NCBI GenBank assembly: GCA_020849295.1
Contig: JADLGN010000005.1
Span: 124,001 to 188,000, forward strand
DNA length: 64,000 nucleotides
Direction of reading: 5' to 3'
Origin: Bacteroidia bacterium
Lineage (GTDB): Bacteria; Bacteroidota; Bacteroidia; NS11-12g; UBA9320
Shown: piece after piece, positions 1 to 64,000 of the stretch
Layout of the letters: every line of letters begins with the position of its first letter
How positions within the stretch are numbered: position 1 is the first letter of the stretch
Made by a program: the position numbers and the translations under genes
The notes under the pieces: model-generated
The model's database searches: none
What the model saw: only the letters and a program-made list of their open reading frames with translations
What the model was told of the DNA's origin: nothing

Positions 1-1
1 T

Positions 2-1897
2 TTTTCAATTAATGGAAATGAAATTGCTTTTGGCACAATTGGAGATGCAAGTACTTCTGAAGGAATATTTTGGGAAGTAATAAATGCCGGAGGTGTACTT
101 CAAGTCCCTATGCTTGTGAGTATTTGGGATGACCAATACGGAATTTCTGTTCCGGCAAAATACCAGACCACAAAAGAAAATCTTAGTGCTGTTCTTGATG
201 GTTTTAAAACAGATGAACATGGTTTAGGTTATCAACTTTTCAGAGTAAAAGGTTGGGATTATCCATCTTTATTAAAAACTTATAAAAAAGCTACTGAAAT
301 ATGCAGAAATGAACACGTACCTTGTATAGTACATGTTGTAGAACTTACACAACCTCAGGGACACTCTACATCAGGATCTCATGAACGATATAAGTCTAAG
401 CAAAGACTTGAGTGGGAAAAAGAATACGACTGTATTTCTCAAATGAGAATATGGATAGAAAAAAATGGTATTGCTGATAGTGCAGAACTTGATGAAATAG
501 AAAAAAACGCTACTGAATATGTTAAAAATATTCAAAAAGAAGCATGGGATGAATATTTGATACCTCTAAAAAATGAAAAAGAAGAAACCATTAAAATATT
601 ACAAAATCTCTCTTCTAATTCTGTAAAAAATGAACAAATAAATATAATTACAGAAGAACTGAAATCATTAAACATACCCGAAAGAAAAGATATTTATAAA
701 GCCATATACGACTCGCTTCGAATTACTATAAATGAAAAAAATGAGCAAAGAAATGAACTTGTAACTTTACTGCAAAACTTTGATACAATAAATTTTTCGA
801 GATACAATTCAAAGCTTTATGCTGAAGATAATTCATCAATTAAAAACATAGTAGAAATAAAAGCCGAGTATAGTGAAAATTCAAAAAGTATTGATGGATA
901 CAAGTTGCTACAAACTTTTTTTGACAAGGCATTTGAAAGGGATAATCGTTTGATTGCATTTGGTGAAGATGTAGGAAATATTGGTGATGTTAATCAAGGT
1001 TTTGCCGGGTTGCAATTAAAATATGGAGAACACAGAATTTCTGATACAGCTATAAGAGAACTAAGCATTGCCGGACAAGCAATAGGTCTTGCTCTTAGAG
1101 GCTTGAGACCAATAGCCGAAATTCAATATCTCGATTATTTTTTATATGCTGTACAAATAGTAAGTGATGACCTTGCAACTTTGCATTATCGAACTGCCGG
1201 CGGACAAAAGGCTCCTGTAATAATAAGAACAAGAGGTCATAGACTTGAAGGAATTTGGCACAGCGGCTCTCCAATGGGCATGATACTTAATTCTATAAGA
1301 GGTGTAAATGTTGTAGTACCTCGAAATATGACTCAGGCAGCAGGATTTTATAATGCATTGCTTAAATGTGATGAGCCTGCTCTTGTAATAGAACCTCTAA
1401 ATGGTTACAGAATAAAAGAAAGACTTCCTGATAACATAGCAGATTTTACAATTCCTCTTGGTATTCCTGAAATATTGCAGGAAGGAAATGATATTACCCT
1501 AGTTACATATGGAAGTTGTTGCAGGATAGCTTTAGAAGCTACTACAAAACTTGCCGAATTTGGTATTTCTGTTGAAATTATAGACATTCAAACTCTTTTA
1601 CCATTTGATATTAATAATAGTATAGCAGAATCTGTTAAAAAAACTAACAAACTTGTAATTCTTGACGAAGATGTCCCCGGAGGGGCTTCTGCTTTTATTT
1701 TGCAGCAAGTATTGGAAAAGCAAAATGCCTTTAAGTATTTGGATATTGAACCATTAACTATTACTTCTAAAGAGCATCGTACTGCTTATGGCTCTGATGG
1801 CGATTATTTTTCAAAGCCAAATTGCGAAAATGTATTTGAAAAAATATACAATATGATGCATTTGTATAACCCTTCAAAATATTCTGTATTTTATTAA
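2..1897 (+). CDS. Pyruvate/2-oxoacid dehydrogenase E1 component, alpha-beta fusion (5' truncated by window edge)
   Basis: Frame is open from base 2 upstream of the first ATG (FSINGNEIAFGTIGDASTSEGIFWEVINAGG..., TPP-binding E1-alpha motif). C-terminal half has E1-beta motifs (RLIAFGEDVG, EPLNGYR, PFD). Stop TAA at 1895-1897. Confidence 0.93.
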   Translation, partial: FSINGNEIAFGTIGDASTSEGIFWEVINAGGVLQVPMLVSIWDDQYGISVPAKYQTTKENLSAVLDGFKTDEHGLGYQLFRVKGWDYPSLLKTYKKATEICRNEHVPCIVHVVELTQPQGHSTSGSHERYKSKQRLEWEKEYDCISQMRIWIEKNGIADSAELDEIEKNATEYVKNIQKEAWDEYLIPLKNEKEETIKILQNLSSNSVKNEQINIITEELKSLNIPERKDIYKAIYDSLRITINEKNEQRNELVTLLQNFDTINFSRYNSKLYAEDNSSIKNIVEIKAEYSENSKSIDGYKLLQTFFDKAFERDNRLIAFGEDVGNIGDVNQGFAGLQLKYGEHRISDTAIRELSIAGQAIGLALRGLRPIAEIQYLDYFLYAVQIVSDDLATLHYRTAGGQKAPVIIRTRGHRLEGIWHSGSPMGMILNSIRGVNVVVPRNMTQAAGFYNALLKCDEPALVIEPLNGYRIKERLPDNIADFTIPLGIPEILQEGNDITLVTYGSCCRIALEATTKLAEFGISVEIIDIQTLLPFDINNSIAESVKKTNKLVILDEDVPGGASAFILQQVLEKQNAFKYLDIEPLTITSKEHRTAYGSDGDYFSKPNCENVFEKIYNMMHLYNPSKYSVFY

Positions 1898-1917
1898 TCA
1901 GTACTTTTCTTATAAAT

Positions 1918-1949
1918 AAAAAAGCCAGAAGAAATCTTCTGGCTTTTTT
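1918..1949. terminator. Bidirectional rho-independent-type terminator between convergent genes
   Basis: AAAAAAGCCAGAAGA-AA-TCTTCTGGCTTTTTT perfect inverted repeat with A and T tracts, located between convergent stops at 1897 and 1967. Confidence 0.85.
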
Positions 1950-1966
1950 ATTTAAATTAAGTTTTT

Positions 1967-4942
1967 TTATTTCTTCTTTTTACCAAAATCAACAGCAATA
2001 GCTGATGCTATAAAAATAGATGAATATGTACCAACTACTATTCCTATTAACAACGCAAATGTAAAGCCTTTCAAGCCTTCGCCACCAAATAAGAATAACA
2101 TTAAAAGTGTAAGGATAGTACACATTGCTGTTACAATGGTACGGCTTAGAGTTTGATTAACAGCATCATTAATTACATCTTGTTGGTTATCATATTTATT
2201 AAAACCTAAAAACTCCCTGATACGGTCAAATACAACCACTGTATCATTAATTGAATATCCTAAAACAGTAAGCAATGCTCCAATAAATGCTTGGTCCACA
2301 TCCATTGGGAAAGGCATAATACCCCATAATAATGAATAAACAGCTAAAATTATAAGTACATCATGTAAAAGTGAAATTGCTCCTCCAATACCAAACTCAA
2401 GTTTTCTGAATCTAATAATAATGTAAAGGAAAATACCTATTACAGCTAAAACAACAGAAATAAATGAACCTTTCCTTACATCTGCCGCTATAGTTGGACC
2501 AATCTTACTTGATGATAAAATGTCTTTCTTTTTAATTTTAAATTGTTTTAACCCTTCTAAAATTGTTGCTTCAACTTGCTCAGAAATGTCGTGTCTTTGA
2601 TCATCTATTCTATATGCTGTAGTAATTCTAAAGCGATTATTTGAACCATAAGTTTTTACCTCTACGTTTTCTTTTATTACATTATTTAATGCTACTTTAA
2701 TTTCGTCTCCTGTAACATTATTATCTTTAAATTGTACAGTATAAGTCCAACCTCCTTTAAAATCAACACCTGTACTAAATCCTTTAGTAAAAATACTTGC
2801 TAAACCAAGTAAAATTACAGCACCCGAAACCATATAAAGAATTTTGCGTTTTGACATAAAGTTGTAAATTTTACGATTGCGAAACTTACTGAAAATATTA
2901 GTAGTAAATGTACAAACTTTACCGCGTTTCATATCCCATTCGTTAAATAATCTTGATAGTAAAACTCCAGTGTATAATGAAGTAAAAATACCAATAATAA
3001 GCACAACAGCAAATCCTTTTACAGGTCCTGAACCATAATAAGCCATAATTATTGCAGCAATTAATTGAGTAACGTGAGAGTCAAGAATAGCTGAAAATGC
3101 TTGCTTATAACCTATAGTAACAGCATTTGCATAGCTTTTTCCATTAAGTAATTCTTCCTTTATACGTTCATTGATAAGTACGTTACAATCCAGAGCCATA
3201 CCCATAGTTAATACCAACCCTGCAAGTCCTGGCAAAGTAAGAGCAGCATTAAATCCAGCCATAATTGCAACCAAGAAAAACAAATTAATTAAAAGTGCAA
3301 TTACACCATACCAAGCACCTCTTCCGTAATATGCAAAAACAAACGCTACAACTATAAAAAATCCAAGAAATAAAGATATAATACCGGCTTTTCTTGCAGA
3401 TTCACCAAGGGTAGGTCCTACAATGCTTTCTTCAACTATACGTGTTGGTGCAGGCAGTTTTCCTGCTTTAAGAATATTTGCTAAGTCATCTGCTTCACGA
3501 TCATCAAAACCACCTGAAATTTCTGACATACCATTTGCTATTTCAGATCTTACAGTTGGGGCAGAGTATATTTTATCATCAAGCATAATTGCAACTGCAT
3601 CAACAGTTGGTGCAGCTTGTGCTGTAATTCTTCTCCAGTCATTTGCCCCCTCAGGGCTCATTGTCATTGAAACTGCTATTTCTCCTCCCGGATTTACAGA
3701 TTTTCTTGCACTTGTAACTACATCACCGGGTAAAGCAGGTTGTCCATCTCTTCCCGCCTTAATACCATAAAGCATAAAAAATGCACGGTTTTTATCTGTT
3801 GGTTTAAAACTCCATCTCAACAAGAAATTTGGAGGAAATATTGTTTTTACTTCAGGCATATCAAAATACTTTTGAAGTGTTTCCATTTCTTTGGTTGGGA
3901 CATAACCTATACCTGCACCATCTGCCCATCTTTGTTGCTTTGATTGTGGATCTTCCATTGTATTTGGAATAATCAAAGACAATACAGGGTTTTCTTTTTT
4001 AATTTGCTCGGGAGATTTATTTTTAGATGTATCTTTTTTATTTGCTGATTGTGTTAATGACCCTTGTTTTTTTGAAGTATCAGTATTTGTGTTTTCATTA
4101 TTTACACCTGTAAGAGTAGTTGATTTAGTTGTATCTTTTTTACCATCATTTTTTTCAATTTCTTCTGCTGCAAGTTTGTTTTTTACAATTTCATTTGCTG
4201 ATTCAAGAAATTTCCATGATTCATAATTGTGATATGTATTCCAAAACTCAAGTTTTGCTGAGCTTTGTAAAATATTCCTTACACGCTTTGGATCATCTAC
4301 ACCAGGTAATTCAACAAGTATTCTTCCATTACCGAGTTCCTGTACGTTTGGCTGAACAACACCAAATTGGTCAATTCTTTGATTAATGATTTGATATGCT
4401 CTTGATACCGATTGTTTAGCTTGTTTGCTAAGCCAATCATATACTTTTTGGTTTGTTGCATCGTAAGGCAACTCGTCTTTAATGTCTTTATTAGTAAATA
4501 TTGGAGCAAGTTTTTCATTTGGCGCTATTTTTTCCCACTCAACTTTGAAAAGTTCAATAAAATTTACTTGTCCATTGAATTTCTTCTTTGCATTTTCAAG
4601 AGCATCAATAAATTTTTGATTTTTGCTGTTATTTGACATTCCTTTTATAATGTCTGCAACAGAAACTTCCATAGTTACGTTCATTCCGCCCTTGAGGTCA
4701 AGACCAAGACCAATTTCTTTTTCTTTACACTCCATATAGGTATATTTCATAATACCAAGCATATTAAAAACAGTTTGAGATCCCATAGAGTCGAGATATT
4801 CAGCAGCTGGCTTTCCTGTTTTTTTAGCCCACGCTTCTGCTTTATTCTCAACACTACGTGTTTTCCATGTAAACGAAAGCTGATAAATACACGCTAATGC
4901 AAGCAATATTGTAAATACTTGAACAAATCCTTTATTTTTCAT
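1967..4942 (-). CDS. secDF: Protein translocase SecDF, fused SecD-SecF
   Basis: 991 aa; SecD motifs (GLDLKGGMNVTMEV, IDQFGVVQPNVQELGNGRILVELPGVDDPKR) and SecF motifs (STGVDFKGGWTYTVQF, GYSINDTVVVFDRIRE). Confidence 0.97.
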   Translation of the reverse strand: MKNKGFVQVFTILLALACIYQLSFTWKTRSVENKAEAWAKKTGKPAAEYLDSMGSQTVFNMLGIMKYTYMECKEKEIGLGLDLKGGMNVTMEVSVADIIKGMSNNSKNQKFIDALENAKKKFNGQVNFIELFKVEWEKIAPNEKLAPIFTNKDIKDELPYDATNQKVYDWLSKQAKQSVSRAYQIINQRIDQFGVVQPNVQELGNGRILVELPGVDDPKRVRNILQSSAKLEFWNTYHNYESWKFLESANEIVKNKLAAEEIEKNDGKKDTTKSTTLTGVNNENTNTDTSKKQGSLTQSANKKDTSKNKSPEQIKKENPVLSLIIPNTMEDPQSKQQRWADGAGIGYVPTKEMETLQKYFDMPEVKTIFPPNFLLRWSFKPTDKNRAFFMLYGIKAGRDGQPALPGDVVTSARKSVNPGGEIAVSMTMSPEGANDWRRITAQAAPTVDAVAIMLDDKIYSAPTVRSEIANGMSEISGGFDDREADDLANILKAGKLPAPTRIVEESIVGPTLGESARKAGIISLFLGFFIVVAFVFAYYGRGAWYGVIALLINLFFLVAIMAGFNAALTLPGLAGLVLTMGMALDCNVLINERIKEELLNGKSYANAVTIGYKQAFSAILDSHVTQLIAAIIMAYYGSGPVKGFAVVLIIGIFTSLYTGVLLSRLFNEWDMKRGKVCTFTTNIFSKFRNRKIYNFMSKRKILYMVSGAVILLGLASIFTKGFSTGVDFKGGWTYTVQFKDNNVTGDEIKVALNNVIKENVEVKTYGSNNRFRITTAYRIDDQRHDISEQVEATILEGLKQFKIKKKDILSSSKIGPTIAADVRKGSFISVVLAVIGIFLYIIIRFRKLEFGIGGAISLLHDVLIILAVYSLLWGIMPFPMDVDQAFIGALLTVLGYSINDTVVVFDRIREFLGFNKYDNQQDVINDAVNQTLSRTIVTAMCTILTLLMLFLFGGEGLKGFTFALLIGIVVGTYSSIFIASAIAVDFGKKKK

Positions 4943-4979
4943 TTTAAATTCTTAATTATCTACTTTTTTTAAAAGAGGG

Positions 4980-5011
4980 CAAAAGTAGATATTTTAAATT
5001 TTAAATTCAAC
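4980..5011 (-). promoter_or_regulatory. Putative Bacteroidetes-type promoter for secDF
   Basis: On the minus strand GTTG-N20-TACTTTTG (plus strand CAAAAGTA 4980-4987 and CAAC 5008-5011) upstream of the secDF start; approximates the TTTG-N19-TAnnTTTG consensus. Confidence 0.45.
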
Positions 5012-5155
5012 AGATGTTTTTTTGTGTTTTTTTTAATAAAAAATAAATTAAATTTTACTAATAGCATGGTTCAAAAAAGTTAATTGATTTTTAAAATCAA
5101 ACAAATTTCAATTTAATGAGGTTTTAATTTAATAATTTTGCGACTTTAATAAAAC

Positions 5156-6376
5156 ATGGCAGAGATAATAAAATTGCCCAAAATGAGCGATACTATGGAA
5201 GAAGGTGTAATAGTGAAATGGTTAGTAAAGCCCGGCGACTATGTGAAATCAGGTGATATTCTTGCAGAAGTAGAAACAGATAAGGCTACTATGGAACTTG
5301 AAAATTTTGTGAAAGGAACTGTGCTTTTGCTAAAGGCAGAAGAAGGAATTGCAATACCTGTAAATGAAACAATTGCAGTGATAGGCGAAAAAGGTGAAGA
5401 TATTTCAAAATTATTTGACAACTCCAATACTAATGTAACTTTAGAAAAACCTGCAAATGAAAAAATTCAAAAAACAAATACAGAGCCTGATAAATTAAAA
5501 GATGCCGATTCAGTAATCCAAAACTCAAGAATAAAAATAAGTCCGCTTGCCCGAATAATTGCAAAAGAAAAAGGCATTGAGATAAATGACATAGAGGGAA
5601 GTGGTGATAATGGAAGAATTGTTAAAAGAGATATAGATTCTGTAAATGAATCAGCTAAAATATTAAGTTCTAACACAGTAAATAGCAAAATGCATGAAAG
5701 CTTTACTGAGGTAAATATTTCGCAAATGCGAAAAACAATAGCAGCCCGACTTTCAGACAGCAAATTTAATTCGCCACATTTTTATCTTACCATGGAAATA
5801 AACATGGATAAGGTATTTGAAGCTCGTGAAAAAATAAATAAATTTACAGAAACCAAAATATCTGTTAATGATTTTGTGGCAAAAGCTACTGCACTTGCAC
5901 TTCAAAAGCATCCAAATGTAAATTCATCATGGCTAGGTACTAAAATTAGATATAATAATCATATTCATCTTGGTATTGCTATATCAGTTGAAGATGGCTT
6001 ACTTGTTCCTGTTGTGCGTTTTGCTAATCATAAAAGTATATCTGACATTAGCACTGAAATAAAAGAGTTAAGTACAAAAGCAAAGAACAAAAAACTACAG
6101 CCGCAAGACTGGCAAGGAAATACATTTACAATTAGTAATCTCGGTATGTTTGGAATTGATGAATTTACTGCAATTATAAATCCGCCAGATTCGTGTATTT
6201 TAGCTGTAGGTGCTATTAAAGACACAGTAGGTATTGTAAATGGACAAATTCAACCTGTAAAAGTGATGAAAGTTACACTAAGTTGCGATCACAGAATTGT
6301 TGACGGAGTTGCCGGTGCAAAATTTTTAAACACATTAAAGGAAATTTTAGAAGAACCAGTTATACTAATTGCATAA
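5156..6376 (+). CDS. pdhC: Dihydrolipoamide acetyltransferase (PDH E2)
   Basis: Lipoyl domain (VETDKATMELE), E3/E1-binding domain (ISPLARIIAKEKGIEINDIEGSGDNGRIVKRDI), catalytic domain (TFTISNLGMFGIDEFTAIINPPDSCILAVG ... SCDHRIVDGVAGAKFL). Confidence 0.95.
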   Translation: MAEIIKLPKMSDTMEEGVIVKWLVKPGDYVKSGDILAEVETDKATMELENFVKGTVLLLKAEEGIAIPVNETIAVIGEKGEDISKLFDNSNTNVTLEKPANEKIQKTNTEPDKLKDADSVIQNSRIKISPLARIIAKEKGIEINDIEGSGDNGRIVKRDIDSVNESAKILSSNTVNSKMHESFTEVNISQMRKTIAARLSDSKFNSPHFYLTMEINMDKVFEAREKINKFTETKISVNDFVAKATALALQKHPNVNSSWLGTKIRYNNHIHLGIAISVEDGLLVPVVRFANHKSISDISTEIKELSTKAKNKKLQPQDWQGNTFTISNLGMFGIDEFTAIINPPDSCILAVGAIKDTVGIVNGQIQPVKVMKVTLSCDHRIVDGVAGAKFLNTLKEILEEPVILIA

Positions 6377-7219
6377 ATGATTACAATAAATCCCGCAGAA
6401 CAAACAATACCACAACTTCAAAGATATTTACAAGGTGCAGTTGCCCCAAGACCAATTGCTCTTGCAAGTACAATTGACAAAAACGGAACAAGAAATCTTG
6501 CACCATTCAGTTTTTACAACATTTTCAGTTCTAATCCTCCAATTCTTGTATTCTCACCAGCGCGTAGCGGAAGAACAGCCATACAAAAACATACATACAA
6601 CAATATAAAAGAAACATCTCAAGTAGTAATAAATGCTGTAAATTATGAAATGTTGCATCAAATGAACCTTTCAAGCAGTGAATTTGAAGCTGATGTTGAT
6701 GAATTTGAAAAATCCGGCTTTACTCCTTTAAAATCACAATTGGTAAAACCATATAGAGTAAAAGAAAGTCCTATACAATTTGAATGTGAAGTAAAACAAA
6801 TAGTTGAGCTTGGGAAAAAAGGAGGTGCTGGCAATTTAATAATATGTGAAATTAAATTAATGCATATTTCATTAAGGGTTTTGGGGGAAAACAATGAAAT
6901 AGACCAGACAAAAATTGACTTAATTGCACGTATGGGGGGAAATTGGTATTGCAGAACCAACCCTCAATCAATGTTTGAAGTGGCTAAACCAATTTCTTCT
7001 ATTGGAATTGGTGTAGATGCTTTGCCAGATAAAATAAAAAACAACAAATTACTAAGTGGAAATCAGCTTGGATTACTAGGAAGTATTGATAAATTACCCG
7101 ATTTTGATGAAATTGATTCAATTAAAAAAACTTTTATAAACGAATCTAATAAAGAAAACATAGCAAATAAATTGCTTGAGCAGGGCGAAATAAAAAAAGC
7201 TTTGTGTGTTTTGATGTAA
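6377..7219 (+). CDS. Flavin reductase family protein
   Basis: FMN-binding split-barrel pattern (AVAPRPIALASTIDKNGTRNLAPFSFYNIFSSNPPILVFSP). Starts immediately after the E2 stop codon. Confidence 0.85.
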   Translation: MITINPAEQTIPQLQRYLQGAVAPRPIALASTIDKNGTRNLAPFSFYNIFSSNPPILVFSPARSGRTAIQKHTYNNIKETSQVVINAVNYEMLHQMNLSSSEFEADVDEFEKSGFTPLKSQLVKPYRVKESPIQFECEVKQIVELGKKGGAGNLIICEIKLMHISLRVLGENNEIDQTKIDLIARMGGNWYCRTNPQSMFEVAKPISSIGIGVDALPDKIKNNKLLSGNQLGLLGSIDKLPDFDEIDSIKKTFINESNKENIANKLLEQGEIKKALCVLM

Positions 7220-7222
7220 TTT

Positions 7223-7903
7223 TTACCAGTCGTCTTCGTCAACAAATGTTGGTTCTTTGCAGAATTTTTTAAGATTAGAAATCATACTTTTTATCTTTTT
7301 ATCTGCAAACATAAGTATCATATCATTCCCTTTTGGGTTGATATTTGATTTGCGATAAAATTCAAAATATGTTCTTATTTCTTTTTCTTCTCCGGGAGGT
7401 GGGTCCATTATATGAACAAGATTGTTTATTTTATAACGATAACGGTCTTCTTTAAATCTAATTTCCATGTCAAATGCTACTCGACCGTTCTGTGTTTTTG
7501 AGAATTTATTAGCTTCAATATACAATGGAAACTCACATTCAAGTACTAATTTGTATTCTTTTTTCAAATCCTTTTTAATAACCTGTTTTTGGTTCTTTTT
7601 ACCAAATTCATGCTTAATCCATCTTTTTGCTCTTGCATATAATGAGTCGTTTCCGGGAGATTCTTCTTCGGTAACTACCTCCACATAAGTTACAAGTTCT
7701 GTAATTGTATCAAATGGTACTACAAAGCGTACATAAGGTTTTTTAACTGGCTGAGTGGGTCCGGCTTCTGATACAGTTGTGGTAGTATCAATACCAAAAA
7801 CATTTGAATAACTTGAATCAGGCTTTGTGTCCTGTGCAAATATTATAAAACTGTATATTGAAAGAATTGCTGTAAATGCAATTGCCTTAATTTTAAATTT
7901 CAT
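7223..7903 (-). CDS. Secreted protein with DUF4468-like (TBP-like fold) domain
   Basis: Start reassigned to the ATG giving signal peptide MKFKIKAIAFTAILSIYSFIIFAQ. Region YKLVLECEFPLYIEANKFSKTQNGRVAFDMEIRFKEDRYRYKINNL resembles DUF4468. Confidence 0.6.
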   Translation of the reverse strand: MKFKIKAIAFTAILSIYSFIIFAQDTKPDSSYSNVFGIDTTTTVSEAGPTQPVKKPYVRFVVPFDTITELVTYVEVVTEEESPGNDSLYARAKRWIKHEFGKKNQKQVIKKDLKKEYKLVLECEFPLYIEANKFSKTQNGRVAFDMEIRFKEDRYRYKINNLVHIMDPPPGEEKEIRTYFEFYRKSNINPKGNDMILMFADKKIKSMISNLKKFCKEPTFVDEDDW

Positions 7904-8049
7904 TCTAAAAATAAATATTAATAAAGTTTGCAAAAATATAACTTTGATTGAATTGTAAGTCATTATATATCCCATACTTATCCACTAAGTTATTATTAGT
8001 TTAATTTTTCCAACAACATTAAATTTGCATGGAATATAATTTCTGAAAA

Positions 8050-9936
8050 ATGTTTTTAAAAAAATCGTATTATTTATTGTTCCCATTTTTAATTATTTTG
8101 ATAATAACGTGCCAAAACGAAAAAAAATATTATACTGTCAAAAAAAATGTAAAATTTATATCCACACCAGACCCACATTCGTTTTCCAATATCACACAAA
8201 TTAAATTAAATCATATTTTTTTGAATCTTGAAATAAACTGGAAACAACGCAATCTTAGTGGATTTGTTTTACTTAGTTTTGAAAAAAAAAACAATGTTGA
8301 TACATTAATTTTAGATACAAAGGACTTAGAAATTAATAATGTTTTATCAGTAAATGGAGAAAACAGAAAGTGGTGGAAAGGAAAAACAGATAGTGTTTTT
8401 GGAGCACCATTATTTGTTTTATTGAACGAAAGTGATACATCAATAAAAATATTTTATAAAACAAAATCTGCCGAAGCTCTTCAATGGATTTCAAAAGAAC
8501 AAACCAACGATAAAACTGATGAATTTTTATACAGTCAAAGTCAGGCTATACTTGCTCGTTCTTGGGTACCATGTATGGATGCCCCTTCAGTAAAATTTAC
8601 ATACAGTGCAAAAATTAAAACAAAGCCCGGATATTTTGCACTAATGAGCGCTGAGAATCCACAATCAGCTAATGATTCAGGAATTTATTTTTTTAAAATG
8701 AGTCTTCCTGTTTCATCATATTTAATGGCTATAGCTTCGGGGAAATTAGAATTTAAATCTCTTGGGAAAAATTGTGGAATTTACGCAGAATCGGGTATGA
8801 TAGAAAAAGCTGCATGGGAATTTGCAGATATGCAAAAAATGATAAATACTGCAGAAGATCTTTATGGCAGATATGTTTGGGGCAGATACGATGTTCTTGT
8901 TTTGCCACCGAGTTTTCCGTTTGGAGGTATGGAAAATCCTGTTCTTACATTTGCTACACCAACAGTAATAACAGGCGACAGAAGTCAAGTAGCATTGGTA
9001 GCACATGAGCTTGCACATTCGTGGAGTGGTAATTTGGTTACAAACCAAACTTGGGATGATTTTTGGCTGAATGAGGGTTTTACAAATTACTTTGAACAGC
9101 GTATTATGGAAAAATTATATGGAAAACCTTATGATAAAATGAGACAAGTTTTAGCTTGGAATGACCTTGAAAAAACAATTGAAACATTTAATAAAGAAGG
9201 ATTAGCGGCTGAAACTAAACTAAAACTTGACTTAAAAGGCAGAAATCCTGATGATGGACTTAGCGATATAGCTTACGAAAAAGGCAGATTTTTTCTTAGT
9301 CATATTGCTGAAATTGCCGGTGAGAAAAATTTTGATATTTTTTTAAATAATTACTTTAGTAAAAATGCTTTTAAATATATGAATACCGAAATTTTTATTG
9401 ATATTTTAAATAAAGAATTACTAGATAAAAATAAAAAATGGAAAGATTTGGCACAGACTGAAAAATGGATATATGGCGAAGGTTTGCCAAGTTCTGCCGT
9501 AAAGCCTGTTTCGATAGAATTGCAAAGAGTTGACAAAATTTTAGATTCATATTTTAAGAATAATTCTATGTCGGCAATATTTGATACTTCAGGTTTTACA
9601 ACTCACCATTGGCAATACTTTATAAGGCAATTTTCAAAAAAAGCAGATTATAATCAAACAGAAGAATTTGATAAAATTTTTAAATTCTCAAATAGAAGTA
9701 ATAGCGAAATTCTCTGCGATTGGTTTACTCATTCTGTAAAAATTAATTATATCAAAAACCGAAACCAAATTGAAAACTTTTTAACAAAAGTGGGTAGAAG
9801 AAAATTTTTAATGCCTATTTACGAACAACTTGCAAAAACCGAAGAAGGTAAAAAGTGGGCAAAATCAGTTTTTGAAAAAGCAAAAAAAGGATATCATTTT
9901 GTTTCAGCACAATCAGTAGCCGAAGTATTATATTAA
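8050..9936 (+). CDS. M1 family metallopeptidase (aminopeptidase N/LTA4 hydrolase type), lipoprotein
   Basis: FGGMENP, HELAHSWSGNLVTNQTWDDFWLNEGFTNYFE (HExxH-18-E zinc site). N-terminal lipobox-like IILIITCQNEKK. Confidence 0.95.
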   Translation: MFLKKSYYLLFPFLIILIITCQNEKKYYTVKKNVKFISTPDPHSFSNITQIKLNHIFLNLEINWKQRNLSGFVLLSFEKKNNVDTLILDTKDLEINNVLSVNGENRKWWKGKTDSVFGAPLFVLLNESDTSIKIFYKTKSAEALQWISKEQTNDKTDEFLYSQSQAILARSWVPCMDAPSVKFTYSAKIKTKPGYFALMSAENPQSANDSGIYFFKMSLPVSSYLMAIASGKLEFKSLGKNCGIYAESGMIEKAAWEFADMQKMINTAEDLYGRYVWGRYDVLVLPPSFPFGGMENPVLTFATPTVITGDRSQVALVAHELAHSWSGNLVTNQTWDDFWLNEGFTNYFEQRIMEKLYGKPYDKMRQVLAWNDLEKTIETFNKEGLAAETKLKLDLKGRNPDDGLSDIAYEKGRFFLSHIAEIAGEKNFDIFLNNYFSKNAFKYMNTEIFIDILNKELLDKNKKWKDLAQTEKWIYGEGLPSSAVKPVSIELQRVDKILDSYFKNNSMSAIFDTSGFTTHHWQYFIRQFSKKADYNQTEEFDKIFKFSNRSNSEILCDWFTHSVKINYIKNRNQIENFLTKVGRRKFLMPIYEQLAKTEEGKKWAKSVFEKAKKGYHFVSAQSVAEVLY

Positions 9937-12111
9937 ATGTTTTTTCAGTTTGTTATATGGATTTCACTTTATTTTATTTCTTTCATTTCCGGAAAAAATG
10001 AACCAAAAAATTATCCTAAAAATTATTTTTCAATACCCATTAAAGGTAACATTGATTTAACAGGAAATTTTGGTGAAATAAGAACAAATCATTTTCATAC
10101 AGGTATTGATTTCAGGACAGGAAACGGGCAAACAGGTATAAAAATTTACGCTTCGGCAGATGGCTATTTAGGCAGAATTAATATTTCAACAAAAGGCTAT
10201 GGAAAAGCTCTATACATAATTCATCCAAATGGATATACTACTGTTTACGGACATTTGCAGGATTTTGAAACCAAAATTAAAAATTATACTGAAAAATATC
10301 AGTTTAAAAATGAATTGTACGAAACAGAAATTTTTCCAGACGCTAATGCATTAAAGGTAAAAAAGGGAGAATTAATTGCTTTTTCAGGAAATACAGGTGG
10401 TTCGGCAGGTCCGCATTTGCATTTTGAAATACGCAATACAAAAACAGAAGAAACAATTGATCCAATGCTGTTTGGTTTAAAAATAAAAGATAATGTTAAA
10501 CCAATAATCAAGTCATTTGTGTTGTATAAGATTGATGATAATGAAAAACATGAAAATGGTACATATAAATTTATAAAATTCTCTCCAAACAATAAAAATA
10601 TTAATTCAGGAAGTGGCAATTTTGCTTTCGGGTTGGAATATCAGGATTATATAAGACCAGGTGGATTTGCAATGGGTATTAATTCAATAAAACTTTTTGT
10701 AAATAACAAACTTTACTTCGAACAAAAAATAGAAAAATTCAAATTTGTAGATTCAAGAATGGTAAATTGCCATATTGATTATTCTATTCTTGAAAATGAA
10801 GATATCAAGATTGTAAAATTATTTGTTGATGATGGAAACAAACTTGATTTTTATCCTATTGCAAAAAATAAAGGTAAAATTTTATTAAAAGAAACCGACA
10901 AACTAAATATCAAAATTGTAATTTCTGACCACAGCAAAAACAAAGATTCAATTAGTTTTCATTTAATTGGCAAAAACAAAAATGACGAAGACAAACCTTT
11001 TAAAAATTATAAAACCATAGCAACTCCTTATTATAATACAGAATTAGCCTATCCCCTGAAAAATACTATAATAGAAAGTAAAGTTAAAGATGAAACTTTT
11101 AAAATTGAAATACCTGTCGGAGCATTGTTTGACACTTCATTAATTAGTTTGAGAGTTTCAGGTATTAGTGAAAATGGAAATCAAATTTGGGAAATATTGC
11201 GTAGTGATTTTCCTTTAAAAGAAAATATAAAAATATCTATCAACAAGAAGCAAACTACTGGTAATCTCGATAAAAATGTAATAATAAGAATTAATAAAAA
11301 AGGTGAAAGAAAAGCAGAAAAAACCTATATTAATGAAAATTATTTATACACAAATACAAAATATTTTGGCAAATTTTACCTTACTGAAGATACTACAAAA
11401 CCCGAAGTGAGCAATATTATAATAAACGAAAACAAATTTTCGGTAAATATCAAAGATGATATAAGCGGAATAAAAGAATACCTTGTAACTATAGACAATA
11501 AATGGACTCTTGCCTATTACGAAACAAAAGAGAACATACTCTCAGGCTATATCCCCGAATCTGTAAAATGTGGAATGCATAATTTTACTGTTAAAACTAC
11601 CGATTATTTCAACAATACTAATATTAAAACCCAAACTTTCACAATTGATAATTGTTTAAAAAATATGAAACTTAAAAAAGGAGACAAAGCCCCATTGTTT
11701 GAAACTACAGACCACAATGGCAAATTAGTAAAATTATCTGACTTGAGTGCAGATAAGATAGTGTTGTATTTTTATCCAAAAGATGACACACCCGGTTGTA
11801 CAGCACAAGCCTGCAACTTGCGTGATAATTACGAAATGTTAACTGCCAAAGGCTTTAAAATTTACGGAGTAAGTCCTGATGGAATTAAACAACATGTAAA
11901 ATTCAGGGAGAAATATAATTTGCCTTTTGATTTACTTACAGACGAAAATCATGTAATAGCAGAGGCTTATGGTACTTGGGTAGAAAAAAGCATGTATGGA
12001 AAAAATTATATGGGAATGGCACGAGTTACTTTTATAATTGAAAATGGCTTAATAACTGATATAGTTGAAAAAGTTGATACAAAAAACCACACTAATCAAA
12101 TTATTAAATAA
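9937..12111 (+). CDS. M23 family metallopeptidase fused to a Bcp-type thioredoxin-dependent peroxiredoxin
   Basis: N-terminal LytM motifs (HFHTGIDFRTGNG, GYTTVYGHLQ, GGSAGPHLHFEIRNT). From codon 11665 the frame reads MKLKKGDKAPLFETTDHNG...YFYPKDDTPGCTAQACNLRDNY, a complete ~148 aa Bcp. Confidence 0.88.
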   Translation: MFFQFVIWISLYFISFISGKNEPKNYPKNYFSIPIKGNIDLTGNFGEIRTNHFHTGIDFRTGNGQTGIKIYASADGYLGRINISTKGYGKALYIIHPNGYTTVYGHLQDFETKIKNYTEKYQFKNELYETEIFPDANALKVKKGELIAFSGNTGGSAGPHLHFEIRNTKTEETIDPMLFGLKIKDNVKPIIKSFVLYKIDDNEKHENGTYKFIKFSPNNKNINSGSGNFAFGLEYQDYIRPGGFAMGINSIKLFVNNKLYFEQKIEKFKFVDSRMVNCHIDYSILENEDIKIVKLFVDDGNKLDFYPIAKNKGKILLKETDKLNIKIVISDHSKNKDSISFHLIGKNKNDEDKPFKNYKTIATPYYNTELAYPLKNTIIESKVKDETFKIEIPVGALFDTSLISLRVSGISENGNQIWEILRSDFPLKENIKISINKKQTTGNLDKNVIIRINKKGERKAEKTYINENYLYTNTKYFGKFYLTEDTTKPEVSNIIINENKFSVNIKDDISGIKEYLVTIDNKWTLAYYETKENILSGYIPESVKCGMHNFTVKTTDYFNNTNIKTQTFTIDNCLKNMKLKKGDKAPLFETTDHNGKLVKLSDLSADKIVLYFYPKDDTPGCTAQACNLRDNYEMLTAKGFKIYGVSPDGIKQHVKFREKYNLPFDLLTDENHVIAEAYGTWVEKSMYGKNYMGMARVTFIIENGLITDIVEKVDTKNHTNQIIK

Positions 12112-12116
12112 AAAAA

Positions 12117-12503
12117 TTAGTTATTTCTGTATTCAGGCAAAAGTACAAATTCAGGAATTTCAGCATCTATAAGTGAATCATCAGAATATTTTAGAAAAGT
12201 ATAAAACCCATGCATACTTCCCGCTGAACTTTTTAGCTGGCAATATGATTCATATTGATATGATTGTCCCGGCTCTATTACAGGTTGCAAACCAACCACA
12301 CCCTCACCGGTAATAAATTGCTTTCCATTAAATGAATCAGATATTTCCCAATGTCTTTTCAAAAGTTGTACAGTCTCATTACTATTATTTGTAATTGTAA
12401 TTTTATATAAAAACAGAAAATAATTAAATTCTGATTTTGACTGTGTCTGTAAGTAACTACTTTCTACACTTACAGCAATATCGTTAGTAATTGCACTGAC
12501 CAT
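12117..12503 (-). CDS. apaG: ApaG (Co2+/Mg2+ efflux protein family)
   Basis: VQLLKRHWEISDSFNGKQFITGEGVVGLQPVIEPGQSYQYESYCQLKSSAGSMHGFY is characteristic of ApaG. Confidence 0.95.
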   Translation of the reverse strand: MVSAITNDIAVSVESSYLQTQSKSEFNYFLFLYKITITNNSNETVQLLKRHWEISDSFNGKQFITGEGVVGLQPVIEPGQSYQYESYCQLKSSAGSMHGFYTFLKYSDDSLIDAEIPEFVLLPEYRNN

Positions 12504-12651
12504 AGTTTAGTGATATAATTAAAACAAAATTATCTTAATAAATCATATCAAATAATGTGTATAAAAATTAAATATTAACAAGATTTTAATATTTTACTAA
12601 AAAAATACATCAATTTATATTTTATAATTTTCAAGCATTTAAATTCGCTGA

Positions 12652-13419
12652 ATGTTTAGTTTGTTTTACAGAAAATATGGCGAAAACAAAACACCGCTAA
12701 TTATACTACATGGGCTTTTTGGTATGAGTGACAATTGGCATAACATTGCAAAAATTCTTTCAGAACATTTTACTGTTTATACTTTAGACCTAAGAAATCA
12801 CGGCAATTCGCCACATACAGCAGAAATGAATTATAAAGTAATGGCAGAAGATATCAATAATTTTATGTTATCAGAAGAGATAAGCAAGGCATATCTTTTA
12901 GGTCATTCAATGGGAGGTAAAGCGGCTATAATGTTTGCTAATTTATATCCTGAAAAAATACTAAAAATGATAGTAGTAGATATAGCACCAAAAAAATACA
13001 CCAAATCTCATATTAAATATATTGAAGCAATGCAAAATATTAATTTAAATGCTAACTCGCGAAAAGAAATTGAAGAAGAATTATCATCAAAAATCAGCAA
13101 TCGCGATGAGTTGTTGTTTATATTGAAAAATCTTGAACGTGACACAAATAATAAATTCAGATTAAAACTAAATATTGATTCTCTTGAAAAAAATTATGAA
13201 AATCTTATTAGTGAAATTGAAATATTCAATAATATAAATGTGCCTACGCTTTTTGTGAAGGGAGAAAACTCTTCATACATTAGCAAAGAGGATGAATTTT
13301 TTATAAATCAAAAGTTTAATTCTGTTAAATTTAAAAATATAAAAAAAGCCGGTCATTGGGTACATGCCGAAAATCCCTTAGATTTTTTAACTGAAACTCT
13401 TTTCTTTTTAAAAAATTAA
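12652..13419 (+). CDS. Alpha/beta hydrolase (YbfF-like esterase)
   Basis: LHGLFGMSDNWHNIAKIL, DLRNHGNSPH, LLGHSMGGKAAI nucleophile elbow, C-terminal GHWVHAENP. Confidence 0.9.
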   Translation: MFSLFYRKYGENKTPLIILHGLFGMSDNWHNIAKILSEHFTVYTLDLRNHGNSPHTAEMNYKVMAEDINNFMLSEEISKAYLLGHSMGGKAAIMFANLYPEKILKMIVVDIAPKKYTKSHIKYIEAMQNINLNANSRKEIEEELSSKISNRDELLFILKNLERDTNNKFRLKLNIDSLEKNYENLISEIEIFNNINVPTLFVKGENSSYISKEDEFFINQKFNSVKFKNIKKAGHWVHAENPLDFLTETLFFLKN

Positions 13420-13449
13420 ATATCAATATTTATTATTATTGCCTCAGTA

Positions 13450-15963
13450 ATGAAAAGATGTGTCAGAATAATTTATACAGTATTTTTATTATTCACTTTT
13501 TCTGAATTTGTATATGCCCAACAAACAATTATAAAGGGTAAAATTACAGATGCAGAATCAGGTGAAGCATTACCATATATAACCATTTATATCAAAAATA
13601 CAACCATTGGCACTTCTACTGATTTTGAAGGATTCTACGAATTGAAGATAAATCAAAAAGCAGATAGTATAGTAGCAAAATCAATTGGCTATATTACTTC
13701 TACAAAAAAAATTATCATTGGTATTTCGCAAGAAATTAATTTTTCGTTACAGCCAAATAGCAATAGCCTTAATGAAGTTGTTGTAAAACCTGGAGTGAAT
13801 AAAGCCATTAGAATTATTAAAAACGCTCAGGATAATCGCAAAAAATATAATATTAAAAAACTTGAACAATACGAGTATGAGAGTTTTACTAAAATTCAAC
13901 TTGCGGTAGATAATATTTCAGACAAATTCAAAAAAAAGAAAATATATAGAGAAATGGAAACCTTGTTTGATACAATAAGTAGTTTGCAGGCAGACACAAA
14001 TGCACTTCCTGTATTGCCTGTTTTTGTATCTGAAACGTTAAGTGATTATTTTTTCAATAAAACGCCATATCGCACCAAAGAAATAATAAAAGCAACCCGT
14101 ATAAAAGGCGTGGGAATTGGAGAAGAAAGCTATGTTGCGCAAGTGCTTGGTTCATCATTTCAACAATATAATTTTTACGAAAACAATCTTTATCTTTTTG
14201 ACAAGGATTTTGTTTCGCCACTATCTGGTCTTTCATTAACATATTATCATTATGCTTTGCTTGACAGTATAGAAATTGACAACAAAAAAACATATAAAAT
14301 ACGCGTTTGGCCCAAAAACAAAAAAGACCTTGTATTTAGCGGTCATATTTGGATACAGGATACAAGCTTTGCCCTAAAACAAGTTTCGCTTGAAATATCA
14401 AAAGAAGCAAATTTGAATTTTATTGAAAAAATAAAAATTCACCAGGAACTTATAGAAATAGAAAAAGATGCATGGTTGCCCGAAAAAACAAGAGTATTAA
14501 TTGATGTTTCTGAAGTCACAAAAAATTCGCTTGGTATGATTGGTACATATTATACAAGCACTCGAAATCAAAAAGTAAATATAAAACACGATAAGAAGTT
14601 TTTTGAACAAAAGGTTGAAGTAAAAGTAGATGCTTACAGCAAAAATGAAAAGTTTTGGGATACATCAAGACACGAAAAATTATCTGATGCTGATATAAAA
14701 ATTTATCATTTGGTTGATTCTTTTAAAAACAAACCTCTTATAAAAACTTATGTTGATATAGCTGAAATTATAGCAGAAGGATATAAACCAATAGCAAAAG
14801 GAAATTTTGAAATTGGTCCATATATTTCTCTAATAGGATATAATCCACTTGAGGGTTTTAGGCTTAAAGCTGGTATTCGTTCTACAGAAAAACTCTTTAA
14901 AAATTCTATGTATGAAACTTTTTTTGCTTATGGTTTTGGAGATAAAAAACCAAAATATGGTATAGATGCAACATGGGTTTTAGACCGCAAACGATGGTCA
15001 AAAGCCGGATTTGGAATTAAAAAAGATATTGACCTTCTTGGAGTAACTGACGATGAATTTGTAACTAGCAGTTTATATAAATCATTGAATACTCTCGGTT
15101 CTTATAGACTTAATTACACACAACAATACAAAATTTTTGCAGAAAGAGAATTTATAAAAGGCATAACCTTTAAAGCAAATATTCGACATAATAAATATCA
15201 TTTTGAGCCAAATTCACGATTTAATTTTGCTTATTATAAAAATCCTGAAACTGGTTTTATCTCAAATAAATTTAGTATTACTACAATAAATCTGACTACA
15301 AGAATTTCGCTAAAACAACAATTTGTTTACAGACATGTTGACCGTTATAATTTTGGCAACCTTAAGCAACCGGTTATAACTATAAATTATACTAAGGGAT
15401 TGAGGTTTTTGGATGGACAATATAATTTTGATAAAATAGGATTTAAGATTTGGCAGTATAATAGCTGGGCAAATTTTGGAAATTTTGAATATACAGTACA
15501 GGCAGGTAAAACATTTGGCACTATTCCATATCCAATTCTTGAAGTTGCAAGAGGAAACGAATCAGTAAACTCTTCATTTTACGGATACAATCTTATGAGA
15601 TTTTTTGAATTTGTAAGCGATCAATACGTTTCTGTGCATTACGAACACAATGACAATGGACTTATTTTTAACCGAATTCCGCTTATTAAAGAATTAAAAT
15701 GGCGATTTTTTTATAATACTAAAGCAATATACGGAAGTTTGAGTAGTAAAAATCTTAATCTTGTTCCTCCAAGTGATGCAAACGGAAAAACAGTTACCAA
15801 TATAGGCAGATATAAATACAAAACTCCTTATATAGAGTTAGGGTATGGTATTGAAAATATTTTTAAGTTTATAAGGGTAGATTTTGTCCACCGACTTACA
15901 TATCTATACAAAGAAGGTGCAAAACCCTTTGCAGTAAAATTTAATTTCGTATTTAAATTTTAA
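13450..15963 (+). CDS. DUF5686 / carboxypeptidase-like regulatory domain outer membrane protein
   Basis: Signal peptide, CarboxypepD_reg-like N-terminus (GKITDAESGEALPYITIYIKNTTIGTSTDFEGFYELKI), long beta-rich body ending FAVKFNFVFKF. Confidence 0.85.
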   Translation: MKRCVRIIYTVFLLFTFSEFVYAQQTIIKGKITDAESGEALPYITIYIKNTTIGTSTDFEGFYELKINQKADSIVAKSIGYITSTKKIIIGISQEINFSLQPNSNSLNEVVVKPGVNKAIRIIKNAQDNRKKYNIKKLEQYEYESFTKIQLAVDNISDKFKKKKIYREMETLFDTISSLQADTNALPVLPVFVSETLSDYFFNKTPYRTKEIIKATRIKGVGIGEESYVAQVLGSSFQQYNFYENNLYLFDKDFVSPLSGLSLTYYHYALLDSIEIDNKKTYKIRVWPKNKKDLVFSGHIWIQDTSFALKQVSLEISKEANLNFIEKIKIHQELIEIEKDAWLPEKTRVLIDVSEVTKNSLGMIGTYYTSTRNQKVNIKHDKKFFEQKVEVKVDAYSKNEKFWDTSRHEKLSDADIKIYHLVDSFKNKPLIKTYVDIAEIIAEGYKPIAKGNFEIGPYISLIGYNPLEGFRLKAGIRSTEKLFKNSMYETFFAYGFGDKKPKYGIDATWVLDRKRWSKAGFGIKKDIDLLGVTDDEFVTSSLYKSLNTLGSYRLNYTQQYKIFAEREFIKGITFKANIRHNKYHFEPNSRFNFAYYKNPETGFISNKFSITTINLTTRISLKQQFVYRHVDRYNFGNLKQPVITINYTKGLRFLDGQYNFDKIGFKIWQYNSWANFGNFEYTVQAGKTFGTIPYPILEVARGNESVNSSFYGYNLMRFFEFVSDQYVSVHYEHNDNGLIFNRIPLIKELKWRFFYNTKAIYGSLSSKNLNLVPPSDANGKTVTNIGRYKYKTPYIELGYGIENIFKFIRVDFVHRLTYLYKEGAKPFAVKFNFVFKF

Positions 15964-15970
15964 GAATAAA

Positions 15971-16387
15971 TTAACAATATTGGTTGTATGCAGATTTAAG
16001 ATTTTCTGCAATTTCAATATACTTATATCCTTCTATATTTTTACGTTCAACCATGTGTACAATTTTACCATCTTTGAATAAAGCAACAGATGGGCTTGAA
16101 GGAGGAAAAGGCATCATGTGAAGTCTTGCTGTAGCAGTTGCATCAAGGTCTTGCCCTGCAAATACTGTATAAAGTTTAGAAGGTTTTTTATCATTGATAA
16201 GAGATTCTATCACTCCGGGGCGTGCTGCACCTGCCGCACATCCGCATACAGAGTTTACCATTATCAGCATTGTACCTTCAGCATTGCTGAATGCATCTTC
16301 AACATCTTGTTCAGTTCTAAGTTCAGTAAATCCGTTATTTGTAAGTTCTGCCCTCATTGGGGTAAGCATCATTTCTGGGTATGGCAT
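15971..16387 (-). CDS. BrxA/BrxB family bacilliredoxin
   Basis: MPYPEMMLTPMRAELTNNGF...NSVCGCAAGAARPGV; CGC active site of the YphP/YqiW family. Confidence 0.95.
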   Translation of the reverse strand: MPYPEMMLTPMRAELTNNGFTELRTEQDVEDAFSNAEGTMLIMVNSVCGCAAGAARPGVIESLINDKKPSKLYTVFAGQDLDATATARLHMMPFPPSSPSVALFKDGKIVHMVERKNIEGYKYIEIAENLKSAYNQYC

Positions 16388-16481
16388 ATTATTTAAATTT
16401 TTTTTTGCAAATTTAATATTAAAAACAATTTTTGAGAAAATAGGTTTTTAAATTTTTAAATATAAATCTCAATAATTATAA

Positions 16482-17027
16482 CTATTTAATTTTAACATTT
16501 TCAAATTCACCGCTTGTAATTGCATAGTGTGTATTTCCATTTGAAATTAAAGATTTATTTAATGTATAAAACTTGCCTGATACAAGACTGTCACTAAAGT
16601 TGACCTTACTAAGCTCTATCCAAGCAGAATCACCATTGCCGGAAATTGAACGCTTAAATATATTTGATTTTTCAAACATATTTAATCTAAATCCATTTGG
16701 CTTAATAACATCTGTCTTGTATGTAATGGCTGTATTTCCGGTAATCTGAAAACTCAATAAAACACTATTTTCTATGGGGTAAGACCAAAGATTTAGTTCA
16801 AAACCATGTACATTTATCATCATGGGTTCTCCGGCATTACCAAAATTCGGATTCAATACACTGTGTGTTTTTATTCTGCAATCTGCCTGAACTACATTAT
16901 AATTGCCTCCGTAATATTTGAAATTTCCACTCATTTCTTTCGTTACAGGCTTTTCTTCATCTTTACATGAAAATAGAGCTAAAGTAGCTAATATAGTAAA
17001 TAAAATAAGAATTATTTTTTTTTTCAT
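16482..17027 (-). CDS. Hypothetical lipoprotein
   Basis: Lipobox-like LALFSCKDEEK. No family recognised. Confidence 0.6.
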   Translation of the reverse strand: MKKKIILILFTILATLALFSCKDEEKPVTKEMSGNFKYYGGNYNVVQADCRIKTHSVLNPNFGNAGEPMMINVHGFELNLWSYPIENSVLLSFQITGNTAITYKTDVIKPNGFRLNMFEKSNIFKRSISGNGDSAWIELSKVNFSDSLVSGKFYTLNKSLISNGNTHYAITSGEFENVKIK

Positions 17028-17042
17028 AATACTTATTTTTTA

Positions 17043-18203
17043 CTATTTCAAACGAATAAGATTTACTTGTGGAATATCAGACCCCTTCATTGGATTGTAT
17101 TGTACAGCTGCATAAATTCTACCTTGTTTCAGCCAAAATCTCATTATGAAGTAATATTGTGCATTAGGAGTATTGTTATTTATTACATCAAGCGATATAT
17201 TCTTTTCATTACTGCCTGTATATTTGACTAATGTTTTATAATCTTTACTGCCTAAGTAAACATCTTTTGCTTCTGATATTTCAACAAATTCAGCATTAAT
17301 AATTGCACTTGTCTTGTTATATATTTTATTAAATTTTCTTGTTATTACATTATATTCTATCACAAAAATATTTCCTAAAGTGGGGTTATAAATCAGCACC
17401 GGAAATTTTACTCCATCAATACTATTTCCAACTTTTACTATTGTACTATCAGTAATACCCAAACTTTGCGAATCTTCATAATATGCAACCGTACTAAGAT
17501 TTTTTGTTTCTGCTGCTGCTATCGAAACTTGTAAAGTTCCTTTAAAATTGTAAATTACATGCAGCAAACTGTTTGATGTTGCATAAAAAAAATCATTTTG
17601 AATCATACTTGGGTATAATGGATTATTATAAAATTCATTATCACCTCCTATTTCACAAAAATTATATCCATTTCCCGGATGATAAAACTTATCTGTAGGT
17701 GTTCTTAAAAATCTGGTGCCAGGTGATGACGTTTGTCTTACTCTTGAACTGCCATCATCACCTTTCAATACTATATCAAATGTACTAACACCAATATATT
17801 TAACATACCCTTCATACACTACCGGAGTATTATCAAAAAGTATATATGTAGTTTTATAATCTCCTCTTTTGTAGGTTTGAGTAGCATTATTAAAATTATT
17901 TAATGGAATTTTATGTAAATGGTCGTACATAATAGGTCCGTTTACATCTCTTTCTGAACGTGTATGTAAAAACAAATATTCATTATTTTTTGCTAAATCT
18001 ATAGCAAAATGATTTCTTGTATATGTTTTCATAACTCCGGCATCGTCTGGTACATCTGCTTTATATACATGTTCCCATCCTGATTGACTGTTAAGATAAC
18101 TTGGGATTTGTGGTTCATTTTTAATTTCTTCTTTATCTTTACAAGAGTTAAAAAATATTATAGAATATGTAAAAATGATATATATGCAAAATTTATTTTT
18201 CAT
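17043..18203 (-). CDS. Hypothetical lipoprotein, possible beta-propeller
   Basis: Lipobox-like YSIIFFNSCKDKEE. Start codon overlaps the stop of the upstream NHL gene (TAATG). Confidence 0.6.
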   Translation of the reverse strand: MKNKFCIYIIFTYSIIFFNSCKDKEEIKNEPQIPSYLNSQSGWEHVYKADVPDDAGVMKTYTRNHFAIDLAKNNEYLFLHTRSERDVNGPIMYDHLHKIPLNNFNNATQTYKRGDYKTTYILFDNTPVVYEGYVKYIGVSTFDIVLKGDDGSSRVRQTSSPGTRFLRTPTDKFYHPGNGYNFCEIGGDNEFYNNPLYPSMIQNDFFYATSNSLLHVIYNFKGTLQVSIAAAETKNLSTVAYYEDSQSLGITDSTIVKVGNSIDGVKFPVLIYNPTLGNIFVIEYNVITRKFNKIYNKTSAIINAEFVEISEAKDVYLGSKDYKTLVKYTGSNEKNISLDVINNNTPNAQYYFIMRFWLKQGRIYAAVQYNPMKGSDIPQVNLIRLK

Positions 18204-20236
18204 TATAAAACTATTAATTTTTGAGTTTGCAATCCATTATTGGTGTAAATTGAAATAAAATATGTTCCGGCTATTAACATAGAAATATCAATTTTTGAAC
18301 TTTCTGATTTTAAATTTTCACTTAGCATAATTCTGCCTGAAATATCGCTTATAGTATATTTGTCAATTACATTGTTGCTTTCTATCAATATCATATCTTT
18401 TGCCGGATTTGGGTATATTTTTAAGTTAGTTTGATTTACAAAATTTGTTTTTAAATATCCTTTCAAGGGATAGTTTAACTTAAAAACTCTGATTTTTGAA
18501 TTATTCCTATCTGCGACATATAAAACACTTCTTAATGTGTCAATAACAATAGATGATGGCGAATTAAATTGTTCTCCGTCTGGGCCGAAAACATTAAGGT
18601 TATAAATTAATTTTCCATCTTTATTTAAAATTTTTATTCTGTTATTTCCTGCTTCGCTAATAAAAATATTGTCGTACTGGTCGGTAGTGATTGATGAAGG
18701 CAAACATATATTTTCCGGATGACCGCCATATCCTGCAATAAACAACAAATGTTTGCCATCCTTATCCAACATGTGTACTTGATTTTGATTTAAATCTGCC
18801 ACTACAAAATTTCCATTTTTTAATCTGGCTATACTGGTTGCATAATTTATTTCACCATTACTAATGCTATATCCAGTTTTTCCCATATTCTGTGGAAATG
18901 TACCATATTTATTATTTTTTAGAAAAACAAAATTATTTGTAATTTCATACCCCGGATTGGTTCTGTGTCCTGCAAAATATATATTTTCAGCTTCATCTCT
19001 TACAAACTCACCACAATATGAACTATTAATATATGAACCAACAGCATTTAAATTTGAATCATAGGCTTGAAATTTTCCATCAGACTGCACAAATATTTGA
19101 TTTTTAAAAAATGAAAAATGTTCAATATTCCCGGTAAATTCAAAAGAATATCTAAATCTAAAATCTGGAGTAAACGAAGAGATTGCTCCGCGACTTAAAC
19201 CGACCGGTCCAAAAAGTAAATCATTATTATTTAATCCACACATCACATATAAGTTTCCATCTTTATCAAGGCTTAAAAGTTCGGGCGTTGGTAATATTTT
19301 ATCATTAAATCCATTTGTACTAACTGTAACTGGTCTGCCAATAGTATTCAGCCAATTTCCTGTAGATGAAAATTTATAAATATAGCCACCTGTAGAAGTT
19401 TTTTCTGTTGAGTTCAAAACCAGATAATTTCCTCCGGGAGTTTTAAAAACAACACTTGGCTTATACAAATTACTAACTATACCAAACCTTTTAATAGTCA
19501 AATTCACTATCTGTCGGCCTGTTATTGAATATTCAATTATTGTGTTTTTAATATCATTTCCTCCAACAAAAGTTGTATCGCTTGTAAACCAAGCAAAAGT
19601 GTGATAAAAGTTTAAAAAACTTTTTTCATTTCCAAGGGTATCAAATCTCCATAACCCACCCATGTGCATTAGTAAATCTCCGTTTTTAGGATCAACATGA
19701 AAACTTCTCGGTACATAAATTGATTTCTTTAACTTAAAATTTTTAATTTCTGCAGCATCAGAAATACGGATTTTATAAAAAGATGATATATTATCAACAG
19801 CAACATAAACATGATTATTGTCTATTTCAGCAGCCGATCTCAAAAAAGTGCCACTTGGAAAATTTGCTGTCCATGAAATTTGGTTTAAGTTGGTATCTAA
19901 AAAAGTTACAACTTTATTAGCAAGCAAAACCAAAACACCTTTTTTTGTAATGAGTTGTGTTGTCCATGAAAAACTTGAATCACCATTTATTGCAATATAT
20001 TTATTACGTATAATTCTTCCATTAGTGTCTGTTACACAAATTTTACCGAAGTTAGTGCTATATATTCTATTATTACCATCATAAACTGCGTTATTATACA
20101 AAGTTTGTTCTTTCCCTATATAATCAATATAAGTTTGAGCTTTTGTATAAATAATAAGTAGGAAAAACAGAAAACAGACAGAGTAACGCAGTAAAGCACA
20201 AACCTCATCACTTTTGTTTTTTTTAATAAATAGCAT
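18203..20236 (-). CDS. NHL-repeat protein with T9SS type A sorting domain
   Basis: NHL-like repeats (ICLPSSITTDQYDNIFISEAGNNRIKILNKDGKLI, FNSPSSIVIDTLRSVLYVADRNNSKIRVF). C-terminal LKIYPNPAKDMILIESN...SGRIMLSENL...AGTYFISIYTNNGLQTQKLIVL. Confidence 0.88.
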   Translation of the reverse strand: MLFIKKNKSDEVCALLRYSVCFLFFLLIIYTKAQTYIDYIGKEQTLYNNAVYDGNNRIYSTNFGKICVTDTNGRIIRNKYIAINGDSSFSWTTQLITKKGVLVLLANKVVTFLDTNLNQISWTANFPSGTFLRSAAEIDNNHVYVAVDNISSFYKIRISDAAEIKNFKLKKSIYVPRSFHVDPKNGDLLMHMGGLWRFDTLGNEKSFLNFYHTFAWFTSDTTFVGGNDIKNTIIEYSITGRQIVNLTIKRFGIVSNLYKPSVVFKTPGGNYLVLNSTEKTSTGGYIYKFSSTGNWLNTIGRPVTVSTNGFNDKILPTPELLSLDKDGNLYVMCGLNNNDLLFGPVGLSRGAISSFTPDFRFRYSFEFTGNIEHFSFFKNQIFVQSDGKFQAYDSNLNAVGSYINSSYCGEFVRDEAENIYFAGHRTNPGYEITNNFVFLKNNKYGTFPQNMGKTGYSISNGEINYATSIARLKNGNFVVADLNQNQVHMLDKDGKHLLFIAGYGGHPENICLPSSITTDQYDNIFISEAGNNRIKILNKDGKLIYNLNVFGPDGEQFNSPSSIVIDTLRSVLYVADRNNSKIRVFKLNYPLKGYLKTNFVNQTNLKIYPNPAKDMILIESNNVIDKYTISDISGRIMLSENLKSESSKIDISMLIAGTYFISIYTNNGLQTQKLIVL

Positions 20237-20475
20237 ACAGTTTTGTTTTTTAGTTTTTATATTTTTTGATAAATTACAAATTTACGAATTATTATTTTTT
20301 TGGTATAATTCAATTTTAAATAATCTAAATCTAAGATAACAGATATTGTACAAAGGTAAATAGAGCAAAAATTAAAATTTGATTTTATATATAAAAATCA
20401 ATAATGGAATAACTTACAAATTAAAATTTCAATAAATTGAAAAAAAAAATTAGTTTTGCAAACTTTCTTAAAAAA

Positions 20476-21795
20476 ATGACAACTCAATCAACACCAACAA
20501 CATTGAAATATAAAGTAAAAGATATAACTCTTGCTGAATGGGGCAGAAAAGAAATAAAACTTGCTGAGGCCGAAATGCCCGGACTTATGAGCATAAGAGA
20601 AGAATACCGCAAATCAAAACCATTGAAAGGTGCAAATATTGCAGGATGCCTTCACATGACAATTCAAACTGCTGTTTTAATTGAAACTCTTATAGAACTT
20701 GGAGCTGATGTTACATGGTCATCTTGTAATATTTTTTCTACCCAAGACCATGCTGCTGCTGCTGTTGCAGCAAATGGAGTTTCTGTTTTTGCTTGGAAGG
20801 GCATGAATAATGAAGAATTTGACTGGTGTATTGAACAAACACTGTTTGCTTTTAAAAACGGGAAACCTTTAAATATGATATTAGATGACGGAGGCGACCT
20901 TACAAATATGGTACTTGATAAATATCCCGAACTAGTATCCGATATAAAAGGACTAAGTGAGGAAACAACAACCGGAGTTCACAGACTGCATGAAAGAGTA
21001 AAAAAAGGCACATTGCCAATCCCTGCAATAAATATAAACGACTCTGTAACAAAATCAAAATTCGATAACAAATATGGATGTCGCGAATCTCTTGTTGATG
21101 CAATAAGACGTGGTACTGACCTTATGTTGGCAGGAAAAGTAGCTGTAGTTTGCGGTTATGGAGATGTTGGTAAAGGCAGTGCAGAAAGTTTAAGAAGTGC
21201 AGGAGTAAGAGTTTATGTTACAGAAATTGACCCTATTTGCGCTTTGCAAGCAGCAATGGACGGGTTTGATGTAAAGAAACTTGAATCTATTATTCACGAG
21301 TGCAATATAATAGTAACTGCTACCGGAAATGTGGACATTGTAAGATCAGAGCATTTTCTTAAAATGAAAGATAAAGCTATTGTTTGCAATATCGGTCATT
21401 TTGATAACGAAATAGATGTAGCATGGCTAAACAATAATTTTGAAAACACAAAATATACAGTAAAACCACAGGTAGATGTTTATAATTTGAACGGCAAAGA
21501 AATTATTTTACTTGCAGAAGGAAGACTTGTAAATCTTGGTGTAGCAATGGGGCATCCATCTTTTGTGATGTCAAATTCTTTTACCAATCAAGTTCTTGCA
21601 CAAATTGAATTATGGAACAATTCGTCAAATTACGAAAACAATGTTTATGTTTTGCCAAAACATCTTGATGAAAAAGTTGCACAATTACACTTATCTCATA
21701 TTGGTGTTGAACTTACAGTATTGAATGACAAACAAGCAGAATATATAGGAGTAAGTGTTAAAGGACCTTTTAAATCTGAACAATACAGATATTAA
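20476..21795 (+). CDS. ahcY: Adenosylhomocysteinase
   Basis: [61 protein letters not shown]-terminal FKSEQYRY. Start set to internal ATG (MTTQSTPTT) rather than the TTG at 20437. Confidence 0.97.
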
Positions 21796-21798
21796 AAT

Positions 21799-22548
21799 TT
21801 ATTGCTTTTTTTCAAATATTTTAAAACTGAAAATACCTGTTTTATGAAGAAAATATTTGAATGAAACCCAAACGACACCTAATCCGTAAATAAAACTTCT
21901 TTTAAAATTAATAGAAGATGCTTCGTCAAAATATTTTGTTGGACAGGTTATTTCACCAATTTCAAAGCCTGCCATAAATATTTGAGCTGTCATTTGATTA
22001 TCAAAAATAAAATCATCAGAGTTTGCTTCTATATTAATTTTAGTGAATATTTCTTTTGAAAAAGCCCTATACCCTGTATGATATTCTGATAATTTTTGGT
22101 TTATTAAAATATTTTGAAATAATGTAAGACATCGGTTTGCTATATATTTATAAATAGGCATTCCTCCTTTTATTGCTCCTTTTCCTAAAATTCTTGATGC
22201 ATATACTGCCGGATAAAGTTCTTCGGCTATTATTTGTGAAATTGGCTTTATAAGTTTGGGGGTATATTGATAATCGGGGTGAAGCATAATTATTATATCG
22301 GCATTTAATTCAAGTGCTTTTTTATAACAAGTTTTTTGATTTCCACCATAGCCTCGATTTTTTGTATGTTTAATAATATGTTTTATTCCTAATTTTTGTG
22401 CAATTTCTACAGTATTGTCGCTACTTGCATCGTCAACAAGTACAACTTCATCTACCACATCAAACGGAATTTCTCTATACGTTTGCTTTAAAGTTAATTC
22501 AGCATTGTACGCCGGAAGTACTACTACCACCTTTTTGCCTGAAATCAT
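21799..22548 (-). CDS. Glycosyltransferase family 2
   Basis: VVVLPAYNAELTLKQTYREIP...EVVLVDDASSDNTVEIA...MLHPDYQY. Confidence 0.92.
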   Translation of the reverse strand: MISGKKVVVVLPAYNAELTLKQTYREIPFDVVDEVVLVDDASSDNTVEIAQKLGIKHIIKHTKNRGYGGNQKTCYKKALELNADIIIMLHPDYQYTPKLIKPISQIIAEELYPAVYASRILGKGAIKGGMPIYKYIANRCLTLFQNILINQKLSEYHTGYRAFSKEIFTKINIEANSDDFIFDNQMTAQIFMAGFEIGEITCPTKYFDEASSINFKRSFIYGLGVVWVSFKYFLHKTGIFSFKIFEKKQ

Positions 22549-22566
22549 TATGCAAAATTAATTGTT

Positions 22567-24021
22567 TTAAAAACTTTTTTTAATAATTAAAAGTCCTGTA
22601 AAAGTAAGTAATCCATTCAATGCAAGGTTTAAAAAACCAAGTTGAAAACCGTTTGTATAAATTAAAAAATATGAATCAATATAATAAGTCAAGATTGGAG
22701 CTGCAACACATACTGCGATAACAAGTTTATCAAAAATTTTGAATTTTGTAAAAATCCCAAAAGCAAACATACCTAAAAGAGGCCCGTATGTATATCCGGC
22801 AAGCTTCAAAATTGTATTAATTATTGCACCACCATTTATTTTACTAATAACAAGCATACTAATTAAAATTAAAAAAGCAAAAACAACATGTATAAAATGT
22901 CTTTGCATGCGTTGAGAGTTAGATTCGGTTTTGTCTGGATTAAATTTTAAAAAATCAATACAAAAACTTGTAGTTAGAGTAGTAAGCACTGAGTCAGCAC
23001 TTGAAAAAGTAGCAGCAGTTAGTCCTACTATAAAAATTAAACCTGCCCATTTACCAAGATGTTCAAAAGCCATAAATGGAAAAACTCCGTCAGTAAATAC
23101 CTTTCCATCTTTTAAGGGAAGCGAAATAGATTGCTGTTGGGCATAAACATATAATAAAACACCAAGGCTTAAAAAGAAAAAATTTATAAAAATCAAAGTA
23201 CTGTTGTATGATAAAATATTTTTTCGGGCTTCGCCAATATTTTTACAACTAAGATTTTTTTGCATCATATTTTGGTCCATGCCTGTCATGGTTACAGCTA
23301 CAAGTATTCCGCCTATTATCATTTTAAAAAAATTGTTTGATGGTGCCCAATCCCATACAAATAATCTATTAAAACCGTTTTGCGTTGCAATACTCCAGGC
23401 TGTATCCCAATTTATATAAAAATAAAGATTGAATAGTGTAATAAACAATGCAGAAAGTAAGAAAAATGATTGAAGTGCATCTGTCCAAACAAGCGATTTT
23501 ATTCCTCCTCTGTATGTATAAATTAAAATTAATCCAATAATAATACATACAGATACAGTAAATGGAATTCCAAAAGGTTCAAACAAAAAAGTTTGCAATA
23601 CGCCTGCGGCAAGGTATAATCTTGCTGCAGCCCCAAGTGTACGGCTCAAGAGAAAATAAAATGAACCGGTTTTTTGGGACACTTCTCCAAATCTCTGTCC
23701 GAGGTATGAATAAATTGAAGTTAGATTTAGCCTATAATACAATGGCAACAACACATAAGCAGTAATAAAATTACCAATTACATATCCAAAAACTACCTGC
23801 ATGTAGCTAAATTTGTCATTAAGCACATTTCCCGGTACCGAAATAAAAGTAACTCCACTAAGACTATCGCTAATCATACCTAAAGCTACAAGCCACCAAA
23901 TAGAGTTTTTATTTCCAATATAATATGAATTTTGGTCGGCATTGCGTGAAGTGTACCAAGATATTCCAACAAGCATTAAAAAATAAAGACAAATTACCAG
24001 AAGTATTATTATGGGCGACAT
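22567..24021 (-). CDS. Sodium:solute symporter
   Basis: Multi-TM; SSS motifs (WWLVALGMISDSLSGVTFISVPG, GTDQN-like MTGMDQNMMQ, GLTAATFSSADSVLTTLTTSF). Confidence 0.9.
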   Translation of the reverse strand: MSPIIILLVICLYFLMLVGISWYTSRNADQNSYYIGNKNSIWWLVALGMISDSLSGVTFISVPGNVLNDKFSYMQVVFGYVIGNFITAYVLLPLYYRLNLTSIYSYLGQRFGEVSQKTGSFYFLLSRTLGAAARLYLAAGVLQTFLFEPFGIPFTVSVCIIIGLILIYTYRGGIKSLVWTDALQSFFLLSALFITLFNLYFYINWDTAWSIATQNGFNRLFVWDWAPSNNFFKMIIGGILVAVTMTGMDQNMMQKNLSCKNIGEARKNILSYNSTLIFINFFFLSLGVLLYVYAQQQSISLPLKDGKVFTDGVFPFMAFEHLGKWAGLIFIVGLTAATFSSADSVLTTLTTSFCIDFLKFNPDKTESNSQRMQRHFIHVVFAFLILISMLVISKINGGAIINTILKLAGYTYGPLLGMFAFGIFTKFKIFDKLVIAVCVAAPILTYYIDSYFLIYTNGFQLGFLNLALNGLLTFTGLLIIKKSF

Positions 24022-24105
24022 GCTGCGAATTTAGAATTTTTGATATTGATTGAACAATTTTAGTTTTTAACTATTTTTGAAACAATAAAATTTAAATAAC
24101 AGAGA

Positions 24106-25086
24106 ATGTCAAAAAAACGTGTTTTAATTACAGGTGCAGCAGGATTTTTAGGGTCTCACTTATGCGACCGATTTATTAAAGAAAACTTTTTTGTAATTGG
24201 AATGGACAATCTTATTACAGGCGACCTCCGAAATATTGAACATCTTTTTGGCAATGAAAATTTTGTTTTTTACCACCATGATGTTTCTAAGTTTGTACAT
24301 GTTCCCGGGCAACTTGATTATATTCTTCATTTTGCATCTCCTGCAAGTCCAATTGATTATCTAAAAATTCCAATTCAAACATTAAAAGTAGGTTCGTTAG
24401 GCACTCACAATCTTTTGGGCTTGGCAAAATCAAAAAATGCAATAATACTTGTAGCAAGTACAAGTGAAGTGTATGGCGACCCTCTTGTACATCCTCAAAC
24501 AGAAGAATACTGGGGAAATGTAAATCCTGTAGGACCGCGTGGTGTTTACGATGAAGCCAAGAGGTTTCAGGAAGCTATTACTATGGCTTATCACACTTTT
24601 CATAAGGTAGAAACCAGAATTGTAAGAATTTTCAATACTTATGGCCCACGAATGAGATTGAACGATGGACGAGTTTTGCCCGCATTTATCGGACAGGCTT
24701 TGAGAGGTGAAGACTTAACTGCTTTTGGCGATGGGTCGCAAACTCGTTCATTTTGCTATGTTGACGATTTGATTGATGGAATATTCAGGCTATTGATGAG
24801 TGATTATGTTTATCCTGTAAACATTGGAAACCCTAATGAAATAACCATAAACGAGTTTGCTCAAGAAATATTAAAACTTACAGGTTCCAATAAAAAAATA
24901 ATTTATAAACCTCTTCCAACTGATGACCCAAAACAAAGACAACCCGACATTAGTCTTGCAAAAAAAATTCTTGGTTGGCAACCAAAAATAAGCAGAGAAG
25001 AAGGTCTAAAACTAACTTATGATTATTTTAAAAAACTACCAAAAGAAAGGTGGACAGAAGAACCACACGGTAGAAAATTTAATTAG
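24106..25086 (+). CDS. UDP-glucuronate decarboxylase-type NAD-dependent epimerase (extended SDR)
   Basis: [80 protein letters not shown]. Confidence 0.93.
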
Positions 25087-25098
25087 AAATATAAAGTA

Positions 25099-25536
25099 AT
25101 GAATGATGAATTTTTTATGAAGCAAGCTTATAAACAAGCTTTATGTGCTTATGAAAAAAATGAAGTTCCAATTGGTGCTGTAGTAGTAGCAAATAACAAA
25201 ATTATATCTTATGGATATAATCAAACCGAATTGTTAAACGACAATACAGCCCATGCTGAAATTTTAGCTCTTACTTCTGCTTTTGCTGCAATGGGAAGTA
25301 AAATTTTAGATGAATGTACAATGTACGTAACTATTGAACCTTGTGTAATGTGTGCCGGTGCATTAAAATGGGCAAGAATAGGTAAATTAGTTTATGGAGC
25401 AACTGAGCCTAAAAGTGGTTTTACACTATACAAACCATCTATTTTGCACACTAATACAGAGGTTTTGGAAGGTGTTTTAAAAGATGAATGTGGACAGTTG
25501 ATGAAGAATTTTTTTTTAAATAAAAGAGGTTTTTAA
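25099..25536 (+). CDS. tadA: tRNA-specific adenosine deaminase / nucleoside deaminase
   Basis: NTAHAEILAL and PCVMCAGALKWARIGKLVYGA zinc deaminase motifs. Confidence 0.9.
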   Translation: MNDEFFMKQAYKQALCAYEKNEVPIGAVVVANNKIISYGYNQTELLNDNTAHAEILALTSAFAAMGSKILDECTMYVTIEPCVMCAGALKWARIGKLVYGATEPKSGFTLYKPSILHTNTEVLEGVLKDECGQLMKNFFLNKRGF

Positions 25537-25605
25537 CTTTCCAAAAGTTATAAAACTTTTGGAAAGTTTGGTAAGTTTATTTTTTTTTAAACTTTTGGAA
25601 AGTTT
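25535..25605. repeat. Triple inverted-repeat element (15-nt unit AACTTTCCAAAAGTT)
   Basis: AACTTTCCAAAAGTT (25535-25549) followed by its exact reverse complement AACTTTTGGAAAGTT at 25554-25568 and again at 25590-25604. Sits between convergent tadA and the MT-GT2 gene. Confidence 0.85.
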
Positions 25606-25611
25606 CGTCCT

Positions 25612-27024
25612 CTAATAGAACTTTATTTTTCGCAAAGCAAAAATTACCATTTTTAATAATATAAATCCGTGCTTGAACCTTGAAATATTAGTATCACCAT
25701 AAGTTCTTTCACGATATCTTATAGGAATTTCAATTATCTTTAAATTTAGCTTATAAGCTCCGAAAATCAAATCAAAATCACCAAATGGGTCAAACTCGCC
25801 AAAGTATTTTCTGTTTTGTATCAGCTTTTGATAATCATCTCTGAATATAACTTTAGTTCCACACAATGTGTCTTTAAATGGTTGTTCTAACAACCATGTA
25901 AAAGCCCAACTGAAAAACTTGTTTCCTATAATATTGAAAAAACGCATTGCATTTTTTTCCATAACATATACAAGTCGGCTACCATTAATAAAATCTCCCC
26001 TTCCGGCAGCTATTGCATTATAAAATTTTGGCAAATCTTCAGGAGGCATTGTAAGGTCAGCATCCAATATCATCAATATATCTCCCGTAGCCATACCAAA
26101 ACCCATGCGAACTGCATCACCTTTACCTTTGCCTGTTTGTTTTCCAATTTTTATATCGTGTGTATTTTTATACTTTTCTGCAACATTTTGTATCGTTTGC
26201 CAAGTATCGTCAGTAGAATTGCCTTCTATAAAAATAATTTCGGTATGTTTGCCCAGTTTTGGTGTTCGTAATATTGCATTTTCTATATTTCCACTTTCAT
26301 TTCTTGCAGGGACAACTACAGTTACCGAGTATTTCTGTGAATAATCAGTTTCATTTACTGCAGAAAGTGGTGTAGCAAACGAAAAATGATTTATACATAA
26401 ATGGCGGAATAATGGCATTTTTGCCAAAAAATTATTGCATATTTCTGAAATTATCGGAATATATACCGGCAATATCATTCTTAGGGAATTGCGATAAACA
26501 TCAAAACCTGCAAGATAAAATAAGTTGTTAAGGTCTTGTAATGTTAACCAGTTTTGCTGTGGTGTTTTTGTTTTTAATCCAATATTTTCTCCTAAATTTA
26601 GCAAAGGTTCCCAAAGCTTGCTATAATAGCTTACTATTATTTTTGTTCGTGAATGGCAAACTTTACGTATGTTTTCAAAAACCTTCTGTACATCAGGCAA
26701 AAAACCTACAACATTTGAAATAATAATAACATCAAACTTTTTATCAAAGCTTACCGATACCGCATCCATTACCTCAAACTGAATTCCAGGATTATTTTTT
26801 CGAGCTATTTCAATCATAGCCGGCGAAAAATCAATCCCTGTTTTGTTGGAACTTTTAAGCCCGGCAAGTAATTCACCGGTTCCGCAGCCTATCTCTAAAA
26901 CTGAACAATTTTCATTTATAAAATAATCACAATATCGGGTTATATCATTCCAGTAATAACTATGTTTTTTTCGGTTTCTAACCCTTTTGGGTGCTATATT
27001 TTCAAAGTAATTTAAGAGAGACAA
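25612..27024 (-). CDS. Fusion of class I SAM methyltransferase (N-term) and GT2 glycosyltransferase (C-term)
   Basis: N-term VLEIGCGTGELLAGLKSSNKTGIDFSPAMIEIA. C-term VTVVVPARNESGNIENAILRTP...GKGDAVRMGF...MILDADLTMPPEDLPKFY (Dpm1-like GT2). Confidence 0.92.
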   Translation of the reverse strand: MSLLNYFENIAPKRVRNRKKHSYYWNDITRYCDYFINENCSVLEIGCGTGELLAGLKSSNKTGIDFSPAMIEIARKNNPGIQFEVMDAVSVSFDKKFDVIIISNVVGFLPDVQKVFENIRKVCHSRTKIIVSYYSKLWEPLLNLGENIGLKTKTPQQNWLTLQDLNNLFYLAGFDVYRNSLRMILPVYIPIISEICNNFLAKMPLFRHLCINHFSFATPLSAVNETDYSQKYSVTVVVPARNESGNIENAILRTPKLGKHTEIIFIEGNSTDDTWQTIQNVAEKYKNTHDIKIGKQTGKGKGDAVRMGFGMATGDILMILDADLTMPPEDLPKFYNAIAAGRGDFINGSRLVYVMEKNAMRFFNIIGNKFFSWAFTWLLEQPFKDTLCGTKVIFRDDYQKLIQNRKYFGEFDPFGDFDLIFGAYKLNLKIIEIPIRYRERTYGDTNISRFKHGFILLKMVIFALRKIKFY

Positions 27025-27055
27025 AATGTTTTATTTAATAATGTTCAATCTAAAT

Positions 27056-27784
27056 TTATTTTTTAAACCCAATGATAATAACAGAGCCTGCAATTTCTTT
27101 AAGAATCGGGATTTTCTCAATAACCTTTGAAAACTCGTTTGTAAAATTTACTAAAAAAGATGGTACTATAGGATGTAAAAAATCATAAGGAAAAATTGAA
27201 ATATTATTGTAACCAATCTTAGCAAGCATTTTTTTGAATTTCCATCTATTTATTGCTGTTTCGTCTGGTGAATCGCCCAACCATTTTTTAATAAAGGGTA
27301 CATTCTTTTGAATTGCAATTTGAGGATTTATCATATTTGGTTCTGCAAATGCAATTCTGCCTTCAGGCTTCAATACTCTATATATTTCTTTGCAAGTTTT
27401 TTCCATATCCAAATGATGTAAAACAGAACTACCAAATACAACATCAAATGTATTATCCGGATATTCAAGTTTCATAGCATCACCTAAAATAAACTCTGGA
27501 GTTGGATATTTTAATTTTGCAATTTCGAGTAGTTCGGGAGATATATCTATTGCTGTTATATCAGTTGCACCTGTTAATTCTAAAACTTTACCGGTAAACA
27601 AACCTGTTCCGCAACCAATCTCAAGAATTTTATCAGTTGATTTAATTTCTCCATATTTAACTAATAATTCTGCTCTTCGTTGAGCTCTTTTTTTCCCTGC
27701 CGGGCTATCCCAATTCCATATTGCTTCTGCCCCACCCTTTGCAAGGTATTTTCCATGTTCTATTTCGTTTTCTATTCTTGACAT
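27056..27784 (-). CDS. Class I SAM-dependent methyltransferase
   Basis: ILEIGCGTGLFTGKVLELTGATDITAIDISPELLEIA...VLHHLDMEKTCKEIYRVLKPEGRIAFAEPN. Confidence 0.93.
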   Translation of the reverse strand: MSRIENEIEHGKYLAKGGAEAIWNWDSPAGKKRAQRRAELLVKYGEIKSTDKILEIGCGTGLFTGKVLELTGATDITAIDISPELLEIAKLKYPTPEFILGDAMKLEYPDNTFDVVFGSSVLHHLDMEKTCKEIYRVLKPEGRIAFAEPNMINPQIAIQKNVPFIKKWLGDSPDETAINRWKFKKMLAKIGYNNISIFPYDFLHPIVPSFLVNFTNEFSKVIEKIPILKEIAGSVIIIGFKK

Positions 27785-27787
27785 TTA

Positions 27788-29509
27788 TTAATAATTAATT
27801 TTATAAAGCAAAGCTTCTTCATCATCTCCCATAATTTTTACTAACTCAAACATCTGAGGATTTTTCTGTGCCAATGGCGCAAAATAATTATGTAATGTAT
27901 TTATAATGCTTTTTTGTTGCTGGTCTTGATATGCTAAATATATAGAAGGCATTCCTGCTTGAGGCACACTTTTTACATCTCCGCTTTGCTTTGGATTCAA
28001 TCTAAGATTTGCAAATAATACATGCGTTACTTTATTTTTCTTTAATGTGTTGTAAATTGTATCTGCATTTTCTGAAATTACTCTATAAATAGGAAAATAA
28101 CTTAAATTACTTGCATAAACAAAACTCATTGGGGCTTTTCTACATGCAATTTTTGAGTCTTTTGGCAAACTATCTCCACACCATTTACTAAGTTTAAGAT
28201 AATTAACCCAGTCTTCGGTATATCCTGCAAACAAATCTCCTTTTAGATTTTTGGGTAAGTATTTGAGATTAGTTTTTGTTATGTTAAATGTTTTGTTTAA
28301 ACCAACTCCTGCAATAATTACAAAAACCGCAATAAATAATGCTCCTATGTTTTTAAACCAATTTTTGAATAAATAAAATAAAATAAGTAAAATAAAAGGA
28401 ATATGAATCATTACAAATCTACCCTGCCCCCACGAAGTTTGTAATGCAAAAAAAGTTGCTCCTAAAATAGCTCCTGAATATAACAAAGATGCTAAAAAAT
28501 ATTTTTCTTTTCTTTTAATAATCACTACTAAGCCAATCAAAATAAGTGCAACAACTATAAGTGCAAGCATTGGATTAAATTCGCCATCGTCTTTTTTAAA
28601 ACCAAGAATTTCCCAAAATCTTCCTGCCAAATAAATAATAATATTACCTTCGAATCTATCAAAAAACCCACTAAATGTTTCGTATCCGGCACTTGCGTTG
28701 TAGGCTTCTTTCCTTAATATTATTTCCATTTGATCGCTCAAAACAGCTTTGTCTCCCCAAATAGAAGTTTTTATATATTCATAAGCTGCTCTGAAAATGC
28801 CAAATGAAACAATAGATAACAAAGCAGCTTTCCATTGAAATCTAATAACAAAATATACAGCTACAGCTATAAATGCAACAACAGCAATATTTCTTGAAAT
28901 AGATAATACAAATAAAATAAACCCTAAATATACCCAATTTTTCCAAGTTGACTTTAAAGTCCAGTCATTTGTTTCTACTTTGTCAATCAAATTAAAAAAA
29001 ATAAGCAAAAAAACTGAAGCAATAAACATAAAAAAGCACTCGGTATAAGTAAGGCTGGCATAAGAAAGAATAAACCAATTGCTTGCTGTAATAAATAGAG
29101 TACTGAATAGAATTGTATAACTTATTCTATTCTTAAATGCTTTATAAAAAAACCAGAGAGAGCCTATAAAAAATAAAACTGAAAAAGATTTTAATAGTAT
29201 CAAATTTAAACCCCAAATTTTGATGGGAATAATTAAAAACATTACATAAAGTGGTGCATTTGCATTGTAAAAATAGCCAGTAAAATTTTTACTCCATGTA
29301 TGTGCAGATTCAATGTATAAAGCATCATCATGCCCTATAGATATTTTTACATCAAACATTAGCAAACTAAATATTAATGCTAAAAACAAAATACCTAATG
29401 ATACAAACAGATTATTTTTTGATAAAAATTTTTCTAATTTATAAAGAATATCTGTTCCTTCATTATTGTTTTTATTTATAGTTTGCTTTTTATTTTTTTC
29501 TTTCGCCAT
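27788..29509 (-). CDS. Multi-TM GT39/ArnT-like glycosyltransferase
   Basis: Multiple TM helices; N-terminal GHDDALYIESAHTW (D-containing luminal loop), GT-C type layout. Confidence 0.75.
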   Translation of the reverse strand: MAKEKNKKQTINKNNNEGTDILYKLEKFLSKNNLFVSLGILFLALIFSLLMFDVKISIGHDDALYIESAHTWSKNFTGYFYNANAPLYVMFLIIPIKIWGLNLILLKSFSVLFFIGSLWFFYKAFKNRISYTILFSTLFITASNWFILSYASLTYTECFFMFIASVFLLIFFNLIDKVETNDWTLKSTWKNWVYLGFILFVLSISRNIAVVAFIAVAVYFVIRFQWKAALLSIVSFGIFRAAYEYIKTSIWGDKAVLSDQMEIILRKEAYNASAGYETFSGFFDRFEGNIIIYLAGRFWEILGFKKDDGEFNPMLALIVVALILIGLVVIIKRKEKYFLASLLYSGAILGATFFALQTSWGQGRFVMIHIPFILLILFYLFKNWFKNIGALFIAVFVIIAGVGLNKTFNITKTNLKYLPKNLKGDLFAGYTEDWVNYLKLSKWCGDSLPKDSKIACRKAPMSFVYASNLSYFPIYRVISENADTIYNTLKKNKVTHVLFANLRLNPKQSGDVKSVPQAGMPSIYLAYQDQQQKSIINTLHNYFAPLAQKNPQMFELVKIMGDDEEALLYKINY

Positions 29510-29523
29510 TTTTTTTCAAAAAT

Positions 29524-29554
29524 AATCCCCTTGTAAATTCTATACAAGGGGATT
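29524..29554 (-). terminator. Hairpin terminator downstream of the LamG/T9SS gene
   Basis: AATCCCCTTGTA-AATTCTA-TACAAGGGGATT, 12-bp perfect arms, between two minus-strand genes. Confidence 0.7.
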
Positions 29555-29583
29555 AAATATTTAATACTATTGAATCCTTTTTT

Positions 29584-30585
29584 CTACTTTACTATAGCAA
29601 GTTTAATTATTTTCAAAGTATTTTTAGTTTCGTCAATAAATTTGAGATAATATATCCCCTGTGAAAAATTATCTACTTTGAAATCAAAATTACCTGTACC
29701 GCTTAATGTTGTAATAGTTTTAATTTTTTCACCCAAATTGTTATACAAATCTGCACTCAAATTTAAACCTCCGTTTATTGAATATTCAATTGATACTTTA
29801 TCATTTGCTGGGTTTGGGAAAATAGATATTTTTGAATTTTCTATTATTTTATTCTTCACTTCAAGTTTTAATTCTTTGTTATATAAACTCTTTACTTGTG
29901 AACTCGATAAAGCGTCACAATAAATTCCAATATTGTCTAAATCGCCTATATACCCCGCTTGCAGACTTCCTGGATAATATGCAGCACCTATTTGTAAATA
30001 TTGGTCTGTTGTAAATTTTAAAACTTTTGCTGTTATTTTAGATGCAAAATTCAAAACCCCATCAATATACATTTTAATTGAATCACCATCGTAAGTACTT
30101 ACTATATGTGTCCACACGTTTGTTGTATAGCTTTTCTTTAAATAATTATAAAAATTATAATTACCACTTTTATCATGAGCAACAAACCCAAATTTGTTTG
30201 TTGATTCTACTGTAAAATTTGCATAATAATGCCAAAAAGTACTACCTGGACCAACAGCTATTATTCTGTTATTTGCCGTATTTCCATCTTCGGGTTTAGC
30301 CCAATATGCAATTGAAAATTTATCATTAGAAAAAGCAGGAGTTGCATAAGCCCACATGTATTGTGTACCATCAAAATGGTAAGCTTGATTATTATTATTA
30401 AATCTGTCTTTTGTAAGAGTTGCTCCACTCAATGTTAAATCAAAACCATTTCCACTACTGTCTTTAGTGTTACCGGTAAAATTATACTTTGCTACAAGAC
30501 ATTCGCTTGATCCATTTAAATTTTGCCCTATTGAAATATTCGATAAACTAAAGAAGAGTATTGAAATTGTTAATATTTTTTTCAT
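29584..30585 (-). CDS. LamG-like (concanavalin-type) domain protein with T9SS sorting domain
   Basis: CLVAKYNFTGNTKDSSGNGFDLTLSGATLTKDRFNNNNQAYHFDG...DSIKMYIDG; C-term ISIFPNPANDKVSIEYS...GIYYLKFIDETKNTLKIIKLAIVK. Confidence 0.92.
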   Translation of the reverse strand: MKKILTISILFFSLSNISIGQNLNGSSECLVAKYNFTGNTKDSSGNGFDLTLSGATLTKDRFNNNNQAYHFDGTQYMWAYATPAFSNDKFSIAYWAKPEDGNTANNRIIAVGPGSTFWHYYANFTVESTNKFGFVAHDKSGNYNFYNYLKKSYTTNVWTHIVSTYDGDSIKMYIDGVLNFASKITAKVLKFTTDQYLQIGAAYYPGSLQAGYIGDLDNIGIYCDALSSSQVKSLYNKELKLEVKNKIIENSKISIFPNPANDKVSIEYSINGGLNLSADLYNNLGEKIKTITTLSGTGNFDFKVDNFSQGIYYLKFIDETKNTLKIIKLAIVK

Positions 30586-30621
30586 TTTAATAATATTTTT
30601 TTCAAAAAAAAAAAAAAAAAA

Positions 30622-32052
30622 TTAATTTTCAAAATCATCCCAATTTATTTCGTTATTTATTTCTTTAGAGTTTTTAATACCCAATTTTTTTAATTCCTGG
30701 GTTTGTGTAAGTAAATTGCCTTTACCTGTACCTAATTGTTTCATGGCTTCTTCATAAGATTTACCGGCATTATCTATGTTTTTTCCTATTACTTTCAGAT
30801 TTTCTACAAAATTTGCAAATTTATCATACAGCAAACCGCCTCGTTTTGCAATTTCCATTGCATTTTTGTTTTGATAATCTTTTTTCCATAGGTCGGCTAT
30901 CATTCTTATGGCACTTACCAAATGAGTAGGACTTATAAGCAAAATTCTCTTGTTATAGGCATATTGCCATAGGTCTTCATCTTCTTTTACAGCAACAAGA
31001 TATGCAGGCTCTATAGGTATAAACATCATTGTAAAATCGAGACTGCTCACAAGTTCATGATATTTTTTCTGGCTTAGCATATCAATATGGTTACGCAAAG
31101 AGCGGATATGATTTTTCAAATACTGTTTTTGTTGTTCTACATCATCAGCATTTGCAAACTTTTCATACTCTACCAGTGATACTTTTGAGTCTATTATTAC
31201 TTTGCGATTGTCGGGGTAATTCAATATAACATCGGGTCTTTTTGCATTCCCTTCATCATCATTAATACTTTGCTGTACATAATATTCTCTACCTTTTTCA
31301 AGCCCTGATTTTTCTAATATTCTCTCTAATATCATTTCTCCCCAGTCTCCTTGTTTTTTAGTATCGCCTTTTAGTGCTTTTGTAAGATCGCTTGCTTCTT
31401 TGCTTAGCTTTTGGTTAAGTTCCATAAGTTCTTTTACTTTTTCACCTAACGAAAACCTCTCTTTATTTTCTTTTTCGTATGCTTGTTCTACTTTGGTTTT
31501 AAATCCTTCTATTTTTTCAGAAAGAGGTTTTAGTATATTGTCAAGATTGGTTTTATTCAGTTCAGTAAATTTTTGTGATTTATCATCTATTATTGTTTGA
31601 GCAATGTTTTTAAATTCATTTTCGAAAATTTTACGACTATCTTCAATGTCTTTTTTTAGTGTAGCTAATTTTTCTGTCAATGATAAATTTTGAGCTTTTA
31701 TTTCGTGTATTATACCATTCTGAGTTTTTATTTCAATGTTTTTTTGCTCTATCTCTGATTTTTGTTCATTATAAGATTTTTGTAATTTTTCTAATGTTTC
31801 TTCATGATAGCTGTTTCTTGCTTTAAGTGTATTTATTAATTCGTTTGAATTGTTAAGTTTATCTGTCTGTACTACAATTTGGTTTTCTGCCTGAGTAAGC
31901 CTATCTGTTAAATTCTTTGATTTTTCAATTTCTATTGCAAGGTTTCTTTCAAAGTTGCTTATTTTGTTTTTGTTTACTACAAGGTTTATAAGCCAAATAA
32001 TTATACCTCCTATAACTAAACCTATAATTAAAGAAAAAATTTCTAAATTCAT
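30622..32052 (-). CDS. rmuC: DNA recombination protein RmuC
   Basis: N-term TM plus coiled coil, then QGDWGEMILERILEKSGLEKGREYYVQ...RPDVILNYPDNRKVIIDSKVSL...LISPTHLVSAIRMI. Confidence 0.95.
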   Translation of the reverse strand: MNLEIFSLIIGLVIGGIIIWLINLVVNKNKISNFERNLAIEIEKSKNLTDRLTQAENQIVVQTDKLNNSNELINTLKARNSYHEETLEKLQKSYNEQKSEIEQKNIEIKTQNGIIHEIKAQNLSLTEKLATLKKDIEDSRKIFENEFKNIAQTIIDDKSQKFTELNKTNLDNILKPLSEKIEGFKTKVEQAYEKENKERFSLGEKVKELMELNQKLSKEASDLTKALKGDTKKQGDWGEMILERILEKSGLEKGREYYVQQSINDDEGNAKRPDVILNYPDNRKVIIDSKVSLVEYEKFANADDVEQQKQYLKNHIRSLRNHIDMLSQKKYHELVSSLDFTMMFIPIEPAYLVAVKEDEDLWQYAYNKRILLISPTHLVSAIRMIADLWKKDYQNKNAMEIAKRGGLLYDKFANFVENLKVIGKNIDNAGKSYEEAMKQLGTGKGNLLTQTQELKKLGIKNSKEINNEINWDDFEN

Positions 32053-32105
32053 AGTTTGCGAAGTTAGAAAAATATATATTAAATACTGTTTTTAAAGAAT
32101 TGTAT

Positions 32106-33926
32106 TTATGAAATACAATTTACTGTTTCTACCAGATTGTATTCAGAGTTTAACTCTTCAAGTTTATTTTCACAAGTTCTTAAATCATCTATAAAATCTT
32201 TTGAATCTTTAAGTATTTTAAGGTTGCGATAATATTCTATTCCTGATATCAAATTAAGATAAAATGAGGAATAATATTTTTTTAGTTTTGGATTTTTTTC
32301 TGCTTCAAATTTTTCTTTATTGATTTTATTTTTCAAAAAATCAATATATAACTCAAGTTCGTTAATAAACATGTGTTTTCTCCTTTCGTAGTCCAAAATA
32401 TTTTTTCTGCCGTAAATATGGTCAGTCATAGTTTGCAGTGAAACTACTTTATTAAAATAAACTATATTAGGCCCAGGGCAAATAGTTACAGTTTCTTGTT
32501 TTTTTACAAAATCAATTTTATATCTTTTTGAAGCTGCATTACTTAAACCAACACAAAGACACTCTTTATCGAGTACATTGCAAATTTCTTGTTTTAGTAT
32601 TTCAGGTTTAAGATTTTGCTCTTTTAATGCTTGTAATTTAAGTTTTTGATATTTGTGAGATGCTGTACAAATTGGCAATTTGGTAAACTCAGTATTAAAT
32701 TCAAGGTGTTTTTCGGGACAAGGACTCCCTGGTTTATTATTTTCAATTCTTTGGAGTTTTTCTTTATGAGACCCTGTACCTTTCAAATAGTGAAATCCTA
32801 TTCCAAGTGGAGAATTATTGCTTAATTCTATATCATCTTTTTTTGCTTTACACAACAATTCCATTGTATCATTATCAACTGTGGTAGCTTCGGGTACAAG
32901 CAAAAAAGGTGTTCCCCATCCGGTGCCATCTAATTCATAATTACTTCTCAAAAATTCATCCTCGCTGGCTGTCCCAATTCCGCCTTGTGCAGTTATTTTT
33001 AATTCAGGAATTTGATTTATTTGAATACTTGTTTTAGCTTCTGCAGCTGGTTTGTATATTTCAAAAAGTGTATTTATAAGTTCGTTTTTGTTTGTTTTAA
33101 ATTCATCTAATATGGGTCCCATAAGGTATCCATCAGTTGCAAAAGCATGTCCTCCACAGTTTAAGCCAGATTCCATTCTGAATTCGCTTACCCATATTCC
33201 TTTTTTGGCAAGATATTTACCTTGTATTAGTGCAGAGCGATAGTCGCTTACTTTTATGATTATTTTCTTTTCAAATGTTCCGTCAGGTTTTATGTTAAAC
33301 TGAGGGCATTGGTCAAGATAGTTAAATAATCTTGGGTTCATTCCGGCCGAAAATACTATTGATGAATTTGTAAGATTGCTGTTCACATAGCCCCTAAGTG
33401 CTGCTACTGCATCAGATGCTCCAGGTATTGGATTTCCTTCTTTATCGTATTTTTCACGGTCGGTTTTAGTCATTATATTTACATCAATATTGCCGGGCTT
33501 TAGATAATTTCTTATCAAATTTTCAAAATTCAATTTATCTCCAATATTTATTGAATGTAACATATTGTTGTACCAATCTTTCAATTGATTGTTTTCCGGC
33601 AGCATTTCCAAATATTTAACTATTTCAGAACCTTTTTCGAATGCAGAATTTTTTAATTTATCAAATTTTTGGTGTACAATTTTATTTATCAAATTCAGAT
33701 AATCTGTAACTCTCTTTGCTCTGTAATCTTCTTCCTTATCTGTTATTGGTATATATTTTTCGTTTATCTGATTGTAATAATAATTACGCATCATTTCCAA
33801 TAGTTTATCTTCAATAATTGAAACTACAGAAGAAATACCCAAATGAGCTACTTTTACAGGGCTATCTACTGTAAATGCCAATCCCATTACCGGAATGTGA
33901 AATGTATGTAAACTTATATTGTTCAT
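32106..33926 (-). CDS. Uncharacterised Cys-rich protein, possible divergent NMO/FabK-like FMN TIM barrel
   Basis: 606 aa, no signal peptide. HLGISSVVSIIED, SGLNCGGHAFATDG, ITAQGGIGTASEDE, GTGWGTPFLLVPEATTVDND resemble NMO/FabK landmarks. C-term CPEKHLEF, PICTASHKYQ, KECLCVGLSNAASK, CPGPNI. Confidence 0.5.
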   Translation of the reverse strand: MNNISLHTFHIPVMGLAFTVDSPVKVAHLGISSVVSIIEDKLLEMMRNYYYNQINEKYIPITDKEEDYRAKRVTDYLNLINKIVHQKFDKLKNSAFEKGSEIVKYLEMLPENNQLKDWYNNMLHSINIGDKLNFENLIRNYLKPGNIDVNIMTKTDREKYDKEGNPIPGASDAVAALRGYVNSNLTNSSIVFSAGMNPRLFNYLDQCPQFNIKPDGTFEKKIIIKVSDYRSALIQGKYLAKKGIWVSEFRMESGLNCGGHAFATDGYLMGPILDEFKTNKNELINTLFEIYKPAAEAKTSIQINQIPELKITAQGGIGTASEDEFLRSNYELDGTGWGTPFLLVPEATTVDNDTMELLCKAKKDDIELSNNSPLGIGFHYLKGTGSHKEKLQRIENNKPGSPCPEKHLEFNTEFTKLPICTASHKYQKLKLQALKEQNLKPEILKQEICNVLDKECLCVGLSNAASKRYKIDFVKKQETVTICPGPNIVYFNKVVSLQTMTDHIYGRKNILDYERRKHMFINELELYIDFLKNKINKEKFEAEKNPKLKKYYSSFYLNLISGIEYYRNLKILKDSKDFIDDLRTCENKLEELNSEYNLVETVNCIS

Positions 33927-34039
33927 TTAATATAATGAATTAACTGTTTTTATTGTTTTTTGTTCTCAAATATTAAATTAATTTTTAAAAACAAACTGCA
34001 AAGTTACAAATAAAATATCGTGTTATTTTTTTTATTTTT

Positions 34040-35674
34040 CTAATTGATTTTTCCAACTATAGGCATTTGTCTGCCAATACCAAAAGCTTTGTCAGAAACT
34101 CTAAGGATAGGTGGCACCTGAAATCTTTTGAATTCATTATTATCAACCAATTTAATAATTTTTCTTACTGTTTCAGAGTTATAACCTTTTTTAATTATAT
34201 TTTCAGTTCCCATTTGTTTTTCAATATATAAATACAAAATTTCATCAAGCAACTTGTAGTCAGGCAAATTATCAGAGTCTTTTTGACCTGGTCTTAGTTC
34301 TGCACTTGGAGCTTTTCTAATAATATTTGTAGGAATAATGATTGAATTTCGGTTAATAAATTCAGCAATTTTGTAAACCTGTGTTTTATATACATCGCCA
34401 AGTACCGAAATTGCTCCGCACATATCTCCATAAAGGGTACCATAACCTACTGCTGCTTCACTTTTGTTTGTAGTATTTAATAATATATGCCCAAACTTAT
34501 TACTCACTGCCATTAGCAATACACCTCTTGCTCTAGCTTGCAAATTTTCTTCTGCAACATTTGGTTTTGTTTTATTAAAAAGTTCTTTTAGTTTTTCTTC
34601 AAAAACATTTACAATATCTTCAATTTCAATTTTTGCAAAATGTAAATCTAAGTTTTTGCATAATTCTATTGAGTCTTCAACTGAGTGCAATGATGATATT
34701 GCAGAAGGCATTAATATAGGTAACACATTGTTTTTACCGAGAACTTCTACAGCAAGTACTGCAACTAAAGCAGAATCAATCCCACCCGACAAACCTAAAA
34801 CAGCTTTTTTAAAACCAGATTTTTCAAAAAAATCTTTAATACCAATTTTTAATGCTTCATATATCAATGATATGTCGTCATTTAAATATATTGCAGTACT
34901 TTCAGTTTTTTGTTCTAAGTTTTCTATATCTACAATTGCTATTTCTTCTTTGAAATATGCAAGTTGCTTAATAATTTCTCCATTTCTGTTCATATACATT
35001 GAGCCTCCATCAAAAATTATATCGGTATTAGCTCCAACTTGATTTATATAAAGCAATGGCGTTTTATATTTTTTAGCATTTTCTTGTATAAGGAGAGTTC
35101 GTTCTTCAACATGGTTGTAGCTGAACGGCGAGCCTGAAATATTAATTATAAAATCAGGCTTAAGTTTTGACAACTGTTCCATTGGGCTTGTTTTGTATAG
35201 TTTAGGCGGTTTTATATCCCACAAATCTTCGCAAATGGTAACTGCTATTTTATATTTTCCAATATGTGCTAAATTGTAGCTTGTACAAGGTTCAAAGTAT
35301 CGATATTCATCAAAAATATTGTATGTTGGCAGTAAGGTTTTATTAAATATATCAATAATTTTATGGTTTTGTATCAGTACTGCAGAATTATATAGTTTCT
35401 TGCCGTTTTCTGTATTGTTAATAGTGGGACATCCTATAATTATAGCTGTATTTCCACAGTTTGCTACAAGTTTGTTTAATGTATCTATGCACTTACTTAC
35501 AAAATGGGGATAATCCAGCAAATCCTGAGGTGGATATCCACAAATGGCAAGCTCTGAAAAAACTGTTAACTCTGCACCTTTAGCAACTGCTTCACTGTAA
35601 GCTTTGGATATTTTATTATAGTTTGCTTCAATATCACCAACTTTATAATTTAATTGGCAAAGGGCTATTTTCAT
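34040..35674 (-). CDS. nadE: NAD+ synthase, glutamine-hydrolysing
   Basis: N-term nitrilase domain (ELAICGYPPQDLL, CEDLW), C-term synthetase (GLSGGIDSALVAVLA, GTLYGDMCGAISVLGDVYKTQVY). Confidence 0.97.
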   Translation of the reverse strand: MKIALCQLNYKVGDIEANYNKISKAYSEAVAKGAELTVFSELAICGYPPQDLLDYPHFVSKCIDTLNKLVANCGNTAIIIGCPTINNTENGKKLYNSAVLIQNHKIIDIFNKTLLPTYNIFDEYRYFEPCTSYNLAHIGKYKIAVTICEDLWDIKPPKLYKTSPMEQLSKLKPDFIINISGSPFSYNHVEERTLLIQENAKKYKTPLLYINQVGANTDIIFDGGSMYMNRNGEIIKQLAYFKEEIAIVDIENLEQKTESTAIYLNDDISLIYEALKIGIKDFFEKSGFKKAVLGLSGGIDSALVAVLAVEVLGKNNVLPILMPSAISSLHSVEDSIELCKNLDLHFAKIEIEDIVNVFEEKLKELFNKTKPNVAEENLQARARGVLLMAVSNKFGHILLNTTNKSEAAVGYGTLYGDMCGAISVLGDVYKTQVYKIAEFINRNSIIIPTNIIRKAPSAELRPGQKDSDNLPDYKLLDEILYLYIEKQMGTENIIKKGYNSETVRKIIKLVDNNEFKRFQVPPILRVSDKAFGIGRQMPIVGKIN

Positions 35675-36427
35675 TTAAAAAAATATGCCTGCTGAAAGAG
35701 AGATGTTTTTACTAAAAACTGTTGTACTGTTTGATTTAAAAATATCGTTAAATCCATTTTCAAATCTAAGCCCCATCATCAGAGAAGTATTTCCGCTAAG
35801 TTTTAATTCTGCGCCTCCTCCAATTATAAGTGGTAATACAATAAAACTAATATCATCTTCAAAATTATCAAACTGAAATTGGTCTTCAGCACCTTCGTTT
35901 GTTTTAATTTTTTTAATATCATCTTCAGCCCAAGGTAGGTTATTTCCTTTTATTCTTGCTTTTGCTGAAAATAAAAATGCCGGAGCAAAACCAAATTGTG
36001 CAAAATATTTCATTTTGCCTATTTCTTTTGTTTTAAATTTAATACTTATAGGTACTTGAATATATTTGTTTGTGTATTCGTAGCTTATGTCTTTGTATTT
36101 TTTTGTAATAGTATCTCCAGATTTTTTGTACTCAGGATAATCGTCTTTATAGGTTACTTTTCCATTTAATGAACTTACAAGAATTTCGGTACTCAAAAAA
36201 TAATTTTGTAAAAACATCAAATCTCCCATTATACCATACGAAAACCCTAATTTCATACCTCCTTTTGTAAGGTTTTTACTATCGGGTTTGAACCACGAAA
36301 AATTTGAATTTGCTTTGAGTCCGAATGAAAATTTTGAAGAACCATCTTTTTTAGGACTTTCTTGTGAATACGAATATTTAGAAATTATTATAACTGCTAA
36401 AATCAATACAATATTTTTTTTTCTCAT
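35675..36427 (-). CDS. PorT-like outer membrane beta-barrel protein
   Basis: Signal peptide; GLKANSNFSWFKPD...KLGFSYGIMGDLMFLQNYFLSTEI barrel pattern with terminal aromatic residue. Abuts nadE. Confidence 0.75.
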   Translation of the reverse strand: MRKKNIVLILAVIIISKYSYSQESPKKDGSSKFSFGLKANSNFSWFKPDSKNLTKGGMKLGFSYGIMGDLMFLQNYFLSTEILVSSLNGKVTYKDDYPEYKKSGDTITKKYKDISYEYTNKYIQVPISIKFKTKEIGKMKYFAQFGFAPAFLFSAKARIKGNNLPWAEDDIKKIKTNEGAEDQFQFDNFEDDISFIVLPLIIGGGAELKLSGNTSLMMGLRFENGFNDIFKSNSTTVFSKNISLSAGIFF

Positions 36428-36490
36428 TAGTTAATAAATTTAAATTTTAAATAATTTTTGCTGTTTACTTTTGTACTTTATACCACAAAA

Positions 36491-37540
36491 ATGATAAAAA
36501 AAATTGTATTTGTATTATTTATTTCAATTTTTATTAATTCATGTAAGAACGATGTGAATGAGGAAAAAAATAAAGAAGAAATAGATAATATAAATTTAAC
36601 ATTAGAAATAAAACGATTTGAAATTGATTTGTTCAATGCAAAATCTACTGAAGAAGTACTAAATCTAAAAAACAAATATCCTGAATTTTATCCTGTTTAT
36701 GTATATCAAATAATGCAAGGCATAAGCGGTGATTATAGAACAAGCGAAACTGAGTCGGCCCGCAATTTGCTGAACAATTTTATAACTGTCGCTGATTTTG
36801 GTTTGTGGCTAAAACACAGAACTGATTCTGTTTTCCCAAATCTAAAGGATTTTGAAAAAGAACTTACACAAGCAATGAAAAGATTAAAGTTTTATTTTGC
36901 AAAAGATACAATTCCGCAATTTATAACTTTCTTATCGCCTCTTGTTGTAAATTTTCCATTTGTAGAAGGAACACACCAAATAGGTATAGGTTTAGACATG
37001 TATCTTGGGAGTGACTTTAAGCCTTATCATTCATACAATCTTGCTGATCAATTTCCTAATTATAGAATTAGAAAAATGAGGAAAGATTATCTTTTGAGAG
37101 ATTTGATTACTGCAATAGTTGTAAATAAAACAGACAAAGAAAAGCCAGGTTCGCGACTTATAGATGACATGATTACCGAAGGTAAAATACTGTATATTAC
37201 AAATGCCCTGATACCTAACACGCCAGACTCAATAAAACTCGGATATACACCTGAACAAACAAAATGGGCTGAAAAATACGAAAGCGATATATGGGCAAAA
37301 ATGGTAGATTCAAAATGCTTGTACTCTACCAAACAAGAGGAAATACGCAATTATATTAATGATGGTCCTTTTACAACTGCTGATGGTTTTGGAAATGGAA
37401 CTGCTCCGAGAATTGGGGCTTATATTGGTTGGAGAATTATAAATAATTACATGAAAAAATATCCTAAAACTTCTCTTGAGCAACTTATTTCACTTGACGA
37501 TGCTGATGAAATACTTATTAAATCAAAATACAAACCTTAG
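36491..37540 (+). CDS. gldB: GldB-like gliding motility lipoprotein
   Basis: Lipoprotein signal MIKKIVFVLFISIFINSCKND; IKRFEIDLFNAK, KRLKFYFAKDTIPQFITFLS, GIGLDMYLGSDFKPY, IGAYIGWRIINNYMKK match GldB-type features; lies beside nadE. Confidence 0.8.
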   Translation: MIKKIVFVLFISIFINSCKNDVNEEKNKEEIDNINLTLEIKRFEIDLFNAKSTEEVLNLKNKYPEFYPVYVYQIMQGISGDYRTSETESARNLLNNFITVADFGLWLKHRTDSVFPNLKDFEKELTQAMKRLKFYFAKDTIPQFITFLSPLVVNFPFVEGTHQIGIGLDMYLGSDFKPYHSYNLADQFPNYRIRKMRKDYLLRDLITAIVVNKTDKEKPGSRLIDDMITEGKILYITNALIPNTPDSIKLGYTPEQTKWAEKYESDIWAKMVDSKCLYSTKQEEIRNYINDGPFTTADGFGNGTAPRIGAYIGWRIINNYMKKYPKTSLEQLISLDDADEILIKSKYKP

Positions 37541-37573
37541 TAATATCAATGTGAAATTTCAATTTTTAAATTA

Positions 37574-38167
37574 TTACTTTTCAAAATTTTCATTGTAAAT
37601 CTTTTTAAACTCTTCTGATTCTTTAATAAGTTTTGCTACCAACGGGTCAAAATACTTGCTTAGCCTTTGATAATCGGGTTCAAATTTAAAAATATTATTT
37701 CCCAAAACTTCGGCATTCATCAAATTATCGTTTACATTATAAGTTTCTTTATCAATGGCAATTTTAAATTCATACCCTTTAATTTTTTCATCAATCAATG
37801 AGTTTTTAAGGTCAGACAGTTGTTTTTCGTTTAATTTTATTTTTGCTCTTATCAAATCATAGTTTTCTAAAAATTTTTTATATGACTTATGTATTGCATT
37901 GTATTTAATAAAGTTTGATTCAAACTCAAGCACAGAAGTATCGTACTTAAAATTGCTTAATACAGCTATTTGAGCTTTCATTTCAATTCGTCTTTGATTT
38001 ATGGTAATCAAATCAATATTTATATAATTTTCGGCTAATTTATTTTTGCTGATTAACGAATCAATCATGTCAGTTTCTACTTTATATTTGTTTTTACACG
38101 AATAGTTTAAGGTGATAATAAAAATAAAACTCAATATCGGAAATAACAGTTTTTTTAGTAATGCCAT
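37574..38167 (-). CDS. Hypothetical lipoprotein with coiled coil
   Basis: Start moved to MALLKKLLFPILSFIFIITLNYSCKN to give a lipobox and avoid overlap with the divergent gene. Confidence 0.55.
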   Translation of the reverse strand: MALLKKLLFPILSFIFIITLNYSCKNKYKVETDMIDSLISKNKLAENYINIDLITINQRRIEMKAQIAVLSNFKYDTSVLEFESNFIKYNAIHKSYKKFLENYDLIRAKIKLNEKQLSDLKNSLIDEKIKGYEFKIAIDKETYNVNDNLMNAEVLGNNIFKFEPDYQRLSKYFDPLVAKLIKESEEFKKIYNENFEK

Positions 38168-38202
38168 ATTTGTATTATAATTGCCTAACGTAATATTTTT
38201 TT

Positions 38203-39462
38203 GTGAGTTCAAAAATAGATAATTTCAGGCATTGGTTATTTTTAAAAGAAATTTTTAAAATATCAATTACTTCATTTGGAGGTCCTGAGGTTCATTTAGC
38301 ATTGTTCAGCAAACGTCTTGTGAATGATAAAAAATTTTTTTCTCAATCTGATTTACTTGAAACTTATTCTGTTTGCCAGTTGTTGCCAGGTCCATCTTCA
38401 ACTCAAACAATTACTACACTCGGTTATAGATTTGGTGGGCCAAAACTTGGTTTTTTAACCTTATTGGTATGGATTTTACCTTCATTTTTAATACTTACAT
38501 TACTTTCTTTTTTATATCTCAGTTTACCTTCAGGAGCATTGCATACACTTAGGTACATTCAGCACATGGCAGTTTCGTATATTATTGCAGCTTCAATAAG
38601 AATGTTAAAACCACTTTTTAAAGATAAAACATCAATTTTGCTTGCATTTTTTGCATTTTTTATTTGTGCTTTATTGCGTCATCCTCTAGAAAGTTATATA
38701 AAAACCCCTTGGATGTTTCCTATTGTATTGCTTACCGGAGCTGCTATTTCATACTTTATAAACAGAAATTCAGAATTTCATAAAGAAAAAAAACTTGTAT
38801 TCAATTGGATATATCTTATTGTTTTTGTAGTTCTTTTTATTTCATCAGCATTGATTGGTAAATTAACCCATAACATATTTGCTGTTTTATTCGAAAATAA
38901 TTTCAGATTTGGCAGTATAGTTTTTGGTGGAGGCAATGCATTATACCCAATGATTTTTGAGCAGTTTGTAAAATTTAAGAAAGTTATTACATATAATGAA
39001 TTTATAACAGGAGTTGGCTTAGTGCAGGCTACACCGGGTCCTATTTTTTCAGTTTCAACATTTATTACCGGTTTGGCATTATCAAATTATGGAGTATGGG
39101 GTCAAATTGCAGGATGTATAATTGGAACTGTTGCTATTTTTCTACCAGGTAGTTTATTAGCGTTTTGGCTATTCCCTGTATGGAAAAGTATTAAAAAATT
39201 CAGGTTTTTTCAGCGTTCGTTTAATGGTATTATTGCTACATCAACTGGATTAGTTGCTGCATCAGCGTATTTGCTTTTTTTACCTCTCGGTTTGAATTGG
39301 CAAACACCAAACAATTTTTTTTATACAAATATTGTTTATCAAAACCCTGTAAATTGGTTAAATGTGGTAATAATTTGCGTAATTTGTATTTTAATGTTTA
39401 AAACCAAAATCAGTTCGCCTCTTTGGGTACTAATGGCAATTTTAGCAGGAATAATTATATGA
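38203..39462 (+). CDS. chrA: Chromate transporter, two-domain CHR family
   Basis: ITSFGGPEVHLALF...SVCQLLPGPSSTQ and the repeat half VFGGGNALYPMIFEQF...GVGLVQATPGPIFSVSTFITG. GTG start. Confidence 0.9.
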   Translation: MSSKIDNFRHWLFLKEIFKISITSFGGPEVHLALFSKRLVNDKKFFSQSDLLETYSVCQLLPGPSSTQTITTLGYRFGGPKLGFLTLLVWILPSFLILTLLSFLYLSLPSGALHTLRYIQHMAVSYIIAASIRMLKPLFKDKTSILLAFFAFFICALLRHPLESYIKTPWMFPIVLLTGAAISYFINRNSEFHKEKKLVFNWIYLIVFVVLFISSALIGKLTHNIFAVLFENNFRFGSIVFGGGNALYPMIFEQFVKFKKVITYNEFITGVGLVQATPGPIFSVSTFITGLALSNYGVWGQIAGCIIGTVAIFLPGSLLAFWLFPVWKSIKKFRFFQRSFNGIIATSTGLVAASAYLLFLPLGLNWQTPNNFFYTNIVYQNPVNWLNVVIICVICILMFKTKISSPLWVLMAILAGIII

Positions 39463-40109
39463 GATTTATAAAAAACAAGTACAATAGGTTTTTACTATTA
39501 TTTTTAATTTTACTGTCTTTTAATTTTACAAATGCACAGAACGACAAAAAAGAAGAAGAATTTATACAGTTTACAGGAATTGTATTAAGCTCTGATAGCC
39601 TTCAGCCACTTTCATTTACAGTAATATCAATACCTGGCACAAGACGCGGTACAATTGCAGACTACAATGGATATTTCACAATTGTAGCTAAAAAAGGTGA
39701 AAAACTTGTGTTTGAGCTTTTAGGATATAAAAAATCGGAATTTATACTTTCTGACACTTTTAAAGGCTACAAATATTCAGTAATAAAGCTATTGTCGCCA
39801 GATACAATATACCTCGATGAAGTAGTAATTAGCCCACTCCCCGACCGCAACCTTTTTGATCAATATTTTGTTAAATCTGATATACCTGATACTGAACTTG
39901 AAATAGCTCGTGAAAACCTCGAAAGACAAGCACTAAGAGATGAAATTCTTTCGATGGATGGTAAAGAAAATCAAAACTATTATATGCAACAGCAAGTTCA
40001 AAAATTTTATTATGCAGGTCAATTACAGCCAATGAATATTCTTAGCCCTATTGCTTGGAGCGAATTTGTTAGAGCATGGAAAAGGGGTGATTTTAAAAGA
40101 AAAAAATAA
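39459..40109 (+). CDS. Carboxypeptidase-like regulatory domain protein
   Basis: ATG overlaps the chrA stop (ATGA). Signal peptide, then FTGIVLSSDSLQPLSFTVISIPGTRRGTIADYNGYFTIVAKKGEKLVFELLGYK. Confidence 0.85.
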   Translation: MRFIKNKYNRFLLLFLILLSFNFTNAQNDKKEEEFIQFTGIVLSSDSLQPLSFTVISIPGTRRGTIADYNGYFTIVAKKGEKLVFELLGYKKSEFILSDTFKGYKYSVIKLLSPDTIYLDEVVISPLPDRNLFDQYFVKSDIPDTELEIARENLERQALRDEILSMDGKENQNYYMQQQVQKFYYAGQLQPMNILSPIAWSEFVRAWKRGDFKRKK

Positions 40110-40110
40110 A

Positions 40111-42444
40111 CTATTTTTTCTCAAATTTTACACTTTGCAATTTATTGTCTGCCTTTATTATAATATAATATATTCCGCTACTTAAATCTGCGGTTTTTAT
40201 ATAGACACTGTTTTTTGATTTTACAATTTCTTTTATTTCAATTTGCTTAATTCCGCTTAAATTATAAATTTCTATTTCATCAATCTTTGCAAAGTTTTCA
40301 TCTATTTTTAAATACAAATTATCTTCTACAGGATTTGGGTAAACAAGCCCTTCTCTTAAATTATTATACTTGCTTATATTTAATTTTTTATAAAATACAG
40401 AATCAGAAATTTGTGACCAACAATTTTTATCAGCTATTTTTACTTTATAAAATCCGCTTGCTTTTGCTACAATTTTATAATTATTCATTGTTAATTCATT
40501 TGAATTTTTGAACCATTTATAATTTTCTGCTTTTACACTACATTCAAGAGTATCGTTAGTCAGTATCTTTATTATTGGTTTTTTCGGAATTGGATTTACA
40601 GTTATAAAAACTTCGTTACTCCATTGGCTATAACAACCATAAATATTCTTTACTTTTACCTTGTAACTATCTTGCTTGTAAACCGTGATGGTATCACTTG
40701 TTTTACCATTGTTCCATAAATAAGAAATGAAATTATTTTTTACATATAACAAAGTAGAATCTCCGCTGCAAAACTCTTTATTACCTATTACATTTATTTC
40801 TTGTTTCTCGGGGGTTTCAAGTGCATATATATTTACCGTTTTCGATAAACTGCTTTTGCAGCCATTAGTATCTTTTACAAACAAATAAAACCAGCCTCCT
40901 TGCTTTATTGTTATTATATTTTGCGAATCGCCAGTATTCCAATAATATTCTTTAAAGCCATCGGCAACACTAAGTTTTACACTATCTCCTTTACAAAATG
41001 TAGTATCTGGCAATACACTAATTTGCGGTGGTTTTGGATTTTCAAATACTGTTATTTTTAAACTGTCAGACCACATACTGGTGCAACTATTTTTATCGCT
41101 AACTTTTAATGAAATTGTAATATTCTCTTTAATAATAATTTCAGAATTGTTTTTTCCGTTTGACCACAAATAGTTTGCATAACCAGCCTGACCAATAAGC
41201 TTTACACTATCTCCTTTGCAAAATGATGTATTGCCTGAAACTGAAATTTTAGGCTTTGATGGATTTTTATAAAAGTTAATCTGTATGCTGTCTTCAGCTT
41301 CGCAACCAAAATTATCGCTTACTTTTACGTGATAATTGCCGGTAGAATCGACTGTTATTGTATTTTTAATAGAAATAAAGCTGCCATTTTTTAAATTTTT
41401 CCAATAATAACTATTGCTCATATCTGTTCCGCCAGAAAGTGTAATAGAATTCCCTTCACAAATTGAAGTATCTTTCCCAAGTTCTACTTTTGGCACTGAT
41501 AATACATTTATACCTATTGTATCTGAAGCTGTACAACCATTTTTATCAGTAATTTTTACCCATACATTTTTTTTCCCTAATCCCAGCGAAGTGCCACTTA
41601 TATAGTTAAAAGGTAGCCCAGACCCGTTTGACCATTGATATTTTGAATATCCATTTCCGGCATTTAAGTTTATAAAACTGTTAAGGCATAATACAGTATC
41701 ATTGCCCAAATTTACCTTAGGTGCTCTGGCAATACAAGGCTCAATAGTTCCAATTTTTTCAATATCTTTTGATGAAAGGCATGTATCAAAAATTGCTACT
41801 GACGCTACATCTATAGTGTCATCTTCCTGATCGTTGTCGCCAAAAAACAAGACTTTTGGAGTAAGAGCAAATCTATCGTCAATATCTTGGGTGTCGCCTT
41901 CAAGTATTAGTTTTCCGTTAAGGTAATATCTGTAAAAGTTACCATTGTTTACTGATATTACTAATCTATACCATTTATTTGGGAAAACCGAATCTTTGGT
42001 GTATCCTGTAGCTGCTGTACCTATTCTGCCCGGTTCTTTGCCGGTATTTGGTCTTATAAAACACTCTCCGTCATTACTGTTTGTAGAATCTGTTTGAAAA
42101 AAAGTATGCCATTTTTTTAAGCTTAATATTTTAAAATCAAACATCATAGTATATCTGTTTACAGAATCTCCTCCCCCGTTTGGAGATATATTATGTTTGC
42201 ATTTATAATAACTGCCAATACCTATTCTTATTGCAGTATCATCATACGATGGCCCTTTGGTAATTGTATGATTTCCTATAAGAAATAAATCATTGCCAAC
42301 TGTTGCTTTTGTAATATTTTTTGTATTTTGAAATTTCCAGTAACCGGTTAGATTGTGCCAGTTATTCGGTATCAAATCTTGAGAATTGCAGTTATGAAAT
42401 ATTAAAAACAATACAAAAACGGATAAAAATTTATATAATTTCAT
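40111..42444 (-). CDS. LamG-like domain, Ig-like repeat protein with T9SS sorting domain
   Basis: N-terminal LamG-like region; about six repeats of the form D-x-x-x-C-x-G-x-S-(V/I)-x-L...YxWxxG; C-term LVYPNPVEDNLYLKI...GIYYIIIKADNKLQSVKFEKK. Confidence 0.88.
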   Translation of the reverse strand: MKLYKFLSVFVLFLIFHNCNSQDLIPNNWHNLTGYWKFQNTKNITKATVGNDLFLIGNHTITKGPSYDDTAIRIGIGSYYKCKHNISPNGGGDSVNRYTMMFDFKILSLKKWHTFFQTDSTNSNDGECFIRPNTGKEPGRIGTAATGYTKDSVFPNKWYRLVISVNNGNFYRYYLNGKLILEGDTQDIDDRFALTPKVLFFGDNDQEDDTIDVASVAIFDTCLSSKDIEKIGTIEPCIARAPKVNLGNDTVLCLNSFINLNAGNGYSKYQWSNGSGLPFNYISGTSLGLGKKNVWVKITDKNGCTASDTIGINVLSVPKVELGKDTSICEGNSITLSGGTDMSNSYYWKNLKNGSFISIKNTITVDSTGNYHVKVSDNFGCEAEDSIQINFYKNPSKPKISVSGNTSFCKGDSVKLIGQAGYANYLWSNGKNNSEIIIKENITISLKVSDKNSCTSMWSDSLKITVFENPKPPQISVLPDTTFCKGDSVKLSVADGFKEYYWNTGDSQNIITIKQGGWFYLFVKDTNGCKSSLSKTVNIYALETPEKQEINVIGNKEFCSGDSTLLYVKNNFISYLWNNGKTSDTITVYKQDSYKVKVKNIYGCYSQWSNEVFITVNPIPKKPIIKILTNDTLECSVKAENYKWFKNSNELTMNNYKIVAKASGFYKVKIADKNCWSQISDSVFYKKLNISKYNNLREGLVYPNPVEDNLYLKIDENFAKIDEIEIYNLSGIKQIEIKEIVKSKNSVYIKTADLSSGIYYIIIKADNKLQSVKFEKK

Positions 42445-42637
42445 AATTTAATAAATTGTATTTAAGCTAATAAAATATTTCCAAATATATATTTTAAACA
42501 ATTAAATAATTACTTTTTTGAAATAATAAAAAAACAAAAAATATAAAATTCACAATGCTTTAATTATGTATTCAAAACTTTTCTATTAAAAAACAAAAAA
42601 AGTACTTTTGAAAGTTTGTAATAATCAGAAAAACTAA

Positions 42638-45601
42638 ATGCAAATTTCAGAAAATGCAAATATTGCTTTTATATATTCAGTTGTAAAAAACAACTTTTTA
42701 GGTTGGATAATTGAACCGTATTTAGTTGAAATAACTACAAAAGGCAACTTTTCATTATCGCATCAAAAATTAGTATTTGCCAATTCTCATATATACAAAA
42801 ATCTATTAACAGAAAACGATTTTCAGGCTATTAAAATTCTTGATGAAATAACACCTGAAAACATAACTAAAAAATTTTACAAAAAAGAAAAAATAAGACC
42901 AAAAGAGTTTTTTGAAAAAAAATGCGAAGATCAGCTTTTTGATTTAACAATAAGACCTTTTATCGAACGAAGAATTAATGATGCATTGAGTTTTATTGAT
43001 AAAAACAACATATACTTATCAAACGAAAGCAAAAACCCAACTGATACTAAATTAAAATTTCATAAAGAAAACATTAATATACTTTTTCATTTTAATAGAA
43101 ACGAAAACGAGACACGATATTACATTACAATAAAACTTGAAAATGACAGGCTGAAAATTACAGGCAACAGCGTTTTGCTTACATATCAGCCCGCAAATAT
43201 TATTGTAGAGGATAAGTTTCTTACACTCGAAGATATTGATGGGAAAAAACTTGAGCCATTTCTTACAAAATATTACATAGCTGTAAACCGAAGATCAGAA
43301 GATATTTTCTTTAAAAAATTTGGTCTGGAACTTATTGAAAAGTTTAATGTAAGAGCCGAAGGATTTGATATTATACAAGAAAAACACAGGTCGTCAGCAA
43401 TTATAAAGTTTGAAAAAATTCTAAATAACAAATATGGGTTTATATTGATGTTTGAATATGGTGGACATATTTTTCCTTATCATTCAAAAAAAATGGCTCA
43501 TGCTATATACGAAAGAAATGGCGATGATTTTAAGTTTACAAAATACAAAAGAAGCCGCGAATGGGAAGAACATAAAAAAGAATATTTAGAATCACTCGGA
43601 TTAGTACAACTTGAAGGCTCTGTATTTATAATAAAAACAAGCAATTTACTAGTTTCCGAAAATGATGAATTAGCACAAAAATATTCATCACTTTCATGGC
43701 TCGAAAACAATTTAAAATCTCTTGTAGGTAGGGACTTTAAGATTTTACAAAACATAGGTAAAAACAACTTTTTTTTAGGTCAAAAAAATATGAGGGTTGA
43801 AATTTCTGATAATAGGGACTGGTTTGATATTGCTACAAAAATATGGTTTGGTGATATTGAAATCCCCTTTATCAGTTTACGAAAAAATATACTTGAAGGA
43901 AATCGCGAATATATTTTGCCAAACGGCGAAATTGCCCTGATACCCGAAGAGTGGATGAGCAAGTTTAAAACATTATTTGAATACAATGAAGGCAAAGAGT
44001 CATTAAAAATTAAAAAAATGCATTGGGGCTTGCTCGGAACTTTTGAAACCACTCAAAATATTGAAACCAAGCTCGAAGGGTTGCGAAGTTTCAGCAAAAT
44101 AGAAGAAGTAAAATTGCCTGAACACTTTGTTGGCAACCTAAGAGACTACCAAATTGCAGGATACAATTGGTTGTATTTTTTGAAAAAATACGGTTTTGGG
44201 GCTTGCCTTGCAGATGATATGGGTTTAGGCAAAACCATACAAGCACTTGCATTGCTGCAAAAAGAAAAAGAATTGAACAAATCAACAAATACAAAAATTG
44301 CTAAGCCAGAATTAAATAAGCAATTTCAGTTGTTTTCAGATAATGAAAGTTTGCTTATTTCAAAAACATCTCTGCTTATTGTTCCAATTTCTTTAATTTA
44401 TAATTGGAAAAATGAAGCTGCCAAATTTACGCCATCACTCAAAACCTACGAACATATTGGGCTAACAAGGTTTAAAACAAATGAAAATTTTTCAAATTAC
44501 GATTTAATAATAAGTACTTATGGGACATTGCGAAACGATGAGATACTATTTAAAAATTTTCACTTTCATTATATTATTTTAGATGAAAGTCAAAATATAA
44601 AAAACCCAAATAGTTTAATTTCAAAAACAGTAAGAAATCTGTATTCATCATATAAAATAGTTCTTACCGGAACACCTGTAGAAAATTCGGTAAGAGACCT
44701 CTGGTCGCAGCTTTCATTTGTAAACCCGGGCTTACTTGGAGGATTAAAATTTTTTGAAGACAATTATGTAATACCTATAGAAAAAGAAAACAATATTGAA
44801 AAACTCGAAGAACTGAAAACACTTGTAAAACCATTTATATTAAGAAGAACTAAACAGCAGGTAGCTAAAGAACTTCCAGAAAAAACAGAGCAGATTTTAT
44901 ACTGTGATATGACAGCCGAGCAAGAAAAAATTTACGAAGAAACAAAATCGCAATTCAGAAATATGATATTAGAAAACATTGAACATAATGGACTTAATAA
45001 GGAAAAAATAAATATCATTACAGGACTTACAAGACTAAGGCAAATTGCTAATCATCCAAAACTCACAAATAAAGACTATAAAGAAAACTCTGGTAAATTT
45101 ATTGAACTTATAGAAAGAACATATACAGCAATAAAAAGTGGTCATAAAATTTTAATCTACTCTCAATTTGTTGAACAATTGAAAATAATAAAAAATGCAT
45201 TTGATACTGATGGATTAAAATATTGTTATTTTGATGGTAGCTACAGTGCAAAAGACAGAGAGAAACAAGTAAAAATTTTTCAAAACAATACAGAAATTCC
45301 TATATTTCTTGTTTCACTAAAAGCCGGTGGAGTAGGTCTTACGCTTACTGCAGCCGATTATGTTTTTATTGTTGACCCATGGTGGAATCCATCAGTAGAA
45401 TTGCAAGCAATAGACCGTACTCATAGGATAGGACAAACAAAAAAAATATTCAGCTATAAGTTTATTTCAAAAAATACAGTTGAAGAAAAAATATTAAATC
45501 TTCAAAACAAAAAGCTGAACCTTGCCTCAGAACTAATACTTGCAGAAGAATCATTCTATAAAAAACTTGACATTGATGATATTAAAAATATTTTAGAATA
45601 A
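42638..45601 (+). CDS. SNF2-family DEAD/DEAH helicase
   Basis: LRDYQIAGYNWLYFLKKYGFGACLADDMGLGKTIQ, LDESQNIKN, LTGTPVENSVRDLWSQL, FLVSLKAGGVGLTLTAADYVFIVDPWWNPSVELQAIDRTHRIGQ. Confidence 0.97.
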   Translation: MQISENANIAFIYSVVKNNFLGWIIEPYLVEITTKGNFSLSHQKLVFANSHIYKNLLTENDFQAIKILDEITPENITKKFYKKEKIRPKEFFEKKCEDQLFDLTIRPFIERRINDALSFIDKNNIYLSNESKNPTDTKLKFHKENINILFHFNRNENETRYYITIKLENDRLKITGNSVLLTYQPANIIVEDKFLTLEDIDGKKLEPFLTKYYIAVNRRSEDIFFKKFGLELIEKFNVRAEGFDIIQEKHRSSAIIKFEKILNNKYGFILMFEYGGHIFPYHSKKMAHAIYERNGDDFKFTKYKRSREWEEHKKEYLESLGLVQLEGSVFIIKTSNLLVSENDELAQKYSSLSWLENNLKSLVGRDFKILQNIGKNNFFLGQKNMRVEISDNRDWFDIATKIWFGDIEIPFISLRKNILEGNREYILPNGEIALIPEEWMSKFKTLFEYNEGKESLKIKKMHWGLLGTFETTQNIETKLEGLRSFSKIEEVKLPEHFVGNLRDYQIAGYNWLYFLKKYGFGACLADDMGLGKTIQALALLQKEKELNKSTNTKIAKPELNKQFQLFSDNESLLISKTSLLIVPISLIYNWKNEAAKFTPSLKTYEHIGLTRFKTNENFSNYDLIISTYGTLRNDEILFKNFHFHYIILDESQNIKNPNSLISKTVRNLYSSYKIVLTGTPVENSVRDLWSQLSFVNPGLLGGLKFFEDNYVIPIEKENNIEKLEELKTLVKPFILRRTKQQVAKELPEKTEQILYCDMTAEQEKIYEETKSQFRNMILENIEHNGLNKEKINIITGLTRLRQIANHPKLTNKDYKENSGKFIELIERTYTAIKSGHKILIYSQFVEQLKIIKNAFDTDGLKYCYFDGSYSAKDREKQVKIFQNNTEIPIFLVSLKAGGVGLTLTAADYVFIVDPWWNPSVELQAIDRTHRIGQTKKIFSYKFISKNTVEEKILNLQNKKLNLASELILAEESFYKKLDIDDIKNILE

Positions 45602-45632
45602 TTTGATTTTGAAACTCAAAATATTACTTTTG
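45602..45632 (+). promoter_or_regulatory. Bacteroidetes-type promoter for the small T9SS protein gene
   Basis: TTTG (45602-45605)-N19-TACTTTTG (45625-45632), exact fit to TTTG-N19-TAnnTTTG, upstream of ATG at 45657. Confidence 0.65.
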
Positions 45633-45656
45633 AAATGATAAAAAATTATTAAAAAA

Positions 45657-46385
45657 ATGAAAAAGATATTTACAATTTTGTTTACAATGGCAGCTATTAC
45701 TGTGTTTGGTCAAAGACAATGCGACATGGAAGGTAAAATGGTTTCACCTGCAAACGGACAGTTGATTAAAGCCCAACAACCATTTACACTTCATTATGAA
45801 TTTAAAAACCTCGGTCCAGATGCACTTCAGATTGGTGACACTGTTGTGTGGTACCTATCTATCAATAACGTTATAGTAAATGGTACTTTAATGGGAGGAA
45901 CCCTAAATAAAGATATAGTTAAAGACTCTTCATTTGTAATAAAATATCCAAATTTTGCTTTAAACTTTGGTCAGGAAGTTTCAAATGCAAATATTTGCGG
46001 AGGTCTTATCGTACAAAAAAGAATAGGTGGTGTAAAGGAAGTTACAGACCCAAATGCAAACAACAACAATGGCTGTTCAACAGTAAACATGAGTGCAGAT
46101 GCAAAAACCATAGGCAACATAAATGCAGTAGCTACAGATATTAATGTTTCTCCTAATCCGGCTAAAGATATTGTAAAAGTAAGCTACAATCTTACAAATC
46201 CATATATTGTAAGTTTATCATTGTATGATATTAATGGAAAACAAGTAACTGAAACAATAACTGATAAACAAAGCACAGGTGCTAACAGTTTAACACTAAA
46301 TACTTCTGACCTTAATTCAGGAATATATTTTTATGAATTAAAAGTTGGGAATGAATCTAAGCGTTTTAAAGTTGTAATTCAATAA
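45657..46385 (+). CDS. Small secreted protein with T9SS type A sorting domain
   Basis: Signal peptide MKKIFTILFTMAAITVFGQ; C-term DINVSPNPAKDIVKVSYNL...DINGKQVTE...SGIYFYELKVGNESKRFKVVIQ. Confidence 0.9.
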   Translation: MKKIFTILFTMAAITVFGQRQCDMEGKMVSPANGQLIKAQQPFTLHYEFKNLGPDALQIGDTVVWYLSINNVIVNGTLMGGTLNKDIVKDSSFVIKYPNFALNFGQEVSNANICGGLIVQKRIGGVKEVTDPNANNNNGCSTVNMSADAKTIGNINAVATDINVSPNPAKDIVKVSYNLTNPYIVSLSLYDINGKQVTETITDKQSTGANSLTLNTSDLNSGIYFYELKVGNESKRFKVVIQ

Positions 46386-46407
46386 AAAATTTATAAAATA
46401 TATAATT

Positions 46408-46440
46408 AAAAAATCCCTCATCACAAAAGAGGGATTTTTT
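46408..46440 (+). terminator. Rho-independent-type terminator
   Basis: AAAAAATCCCTC-ATCACAAAA-GAGGGATTTTTT followed by T tract. Confidence 0.85.
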
Positions 46441-46495
46441 TTTAAATATATTTAAATTAAAATAAATATTCATTGTAATATCTTTGCCAATAGTT

Positions 46496-47254
46496 ATGGC
46501 AGGACATAGCAAATGGGCAAATATAAAACACCGCAAAGGGGCACAAGATAAACGAAAATCAAAACTATTTACCCGAATACTTAAAGATATTAGCATAGCT
46601 GTAAAAAACAATGGTGCAAATGCCGATACTAACCCATATTTGAGGCTGGCTTTGCAAAATGCTCGGGGTGCAAATATCCCAAAAGATAAAATTGAAAATG
46701 CAATTAAAAAAGCTTCAGGTCTTGACTCTGTAAATTACGAAGAAACAACTTATGAAGGATATGGCAATGGCGGTATTGCAGTTTTTATTGAAGCAGCAAC
46801 AGACAGCACAAACCGCACATTGGCAAATGTAAGAAGTACATTTTTGAAAAACGGTGGAAGTCTTGGTACCAATGGTTCTTTAAGTCATGTTTTTGTTCAA
46901 AAAGGTATTTTCATTATTCCATTAAGTGAATTAAACAACAAAAATGATGATGATATAGAAATAGAACTTATTGACGGAGGAGCAGAAGAAATCATTAAAT
47001 CAATTGATAATTGGGAAATCACAACAACTTTTGAAAATTTTGGGAATATGCAAAAAAAACTTGATGAATTAGAAATCAAAACAGAAAATGCTTCACTACA
47101 AAGAATTGCATTGCATACTAAAATTTTATCAAATACTGAAGCTCTCAAATTTTTAAAATTTATAGAAAAATTAGAAGACGATGATGATATAAACAATGTA
47201 TATCATAATCTGGAACTTACTGAAGAACTTAAAAAAGAACTAGAAAATCAATAA
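46496..47254 (+). CDS. yebC: YebC/PmpR family regulator
   Basis: [78 protein letters not shown]. Start at ATG 46496 (not TTG 46484). Confidence 0.97.
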
Positions 47255-47262
47255 AAAATAAA

Positions 47263-48804
47263 ATGGACAAGCGACAAAAACTAATTAATAAAAGACAACA
47301 AAGCAAACAGGGAGGCGGCCTTGATAAAATTGAATCACAGCACAGCAAAGGCAAACTTACTGCAAGAGAGCGAATTGAGCTATTGTTGGACGATGGTAGT
47401 TTTGAAGAGATTGATGCATTTGTAAAACACCGCAGTTATGATTTTGGAATGGAAAAAATTCATTATCCGGGTGATGGAGTAGTTACCGGATATGGAACAG
47501 TAAACGGAAGATTAATTTTTGTTTTCTCACAAGATTTTACTGTATTTGGCGGTTCTTTAAGCGAAACACACGCTGAAAAAATATGCAAGATAATGGATAT
47601 GGCAATGAAAAACGGCGCCCCTGTGATTGGATTAAACGATAGTGGAGGAGCACGAATACAAGAAGGTGTAGTTTCTTTGGGTGGATATGCTGATATTTTT
47701 TACCGAAACACATTGGCAAGTGGGGTAATTCCACAAATTTCAGTTATTATGGGACCTTGTGCCGGTGGTGCTGTTTACAGTCCTGCAATTACCGATTATA
47801 TTATTATGGTTGAAAAAACATCTTATATGTTTGTTACAGGACCAAATGTTGTAAAAACTGTAACAAATGAAGAAGTTAGCAGTGAAGATTTAGGTGGGGC
47901 AAGTGTACATGGTATTAAATCAGGTGTTTCACATATAAATGCTAAAAACGAATTAGATGCTATTAATAATCTTAAAAAACTGTTAAGCTATATACCACAA
48001 AACTGTGAAGAAAATACGCCAAATTACGATTACAATCTGCTACCTGATGAAACAAGAAATGAATTGATTGAAATTGTTCCTCAAAATCCAAATCAGCCTT
48101 ACGACATTAGAGAAGTTATTAATGGCACTATAGACTCTGACAGTTTTTATGAAATTCATAAAAATTTTGCCGAAAATATTGTAGTTGGGTTTGCACGTCT
48201 CGCAGGAAGAAGTATTGGAATTGTAGCAAACCAGCCGGTATTTCTTGCAGGTGTACTCGATGTAAAAAGCAGTCAAAAAGCAGCTCGTTTTGTTAGATTT
48301 TGTGATGCTTTCAATATTCCACTGCTTGTTTTTGAAGATGTTCCAGGATTTTTGCCCGGTACAGATCAGGAATGGAATGGAATAATTACAAATGGTGCAA
48401 AACTGCTTTATGCATTTTGTGAAGCTACAGTGCCAAGAGTAACAGTAATTACCCGAAAAGCTTATGGTGGGGCTTATGATGTTATGAATAGTAAACATAT
48501 AGGAGCTGACCTCAACTTTGCATGGCCTACCGCCGAAATTGCAGTAATGGGAGCAAAAGGTGCTGCCGAAATTATTTTTAAAAGAGAAATTAGCGAAGCA
48601 AATGATAAAGTTAAAGCATTAAAACAAAAAGAAGATGAGTATGGCGGTATATTCGCAAATCCATATCGGGCAGCAGAAAGAGGTTTTATTGATGAAGTTA
48701 TTCTTCCTGAAGAAACAAGATATAAATTGATAAAGGCTTTTAAAATGTTGGAAAATAAAGTTGATAACAGACCAAGGAAAAAACACGGTAATATTCCATT
48801 GTAA
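47263..48804 (+). CDS. Acyl-CoA (propionyl/methylmalonyl-type) carboxylase carboxyltransferase, beta subunit
   Basis: [107 protein letters not shown]. Confidence 0.95.
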
Positions 48805-48816
48805 TTTTTTAATAAA

Positions 48817-48852
48817 TAAAAAAAGCCTGCTTTGAAAAAAGCAGGCTTTTTT
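48817..48852. terminator. Bidirectional terminator between convergent genes
   Basis: AAAAAGCCTGCTTT-GAA-AAAAGCAGGCTTTTT inverted repeat between stops at 48804 and 48873. Confidence 0.85.
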
Positions 48853-48872
48853 ATAAAATATCTGTTTAAATT

Positions 48873-49748
48873 TTAATCAAAGTTTTTGTTTGAACCTAAA
48901 GTAACTCTTTGAACATTTTCAACGTAAGGAGCACTTACGCTTTTGAAATATACAAATGCTGTAATATCAGTTTTAGCAATTACTGAAGGATCCAAACCAG
49001 CTATATCAATGTCAAAATCATATTCACTTAATGAACCTGCTTTTGTTTTTTCAGTAGCTATTAGAGTACCGTTCATAGTATTTAAAGGCTTTCTAAAAAC
49101 ATTATGATGGATATAACCTTTTACTGGGCTACCTTTTTGATACATTGGGTGTCCTGCAGTATTATTATAAAAATTTACCTGATCCCAACCTGCACCTGTT
49201 CCGCTCATTTCTTTTTCTGTAAGATAAGCAATCATATAATATTTACCGGCAGGTAAATCATTTTTTCCTACTCCCACTTTAATTTTCACCTTATAAACAA
49301 ATCCTTCTTTTTTGCTTGCATCAATTGATAAACCGCATTTAGCATCCTCTCCAGTAACTGCTGCAGCTTTAGTTGCCCAACCAGAACGAGATTCACATTT
49401 TCCTCCTGTTCTGTTAATCATACCTGTTGGGTTTCCTGAAGAATATGTATCTGAAAATGCCTGACTTTCAGTAGTCATCATATTATCAGTTCCCTGATAA
49501 TTATTGTGCATAGCTACACTATAAACCACATTAGCACCATAAGATGCAATTAATTTGTCAACAAATACAGGTCCGTCAGGGCAATATGTGCATCCTGCAC
49601 AAGTGGTATATTCTACTAAAACCTTTGAAGTGTAATTTTCAGGAGCTTTAACTCCACCTGTTGGATCATCCGGATCATCTCCACCTTTGTCTTTACAAGA
49701 AAATAAAGCTAAACTTACAACTGTTGCTAATACTAGTAATTTTTTCAT
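48873..49748 (-). CDS. Omp28-related lipoprotein, thioredoxin-like
   Basis: Lipobox ALFSCKDKGG; VLVEYTTCAGCTYCPDGPVFVDKLIASYGANVVYSVAMHN...NPTGMINR. Confidence 0.85.
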   Translation of the reverse strand: MKKLLVLATVVSLALFSCKDKGGDDPDDPTGGVKAPENYTSKVLVEYTTCAGCTYCPDGPVFVDKLIASYGANVVYSVAMHNNYQGTDNMMTTESQAFSDTYSSGNPTGMINRTGGKCESRSGWATKAAAVTGEDAKCGLSIDASKKEGFVYKVKIKVGVGKNDLPAGKYYMIAYLTEKEMSGTGAGWDQVNFYNNTAGHPMYQKGSPVKGYIHHNVFRKPLNTMNGTLIATEKTKAGSLSEYDFDIDIAGLDPSVIAKTDITAFVYFKSVSAPYVENVQRVTLGSNKNFD

Positions 49749-49781
49749 ATCAAATTATTTTTTATTTTTTAAATTATACTT

Positions 49782-49814
49782 CAAATCTATAAAAAATTTA
49801 TTCATATTTCCAAT
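49782..49814 (-). promoter_or_regulatory. Putative promoter for the Omp28-like gene
   Basis: Plus-strand CAAATCTA (49782-49789), i.e. TAGATTTG, with CAAT (ATTG) 21 nt further upstream inside the end of purM. Confidence 0.4.
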
Positions 49815-50967
49815 TTAATATTTCATTTTTATAAAAAATATTCAAATCTTTACTTTTTGATGATTTACATTCTCCAATAATCTGACAGTCAATACCCCAT
49901 TTTAATGATTTTTTAATTATTTCTTCAGCTGTATTGGTATCAGTATATATTTCTATCCTATGTCCCATATTAAAAACTTCAAACATTTCTTTAGCATTGG
50001 TTTGTGTTGTTCTATATATTGTTTCAAATAATGGAGGAATAGGCATTAGATTATTTTTAACGATTTTAATATTTTCAACAAACTTCATCACCTTTGTTTG
50101 TCCTCCGCCTGTACAATGAATAATTCCGTTTATTTTTGAGCGAAACTCATTTATTATTTCTTTTAAAAGTGGAGCATAAGTTCTAGTAGGCGATAAAATT
50201 GCTTTACCAATTGTTAAATCTGAATTGGGCAACTTGTCAGTAAGTTTGAATTTCCCTGTATAATAATATTCTGGTTGAGCAAGTGAGTCAAAACTTTCAG
50301 GATATTTGTCTTTATAACTTTTATCAAGTAAATCATGCCTTGCAGAAGTAAGTCCATTACTTCCCATTCCTGCATTATATAAATCTTCATATATTGCTTT
50401 TCCGTAAGATGCTAAGCCAACTATTACATTTCCGGGTTTTATATTTATCTCTATTACTTCACTTTTTGGCAATCTGGTAGTAAAAGTACTGTCAACTACA
50501 ATTGTTCGAACTAAGTCACCAATATCAGCTGTTTCTCCTCCCATGTTTCTAATACATATCCCATATTTATCCATAGAATTACAAAATTCTGTTGTTCCGT
50601 TTATTATTTCTGCTATTACTTCACCCGGGATTTTGAATTTGTTTCTACCTATTGTAGATGATAATAAGAAAGGACCAACAGCTCCAGTACATAATATGTC
50701 ATCAAGATTCATTACTATCGAATCTTGTGCAATACCTTTCCATACTGAAATATCTCCTGTTTCTTTCCAATATATATATGCAAGGCTCGATTTTGTACCT
50801 GCCCCGTCAGAGTGCATTATGTTGCACCACTTGATATCATTGGCAAGATAATCTTCTGTAATTTTGCAAAAAGCATTGGGATATAACCCTTTGTCAAGAT
50901 TTTTTATTGCATTATGAACATCTTCTTTTTGCGATGATACACCGCGTTTGAGATATTTTTCAGACAT
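49798..50967 (-). CDS. purM: Phosphoribosylformylglycinamidine cyclo-ligase (AIR synthase)
   Basis: MHSDGAGTKSSLAYIYWKETGD, LRT-like IRNMGGETADIGDLVRTIVVD, GLASYGKAIYEDLYNAGMGSNGLTSARHDLL, IIHCTGGGQTKVMKF. Confidence 0.93.
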   Translation of the reverse strand: MSEKYLKRGVSSQKEDVHNAIKNLDKGLYPNAFCKITEDYLANDIKWCNIMHSDGAGTKSSLAYIYWKETGDISVWKGIAQDSIVMNLDDILCTGAVGPFLLSSTIGRNKFKIPGEVIAEIINGTTEFCNSMDKYGICIRNMGGETADIGDLVRTIVVDSTFTTRLPKSEVIEINIKPGNVIVGLASYGKAIYEDLYNAGMGSNGLTSARHDLLDKSYKDKYPESFDSLAQPEYYYTGKFKLTDKLPNSDLTIGKAILSPTRTYAPLLKEIINEFRSKINGIIHCTGGGQTKVMKFVENIKIVKNNLMPIPPLFETIYRTTQTNAKEMFEVFNMGHRIEIYTDTNTAEEIIKKSLKWGIDCQIIGECKSSKSKDLNIFYKNEILNWKYE

Positions 50968-50995
50968 TCAAAAATTATTAATATTCTTTGTTTTT

Positions 50996-53551
50996 TTACT
51001 TTGGTTTTTTTTCAAGCAAAAGCATGTCACCTTCAATATTTACTGACAAATAATTTTCAAATATTGCTGTACCTAAAATTGCTTTTTTAACACTTCCTGT
51101 TCCTACTACACATCTTACATTTGTAAATTTAATATCTCCAAATGTAATTTCTTTTACATCAAATGATTTTCCTTTAATTTTAGTACCATCTGGCAATGAA
51201 TAGCTTTTTGCACTTTCTATAAAATCATTAACAGTTAAAATTTTTGCTGAAATAAGTTGTACTACTGTAGCTTCAGGAATTATTATGCTTGTTTCTTCTG
51301 GATCAAAATTAAATTTAATTGATTTCTTACCAATTTTACCCATAACACTATATGTATTTCTTGATTTGGTAACAGGAATCATGTCATATTTTTCCTTCAT
51401 TTCGTCAATTTCTGCCTGTTTAGCTTCTTTGCTGTTCGGGTCTATTTGATCTTTTGGCAAATTTTTCTTGTCTTCAAGATATTTTTTTCTTGCATCAGCT
51501 AAGAATGGACTATTAATTGGTCCTCCGCTCAATGCAGAATCATTAAATACTTTGATGGTTTCTTTTGTCCACTGAAAATTACAATTCATTACTTTTACAA
51601 CTGCTCTACGATTTTGCTGATGTTCATCTTCAGAGCATGGCACTACTTTTCCCCCTTCACATTCGCAATTATTTACAAGTTGCGATTCTCCATAACCTCT
51701 TGCATCAAGTCTGAATGGATTTATTCCGCCTTTGATAATATAAGAAACTGCCGAGTCTGCACGGCGTTGAGAAAGTGCTTTATTGTAATCATAAGTATTA
51801 CGACAGTCGGTATGTGTACCAAGTTCTATTGCCATTTTGGGATATTTTTTTAAAGTAGCAATTAAGTCGTCTAACACTCGTTTAGATTCTGAACGTGTAT
51901 ATATGTTTGATGAGTCAAGTCCATAATAAATTGGTAAAATAAAAATATCATTACATTGATTTTTAAGGCAAAAATCTCTTTTAAAGTCTTGTGACTGCTC
52001 AAGTCCCATTGTTGAAACATATTCTTCTTTGCTGTCGTAGTAGTATTCATCTCTCTTTGATGCAAAAAGCTCATATTTTGTATTTACTTTTAGTGTAACT
52101 TTATAATAACCGCTTTTATCAGTATATACTCTAATTTTAGATGAATCATGGTTATTACTAATAATAACCAAAGCTTTTGATAATTTTTTACCATCTTTAC
52201 AATCAGTAATTACACCTGACAAAGTAAACACAAGAGGATCCATCCAAAACTCATAAATATTATCATCAGCTTTGCCTGATGCACTTCGGTTTGAAGTAAA
52301 ATAACCTTTTTCTTTTGTTGGGTCTAATATTATACCAAAATCATCACCTGCAGAATTAATTGGTGATTTCATATTTTCTGGTTTTTCCCAATCAAGACCA
52401 CTTCCTTTTGCTGTAAAAATATCTAAAGCTCCTATTCCGGGATGTCCGTCAGAAGCAAAATATAATGTTCCATCTTCAAAAATATATGGAAATACTTCGT
52501 TCCCTTTTGTATTTATTACAGGTCCTAAGTTTACAGGATCTCCCCATGTTTTACCTCTTTTTACATAATTCACAACCCAAATATCGTGTGTATTGGTATC
52601 TCCAAATCCGCCTGGCATATCTGATGCAAAATATAATTTTTCTCCATCTGCTGATAGTGATGGATGTCCAAAATTAAATTTATCATTACAAAATGGTAAT
52701 GGTTTTGGTGTTATATCCCATTCTTTTCCGCTTTTTCTTGCTTCATAAATTTTACACTTTCTCTCATTTCCTTTTATACCGTTGCATTGCGTAAAATACA
52801 TTTTTGTAAATTTTTCATCGAAAGTAGCTGTTCCGTCATTATAGTCAGTGTTTACTCCGGGAACTAAAACTGCACCACCCCATTTTCCACTGCCAGGTTT
52901 TTTACCTTGCGACTCTATCATCCACAAGTCTGTATATTTTCTGCCTGTCCATTTGTATTGAGTTGAACTTTCGCCTTTTGGTCTATCAGAGGTAAACACA
53001 ATTGCTGTTTTTTTCTTATTTGCCCACATTGGCGAAAAATCATCTGATTTTTCTTTAGAGCCTGATGGTTCGTTTGCCGGCTTAAATTCTGATACATGAT
53101 ATCTTGTTTTTGCGTCTTTCCATTTAAGGGCAAGTTCACAACCTTCTATCATTATTTTTGAATTTGGGTCTTCAGGTTGCATTTTCTGATATTCTTGAAA
53201 CTTAAGAATTGCTTCGGTGTACTTTCCTGTGTTTTTCAAACAATCGCCCATTTTATAATAAAACATTGGGTCTTTGGCACCTTTTTGTATAGCAATTGAA
53301 TACCACTTAAGTGCATTTTTATAATCATGATTGTAATAATACGCTTCTGCGGCATTTATAGCAGATGTAAGTTTATCTTTTTTGGGGGTTTTTGAATTTT
53401 TATAAACTTTAGCATACATATCTGCCGCTATTGCATATTCTTTCATTTTGTAATGTTGGTTAGCTTTTTGAACACTTGGAGGGTTACATGAGCCCAAAAT
53501 GTAAATTGCAACAAGCGAAAAAATAATTGTTTTGGTATATGAATTAATCAT
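50996..53551 (-). CDS. PorE-like OmpA family lipoprotein (TPR-PD40-CRD-OmpA) with extra C-terminal retropepsin-like domain
   Basis: Lipobox YILGSCNPPS; TPR-like N-term; PD40 blades (FDEKFTKMYFTQCNG, LSADGEKLYFASDMPGGFG); CRD; OmpA IELGTHTDCRNTYDYNKALSQRRADSAVSYIIKGGI; C-term YSVMGKIGKKSIKFNFDPEETSIIIPEATV...ILGTAIFENYLSVNIEGDMLLLEK. Confidence 0.85.
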   Translation of the reverse strand: MINSYTKTIIFSLVAIYILGSCNPPSVQKANQHYKMKEYAIAADMYAKVYKNSKTPKKDKLTSAINAAEAYYYNHDYKNALKWYSIAIQKGAKDPMFYYKMGDCLKNTGKYTEAILKFQEYQKMQPEDPNSKIMIEGCELALKWKDAKTRYHVSEFKPANEPSGSKEKSDDFSPMWANKKKTAIVFTSDRPKGESSTQYKWTGRKYTDLWMIESQGKKPGSGKWGGAVLVPGVNTDYNDGTATFDEKFTKMYFTQCNGIKGNERKCKIYEARKSGKEWDITPKPLPFCNDKFNFGHPSLSADGEKLYFASDMPGGFGDTNTHDIWVVNYVKRGKTWGDPVNLGPVINTKGNEVFPYIFEDGTLYFASDGHPGIGALDIFTAKGSGLDWEKPENMKSPINSAGDDFGIILDPTKEKGYFTSNRSASGKADDNIYEFWMDPLVFTLSGVITDCKDGKKLSKALVIISNNHDSSKIRVYTDKSGYYKVTLKVNTKYELFASKRDEYYYDSKEEYVSTMGLEQSQDFKRDFCLKNQCNDIFILPIYYGLDSSNIYTRSESKRVLDDLIATLKKYPKMAIELGTHTDCRNTYDYNKALSQRRADSAVSYIIKGGINPFRLDARGYGESQLVNNCECEGGKVVPCSEDEHQQNRRAVVKVMNCNFQWTKETIKVFNDSALSGGPINSPFLADARKKYLEDKKNLPKDQIDPNSKEAKQAEIDEMKEKYDMIPVTKSRNTYSVMGKIGKKSIKFNFDPEETSIIIPEATVVQLISAKILTVNDFIESAKSYSLPDGTKIKGKSFDVKEITFGDIKFTNVRCVVGTGSVKKAILGTAIFENYLSVNIEGDMLLLEKKPK

Positions 53552-53690
53552 TCTATGACTGTGTTATTTCTTTTAACTTTCAAACTTGCATTATTTTATA
53601 CAATTTTCAAAGCATATCTTATAATTTGCAAAAAAAATCTTTATCTTTTATATTCTAACTTAACCATTGATGTTTTAACAAAATAAAATA

Positions 53691-54716
53691 TTAATTAATT
53701 GTTTTTATTTCTGTCTTTGTTCCATTTGGTGTAATCAAACTGCAAATGCCCGTTTCAGCTGTTGCATATCCTATTACAGTTATATCAATATTACTTTTTA
53801 TTTTCTCATAATCATTTTGGCTAATTGTAAACAGTAGCTCGTAATCTTCGCCGCCGCTTAATATACACATGGTGGCATCAAGATTCATTTCACTTGCAAG
53901 TTGCAAGGTTTGATTATCTATTGGTAGTTTATTTTCATAAATATCAAACCCCACTTTTGATTGCTCTGCAATTTTTCTCATTCCGTCTGCCAGTCCGTTG
54001 CTTAAATCAGTCATTGATGTTGGTTTTATACTTTTACTATCAAAAAGTTCAATAATATCTTTTCTTGCTTCGGGTTTAAGTTGTCTTTCTATGATGTAAT
54101 TATATGCTTCAATGTCTGGTTTAAAATTTTTATTTTCCATAAAAATTCTTTTTTCCCTCTCTAATAAATGAAAACCCATATATGCACCTCCCAAATCTCC
54201 ACTTACGCAAAGCAAATCACCTTTTTGGCATGTAGAGCGTAAAACATAATTTTTGAGATTTACACTTCCTACTACACTTACTGAAATTGTAAGCCCTTTG
54301 GGGGCTGTATTTGTATCTCCTCCAGCGAGCAATATTTTGTATTTATTACATGCTAAATTAATTCCGCTGTACAATTCTTCTATTGCTTCCATAGTATATT
54401 TATTAGAAAACGCAATATTTACAAGTATATATTCCGGTGTTGCATTCATCGCATAAATATTACTTATTGATGTAGTAATTGACTTGTATCCTAAATGTTT
54501 TAAAGGTGTATAAATTATATCAAAATTTACATCTTCTACAAGTGTATTTGACGCTAACACAATCTGTTTGTTTTTTATAAATGGTATTATTGCTGCATCA
54601 TCTCCAGGAGGAACAACAAATGTTTTGTTGTTTTTTTCAATAGCTGATAAAATATTTTTTATTAGTTTAGATTTTCCTTGGTTTTCAATTTTTGTATTTT
54701 CTGAATTTTCAAACAT
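53691..54716 (-). CDS. thiL: Thiamine-monophosphate kinase
   Basis: PPGDDAAIIPF, LVEDVNFDIIYTPLKHLGYKSITTSISNIYAMNATPEYILVNIA, AGGDTNTAPKGLTISVSVVG, LSGGEDYELLFTI. Confidence 0.95.
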   Translation of the reverse strand: MFENSENTKIENQGKSKLIKNILSAIEKNNKTFVVPPGDDAAIIPFIKNKQIVLASNTLVEDVNFDIIYTPLKHLGYKSITTSISNIYAMNATPEYILVNIAFSNKYTMEAIEELYSGINLACNKYKILLAGGDTNTAPKGLTISVSVVGSVNLKNYVLRSTCQKGDLLCVSGDLGGAYMGFHLLEREKRIFMENKNFKPDIEAYNYIIERQLKPEARKDIIELFDSKSIKPTSMTDLSNGLADGMRKIAEQSKVGFDIYENKLPIDNQTLQLASEMNLDATMCILSGGEDYELLFTISQNDYEKIKSNIDITVIGYATAETGICSLITPNGTKTEIKTIN

Positions 54717-54775
54717 AATGCGAATTTATTATGTTCATTGATTTTTTATAAATTTGTTTATTAAATCAATTTAAT

Positions 54776-55462
54776 ATGAATTTTCTAAAAGGGCTTTCTG
54801 ACTTATTTTTCCCTGAAATATGTGTAAATTGCAATAGAACTTTGGTAAATGGAGAAAAAATTATTTGTACATTTTGCGAAGCTATATTGCCTATAAATAA
54901 ATTAAGTATTAATAATGATAATAAAATTATCAAATCACTGTGGGGAAGGGTTAATATTGATTTTGCTTATGCTTACTTAAATTTTAGAAAAGAAGGTATA
55001 ACACAAAATATTCTTCATTTTTTGAAATATAAAAACCGAAAAGATATTGGTTTGCATTTTGGCAAACTTCTCGCTTTATCAATAAAAGATGAAGAATTTA
55101 TAAAGAATACAGATTTTTTGATACCTGTTCCGTTACATAAGTCAAAACAAAAAAAAAGAGGTTACAACCAAAGTTATGAAATATGTAAGGGAATAAATGA
55201 AGTATTAAAAATTCCGGTTTTAGGAGATAATATTATTAGAATTTCAAAAACTCTCTCGCAAACTAACAAACACAGATTTGAAAGATGGGAAAATGTTTCA
55301 AAAAATTTTGAAGTAAAAAATAAGGGAATTTTTGTAGAGAAAAACATATTGATTGTAGATGATGTATTTACAACCGGAGCCACAATTGAAGCATGTTGCC
55401 AGCCATTGCAAAAAATAGATAACCTTAAAATTGGGATTGCAACTCTTGCTATAGCATATTAA
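54776..55462 (+). CDS. ComF family phosphoribosyltransferase-like protein
   Basis: N-term Cys zinc motif (FFPEICVNCNRTL...ICTFCEA), PVPLHKSKQKKRGYNQSYEICKGI, PRPP loop ILIVDDVFTTGATIE. Confidence 0.93.
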   Translation: MNFLKGLSDLFFPEICVNCNRTLVNGEKIICTFCEAILPINKLSINNDNKIIKSLWGRVNIDFAYAYLNFRKEGITQNILHFLKYKNRKDIGLHFGKLLALSIKDEEFIKNTDFLIPVPLHKSKQKKRGYNQSYEICKGINEVLKIPVLGDNIIRISKTLSQTNKHRFERWENVSKNFEVKNKGIFVEKNILIVDDVFTTGATIEACCQPLQKIDNLKIGIATLAIAY

Positions 55463-57870
55463 TCTTTGAAAAACTTAATAGGTGCAAATCCTTTGGTACA
55501 GATAAAATATATACCTTTTGAAAATTCAGAAACATCAATTAATTTTTTGCTTTGAGGTTCAACAATTACATTCAAAACTGATTTGCCAAGTATGTTTTCT
55601 ACTTGTATTGTCAATTTTTCAAAATCCGTATTTTCAATTGTAATATAATTGTGTGCCGGATTTGGATGTATTTTAATTTTTGAAGCTTTCAAATTCTTAA
55701 CCGAAGCACTATTTGACACTATGTTTACAGCGTCATTTGTAATTACTGCTTCTTGAAAATCAAAATAAATATATGCTCTGTTTTTTATATTTGTTCCTAC
55801 TTCGAGTTTGTCTTTAAGATTGATTTTAAAATCAATGAATCCATTGCTCAATTCTTCATTAACTTTTTTATCTGGCAAAAGTACATTTCTGAAAATCCAT
55901 GCATATTTATATCTGTATTTTCCATTTTGCAACCATGCTATGGGGGCTAATTCATAATTATGACTTGAGCTCATAATCACTCCTTTGTTTGCACTTATTA
56001 CAAAGTTGGGGTCGAGTGTGTCAATAATTTGAATATTATATGCAGTATCAATGCCGGTATTCTGAAACCTAATTTTATAATCAATAGAGGAGGTTTGGGT
56101 TGAAATTTTATAATCTTGCTTTGTTGTTTTATCATTGGGGTCAATCGCCGCAACAAGTTTCTGAGTTAATGTATCAAAATTGTTTGTTCTATCATCATCA
56201 TTTAGTTCATTAAGAATAACATTAGCTTTGTGGCAAATTTTATTTCCAAGTTGCAGTTCTACAGGGATTTTAGCTTTTGCCAGAATACAAATTGTTTCGC
56301 CTTTATTTAGTGAATTAATTTTCCAAATAATCTTATTCTGCTTATATGAAAATGGTACTATACTAAATTCTGTAAATTGAATTAAATTGTCAGGTGTAAA
56401 TTCTAATATTGCTTCATTAATATTTTGATTTCCTCTGTTTGTTATGCAAATTCTGTAATTTTCATCAAAACCAAGTCTTGCTCTCCAACCTGTAAAATCA
56501 GATACACTAACAGAAACATCATAGTGGCTACCATAAGGAATAATTCCAAAATCCAGCCCGGCATTTGTAAGTTGATCAGATGTATTAACTATCTTGGTTC
56601 CGCATGTAGATATATAGTATTTTGGAGTTTCAATATTTACAATATGCTGCGATATCTCTGGTTCTACAGGAATGAAAAATCTGCCGTTGTAATCAGTAGG
56701 TATATAAACATTTTCAGGCATAATTTTTACTAAAATTTCCTGCAGGTTATTTTCATCAAACTCTTGAGTGCAATTTTGGTTATTATCATAAAATACTTTA
56801 CCGGTTAGAAGTGCTTTGTCGTGTAATATTTTACCTGTTTTATTTAATATTAATCCTTGGTGAGTAACAAAAGAACCTGAAATATATACTTCATTTTCGC
56901 CATATATTTTTACATCATTTCCAATATAATCAATGTTGGGAACTGTCCAAACATTTCCATTCCAATATGCAATACTTGCAGTTTTCTTTGTAGTTTCATT
57001 TACAAATTTTCCACTTACCCAAAGTATATTTTTCACTTGGTGAATATCTGAAACAGACATGATTTTCCATTGATAAAGACCATTTGATATTTCTTTCCAG
57101 TTGTTTGATTTTAAACTGAAATTAATGTATCCATCGTAATCAACACCCGTTACAATTAAGCTGTCATTAAATTTTCCAAATCCTTCGAAGCCATTATTGT
57201 AGGGCGAACTTGTAATGTTTTTCCAAACGTTATTTTCAAATACTTTAAATGCCTTATTGTATGGATCAAAAGGTGTTGCAAACAGACCAATTGCCCAAAT
57301 TTTATTATTACTGTATTCAAAATCTGTAAAATAATCGTCAATTCCTTGGTCTGGATGATTAGATGCATATACTTTGCATGCAAGTCCTTCAACATTTAAA
57401 ATTGATATTGAACTACTATTATAATTAAACTTACCACATAGCAAAAGTTCATTGCCGGTAGTTATAAATTTTAGATTTTTTTCAGAAAAAATATTATCTG
57501 TATTAATTTTTTCCCAAAAATTTCCTTTATTTTTAATAATTAACAACTTCCCGTTATTATTTGTTAAAGCTAAATAAAGTTCATTTTTAAAATAAAATAA
57601 TGATTTTGCCGAAATTGAATCAATATTGTTTGATAAATATTTTATATAGCTACTTGTAATTTTAGGTAGATTTAACCAAAAATTTCCATCCCATTTTTTA
57701 ACTTCAAAAGTAGAATTACTTTTAGTAATCACCCATAGTTTATCATTATTTGAGCAAACAACCCCGGTTGAGAATGATTGTCCTTGTCCGAGAGGCAATA
57801 TAACCTGAGCTTTGGTATAGTTAAATACTACCAAACTCAAAATTATTATATTCAAAAACCTTTTTATCAT
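55459..57870 (-). CDS. Secreted beta-propeller-like/DUF7619-like protein with T9SS sorting domain
   Basis: Signal peptide; VKKWDGNFW / YWNGNVW propeller-like repeats; AIDPNDKTTKQDYKISTQTSSIDYKIRFQNTGIDTAYNIQIIDTLDPNF; C-term IKIHPNPAHNYITIENTDF...GIYFICTKGFAPIKFFKD. ATG overlaps upstream stop (ATGA). Confidence 0.88.
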   Translation of the reverse strand: MIKRFLNIIILSLVVFNYTKAQVILPLGQGQSFSTGVVCSNNDKLWVITKSNSTFEVKKWDGNFWLNLPKITSSYIKYLSNNIDSISAKSLFYFKNELYLALTNNNGKLLIIKNKGNFWEKINTDNIFSEKNLKFITTGNELLLCGKFNYNSSSISILNVEGLACKVYASNHPDQGIDDYFTDFEYSNNKIWAIGLFATPFDPYNKAFKVFENNVWKNITSSPYNNGFEGFGKFNDSLIVTGVDYDGYINFSLKSNNWKEISNGLYQWKIMSVSDIHQVKNILWVSGKFVNETTKKTASIAYWNGNVWTVPNIDYIGNDVKIYGENEVYISGSFVTHQGLILNKTGKILHDKALLTGKVFYDNNQNCTQEFDENNLQEILVKIMPENVYIPTDYNGRFFIPVEPEISQHIVNIETPKYYISTCGTKIVNTSDQLTNAGLDFGIIPYGSHYDVSVSVSDFTGWRARLGFDENYRICITNRGNQNINEAILEFTPDNLIQFTEFSIVPFSYKQNKIIWKINSLNKGETICILAKAKIPVELQLGNKICHKANVILNELNDDDRTNNFDTLTQKLVAAIDPNDKTTKQDYKISTQTSSIDYKIRFQNTGIDTAYNIQIIDTLDPNFVISANKGVIMSSSHNYELAPIAWLQNGKYRYKYAWIFRNVLLPDKKVNEELSNGFIDFKINLKDKLEVGTNIKNRAYIYFDFQEAVITNDAVNIVSNSASVKNLKASKIKIHPNPAHNYITIENTDFEKLTIQVENILGKSVLNVIVEPQSKKLIDVSEFSKGIYFICTKGFAPIKFFKD

Positions 57871-59099
57871 TTTTCGCCTCTATTTATTATGTAGTTTATA
57901 TTAAAATTCAAACCATAATTATATAATCTGTTTTTTACCGGATACGTTTTGCTATATGCCGAGCCAATTAATGACGAATAATTTGGTTCGATTGTAAAAA
58001 TAAAATTTCTTTTTGATTGATAAAATATTCCGATTGATACAGAATATCCTTTTGACCAATTTCTGATATTACTCTTATCAATATCTTCTAAATTAAGATA
58101 TGTTGGATTGACTGTTTTTCCGTCAGAATTTAAAAATTTTGAAAAGTTAAAACCAATTTTACTTTCAATTCCAAAATTGTTTTTAATATACGCTCTGTTG
58201 CCCAATGATACTGGTATTGCTAAAAACTCTAGTTTGCTTGTGCCATTGTGTTTAACAACCTCTGGGCTTGTAGGTAAATATGACAAAATTCCATATTTAG
58301 GGTCAACATTGGCAAATTCGCTAATAGTATAATTGTAATTGTGATGCACATTGTAACTTGAAATATACATTCCAGACCTAAAATAAAATTTCCCAATGAA
58401 ATTTATCTGTGCATTAAGTCCGTTATTCATTCCATTGCCAAATGCAGAACTTCCATTTATCGAATTGAAATATGTTCGGTTAATAAATTTATTCATTGAT
58501 TTATTTTCCTTAATTGCTTCCATACCCATAGCAGGTGAAAAATTTAAACCTATTTCAAATGAAATTTTATTTTTTCTATTATTTTTATCGTTAGGAAATT
58601 TTTTAAGATTTAAATTTTTAACATAAGACAATTCCTCAAACTTCAAATCAAATATGTTTGTAATATTGTGTGTTTTTAACTCTATTGGCAAAAAACTTGG
58701 AATAAAAATCTTTTCAGAAATATCTTGAACGATTTTCTCTTCAAATTTTGGCTTATTACTCTTAGAAATTAAAATGAATTTATTTTTATCTGCATATTCC
58801 TGTTTTGAATTGCCAAGTAATTTATCAATTGGTTTTTTAATTTTTACTTCTGAGTTTGGCTTATCTATTATTACAATTTTTCTACTATTTTCATTTTTTA
58901 AATAGAAGTAATTAAAGCTAATTCCGCCTAAAACTAATAGGAAAACAGTTAAAACAGAAAACCAAAAAATAATTATTCTCTTTTTACGAATATTTAATTT
59001 TTTCTCAATACCATACCAATCAGATAGCGGAATATCTGCTTCAAAAGAACTGAATTTGTCCTTCAAAATACTATTGATATGTTTATTATCTATTCTCAA
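57867..59099 (-). CDS. Predicted transenvelope anti-sigma factor (cytoplasmic anti-sigma stub, TM helix, linker, C-terminal OM beta-barrel)
   Basis: TTG start overlapping sigma stop (TTGA). N-term LKDKFSSFEADIPLSDWYGIEKKL, one TM (IIIFWFSVLTVFLLVLGGISFNYF), ~100 aa Lys-rich linker, then ISFEIGLNFSPAMG...NYGLNFNINYII amphipathic strands. Confidence 0.78.
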   Translation of the reverse strand: MRIDNKHINSILKDKFSSFEADIPLSDWYGIEKKLNIRKKRIIIFWFSVLTVFLLVLGGISFNYFYLKNENSRKIVIIDKPNSEVKIKKPIDKLLGNSKQEYADKNKFILISKSNKPKFEEKIVQDISEKIFIPSFLPIELKTHNITNIFDLKFEELSYVKNLNLKKFPNDKNNRKNKISFEIGLNFSPAMGMEAIKENKSMNKFINRTYFNSINGSSAFGNGMNNGLNAQINFIGKFYFRSGMYISSYNVHHNYNYTISEFANVDPKYGILSYLPTSPEVVKHNGTSKLEFLAIPVSLGNRAYIKNNFGIESKIGFNFSKFLNSDGKTVNPTYLNLEDIDKSNIRNWSKGYSVSIGIFYQSKRNFIFTIEPNYSSLIGSAYSKTYPVKNRLYNYGLNFNINYIINRGEK

Positions 59100-59668
59100 C
59101 TTTTCAATTCACTTTTCTTAATTTCATCTATCAACATAGTTCTAGCTCTACTCAACCTGCTTTTTGATGAACCTACTTGTATGCCCAGAGTGTCAGCTAT
59201 TTGCTGATGTGAAAAACCATCAACCGAATACATATTTAAAACAACTTTGTACTTGTCTGGTAGTTTATTTATATAATCAAATACTCTTGCTACAGGCATA
59301 TTTTTTAAAATTTTTGTAAACTCATTTTCGTCCTCTGTGTTTGATTCGTCAGCTATATAATGAATATTTTCATTTATATCCATAAACACCTGCTTGTTTG
59401 CACTACTCTTTAAATATGAAAGGCAAGTATTTATAAATATTCGAGTCATCCAAGTTTCGACAGAACTATCGCCTTTAAAGCTAGAAAATTTAGTGAAAAC
59501 TTTAATAAAGCCGTCATGAACCAAATCTCTGGCTATTTCACTATTGCTGCTATATCTGAGGCAAACACCCATCATTTTTTTAGAATAAATTTCAAATAAC
59601 AATCTTTGGCTGTTTCGATTATTATTTTTACATCCTTCAATAATTTCATAAATCTTGGATTTGTCCAA
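59096..59668 (-). CDS. ECF-type RNA polymerase sigma factor
   Basis: Sigma2 (GVCLRYSSNSEIARDLVHDGFIKVFTKFSSFKGDSSVETWMTRIFINTCLSYL) and sigma4 (LPDKYKVVLNMYSVDGFSHQQIADTLGIQVGSSKSRLSRARTML). Confidence 0.95.
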   Translation of the reverse strand: MDKSKIYEIIEGCKNNNRNSQRLLFEIYSKKMMGVCLRYSSNSEIARDLVHDGFIKVFTKFSSFKGDSSVETWMTRIFINTCLSYLKSSANKQVFMDINENIHYIADESNTEDENEFTKILKNMPVARVFDYINKLPDKYKVVLNMYSVDGFSHQQIADTLGIQVGSSKSRLSRARTMLIDEIKKSELKS

Positions 59669-59734
59669 TGTTTACAGTATTTATAGACTTTGAAATATAA
59701 AAAGGTTGCATTATAATTTATAATATTAAATAAA

Positions 59735-59763
59735 AAAAGGGGTTCAAAATTTGAACCCCTTTT
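59735..59763 (-). terminator. Terminator downstream of the giant T9SS protein gene
   Basis: AAAAGGGGTTCAAA-A-TTTGAACCCCTTTT, 14-bp perfect arms with flanking A/T tracts. Confidence 0.85.
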
Positions 59764-59783
59764 ATTTATTAAAATGTTACTTC

Positions 59784-62700
59784 TTATTTGTTTAAAGAAA
59801 TTGTTCTGGTTATTTGCTTTCCGTCAATTATCATTCTTACATGATACAAACCATTTGCTTGATTACTTAGGTCTATATTGTGAGTTCCTGATTGTCCGAA
59901 AACATTGTTATTTGTGCATACAACAGCTCCTGTTGAATTGTAAACACTGATGTTCATGTTTGTAGGAGTTGCGAAATTGTAACTTACGTTTACAATACCA
60001 TTACTTGGATTTGGATATACGCTAATATTTTGGTTAACATCAATTGAATTAACACTATTGATAGTTTTAAACATTCTACTTACCCAAATATTTCTTTCAT
60101 AAGGCTGGCTAAGGTTACCACTTAAGTCAGCTACTCTGAAAGTTACAGTATAAAGTCCTTCTTCGTAAGTATTCAAGTTATTGAAAATTACCTGTAATTT
60201 TGGACGAAGCACAGTTGGAGCATCATAGTTATCTGTAATTGTCAATCCTTCTGAAGCATCAATTTGAGAGAAAATGCCAACATTCATTGCAGCACCATGT
60301 ATTATTGGAGCAATATTGTCAATAACTCTTACCCAACGCTTACGTTTTGTAACATTGCCTGATCCATCAGTTGCAGTAAATTCGTCATAGTATAAACCTA
60401 ATAAATATGGATTTACGTTACTTGTACGAGTAATAGATACCTGAGAGTTATCATAATAATTATCTTTTGTACTTGCTTGAATTGGAGTATAAGAATTGTT
60501 AACAACCCATACAACTGTATCAAGTGTATTAAGAATAATTTCTGGTCCAACATAATCATCAACAATATATGTGTATGTTTTTGTATCAGCTTTATTACCT
60601 GAACCATCAGTTGCATTATAAATCATAGGATATGAACCTTTGAAACGAGTATCAACTGGTCCTGAAGAACCTGGTGTAACATCAAGCATAGGATTATCGT
60701 AGTTGTCTGTTACAGTTGTACGGTCAATAAACACAGATACTATTTGTACTTTTACTACATTACTAACATCTGCATCGCTATTAGATATAACAGGTTTTTT
60801 AGTATCTTGTACAATAACAATTCTTTGCTTAGTTGAATTATTTGAAGCAAGGTCATTTACAGAATAAGTAATAATGTAAGTACCTAAAACGTTAGCATCA
60901 ACTGTTCCTGTGATAACAATTGCATTTGTTAAATTACCATCTTTGTTGTCCATTGCTGTTGCACCATCTTCAGTATAAGTACCGAAAACTTCGATTCTTA
61001 CAGTATCGCTTCCATTTAAAGTAAGTACTGGGTTTGTTTGGTCTTTTACCACATATACCACTCTTGTTACGGGAAGTGCAGCATTACCACCGGCGTCTTT
61101 TACATTATAAGTAACATAATAAACACCGGTAAAATTCATGTCAAGGTCACTTGTAATAGTGATTTTTGAACTAATGTCGCCTTCAGTTGGGTCAGTAGCT
61201 TTAGCACCATATTCAGTATATGTAGAACCAACTTCAAGGTGTAATGTATCATCATTATTAAGAGTTAAAGTTGGGGCTAAATTATCATTACTTATTACAA
61301 CTCTGTAATCTTCAAATTCTCCAATTCTGTTTGCATTATTAATTCCACTTGAAGCACCACATGGCTCATTAGGGTCAGTATTGTAACTTGTACCCACTCT
61401 CATTCTTGTTTTACCTTCAAATGCAACAATTGAAGATGGAACAGTAAAGCTAGCTGTAAATGTAGATGTAGAAGCTGTAGATTCGTAAGCAACCTCTTCA
61501 CCTGCATCAGAGAAATCTCCATCAATATTCCAGTCAATCCATACTTTACGTGACATTGGGTTTACAGTTGTGGTTCTACTAAGACTGATATTATATGTTG
61601 CACCAAAAAGTAAAGATGCTGATATGTCTGTATTTGTATAATCGTCATATCCCTGAACATTATTTGATGAATTATTATTTATTAATTCATTATTATCTTT
61701 GTCAGTTAAAGTTACGTTGTTAATTGCTACATCAGTTGATGATGATACACCTAATAATGGAGTACAATGTTCAACAGCAATTACGTAATCAGATTTAATA
61801 ACACAATTTCGAGTAGCAGCAGAATCTAAAGTATTCCAACCGCATAATGAAACCGTATATTTACCTTTAGCATTACATTTTATTTGAATTTCACCTGTGT
61901 AAGGGTCAAAATTTACAACACTTACTGTAGAAGGGAAAAAGTTCCATTTGTAATTATCGGCTTTTATTGCTTTACCTTGTAATGGACAGAAAGGTGTAAT
62001 AGTCACAACATCACCAGTATTAGGACGGCGATTGTCTGCTTCAAAATCAAGTTCGGCTTTAGTATGTGGTGTAACAACTACTACTTTCTTAGTAATACTG
62101 CTTGAACCCATACATGTGGTTGCAGTTAATTTTACATCATAAGTATTATCTGTTTGAATTGAATAATCTAGATCTTTTGAATATCCAACCTCACCAAAAC
62201 CTGGCTCAATTTCCCATACATAATCAGTTTTACCTAACACATGTTGTGAAGTGTTTACATAAGTATATGTGTTAGGATTATATAAAGTATCAGGAATTAC
62301 AAAATCAGCAATTGGAGCATTTATTGGACCTTTTTCAGTTGTCCAAGAAGCTATAAATCCTGAGTCATTTCCAGAACTATTTGTAGTAAATAATACATAC
62401 ATTGCACCAGAATTTGCAACTATAGGAGTAGTTTTAGAAGGTGCATTACCAAGTGTAAAGCCAGATCCTGTATGTAATGGTGTACCTGTAGCATCTGTAC
62501 CGTCATAAATTCTTAAAATATCACCTGCTGCTACTTTAAACTGGCTGAATGTTAATGAAATTTTCTTTGCACCGCAAGGTATTATTGTAGCATAGTCAAC
62601 ACGATTGTTAGAATAGTTTCCTGTTCTTCCGCCATCATCTATTAAATTACCATTTGATTCATAAATTGGAATAACTGTACCAGCACCCAAATTATTATCT

Positions 62701-63938
62701 TTAAATGGAGTAACTCTTACATACTTTGGTTTACATAATAAGTTTGAAGGACCTTTACTGTTTGATGTTTGCAAGCAAACGGTATAATCGCCTGTCATAT
62801 TGAAAAATACAGGAGGATTTGCATTAGAAAATGGATCATTTCCTACAAGATTTGAATTGTAAATTTCAACATCTGTTCTTGTATTTGCAGAGTCAATAGG
62901 GTCATACATATACCAACTCCAGTATGTAGGTCCGTTTGTAGATAAATCAATAAAGTTTACCGTACCAAATTTTTCTACTTCATTAGTATTTGAAGCAAAA
63001 TCAACTACAGGAGGATTTGATGGAGATTTAATATTTATACATTTCAAAACTGAATCGCGTCCTAAGCAGTTTTGGCTTTTTAAACGAACACAATTATTAC
63101 CAGGTGTATTAAATATATGTGTAGCATTAGTTGTAAAATATTCTGTTGTACCATCATCATTTACATCCCACTCGTGTGAAATATACCCAGTTTGATTATT
63201 GTTTGTCATTTTTACAGGTGTTCCTTCATACGCAGTACTTGGCATATAAAACCCTGCTGATAGACTTGTAGGATTAGCTAAATTAATTGTATAATCTTCG
63301 CACTCTCCATAATACCAGCTATAGCTTGAAGACAAACATGCTTGTCCTGAATTTAATTGATAATACTGGTAAGATGACATTACTCTCATTCTACTTTGTC
63401 CTGGTGATACACCACATGGAACTGTAAAATTGTTACTTGCCAAAGCTCCACCACCAGCAGAAGGTGCTCCGTTTGCTACTGAAGACCAACCTGTTGACAT
63501 AAACTCGGAAGATTGAAATACATTATCTCTGTTCAAATCTATCCAGCAATAGAAATAAACTTGATAAGAGTAAGAGTAAGTAGAACTTCCGTAAGAAGAA
63601 CTTGCTTCAAGAGTGTACTTACTTCCACTTGATAATGTAAAAGATGGCTTACTTGACATTAATGAGTAACCATTTCCTGATGAGCCAGGTGTACCAGATA
63701 AACCATAAGTACATCCGTCGGCACCATGTTCGTAAAGAATGCTTCCGGAAACATCTTTCACTCTCAATCTTTCGATTGGCCAATACCAATAGCCGCTGTA
63801 ATAACATCCGTAATAGGAGTTTGCCACACAATATGGCGCTTGTGCTTTAGTTTGGTTAAAGGTAGATGTACCGGCCAAACTTAGTAAAATTAGGAGTAAT
63901 CCTAATAAGTTGTTTTTAAAAGTAAATTTGTTTGACAT
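59784..63938 (-). CDS. Giant secreted multidomain adhesin-like protein (GEVED x2, PKD, CUB-like, DUF5011/Ig-like x5, T9SS sorting domain)
   Basis: FYCWIDLNRDNVFQSSEF...GECEDYTINL and VWIDWNIDGDFSDAGEEV...GEFEDYRVVI (GEVED); THIFNTPGNNCVRL (PKD); ILRIYDGTDATGTPLHTGSGF (CUB-like); five repeats containing GxY..TYxVxDxxGN; C-term ISVYPNPSNGIVNVSYNF...GLYHVRMIIDGKQITRTISLNK. Confidence 0.9.
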   Translation of the reverse strand: MSNKFTFKNNLLGLLLILLSLAGTSTFNQTKAQAPYCVANSYYGCYYSGYWYWPIERLRVKDVSGSILYEHGADGCTYGLSGTPGSSGNGYSLMSSKPSFTLSSGSKYTLEASSSYGSSTYSYSYQVYFYCWIDLNRDNVFQSSEFMSTGWSSVANGAPSAGGGALASNNFTVPCGVSPGQSRMRVMSSYQYYQLNSGQACLSSSYSWYYGECEDYTINLANPTSLSAGFYMPSTAYEGTPVKMTNNNQTGYISHEWDVNDDGTTEYFTTNATHIFNTPGNNCVRLKSQNCLGRDSVLKCINIKSPSNPPVVDFASNTNEVEKFGTVNFIDLSTNGPTYWSWYMYDPIDSANTRTDVEIYNSNLVGNDPFSNANPPVFFNMTGDYTVCLQTSNSKGPSNLLCKPKYVRVTPFKDNNLGAGTVIPIYESNGNLIDDGGRTGNYSNNRVDYATIIPCGAKKISLTFSQFKVAAGDILRIYDGTDATGTPLHTGSGFTLGNAPSKTTPIVANSGAMYVLFTTNSSGNDSGFIASWTTEKGPINAPIADFVIPDTLYNPNTYTYVNTSQHVLGKTDYVWEIEPGFGEVGYSKDLDYSIQTDNTYDVKLTATTCMGSSSITKKVVVVTPHTKAELDFEADNRRPNTGDVVTITPFCPLQGKAIKADNYKWNFFPSTVSVVNFDPYTGEIQIKCNAKGKYTVSLCGWNTLDSAATRNCVIKSDYVIAVEHCTPLLGVSSSTDVAINNVTLTDKDNNELINNNSSNNVQGYDDYTNTDISASLLFGATYNISLSRTTTVNPMSRKVWIDWNIDGDFSDAGEEVAYESTASTSTFTASFTVPSSIVAFEGKTRMRVGTSYNTDPNEPCGASSGINNANRIGEFEDYRVVISNDNLAPTLTLNNDDTLHLEVGSTYTEYGAKATDPTEGDISSKITITSDLDMNFTGVYYVTYNVKDAGGNAALPVTRVVYVVKDQTNPVLTLNGSDTVRIEVFGTYTEDGATAMDNKDGNLTNAIVITGTVDANVLGTYIITYSVNDLASNNSTKQRIVIVQDTKKPVISNSDADVSNVVKVQIVSVFIDRTTVTDNYDNPMLDVTPGSSGPVDTRFKGSYPMIYNATDGSGNKADTKTYTYIVDDYVGPEIILNTLDTVVWVVNNSYTPIQASTKDNYYDNSQVSITRTSNVNPYLLGLYYDEFTATDGSGNVTKRKRWVRVIDNIAPIIHGAAMNVGIFSQIDASEGLTITDNYDAPTVLRPKLQVIFNNLNTYEEGLYTVTFRVADLSGNLSQPYERNIWVSRMFKTINSVNSIDVNQNISVYPNPSNGIVNVSYNFATPTNMNISVYNSTGAVVCTNNNVFGQSGTHNIDLSNQANGLYHVRMIIDGKQITRTISLNK

Positions 63939-64000
63939 ATTCGTTTTTTATTAAATTTTAAAATATTTCATTAGAGTTTTCAAACATAAGAAAACTATCA

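Follow-up and report, generated by a model that had tools for sequence, protein, structure and literature searches.

An ECF sigma factor, a predicted Dma-type transenvelope anti-sigma factor and a T9SS cargo protein encoded as an overlapping gene triplet

What links a sigma factor, a putative anti-sigma factor and a large secreted protein whose genes overlap one after the other, and does the third protein take part in the switch that the first two would form? The question is raised by a locus in the window, i.e. the whole stretch of 64,000 nucleotides from a Bacteroidia bacterium that was analysed here. Three minus-strand genes overlap their neighbours by 4 nt each, the sigma stop and the anti-sigma start sharing TTGA (59096-59099) and the anti-sigma and cargo genes meeting at ATGA (57867-57870). 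The coordinates, strands and overlaps given in the initial annotation were borne out on the sequence, and the overlapping sigma/anti-sigma/T9SS triplet is confirmed as a real feature of this DNA. The locus contains:

59096-59668, minus strand: ECF sigma factor, 190 aa, TTG start (Pfam, NCBIfam)
57867-59099, minus strand: candidate Dma-type transenvelope anti-sigma factor, 410 aa, TTG start (AlphaFold model, homologue alignment)
55459-57870, minus strand: T9SS cargo protein, 803 aa (Por_Secre_tail and DUF7619 in 37 of 37 homologues)
59684-59710, minus strand: predicted ECF-type promoter TGCAACC-N15-GTCTA, starting 42 nt before the sigma start
59735-59763, minus strand: terminator-like hairpin between the gene of a 1384-aa protein and the triplet, upstream of sigma
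59784-63938, minus strand: T9SS cargo protein, 1384 aa, with a CTD (Pfam), a predicted regulon partner in relatives by the motif upstream of its orthologs

A promoter or terminator splitting off the third gene had been named beforehand as evidence that would speak against a joint function. A hairpin scan of the unit found no terminator-like hairpin between the triplet genes, and promoter-like sites inside the triplet did not exceed their number in shuffled sequence. Together with the hairpin upstream of sigma, this lets the triplet read as its own transcription unit, which would start within the intergenic DNA of about 70 nt. At the other end, the last 4 nt of the cargo gene (55459-55462 of the window) are shared with the end of a convergent ComF-like gene, which leaves no room for a terminator between the two.

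The first protein of the triplet carries sigma regions 2 and 4 (Pfam Sigma70_r2, E 5e-12; Sigma70_r4_2, E 3e-14), and the ECF superfamily is the sole level above cut-off in NCBIfam. The middle protein can be divided into four parts:

58977-59099, minus strand: N-terminal cytoplasmic stub, residues 1-41, putatively sigma-binding (conserved IDxLLK...DWxAIExKL, model helices)
58902-58976, minus strand: transmembrane helix, about residues 42-66 (hydropathy, modelled helix)
58566-58895, minus strand: disordered periplasmic tether, about residues 69-178 (low pLDDT)
57888-58565, minus strand: predicted OmpA-like outer-membrane beta-barrel, residues 179-404 (pLDDT, Foldseek, Pfam in homologues)

An N-terminal stub, one transmembrane helix and a Lys-rich linker had been proposed for this protein, and all three are found: the stub (SFEADIPLSDWYGIEKKL) carries the motif, residues 42-60 form a hydrophobic segment with a mean Kyte-Doolittle value of 2.7, and the tether holds 21 K in 108 residues. 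The basic residues ahead of the membrane helix follow the positive-inside pattern and thus fit a cytoplasmic N-terminus. In the AlphaFold model of 57867-59099, which had been suggested as a check and was built with 36 homologues, helices at residues 6-17 and 25-68 are followed by disorder at 72-174 (pLDDT < 50) and by a barrel at 179-404 with pLDDT 91-98 in blocks of ten. The proposed C-terminal barrel is therefore present in the model, but its supposed aromatic end is not, as the protein closes with '...NINYIINRGEK', which is not aromatic. Foldseek places OmpA, NspA, OmpW and OprG as neighbours of the barrel, and OMP_b-brl_2 is matched by 16 of the 36 homologues. A PDB search with the anti-sigma profile returned a single match, to a membrane-helix protein (E 0.014), that was judged to be due to chance.

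The tether measures 109-180 residues in all 36 homologues. As a stretched chain extends about 0.34 nm per residue, the stretched tether is longer than the periplasm is wide. Stub, transmembrane helix, disordered tether and barrel are the parts described for Dma proteins (PMC13088901), and their presence in the model supports a Dma-type architecture that is predicted to span both membranes; the shared layout and the adjoining ECF sigma were compared with the published description of Dma proteins. Alternatively, the barrel protein could be a plain membrane protein that lies next to the sigma gene incidentally, and it is in line with this that no Pfam anti-sigma domain was recognised in the stub. 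Such a reading is highly improbable, however, given that the order of stub, helix, tether and barrel and the adjacency to sigma both match Dma and that the sigma/anti-sigma pairing holds across the phylum.

The initial annotation had described the third gene product as a propeller/DUF7619-like protein secreted by the T9SS, and domain searches and modelling agree with this description:

56851-57807, minus strand: beta-propeller, residues 22-340 (AlphaFold; Foldseek; Kelch chains by sequence)
55726-56142, minus strand: DUF7619, residues 577-715 (Pfam E 7e-32)
55462-55671, minus strand: type A T9SS sorting domain (CTD), residues 734-803 (Pfam Por_Secre_tail E 3e-10; profile matches)

A signal peptide (N-terminal ...NYTKAQ, read off the sequence) precedes the propeller, and Ig-like domains and DUF11 are also present. 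In the AlphaFold model (pLDDT 88) the propeller is followed by the Ig-like domains, and the best Foldseek matches are integrin alpha ectodomains, with low TM-scores and a likeness in domain order and shape for which no kinship is claimed. The family profile matches the solved T9SS CTDs 8glk_D and 8glj_D as well as SdrD and Kelch propellers. These results support the third protein as a type A T9SS cargo and predicted surface protein. The secretion machinery is represented in the window genome by SprA (G000:C31), which occurs in 55 of 58 related genomes including this one, and about 103 proteins with a T9SS CTD exceed the Pfam cut-off in its 2.68 Mb.

If the three genes belong together, their order should persist in relatives, and its absence there had been named as a second argument against the proposal. 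An anti-sigma homologue occurs in 47 of the 58 related genomes. At loci picked by this homologue alone, the genes follow one another as in the window, either overlapping or separated by small gaps, and wherever sigma and anti-sigma are both readable at a related locus, they adjoin. In two families of the order, a T9SS-type third gene follows 43 of 44 readable sigma/anti-sigma pairs (in 42 cases a cargo homologue, in the remaining one an unrelated protein of 501 aa whose CTD match is weak), counts that are not phylogenetically independent. Elsewhere in the phylum the pair is common and the T9SS third gene follows it in 2 of about 31 cases (L084, L092). In family 2, homologues of ComF, ThiL and the 1384-aa protein were not found beside the triplet, yet the triplet itself is intact. 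The gene triplet is kept as a unit across the order, beyond chance. Distances of anti-sigma and cargo also correlate once ThiL is removed (partial r 0.80, a descriptive coefficient), while pairs with ComF reach 0.37-0.62, the upper value also being that of cargo and ComF. The window genome holds three sigma/anti-sigma/T9SS-type sets, namely that of the window, L071 on contig C16 and L072 on contig C37, the last with a third gene unrelated to the window cargo apart from the weak CTD match.

Some further observations were made among these loci. A single-protein scan of genome contigs returned three loci in Bacteroidetes MAGs, one of them labelled Chitinophaga pinensis. The anti-sigma gene of G017 (L048:6195-7550) and the cargo gene of G009 (L038:5356-7763) are each read in two frames, which reflects a frameshift or an assembly error. 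In another family a single fusion protein is encoded after the sigma gene (L089:662-2908, minus strand; L112:1501-3816 and L113:1501-3816, plus strand), composed of an anti-sigma-like stub, a transmembrane helix, a linker, a TonB plug, a VWA domain and a T9SS CTD. Such a combination of an inner-membrane anchor and a T9SS export signal is topologically odd; in sister versions (L117), YfbK_C takes the place of the CTD at the end.

Going beyond the initial annotation, an ECF-type promoter was found to mark the triplet operon and other T9SS cargo genes, the 1384-aa orthologs included. TGCAACC-N15/16-GTCTA lies 41-49 nt upstream of sigma at 24 of 24 family 1 loci with readable upstream DNA, and family 2 uses the variant TGCAACC-N15/16-CGTCAT. 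The motif is tied to the triplet sigma by position alone and could be common to paralogous ECF sigma factors. In the window genome the strict pattern (N15/16 with GTCTA) occurs essentially once, at the triplet, and this promoter is the only clear one there. Allowing two mismatches gives 8 matches in this genome against 6 for the reversed pattern, and a loose pattern gives 6 against 5; with 8 against 6, the window genome by itself does not reveal a regulon.

Across the family 1 genomes, strict sites sum to 81 against 40 for the reversed pattern. Motif sites within ORFs were discarded as chance, and most intergenic sites near ORFs lie before genes of large secreted proteins that have T9SS tails (L134, L136, L138, L140, L142, L143, L153 and one DUF7948/CHU_C family in five genomes), the exceptions being genes for RNase E/G and for an HMA protein. 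Independent T9SS cases amount to 8 of 10 against about 4.5 percent of genes, a background based on about 105 CTD proteins and a gene number estimated from 2.68 Mb; the binomial p near 1e-9 takes account neither of relatedness nor of how often cargo genes begin a transcript of their own, and the limit on the distance from site to ORF was chosen after viewing the list, a wider one giving 8 of 12. The DUF7948 protein, which has a type B (CHU_C) tail, is preceded at about 47 nt by TGCAACC-N17-GTCTA (L147, L158, L168, L185, L186), one base over the core spacing.

The 1384-aa protein, a prominent candidate target, combines GEVED, PKD and CUB-like domains with five Ig-like stretches in the window. 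A matrix trained solely on sigma promoters detected the motif ahead of 8 of the 11 orthologs of its gene, at a distance of 79-96 nt and with scores of 17-31 against a shuffled maximum of 17.5. The site before the window gene itself is degenerate (score 8.1, near the 99th percentile of random pieces). For family 2 it was predicted, before the results were seen, that intergenic sites outside the triplet should precede T9SS cargo. The variant occurs 26 times there against 1 for the reversed pattern; all 22 intergenic sites lie before the triplet sigma (13) or T9SS cargo (9), and the remaining 4 lie inside ORFs. Eight of the cargo sites precede 1384-aa orthologs unlinked to the triplet (35-37 percent identical where full-length) and one precedes another DUF7619/GEVED T9SS protein. 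The prediction held. From the promoter sequences, it is strongly indicated that the sigma factor drives transcription of the triplet operon itself and of further T9SS cargo genes, chiefly the giant GEVED/PKD/Ig protein, via TGCAACC-N15/16-GTC.

A sigma factor that controls the secretion machinery, the cargo reporting the capacity of the machine, would be a different explanation, and one with relatives: ECF promoters in Flavobacterium psychrophilum (SM6) control genes of T9SS components together with one ECF/anti-sigma pair (PMC9723704), and SigP of Porphyromonas gingivalis drives por genes (PMC7712824). No strict site lies directly before SprA in the window genome, searched with the strict pattern. 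The near-single strict site at the triplet and the position of sites in relatives before cargo rather than machinery genes make such homeostatic control improbable.

Taken together, we consider it on balance probable that the locus encodes an autoregulated Dma-type transenvelope switch, with T9SS surface proteins as its regulon and the product of the third gene as its partner at the surface. With its barrel inserted in the outer membrane, the anti-sigma factor would hold sigma. The third protein, made beside the anti-sigma factor and delivered by the T9SS, would dock on the outer face of the barrel, and its presence or a bound ligand would alter the tether or the stub, upon which sigma would be released and more surface protein made. 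Binding of sigma by the stub, the span across both membranes, recognition of the promoter by the triplet sigma and docking of the cargo on the barrel are what we infer here.

Perhaps, the third gene could be output only, so that an ordinary Dma-type system senses something else via its barrel and the cargo is one of several induced surface proteins. The genes bt_1555-1557 downstream in the Dma2 operon are induced and can be deleted without a change in vesiculation (PMC13088901), the regulon already includes other T9SS cargo at separate loci, and one triplet of the window genome (L072) has an unrelated third gene. Against this stand the position of the third gene, which stays directly behind the anti-sigma gene even in family 2, where the 1384-aa gene has moved elsewhere, and the overlap of the two genes, which would couple the amounts of both proteins. 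A role as output only thus appears rather unlikely, and a role as partner is favoured, though not proven, based on this contrast with the 1384-aa gene and on the partial r given above. We put forward tentatively, as a minority possibility, that the sigma switch is physically triggered or clamped by the exported third protein, the barrel reading its arrival as export state or surface ligand and the same polypeptide passing this on to sigma.

Parts of this arrangement are already published, namely Dma anti-sigma factors, signalling from PorA to SigP and an ECF regulon of T9SS machinery (PMC13088901, PMC7712824, PMC9723704). The Dma2 operon is autoregulated, and its three genes are induced upon loss of the anti-sigma factor (PMC13088901). 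Dma operons share with the window a sigma-adjacent gene, a sigma-binding stub (putative here), a transmembrane helix, a long tether, a barrel and the number of three genes, but their third gene is BT_1557 (DUF4943), with no T9SS cargo, and they are known to act on NigD1 or glycan loci and on vesiculation. PorA, which acts on PorXY-SigP in P. gingivalis (PMC7712824), is likewise a surface protein with a T9SS CTD that feeds an ECF sigma, although SigP is under a two-component system without an adjacent transenvelope anti-sigma factor and drives T9SS components, not cargo. The SM6 regulon (PMC9723704) similarly links T9SS genes and an ECF/anti-sigma operon by ECF-type promoters, whereas its targets are machinery genes and no cargo is described in the sigma operon. 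In FecI/FecR/FecA (PMC9249621), an ECF sigma is also released by an outer-membrane event; there, however, TonB receptor and anti-sigma are separate, whereas the window has one polypeptide predicted across both membranes, and no TonB plug was found by Pfam in the window proteins. No precedent for a Dma-type operon with T9SS cargo and a T9SS-cargo regulon was found in a limited search of open-access literature, within which this would be, as far as known, the first adjacent transenvelope anti-sigma factor tied to T9SS cargo.

In this bacterium and its relatives, a candidate partner is encoded with the anti-sigma factor and the promoter motif reveals the likely targets, so that both signal and output become testable. 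To our knowledge, no sensed signal is known for Dma-type anti-sigma factors. Should the third protein act as trigger or clamp, the system would constitute a feedback between the secretion of surface proteins and transcription. The promoter signature shared by the triplet and other genes of secreted surface proteins suggests a circuit that both senses and sets the cell surface.
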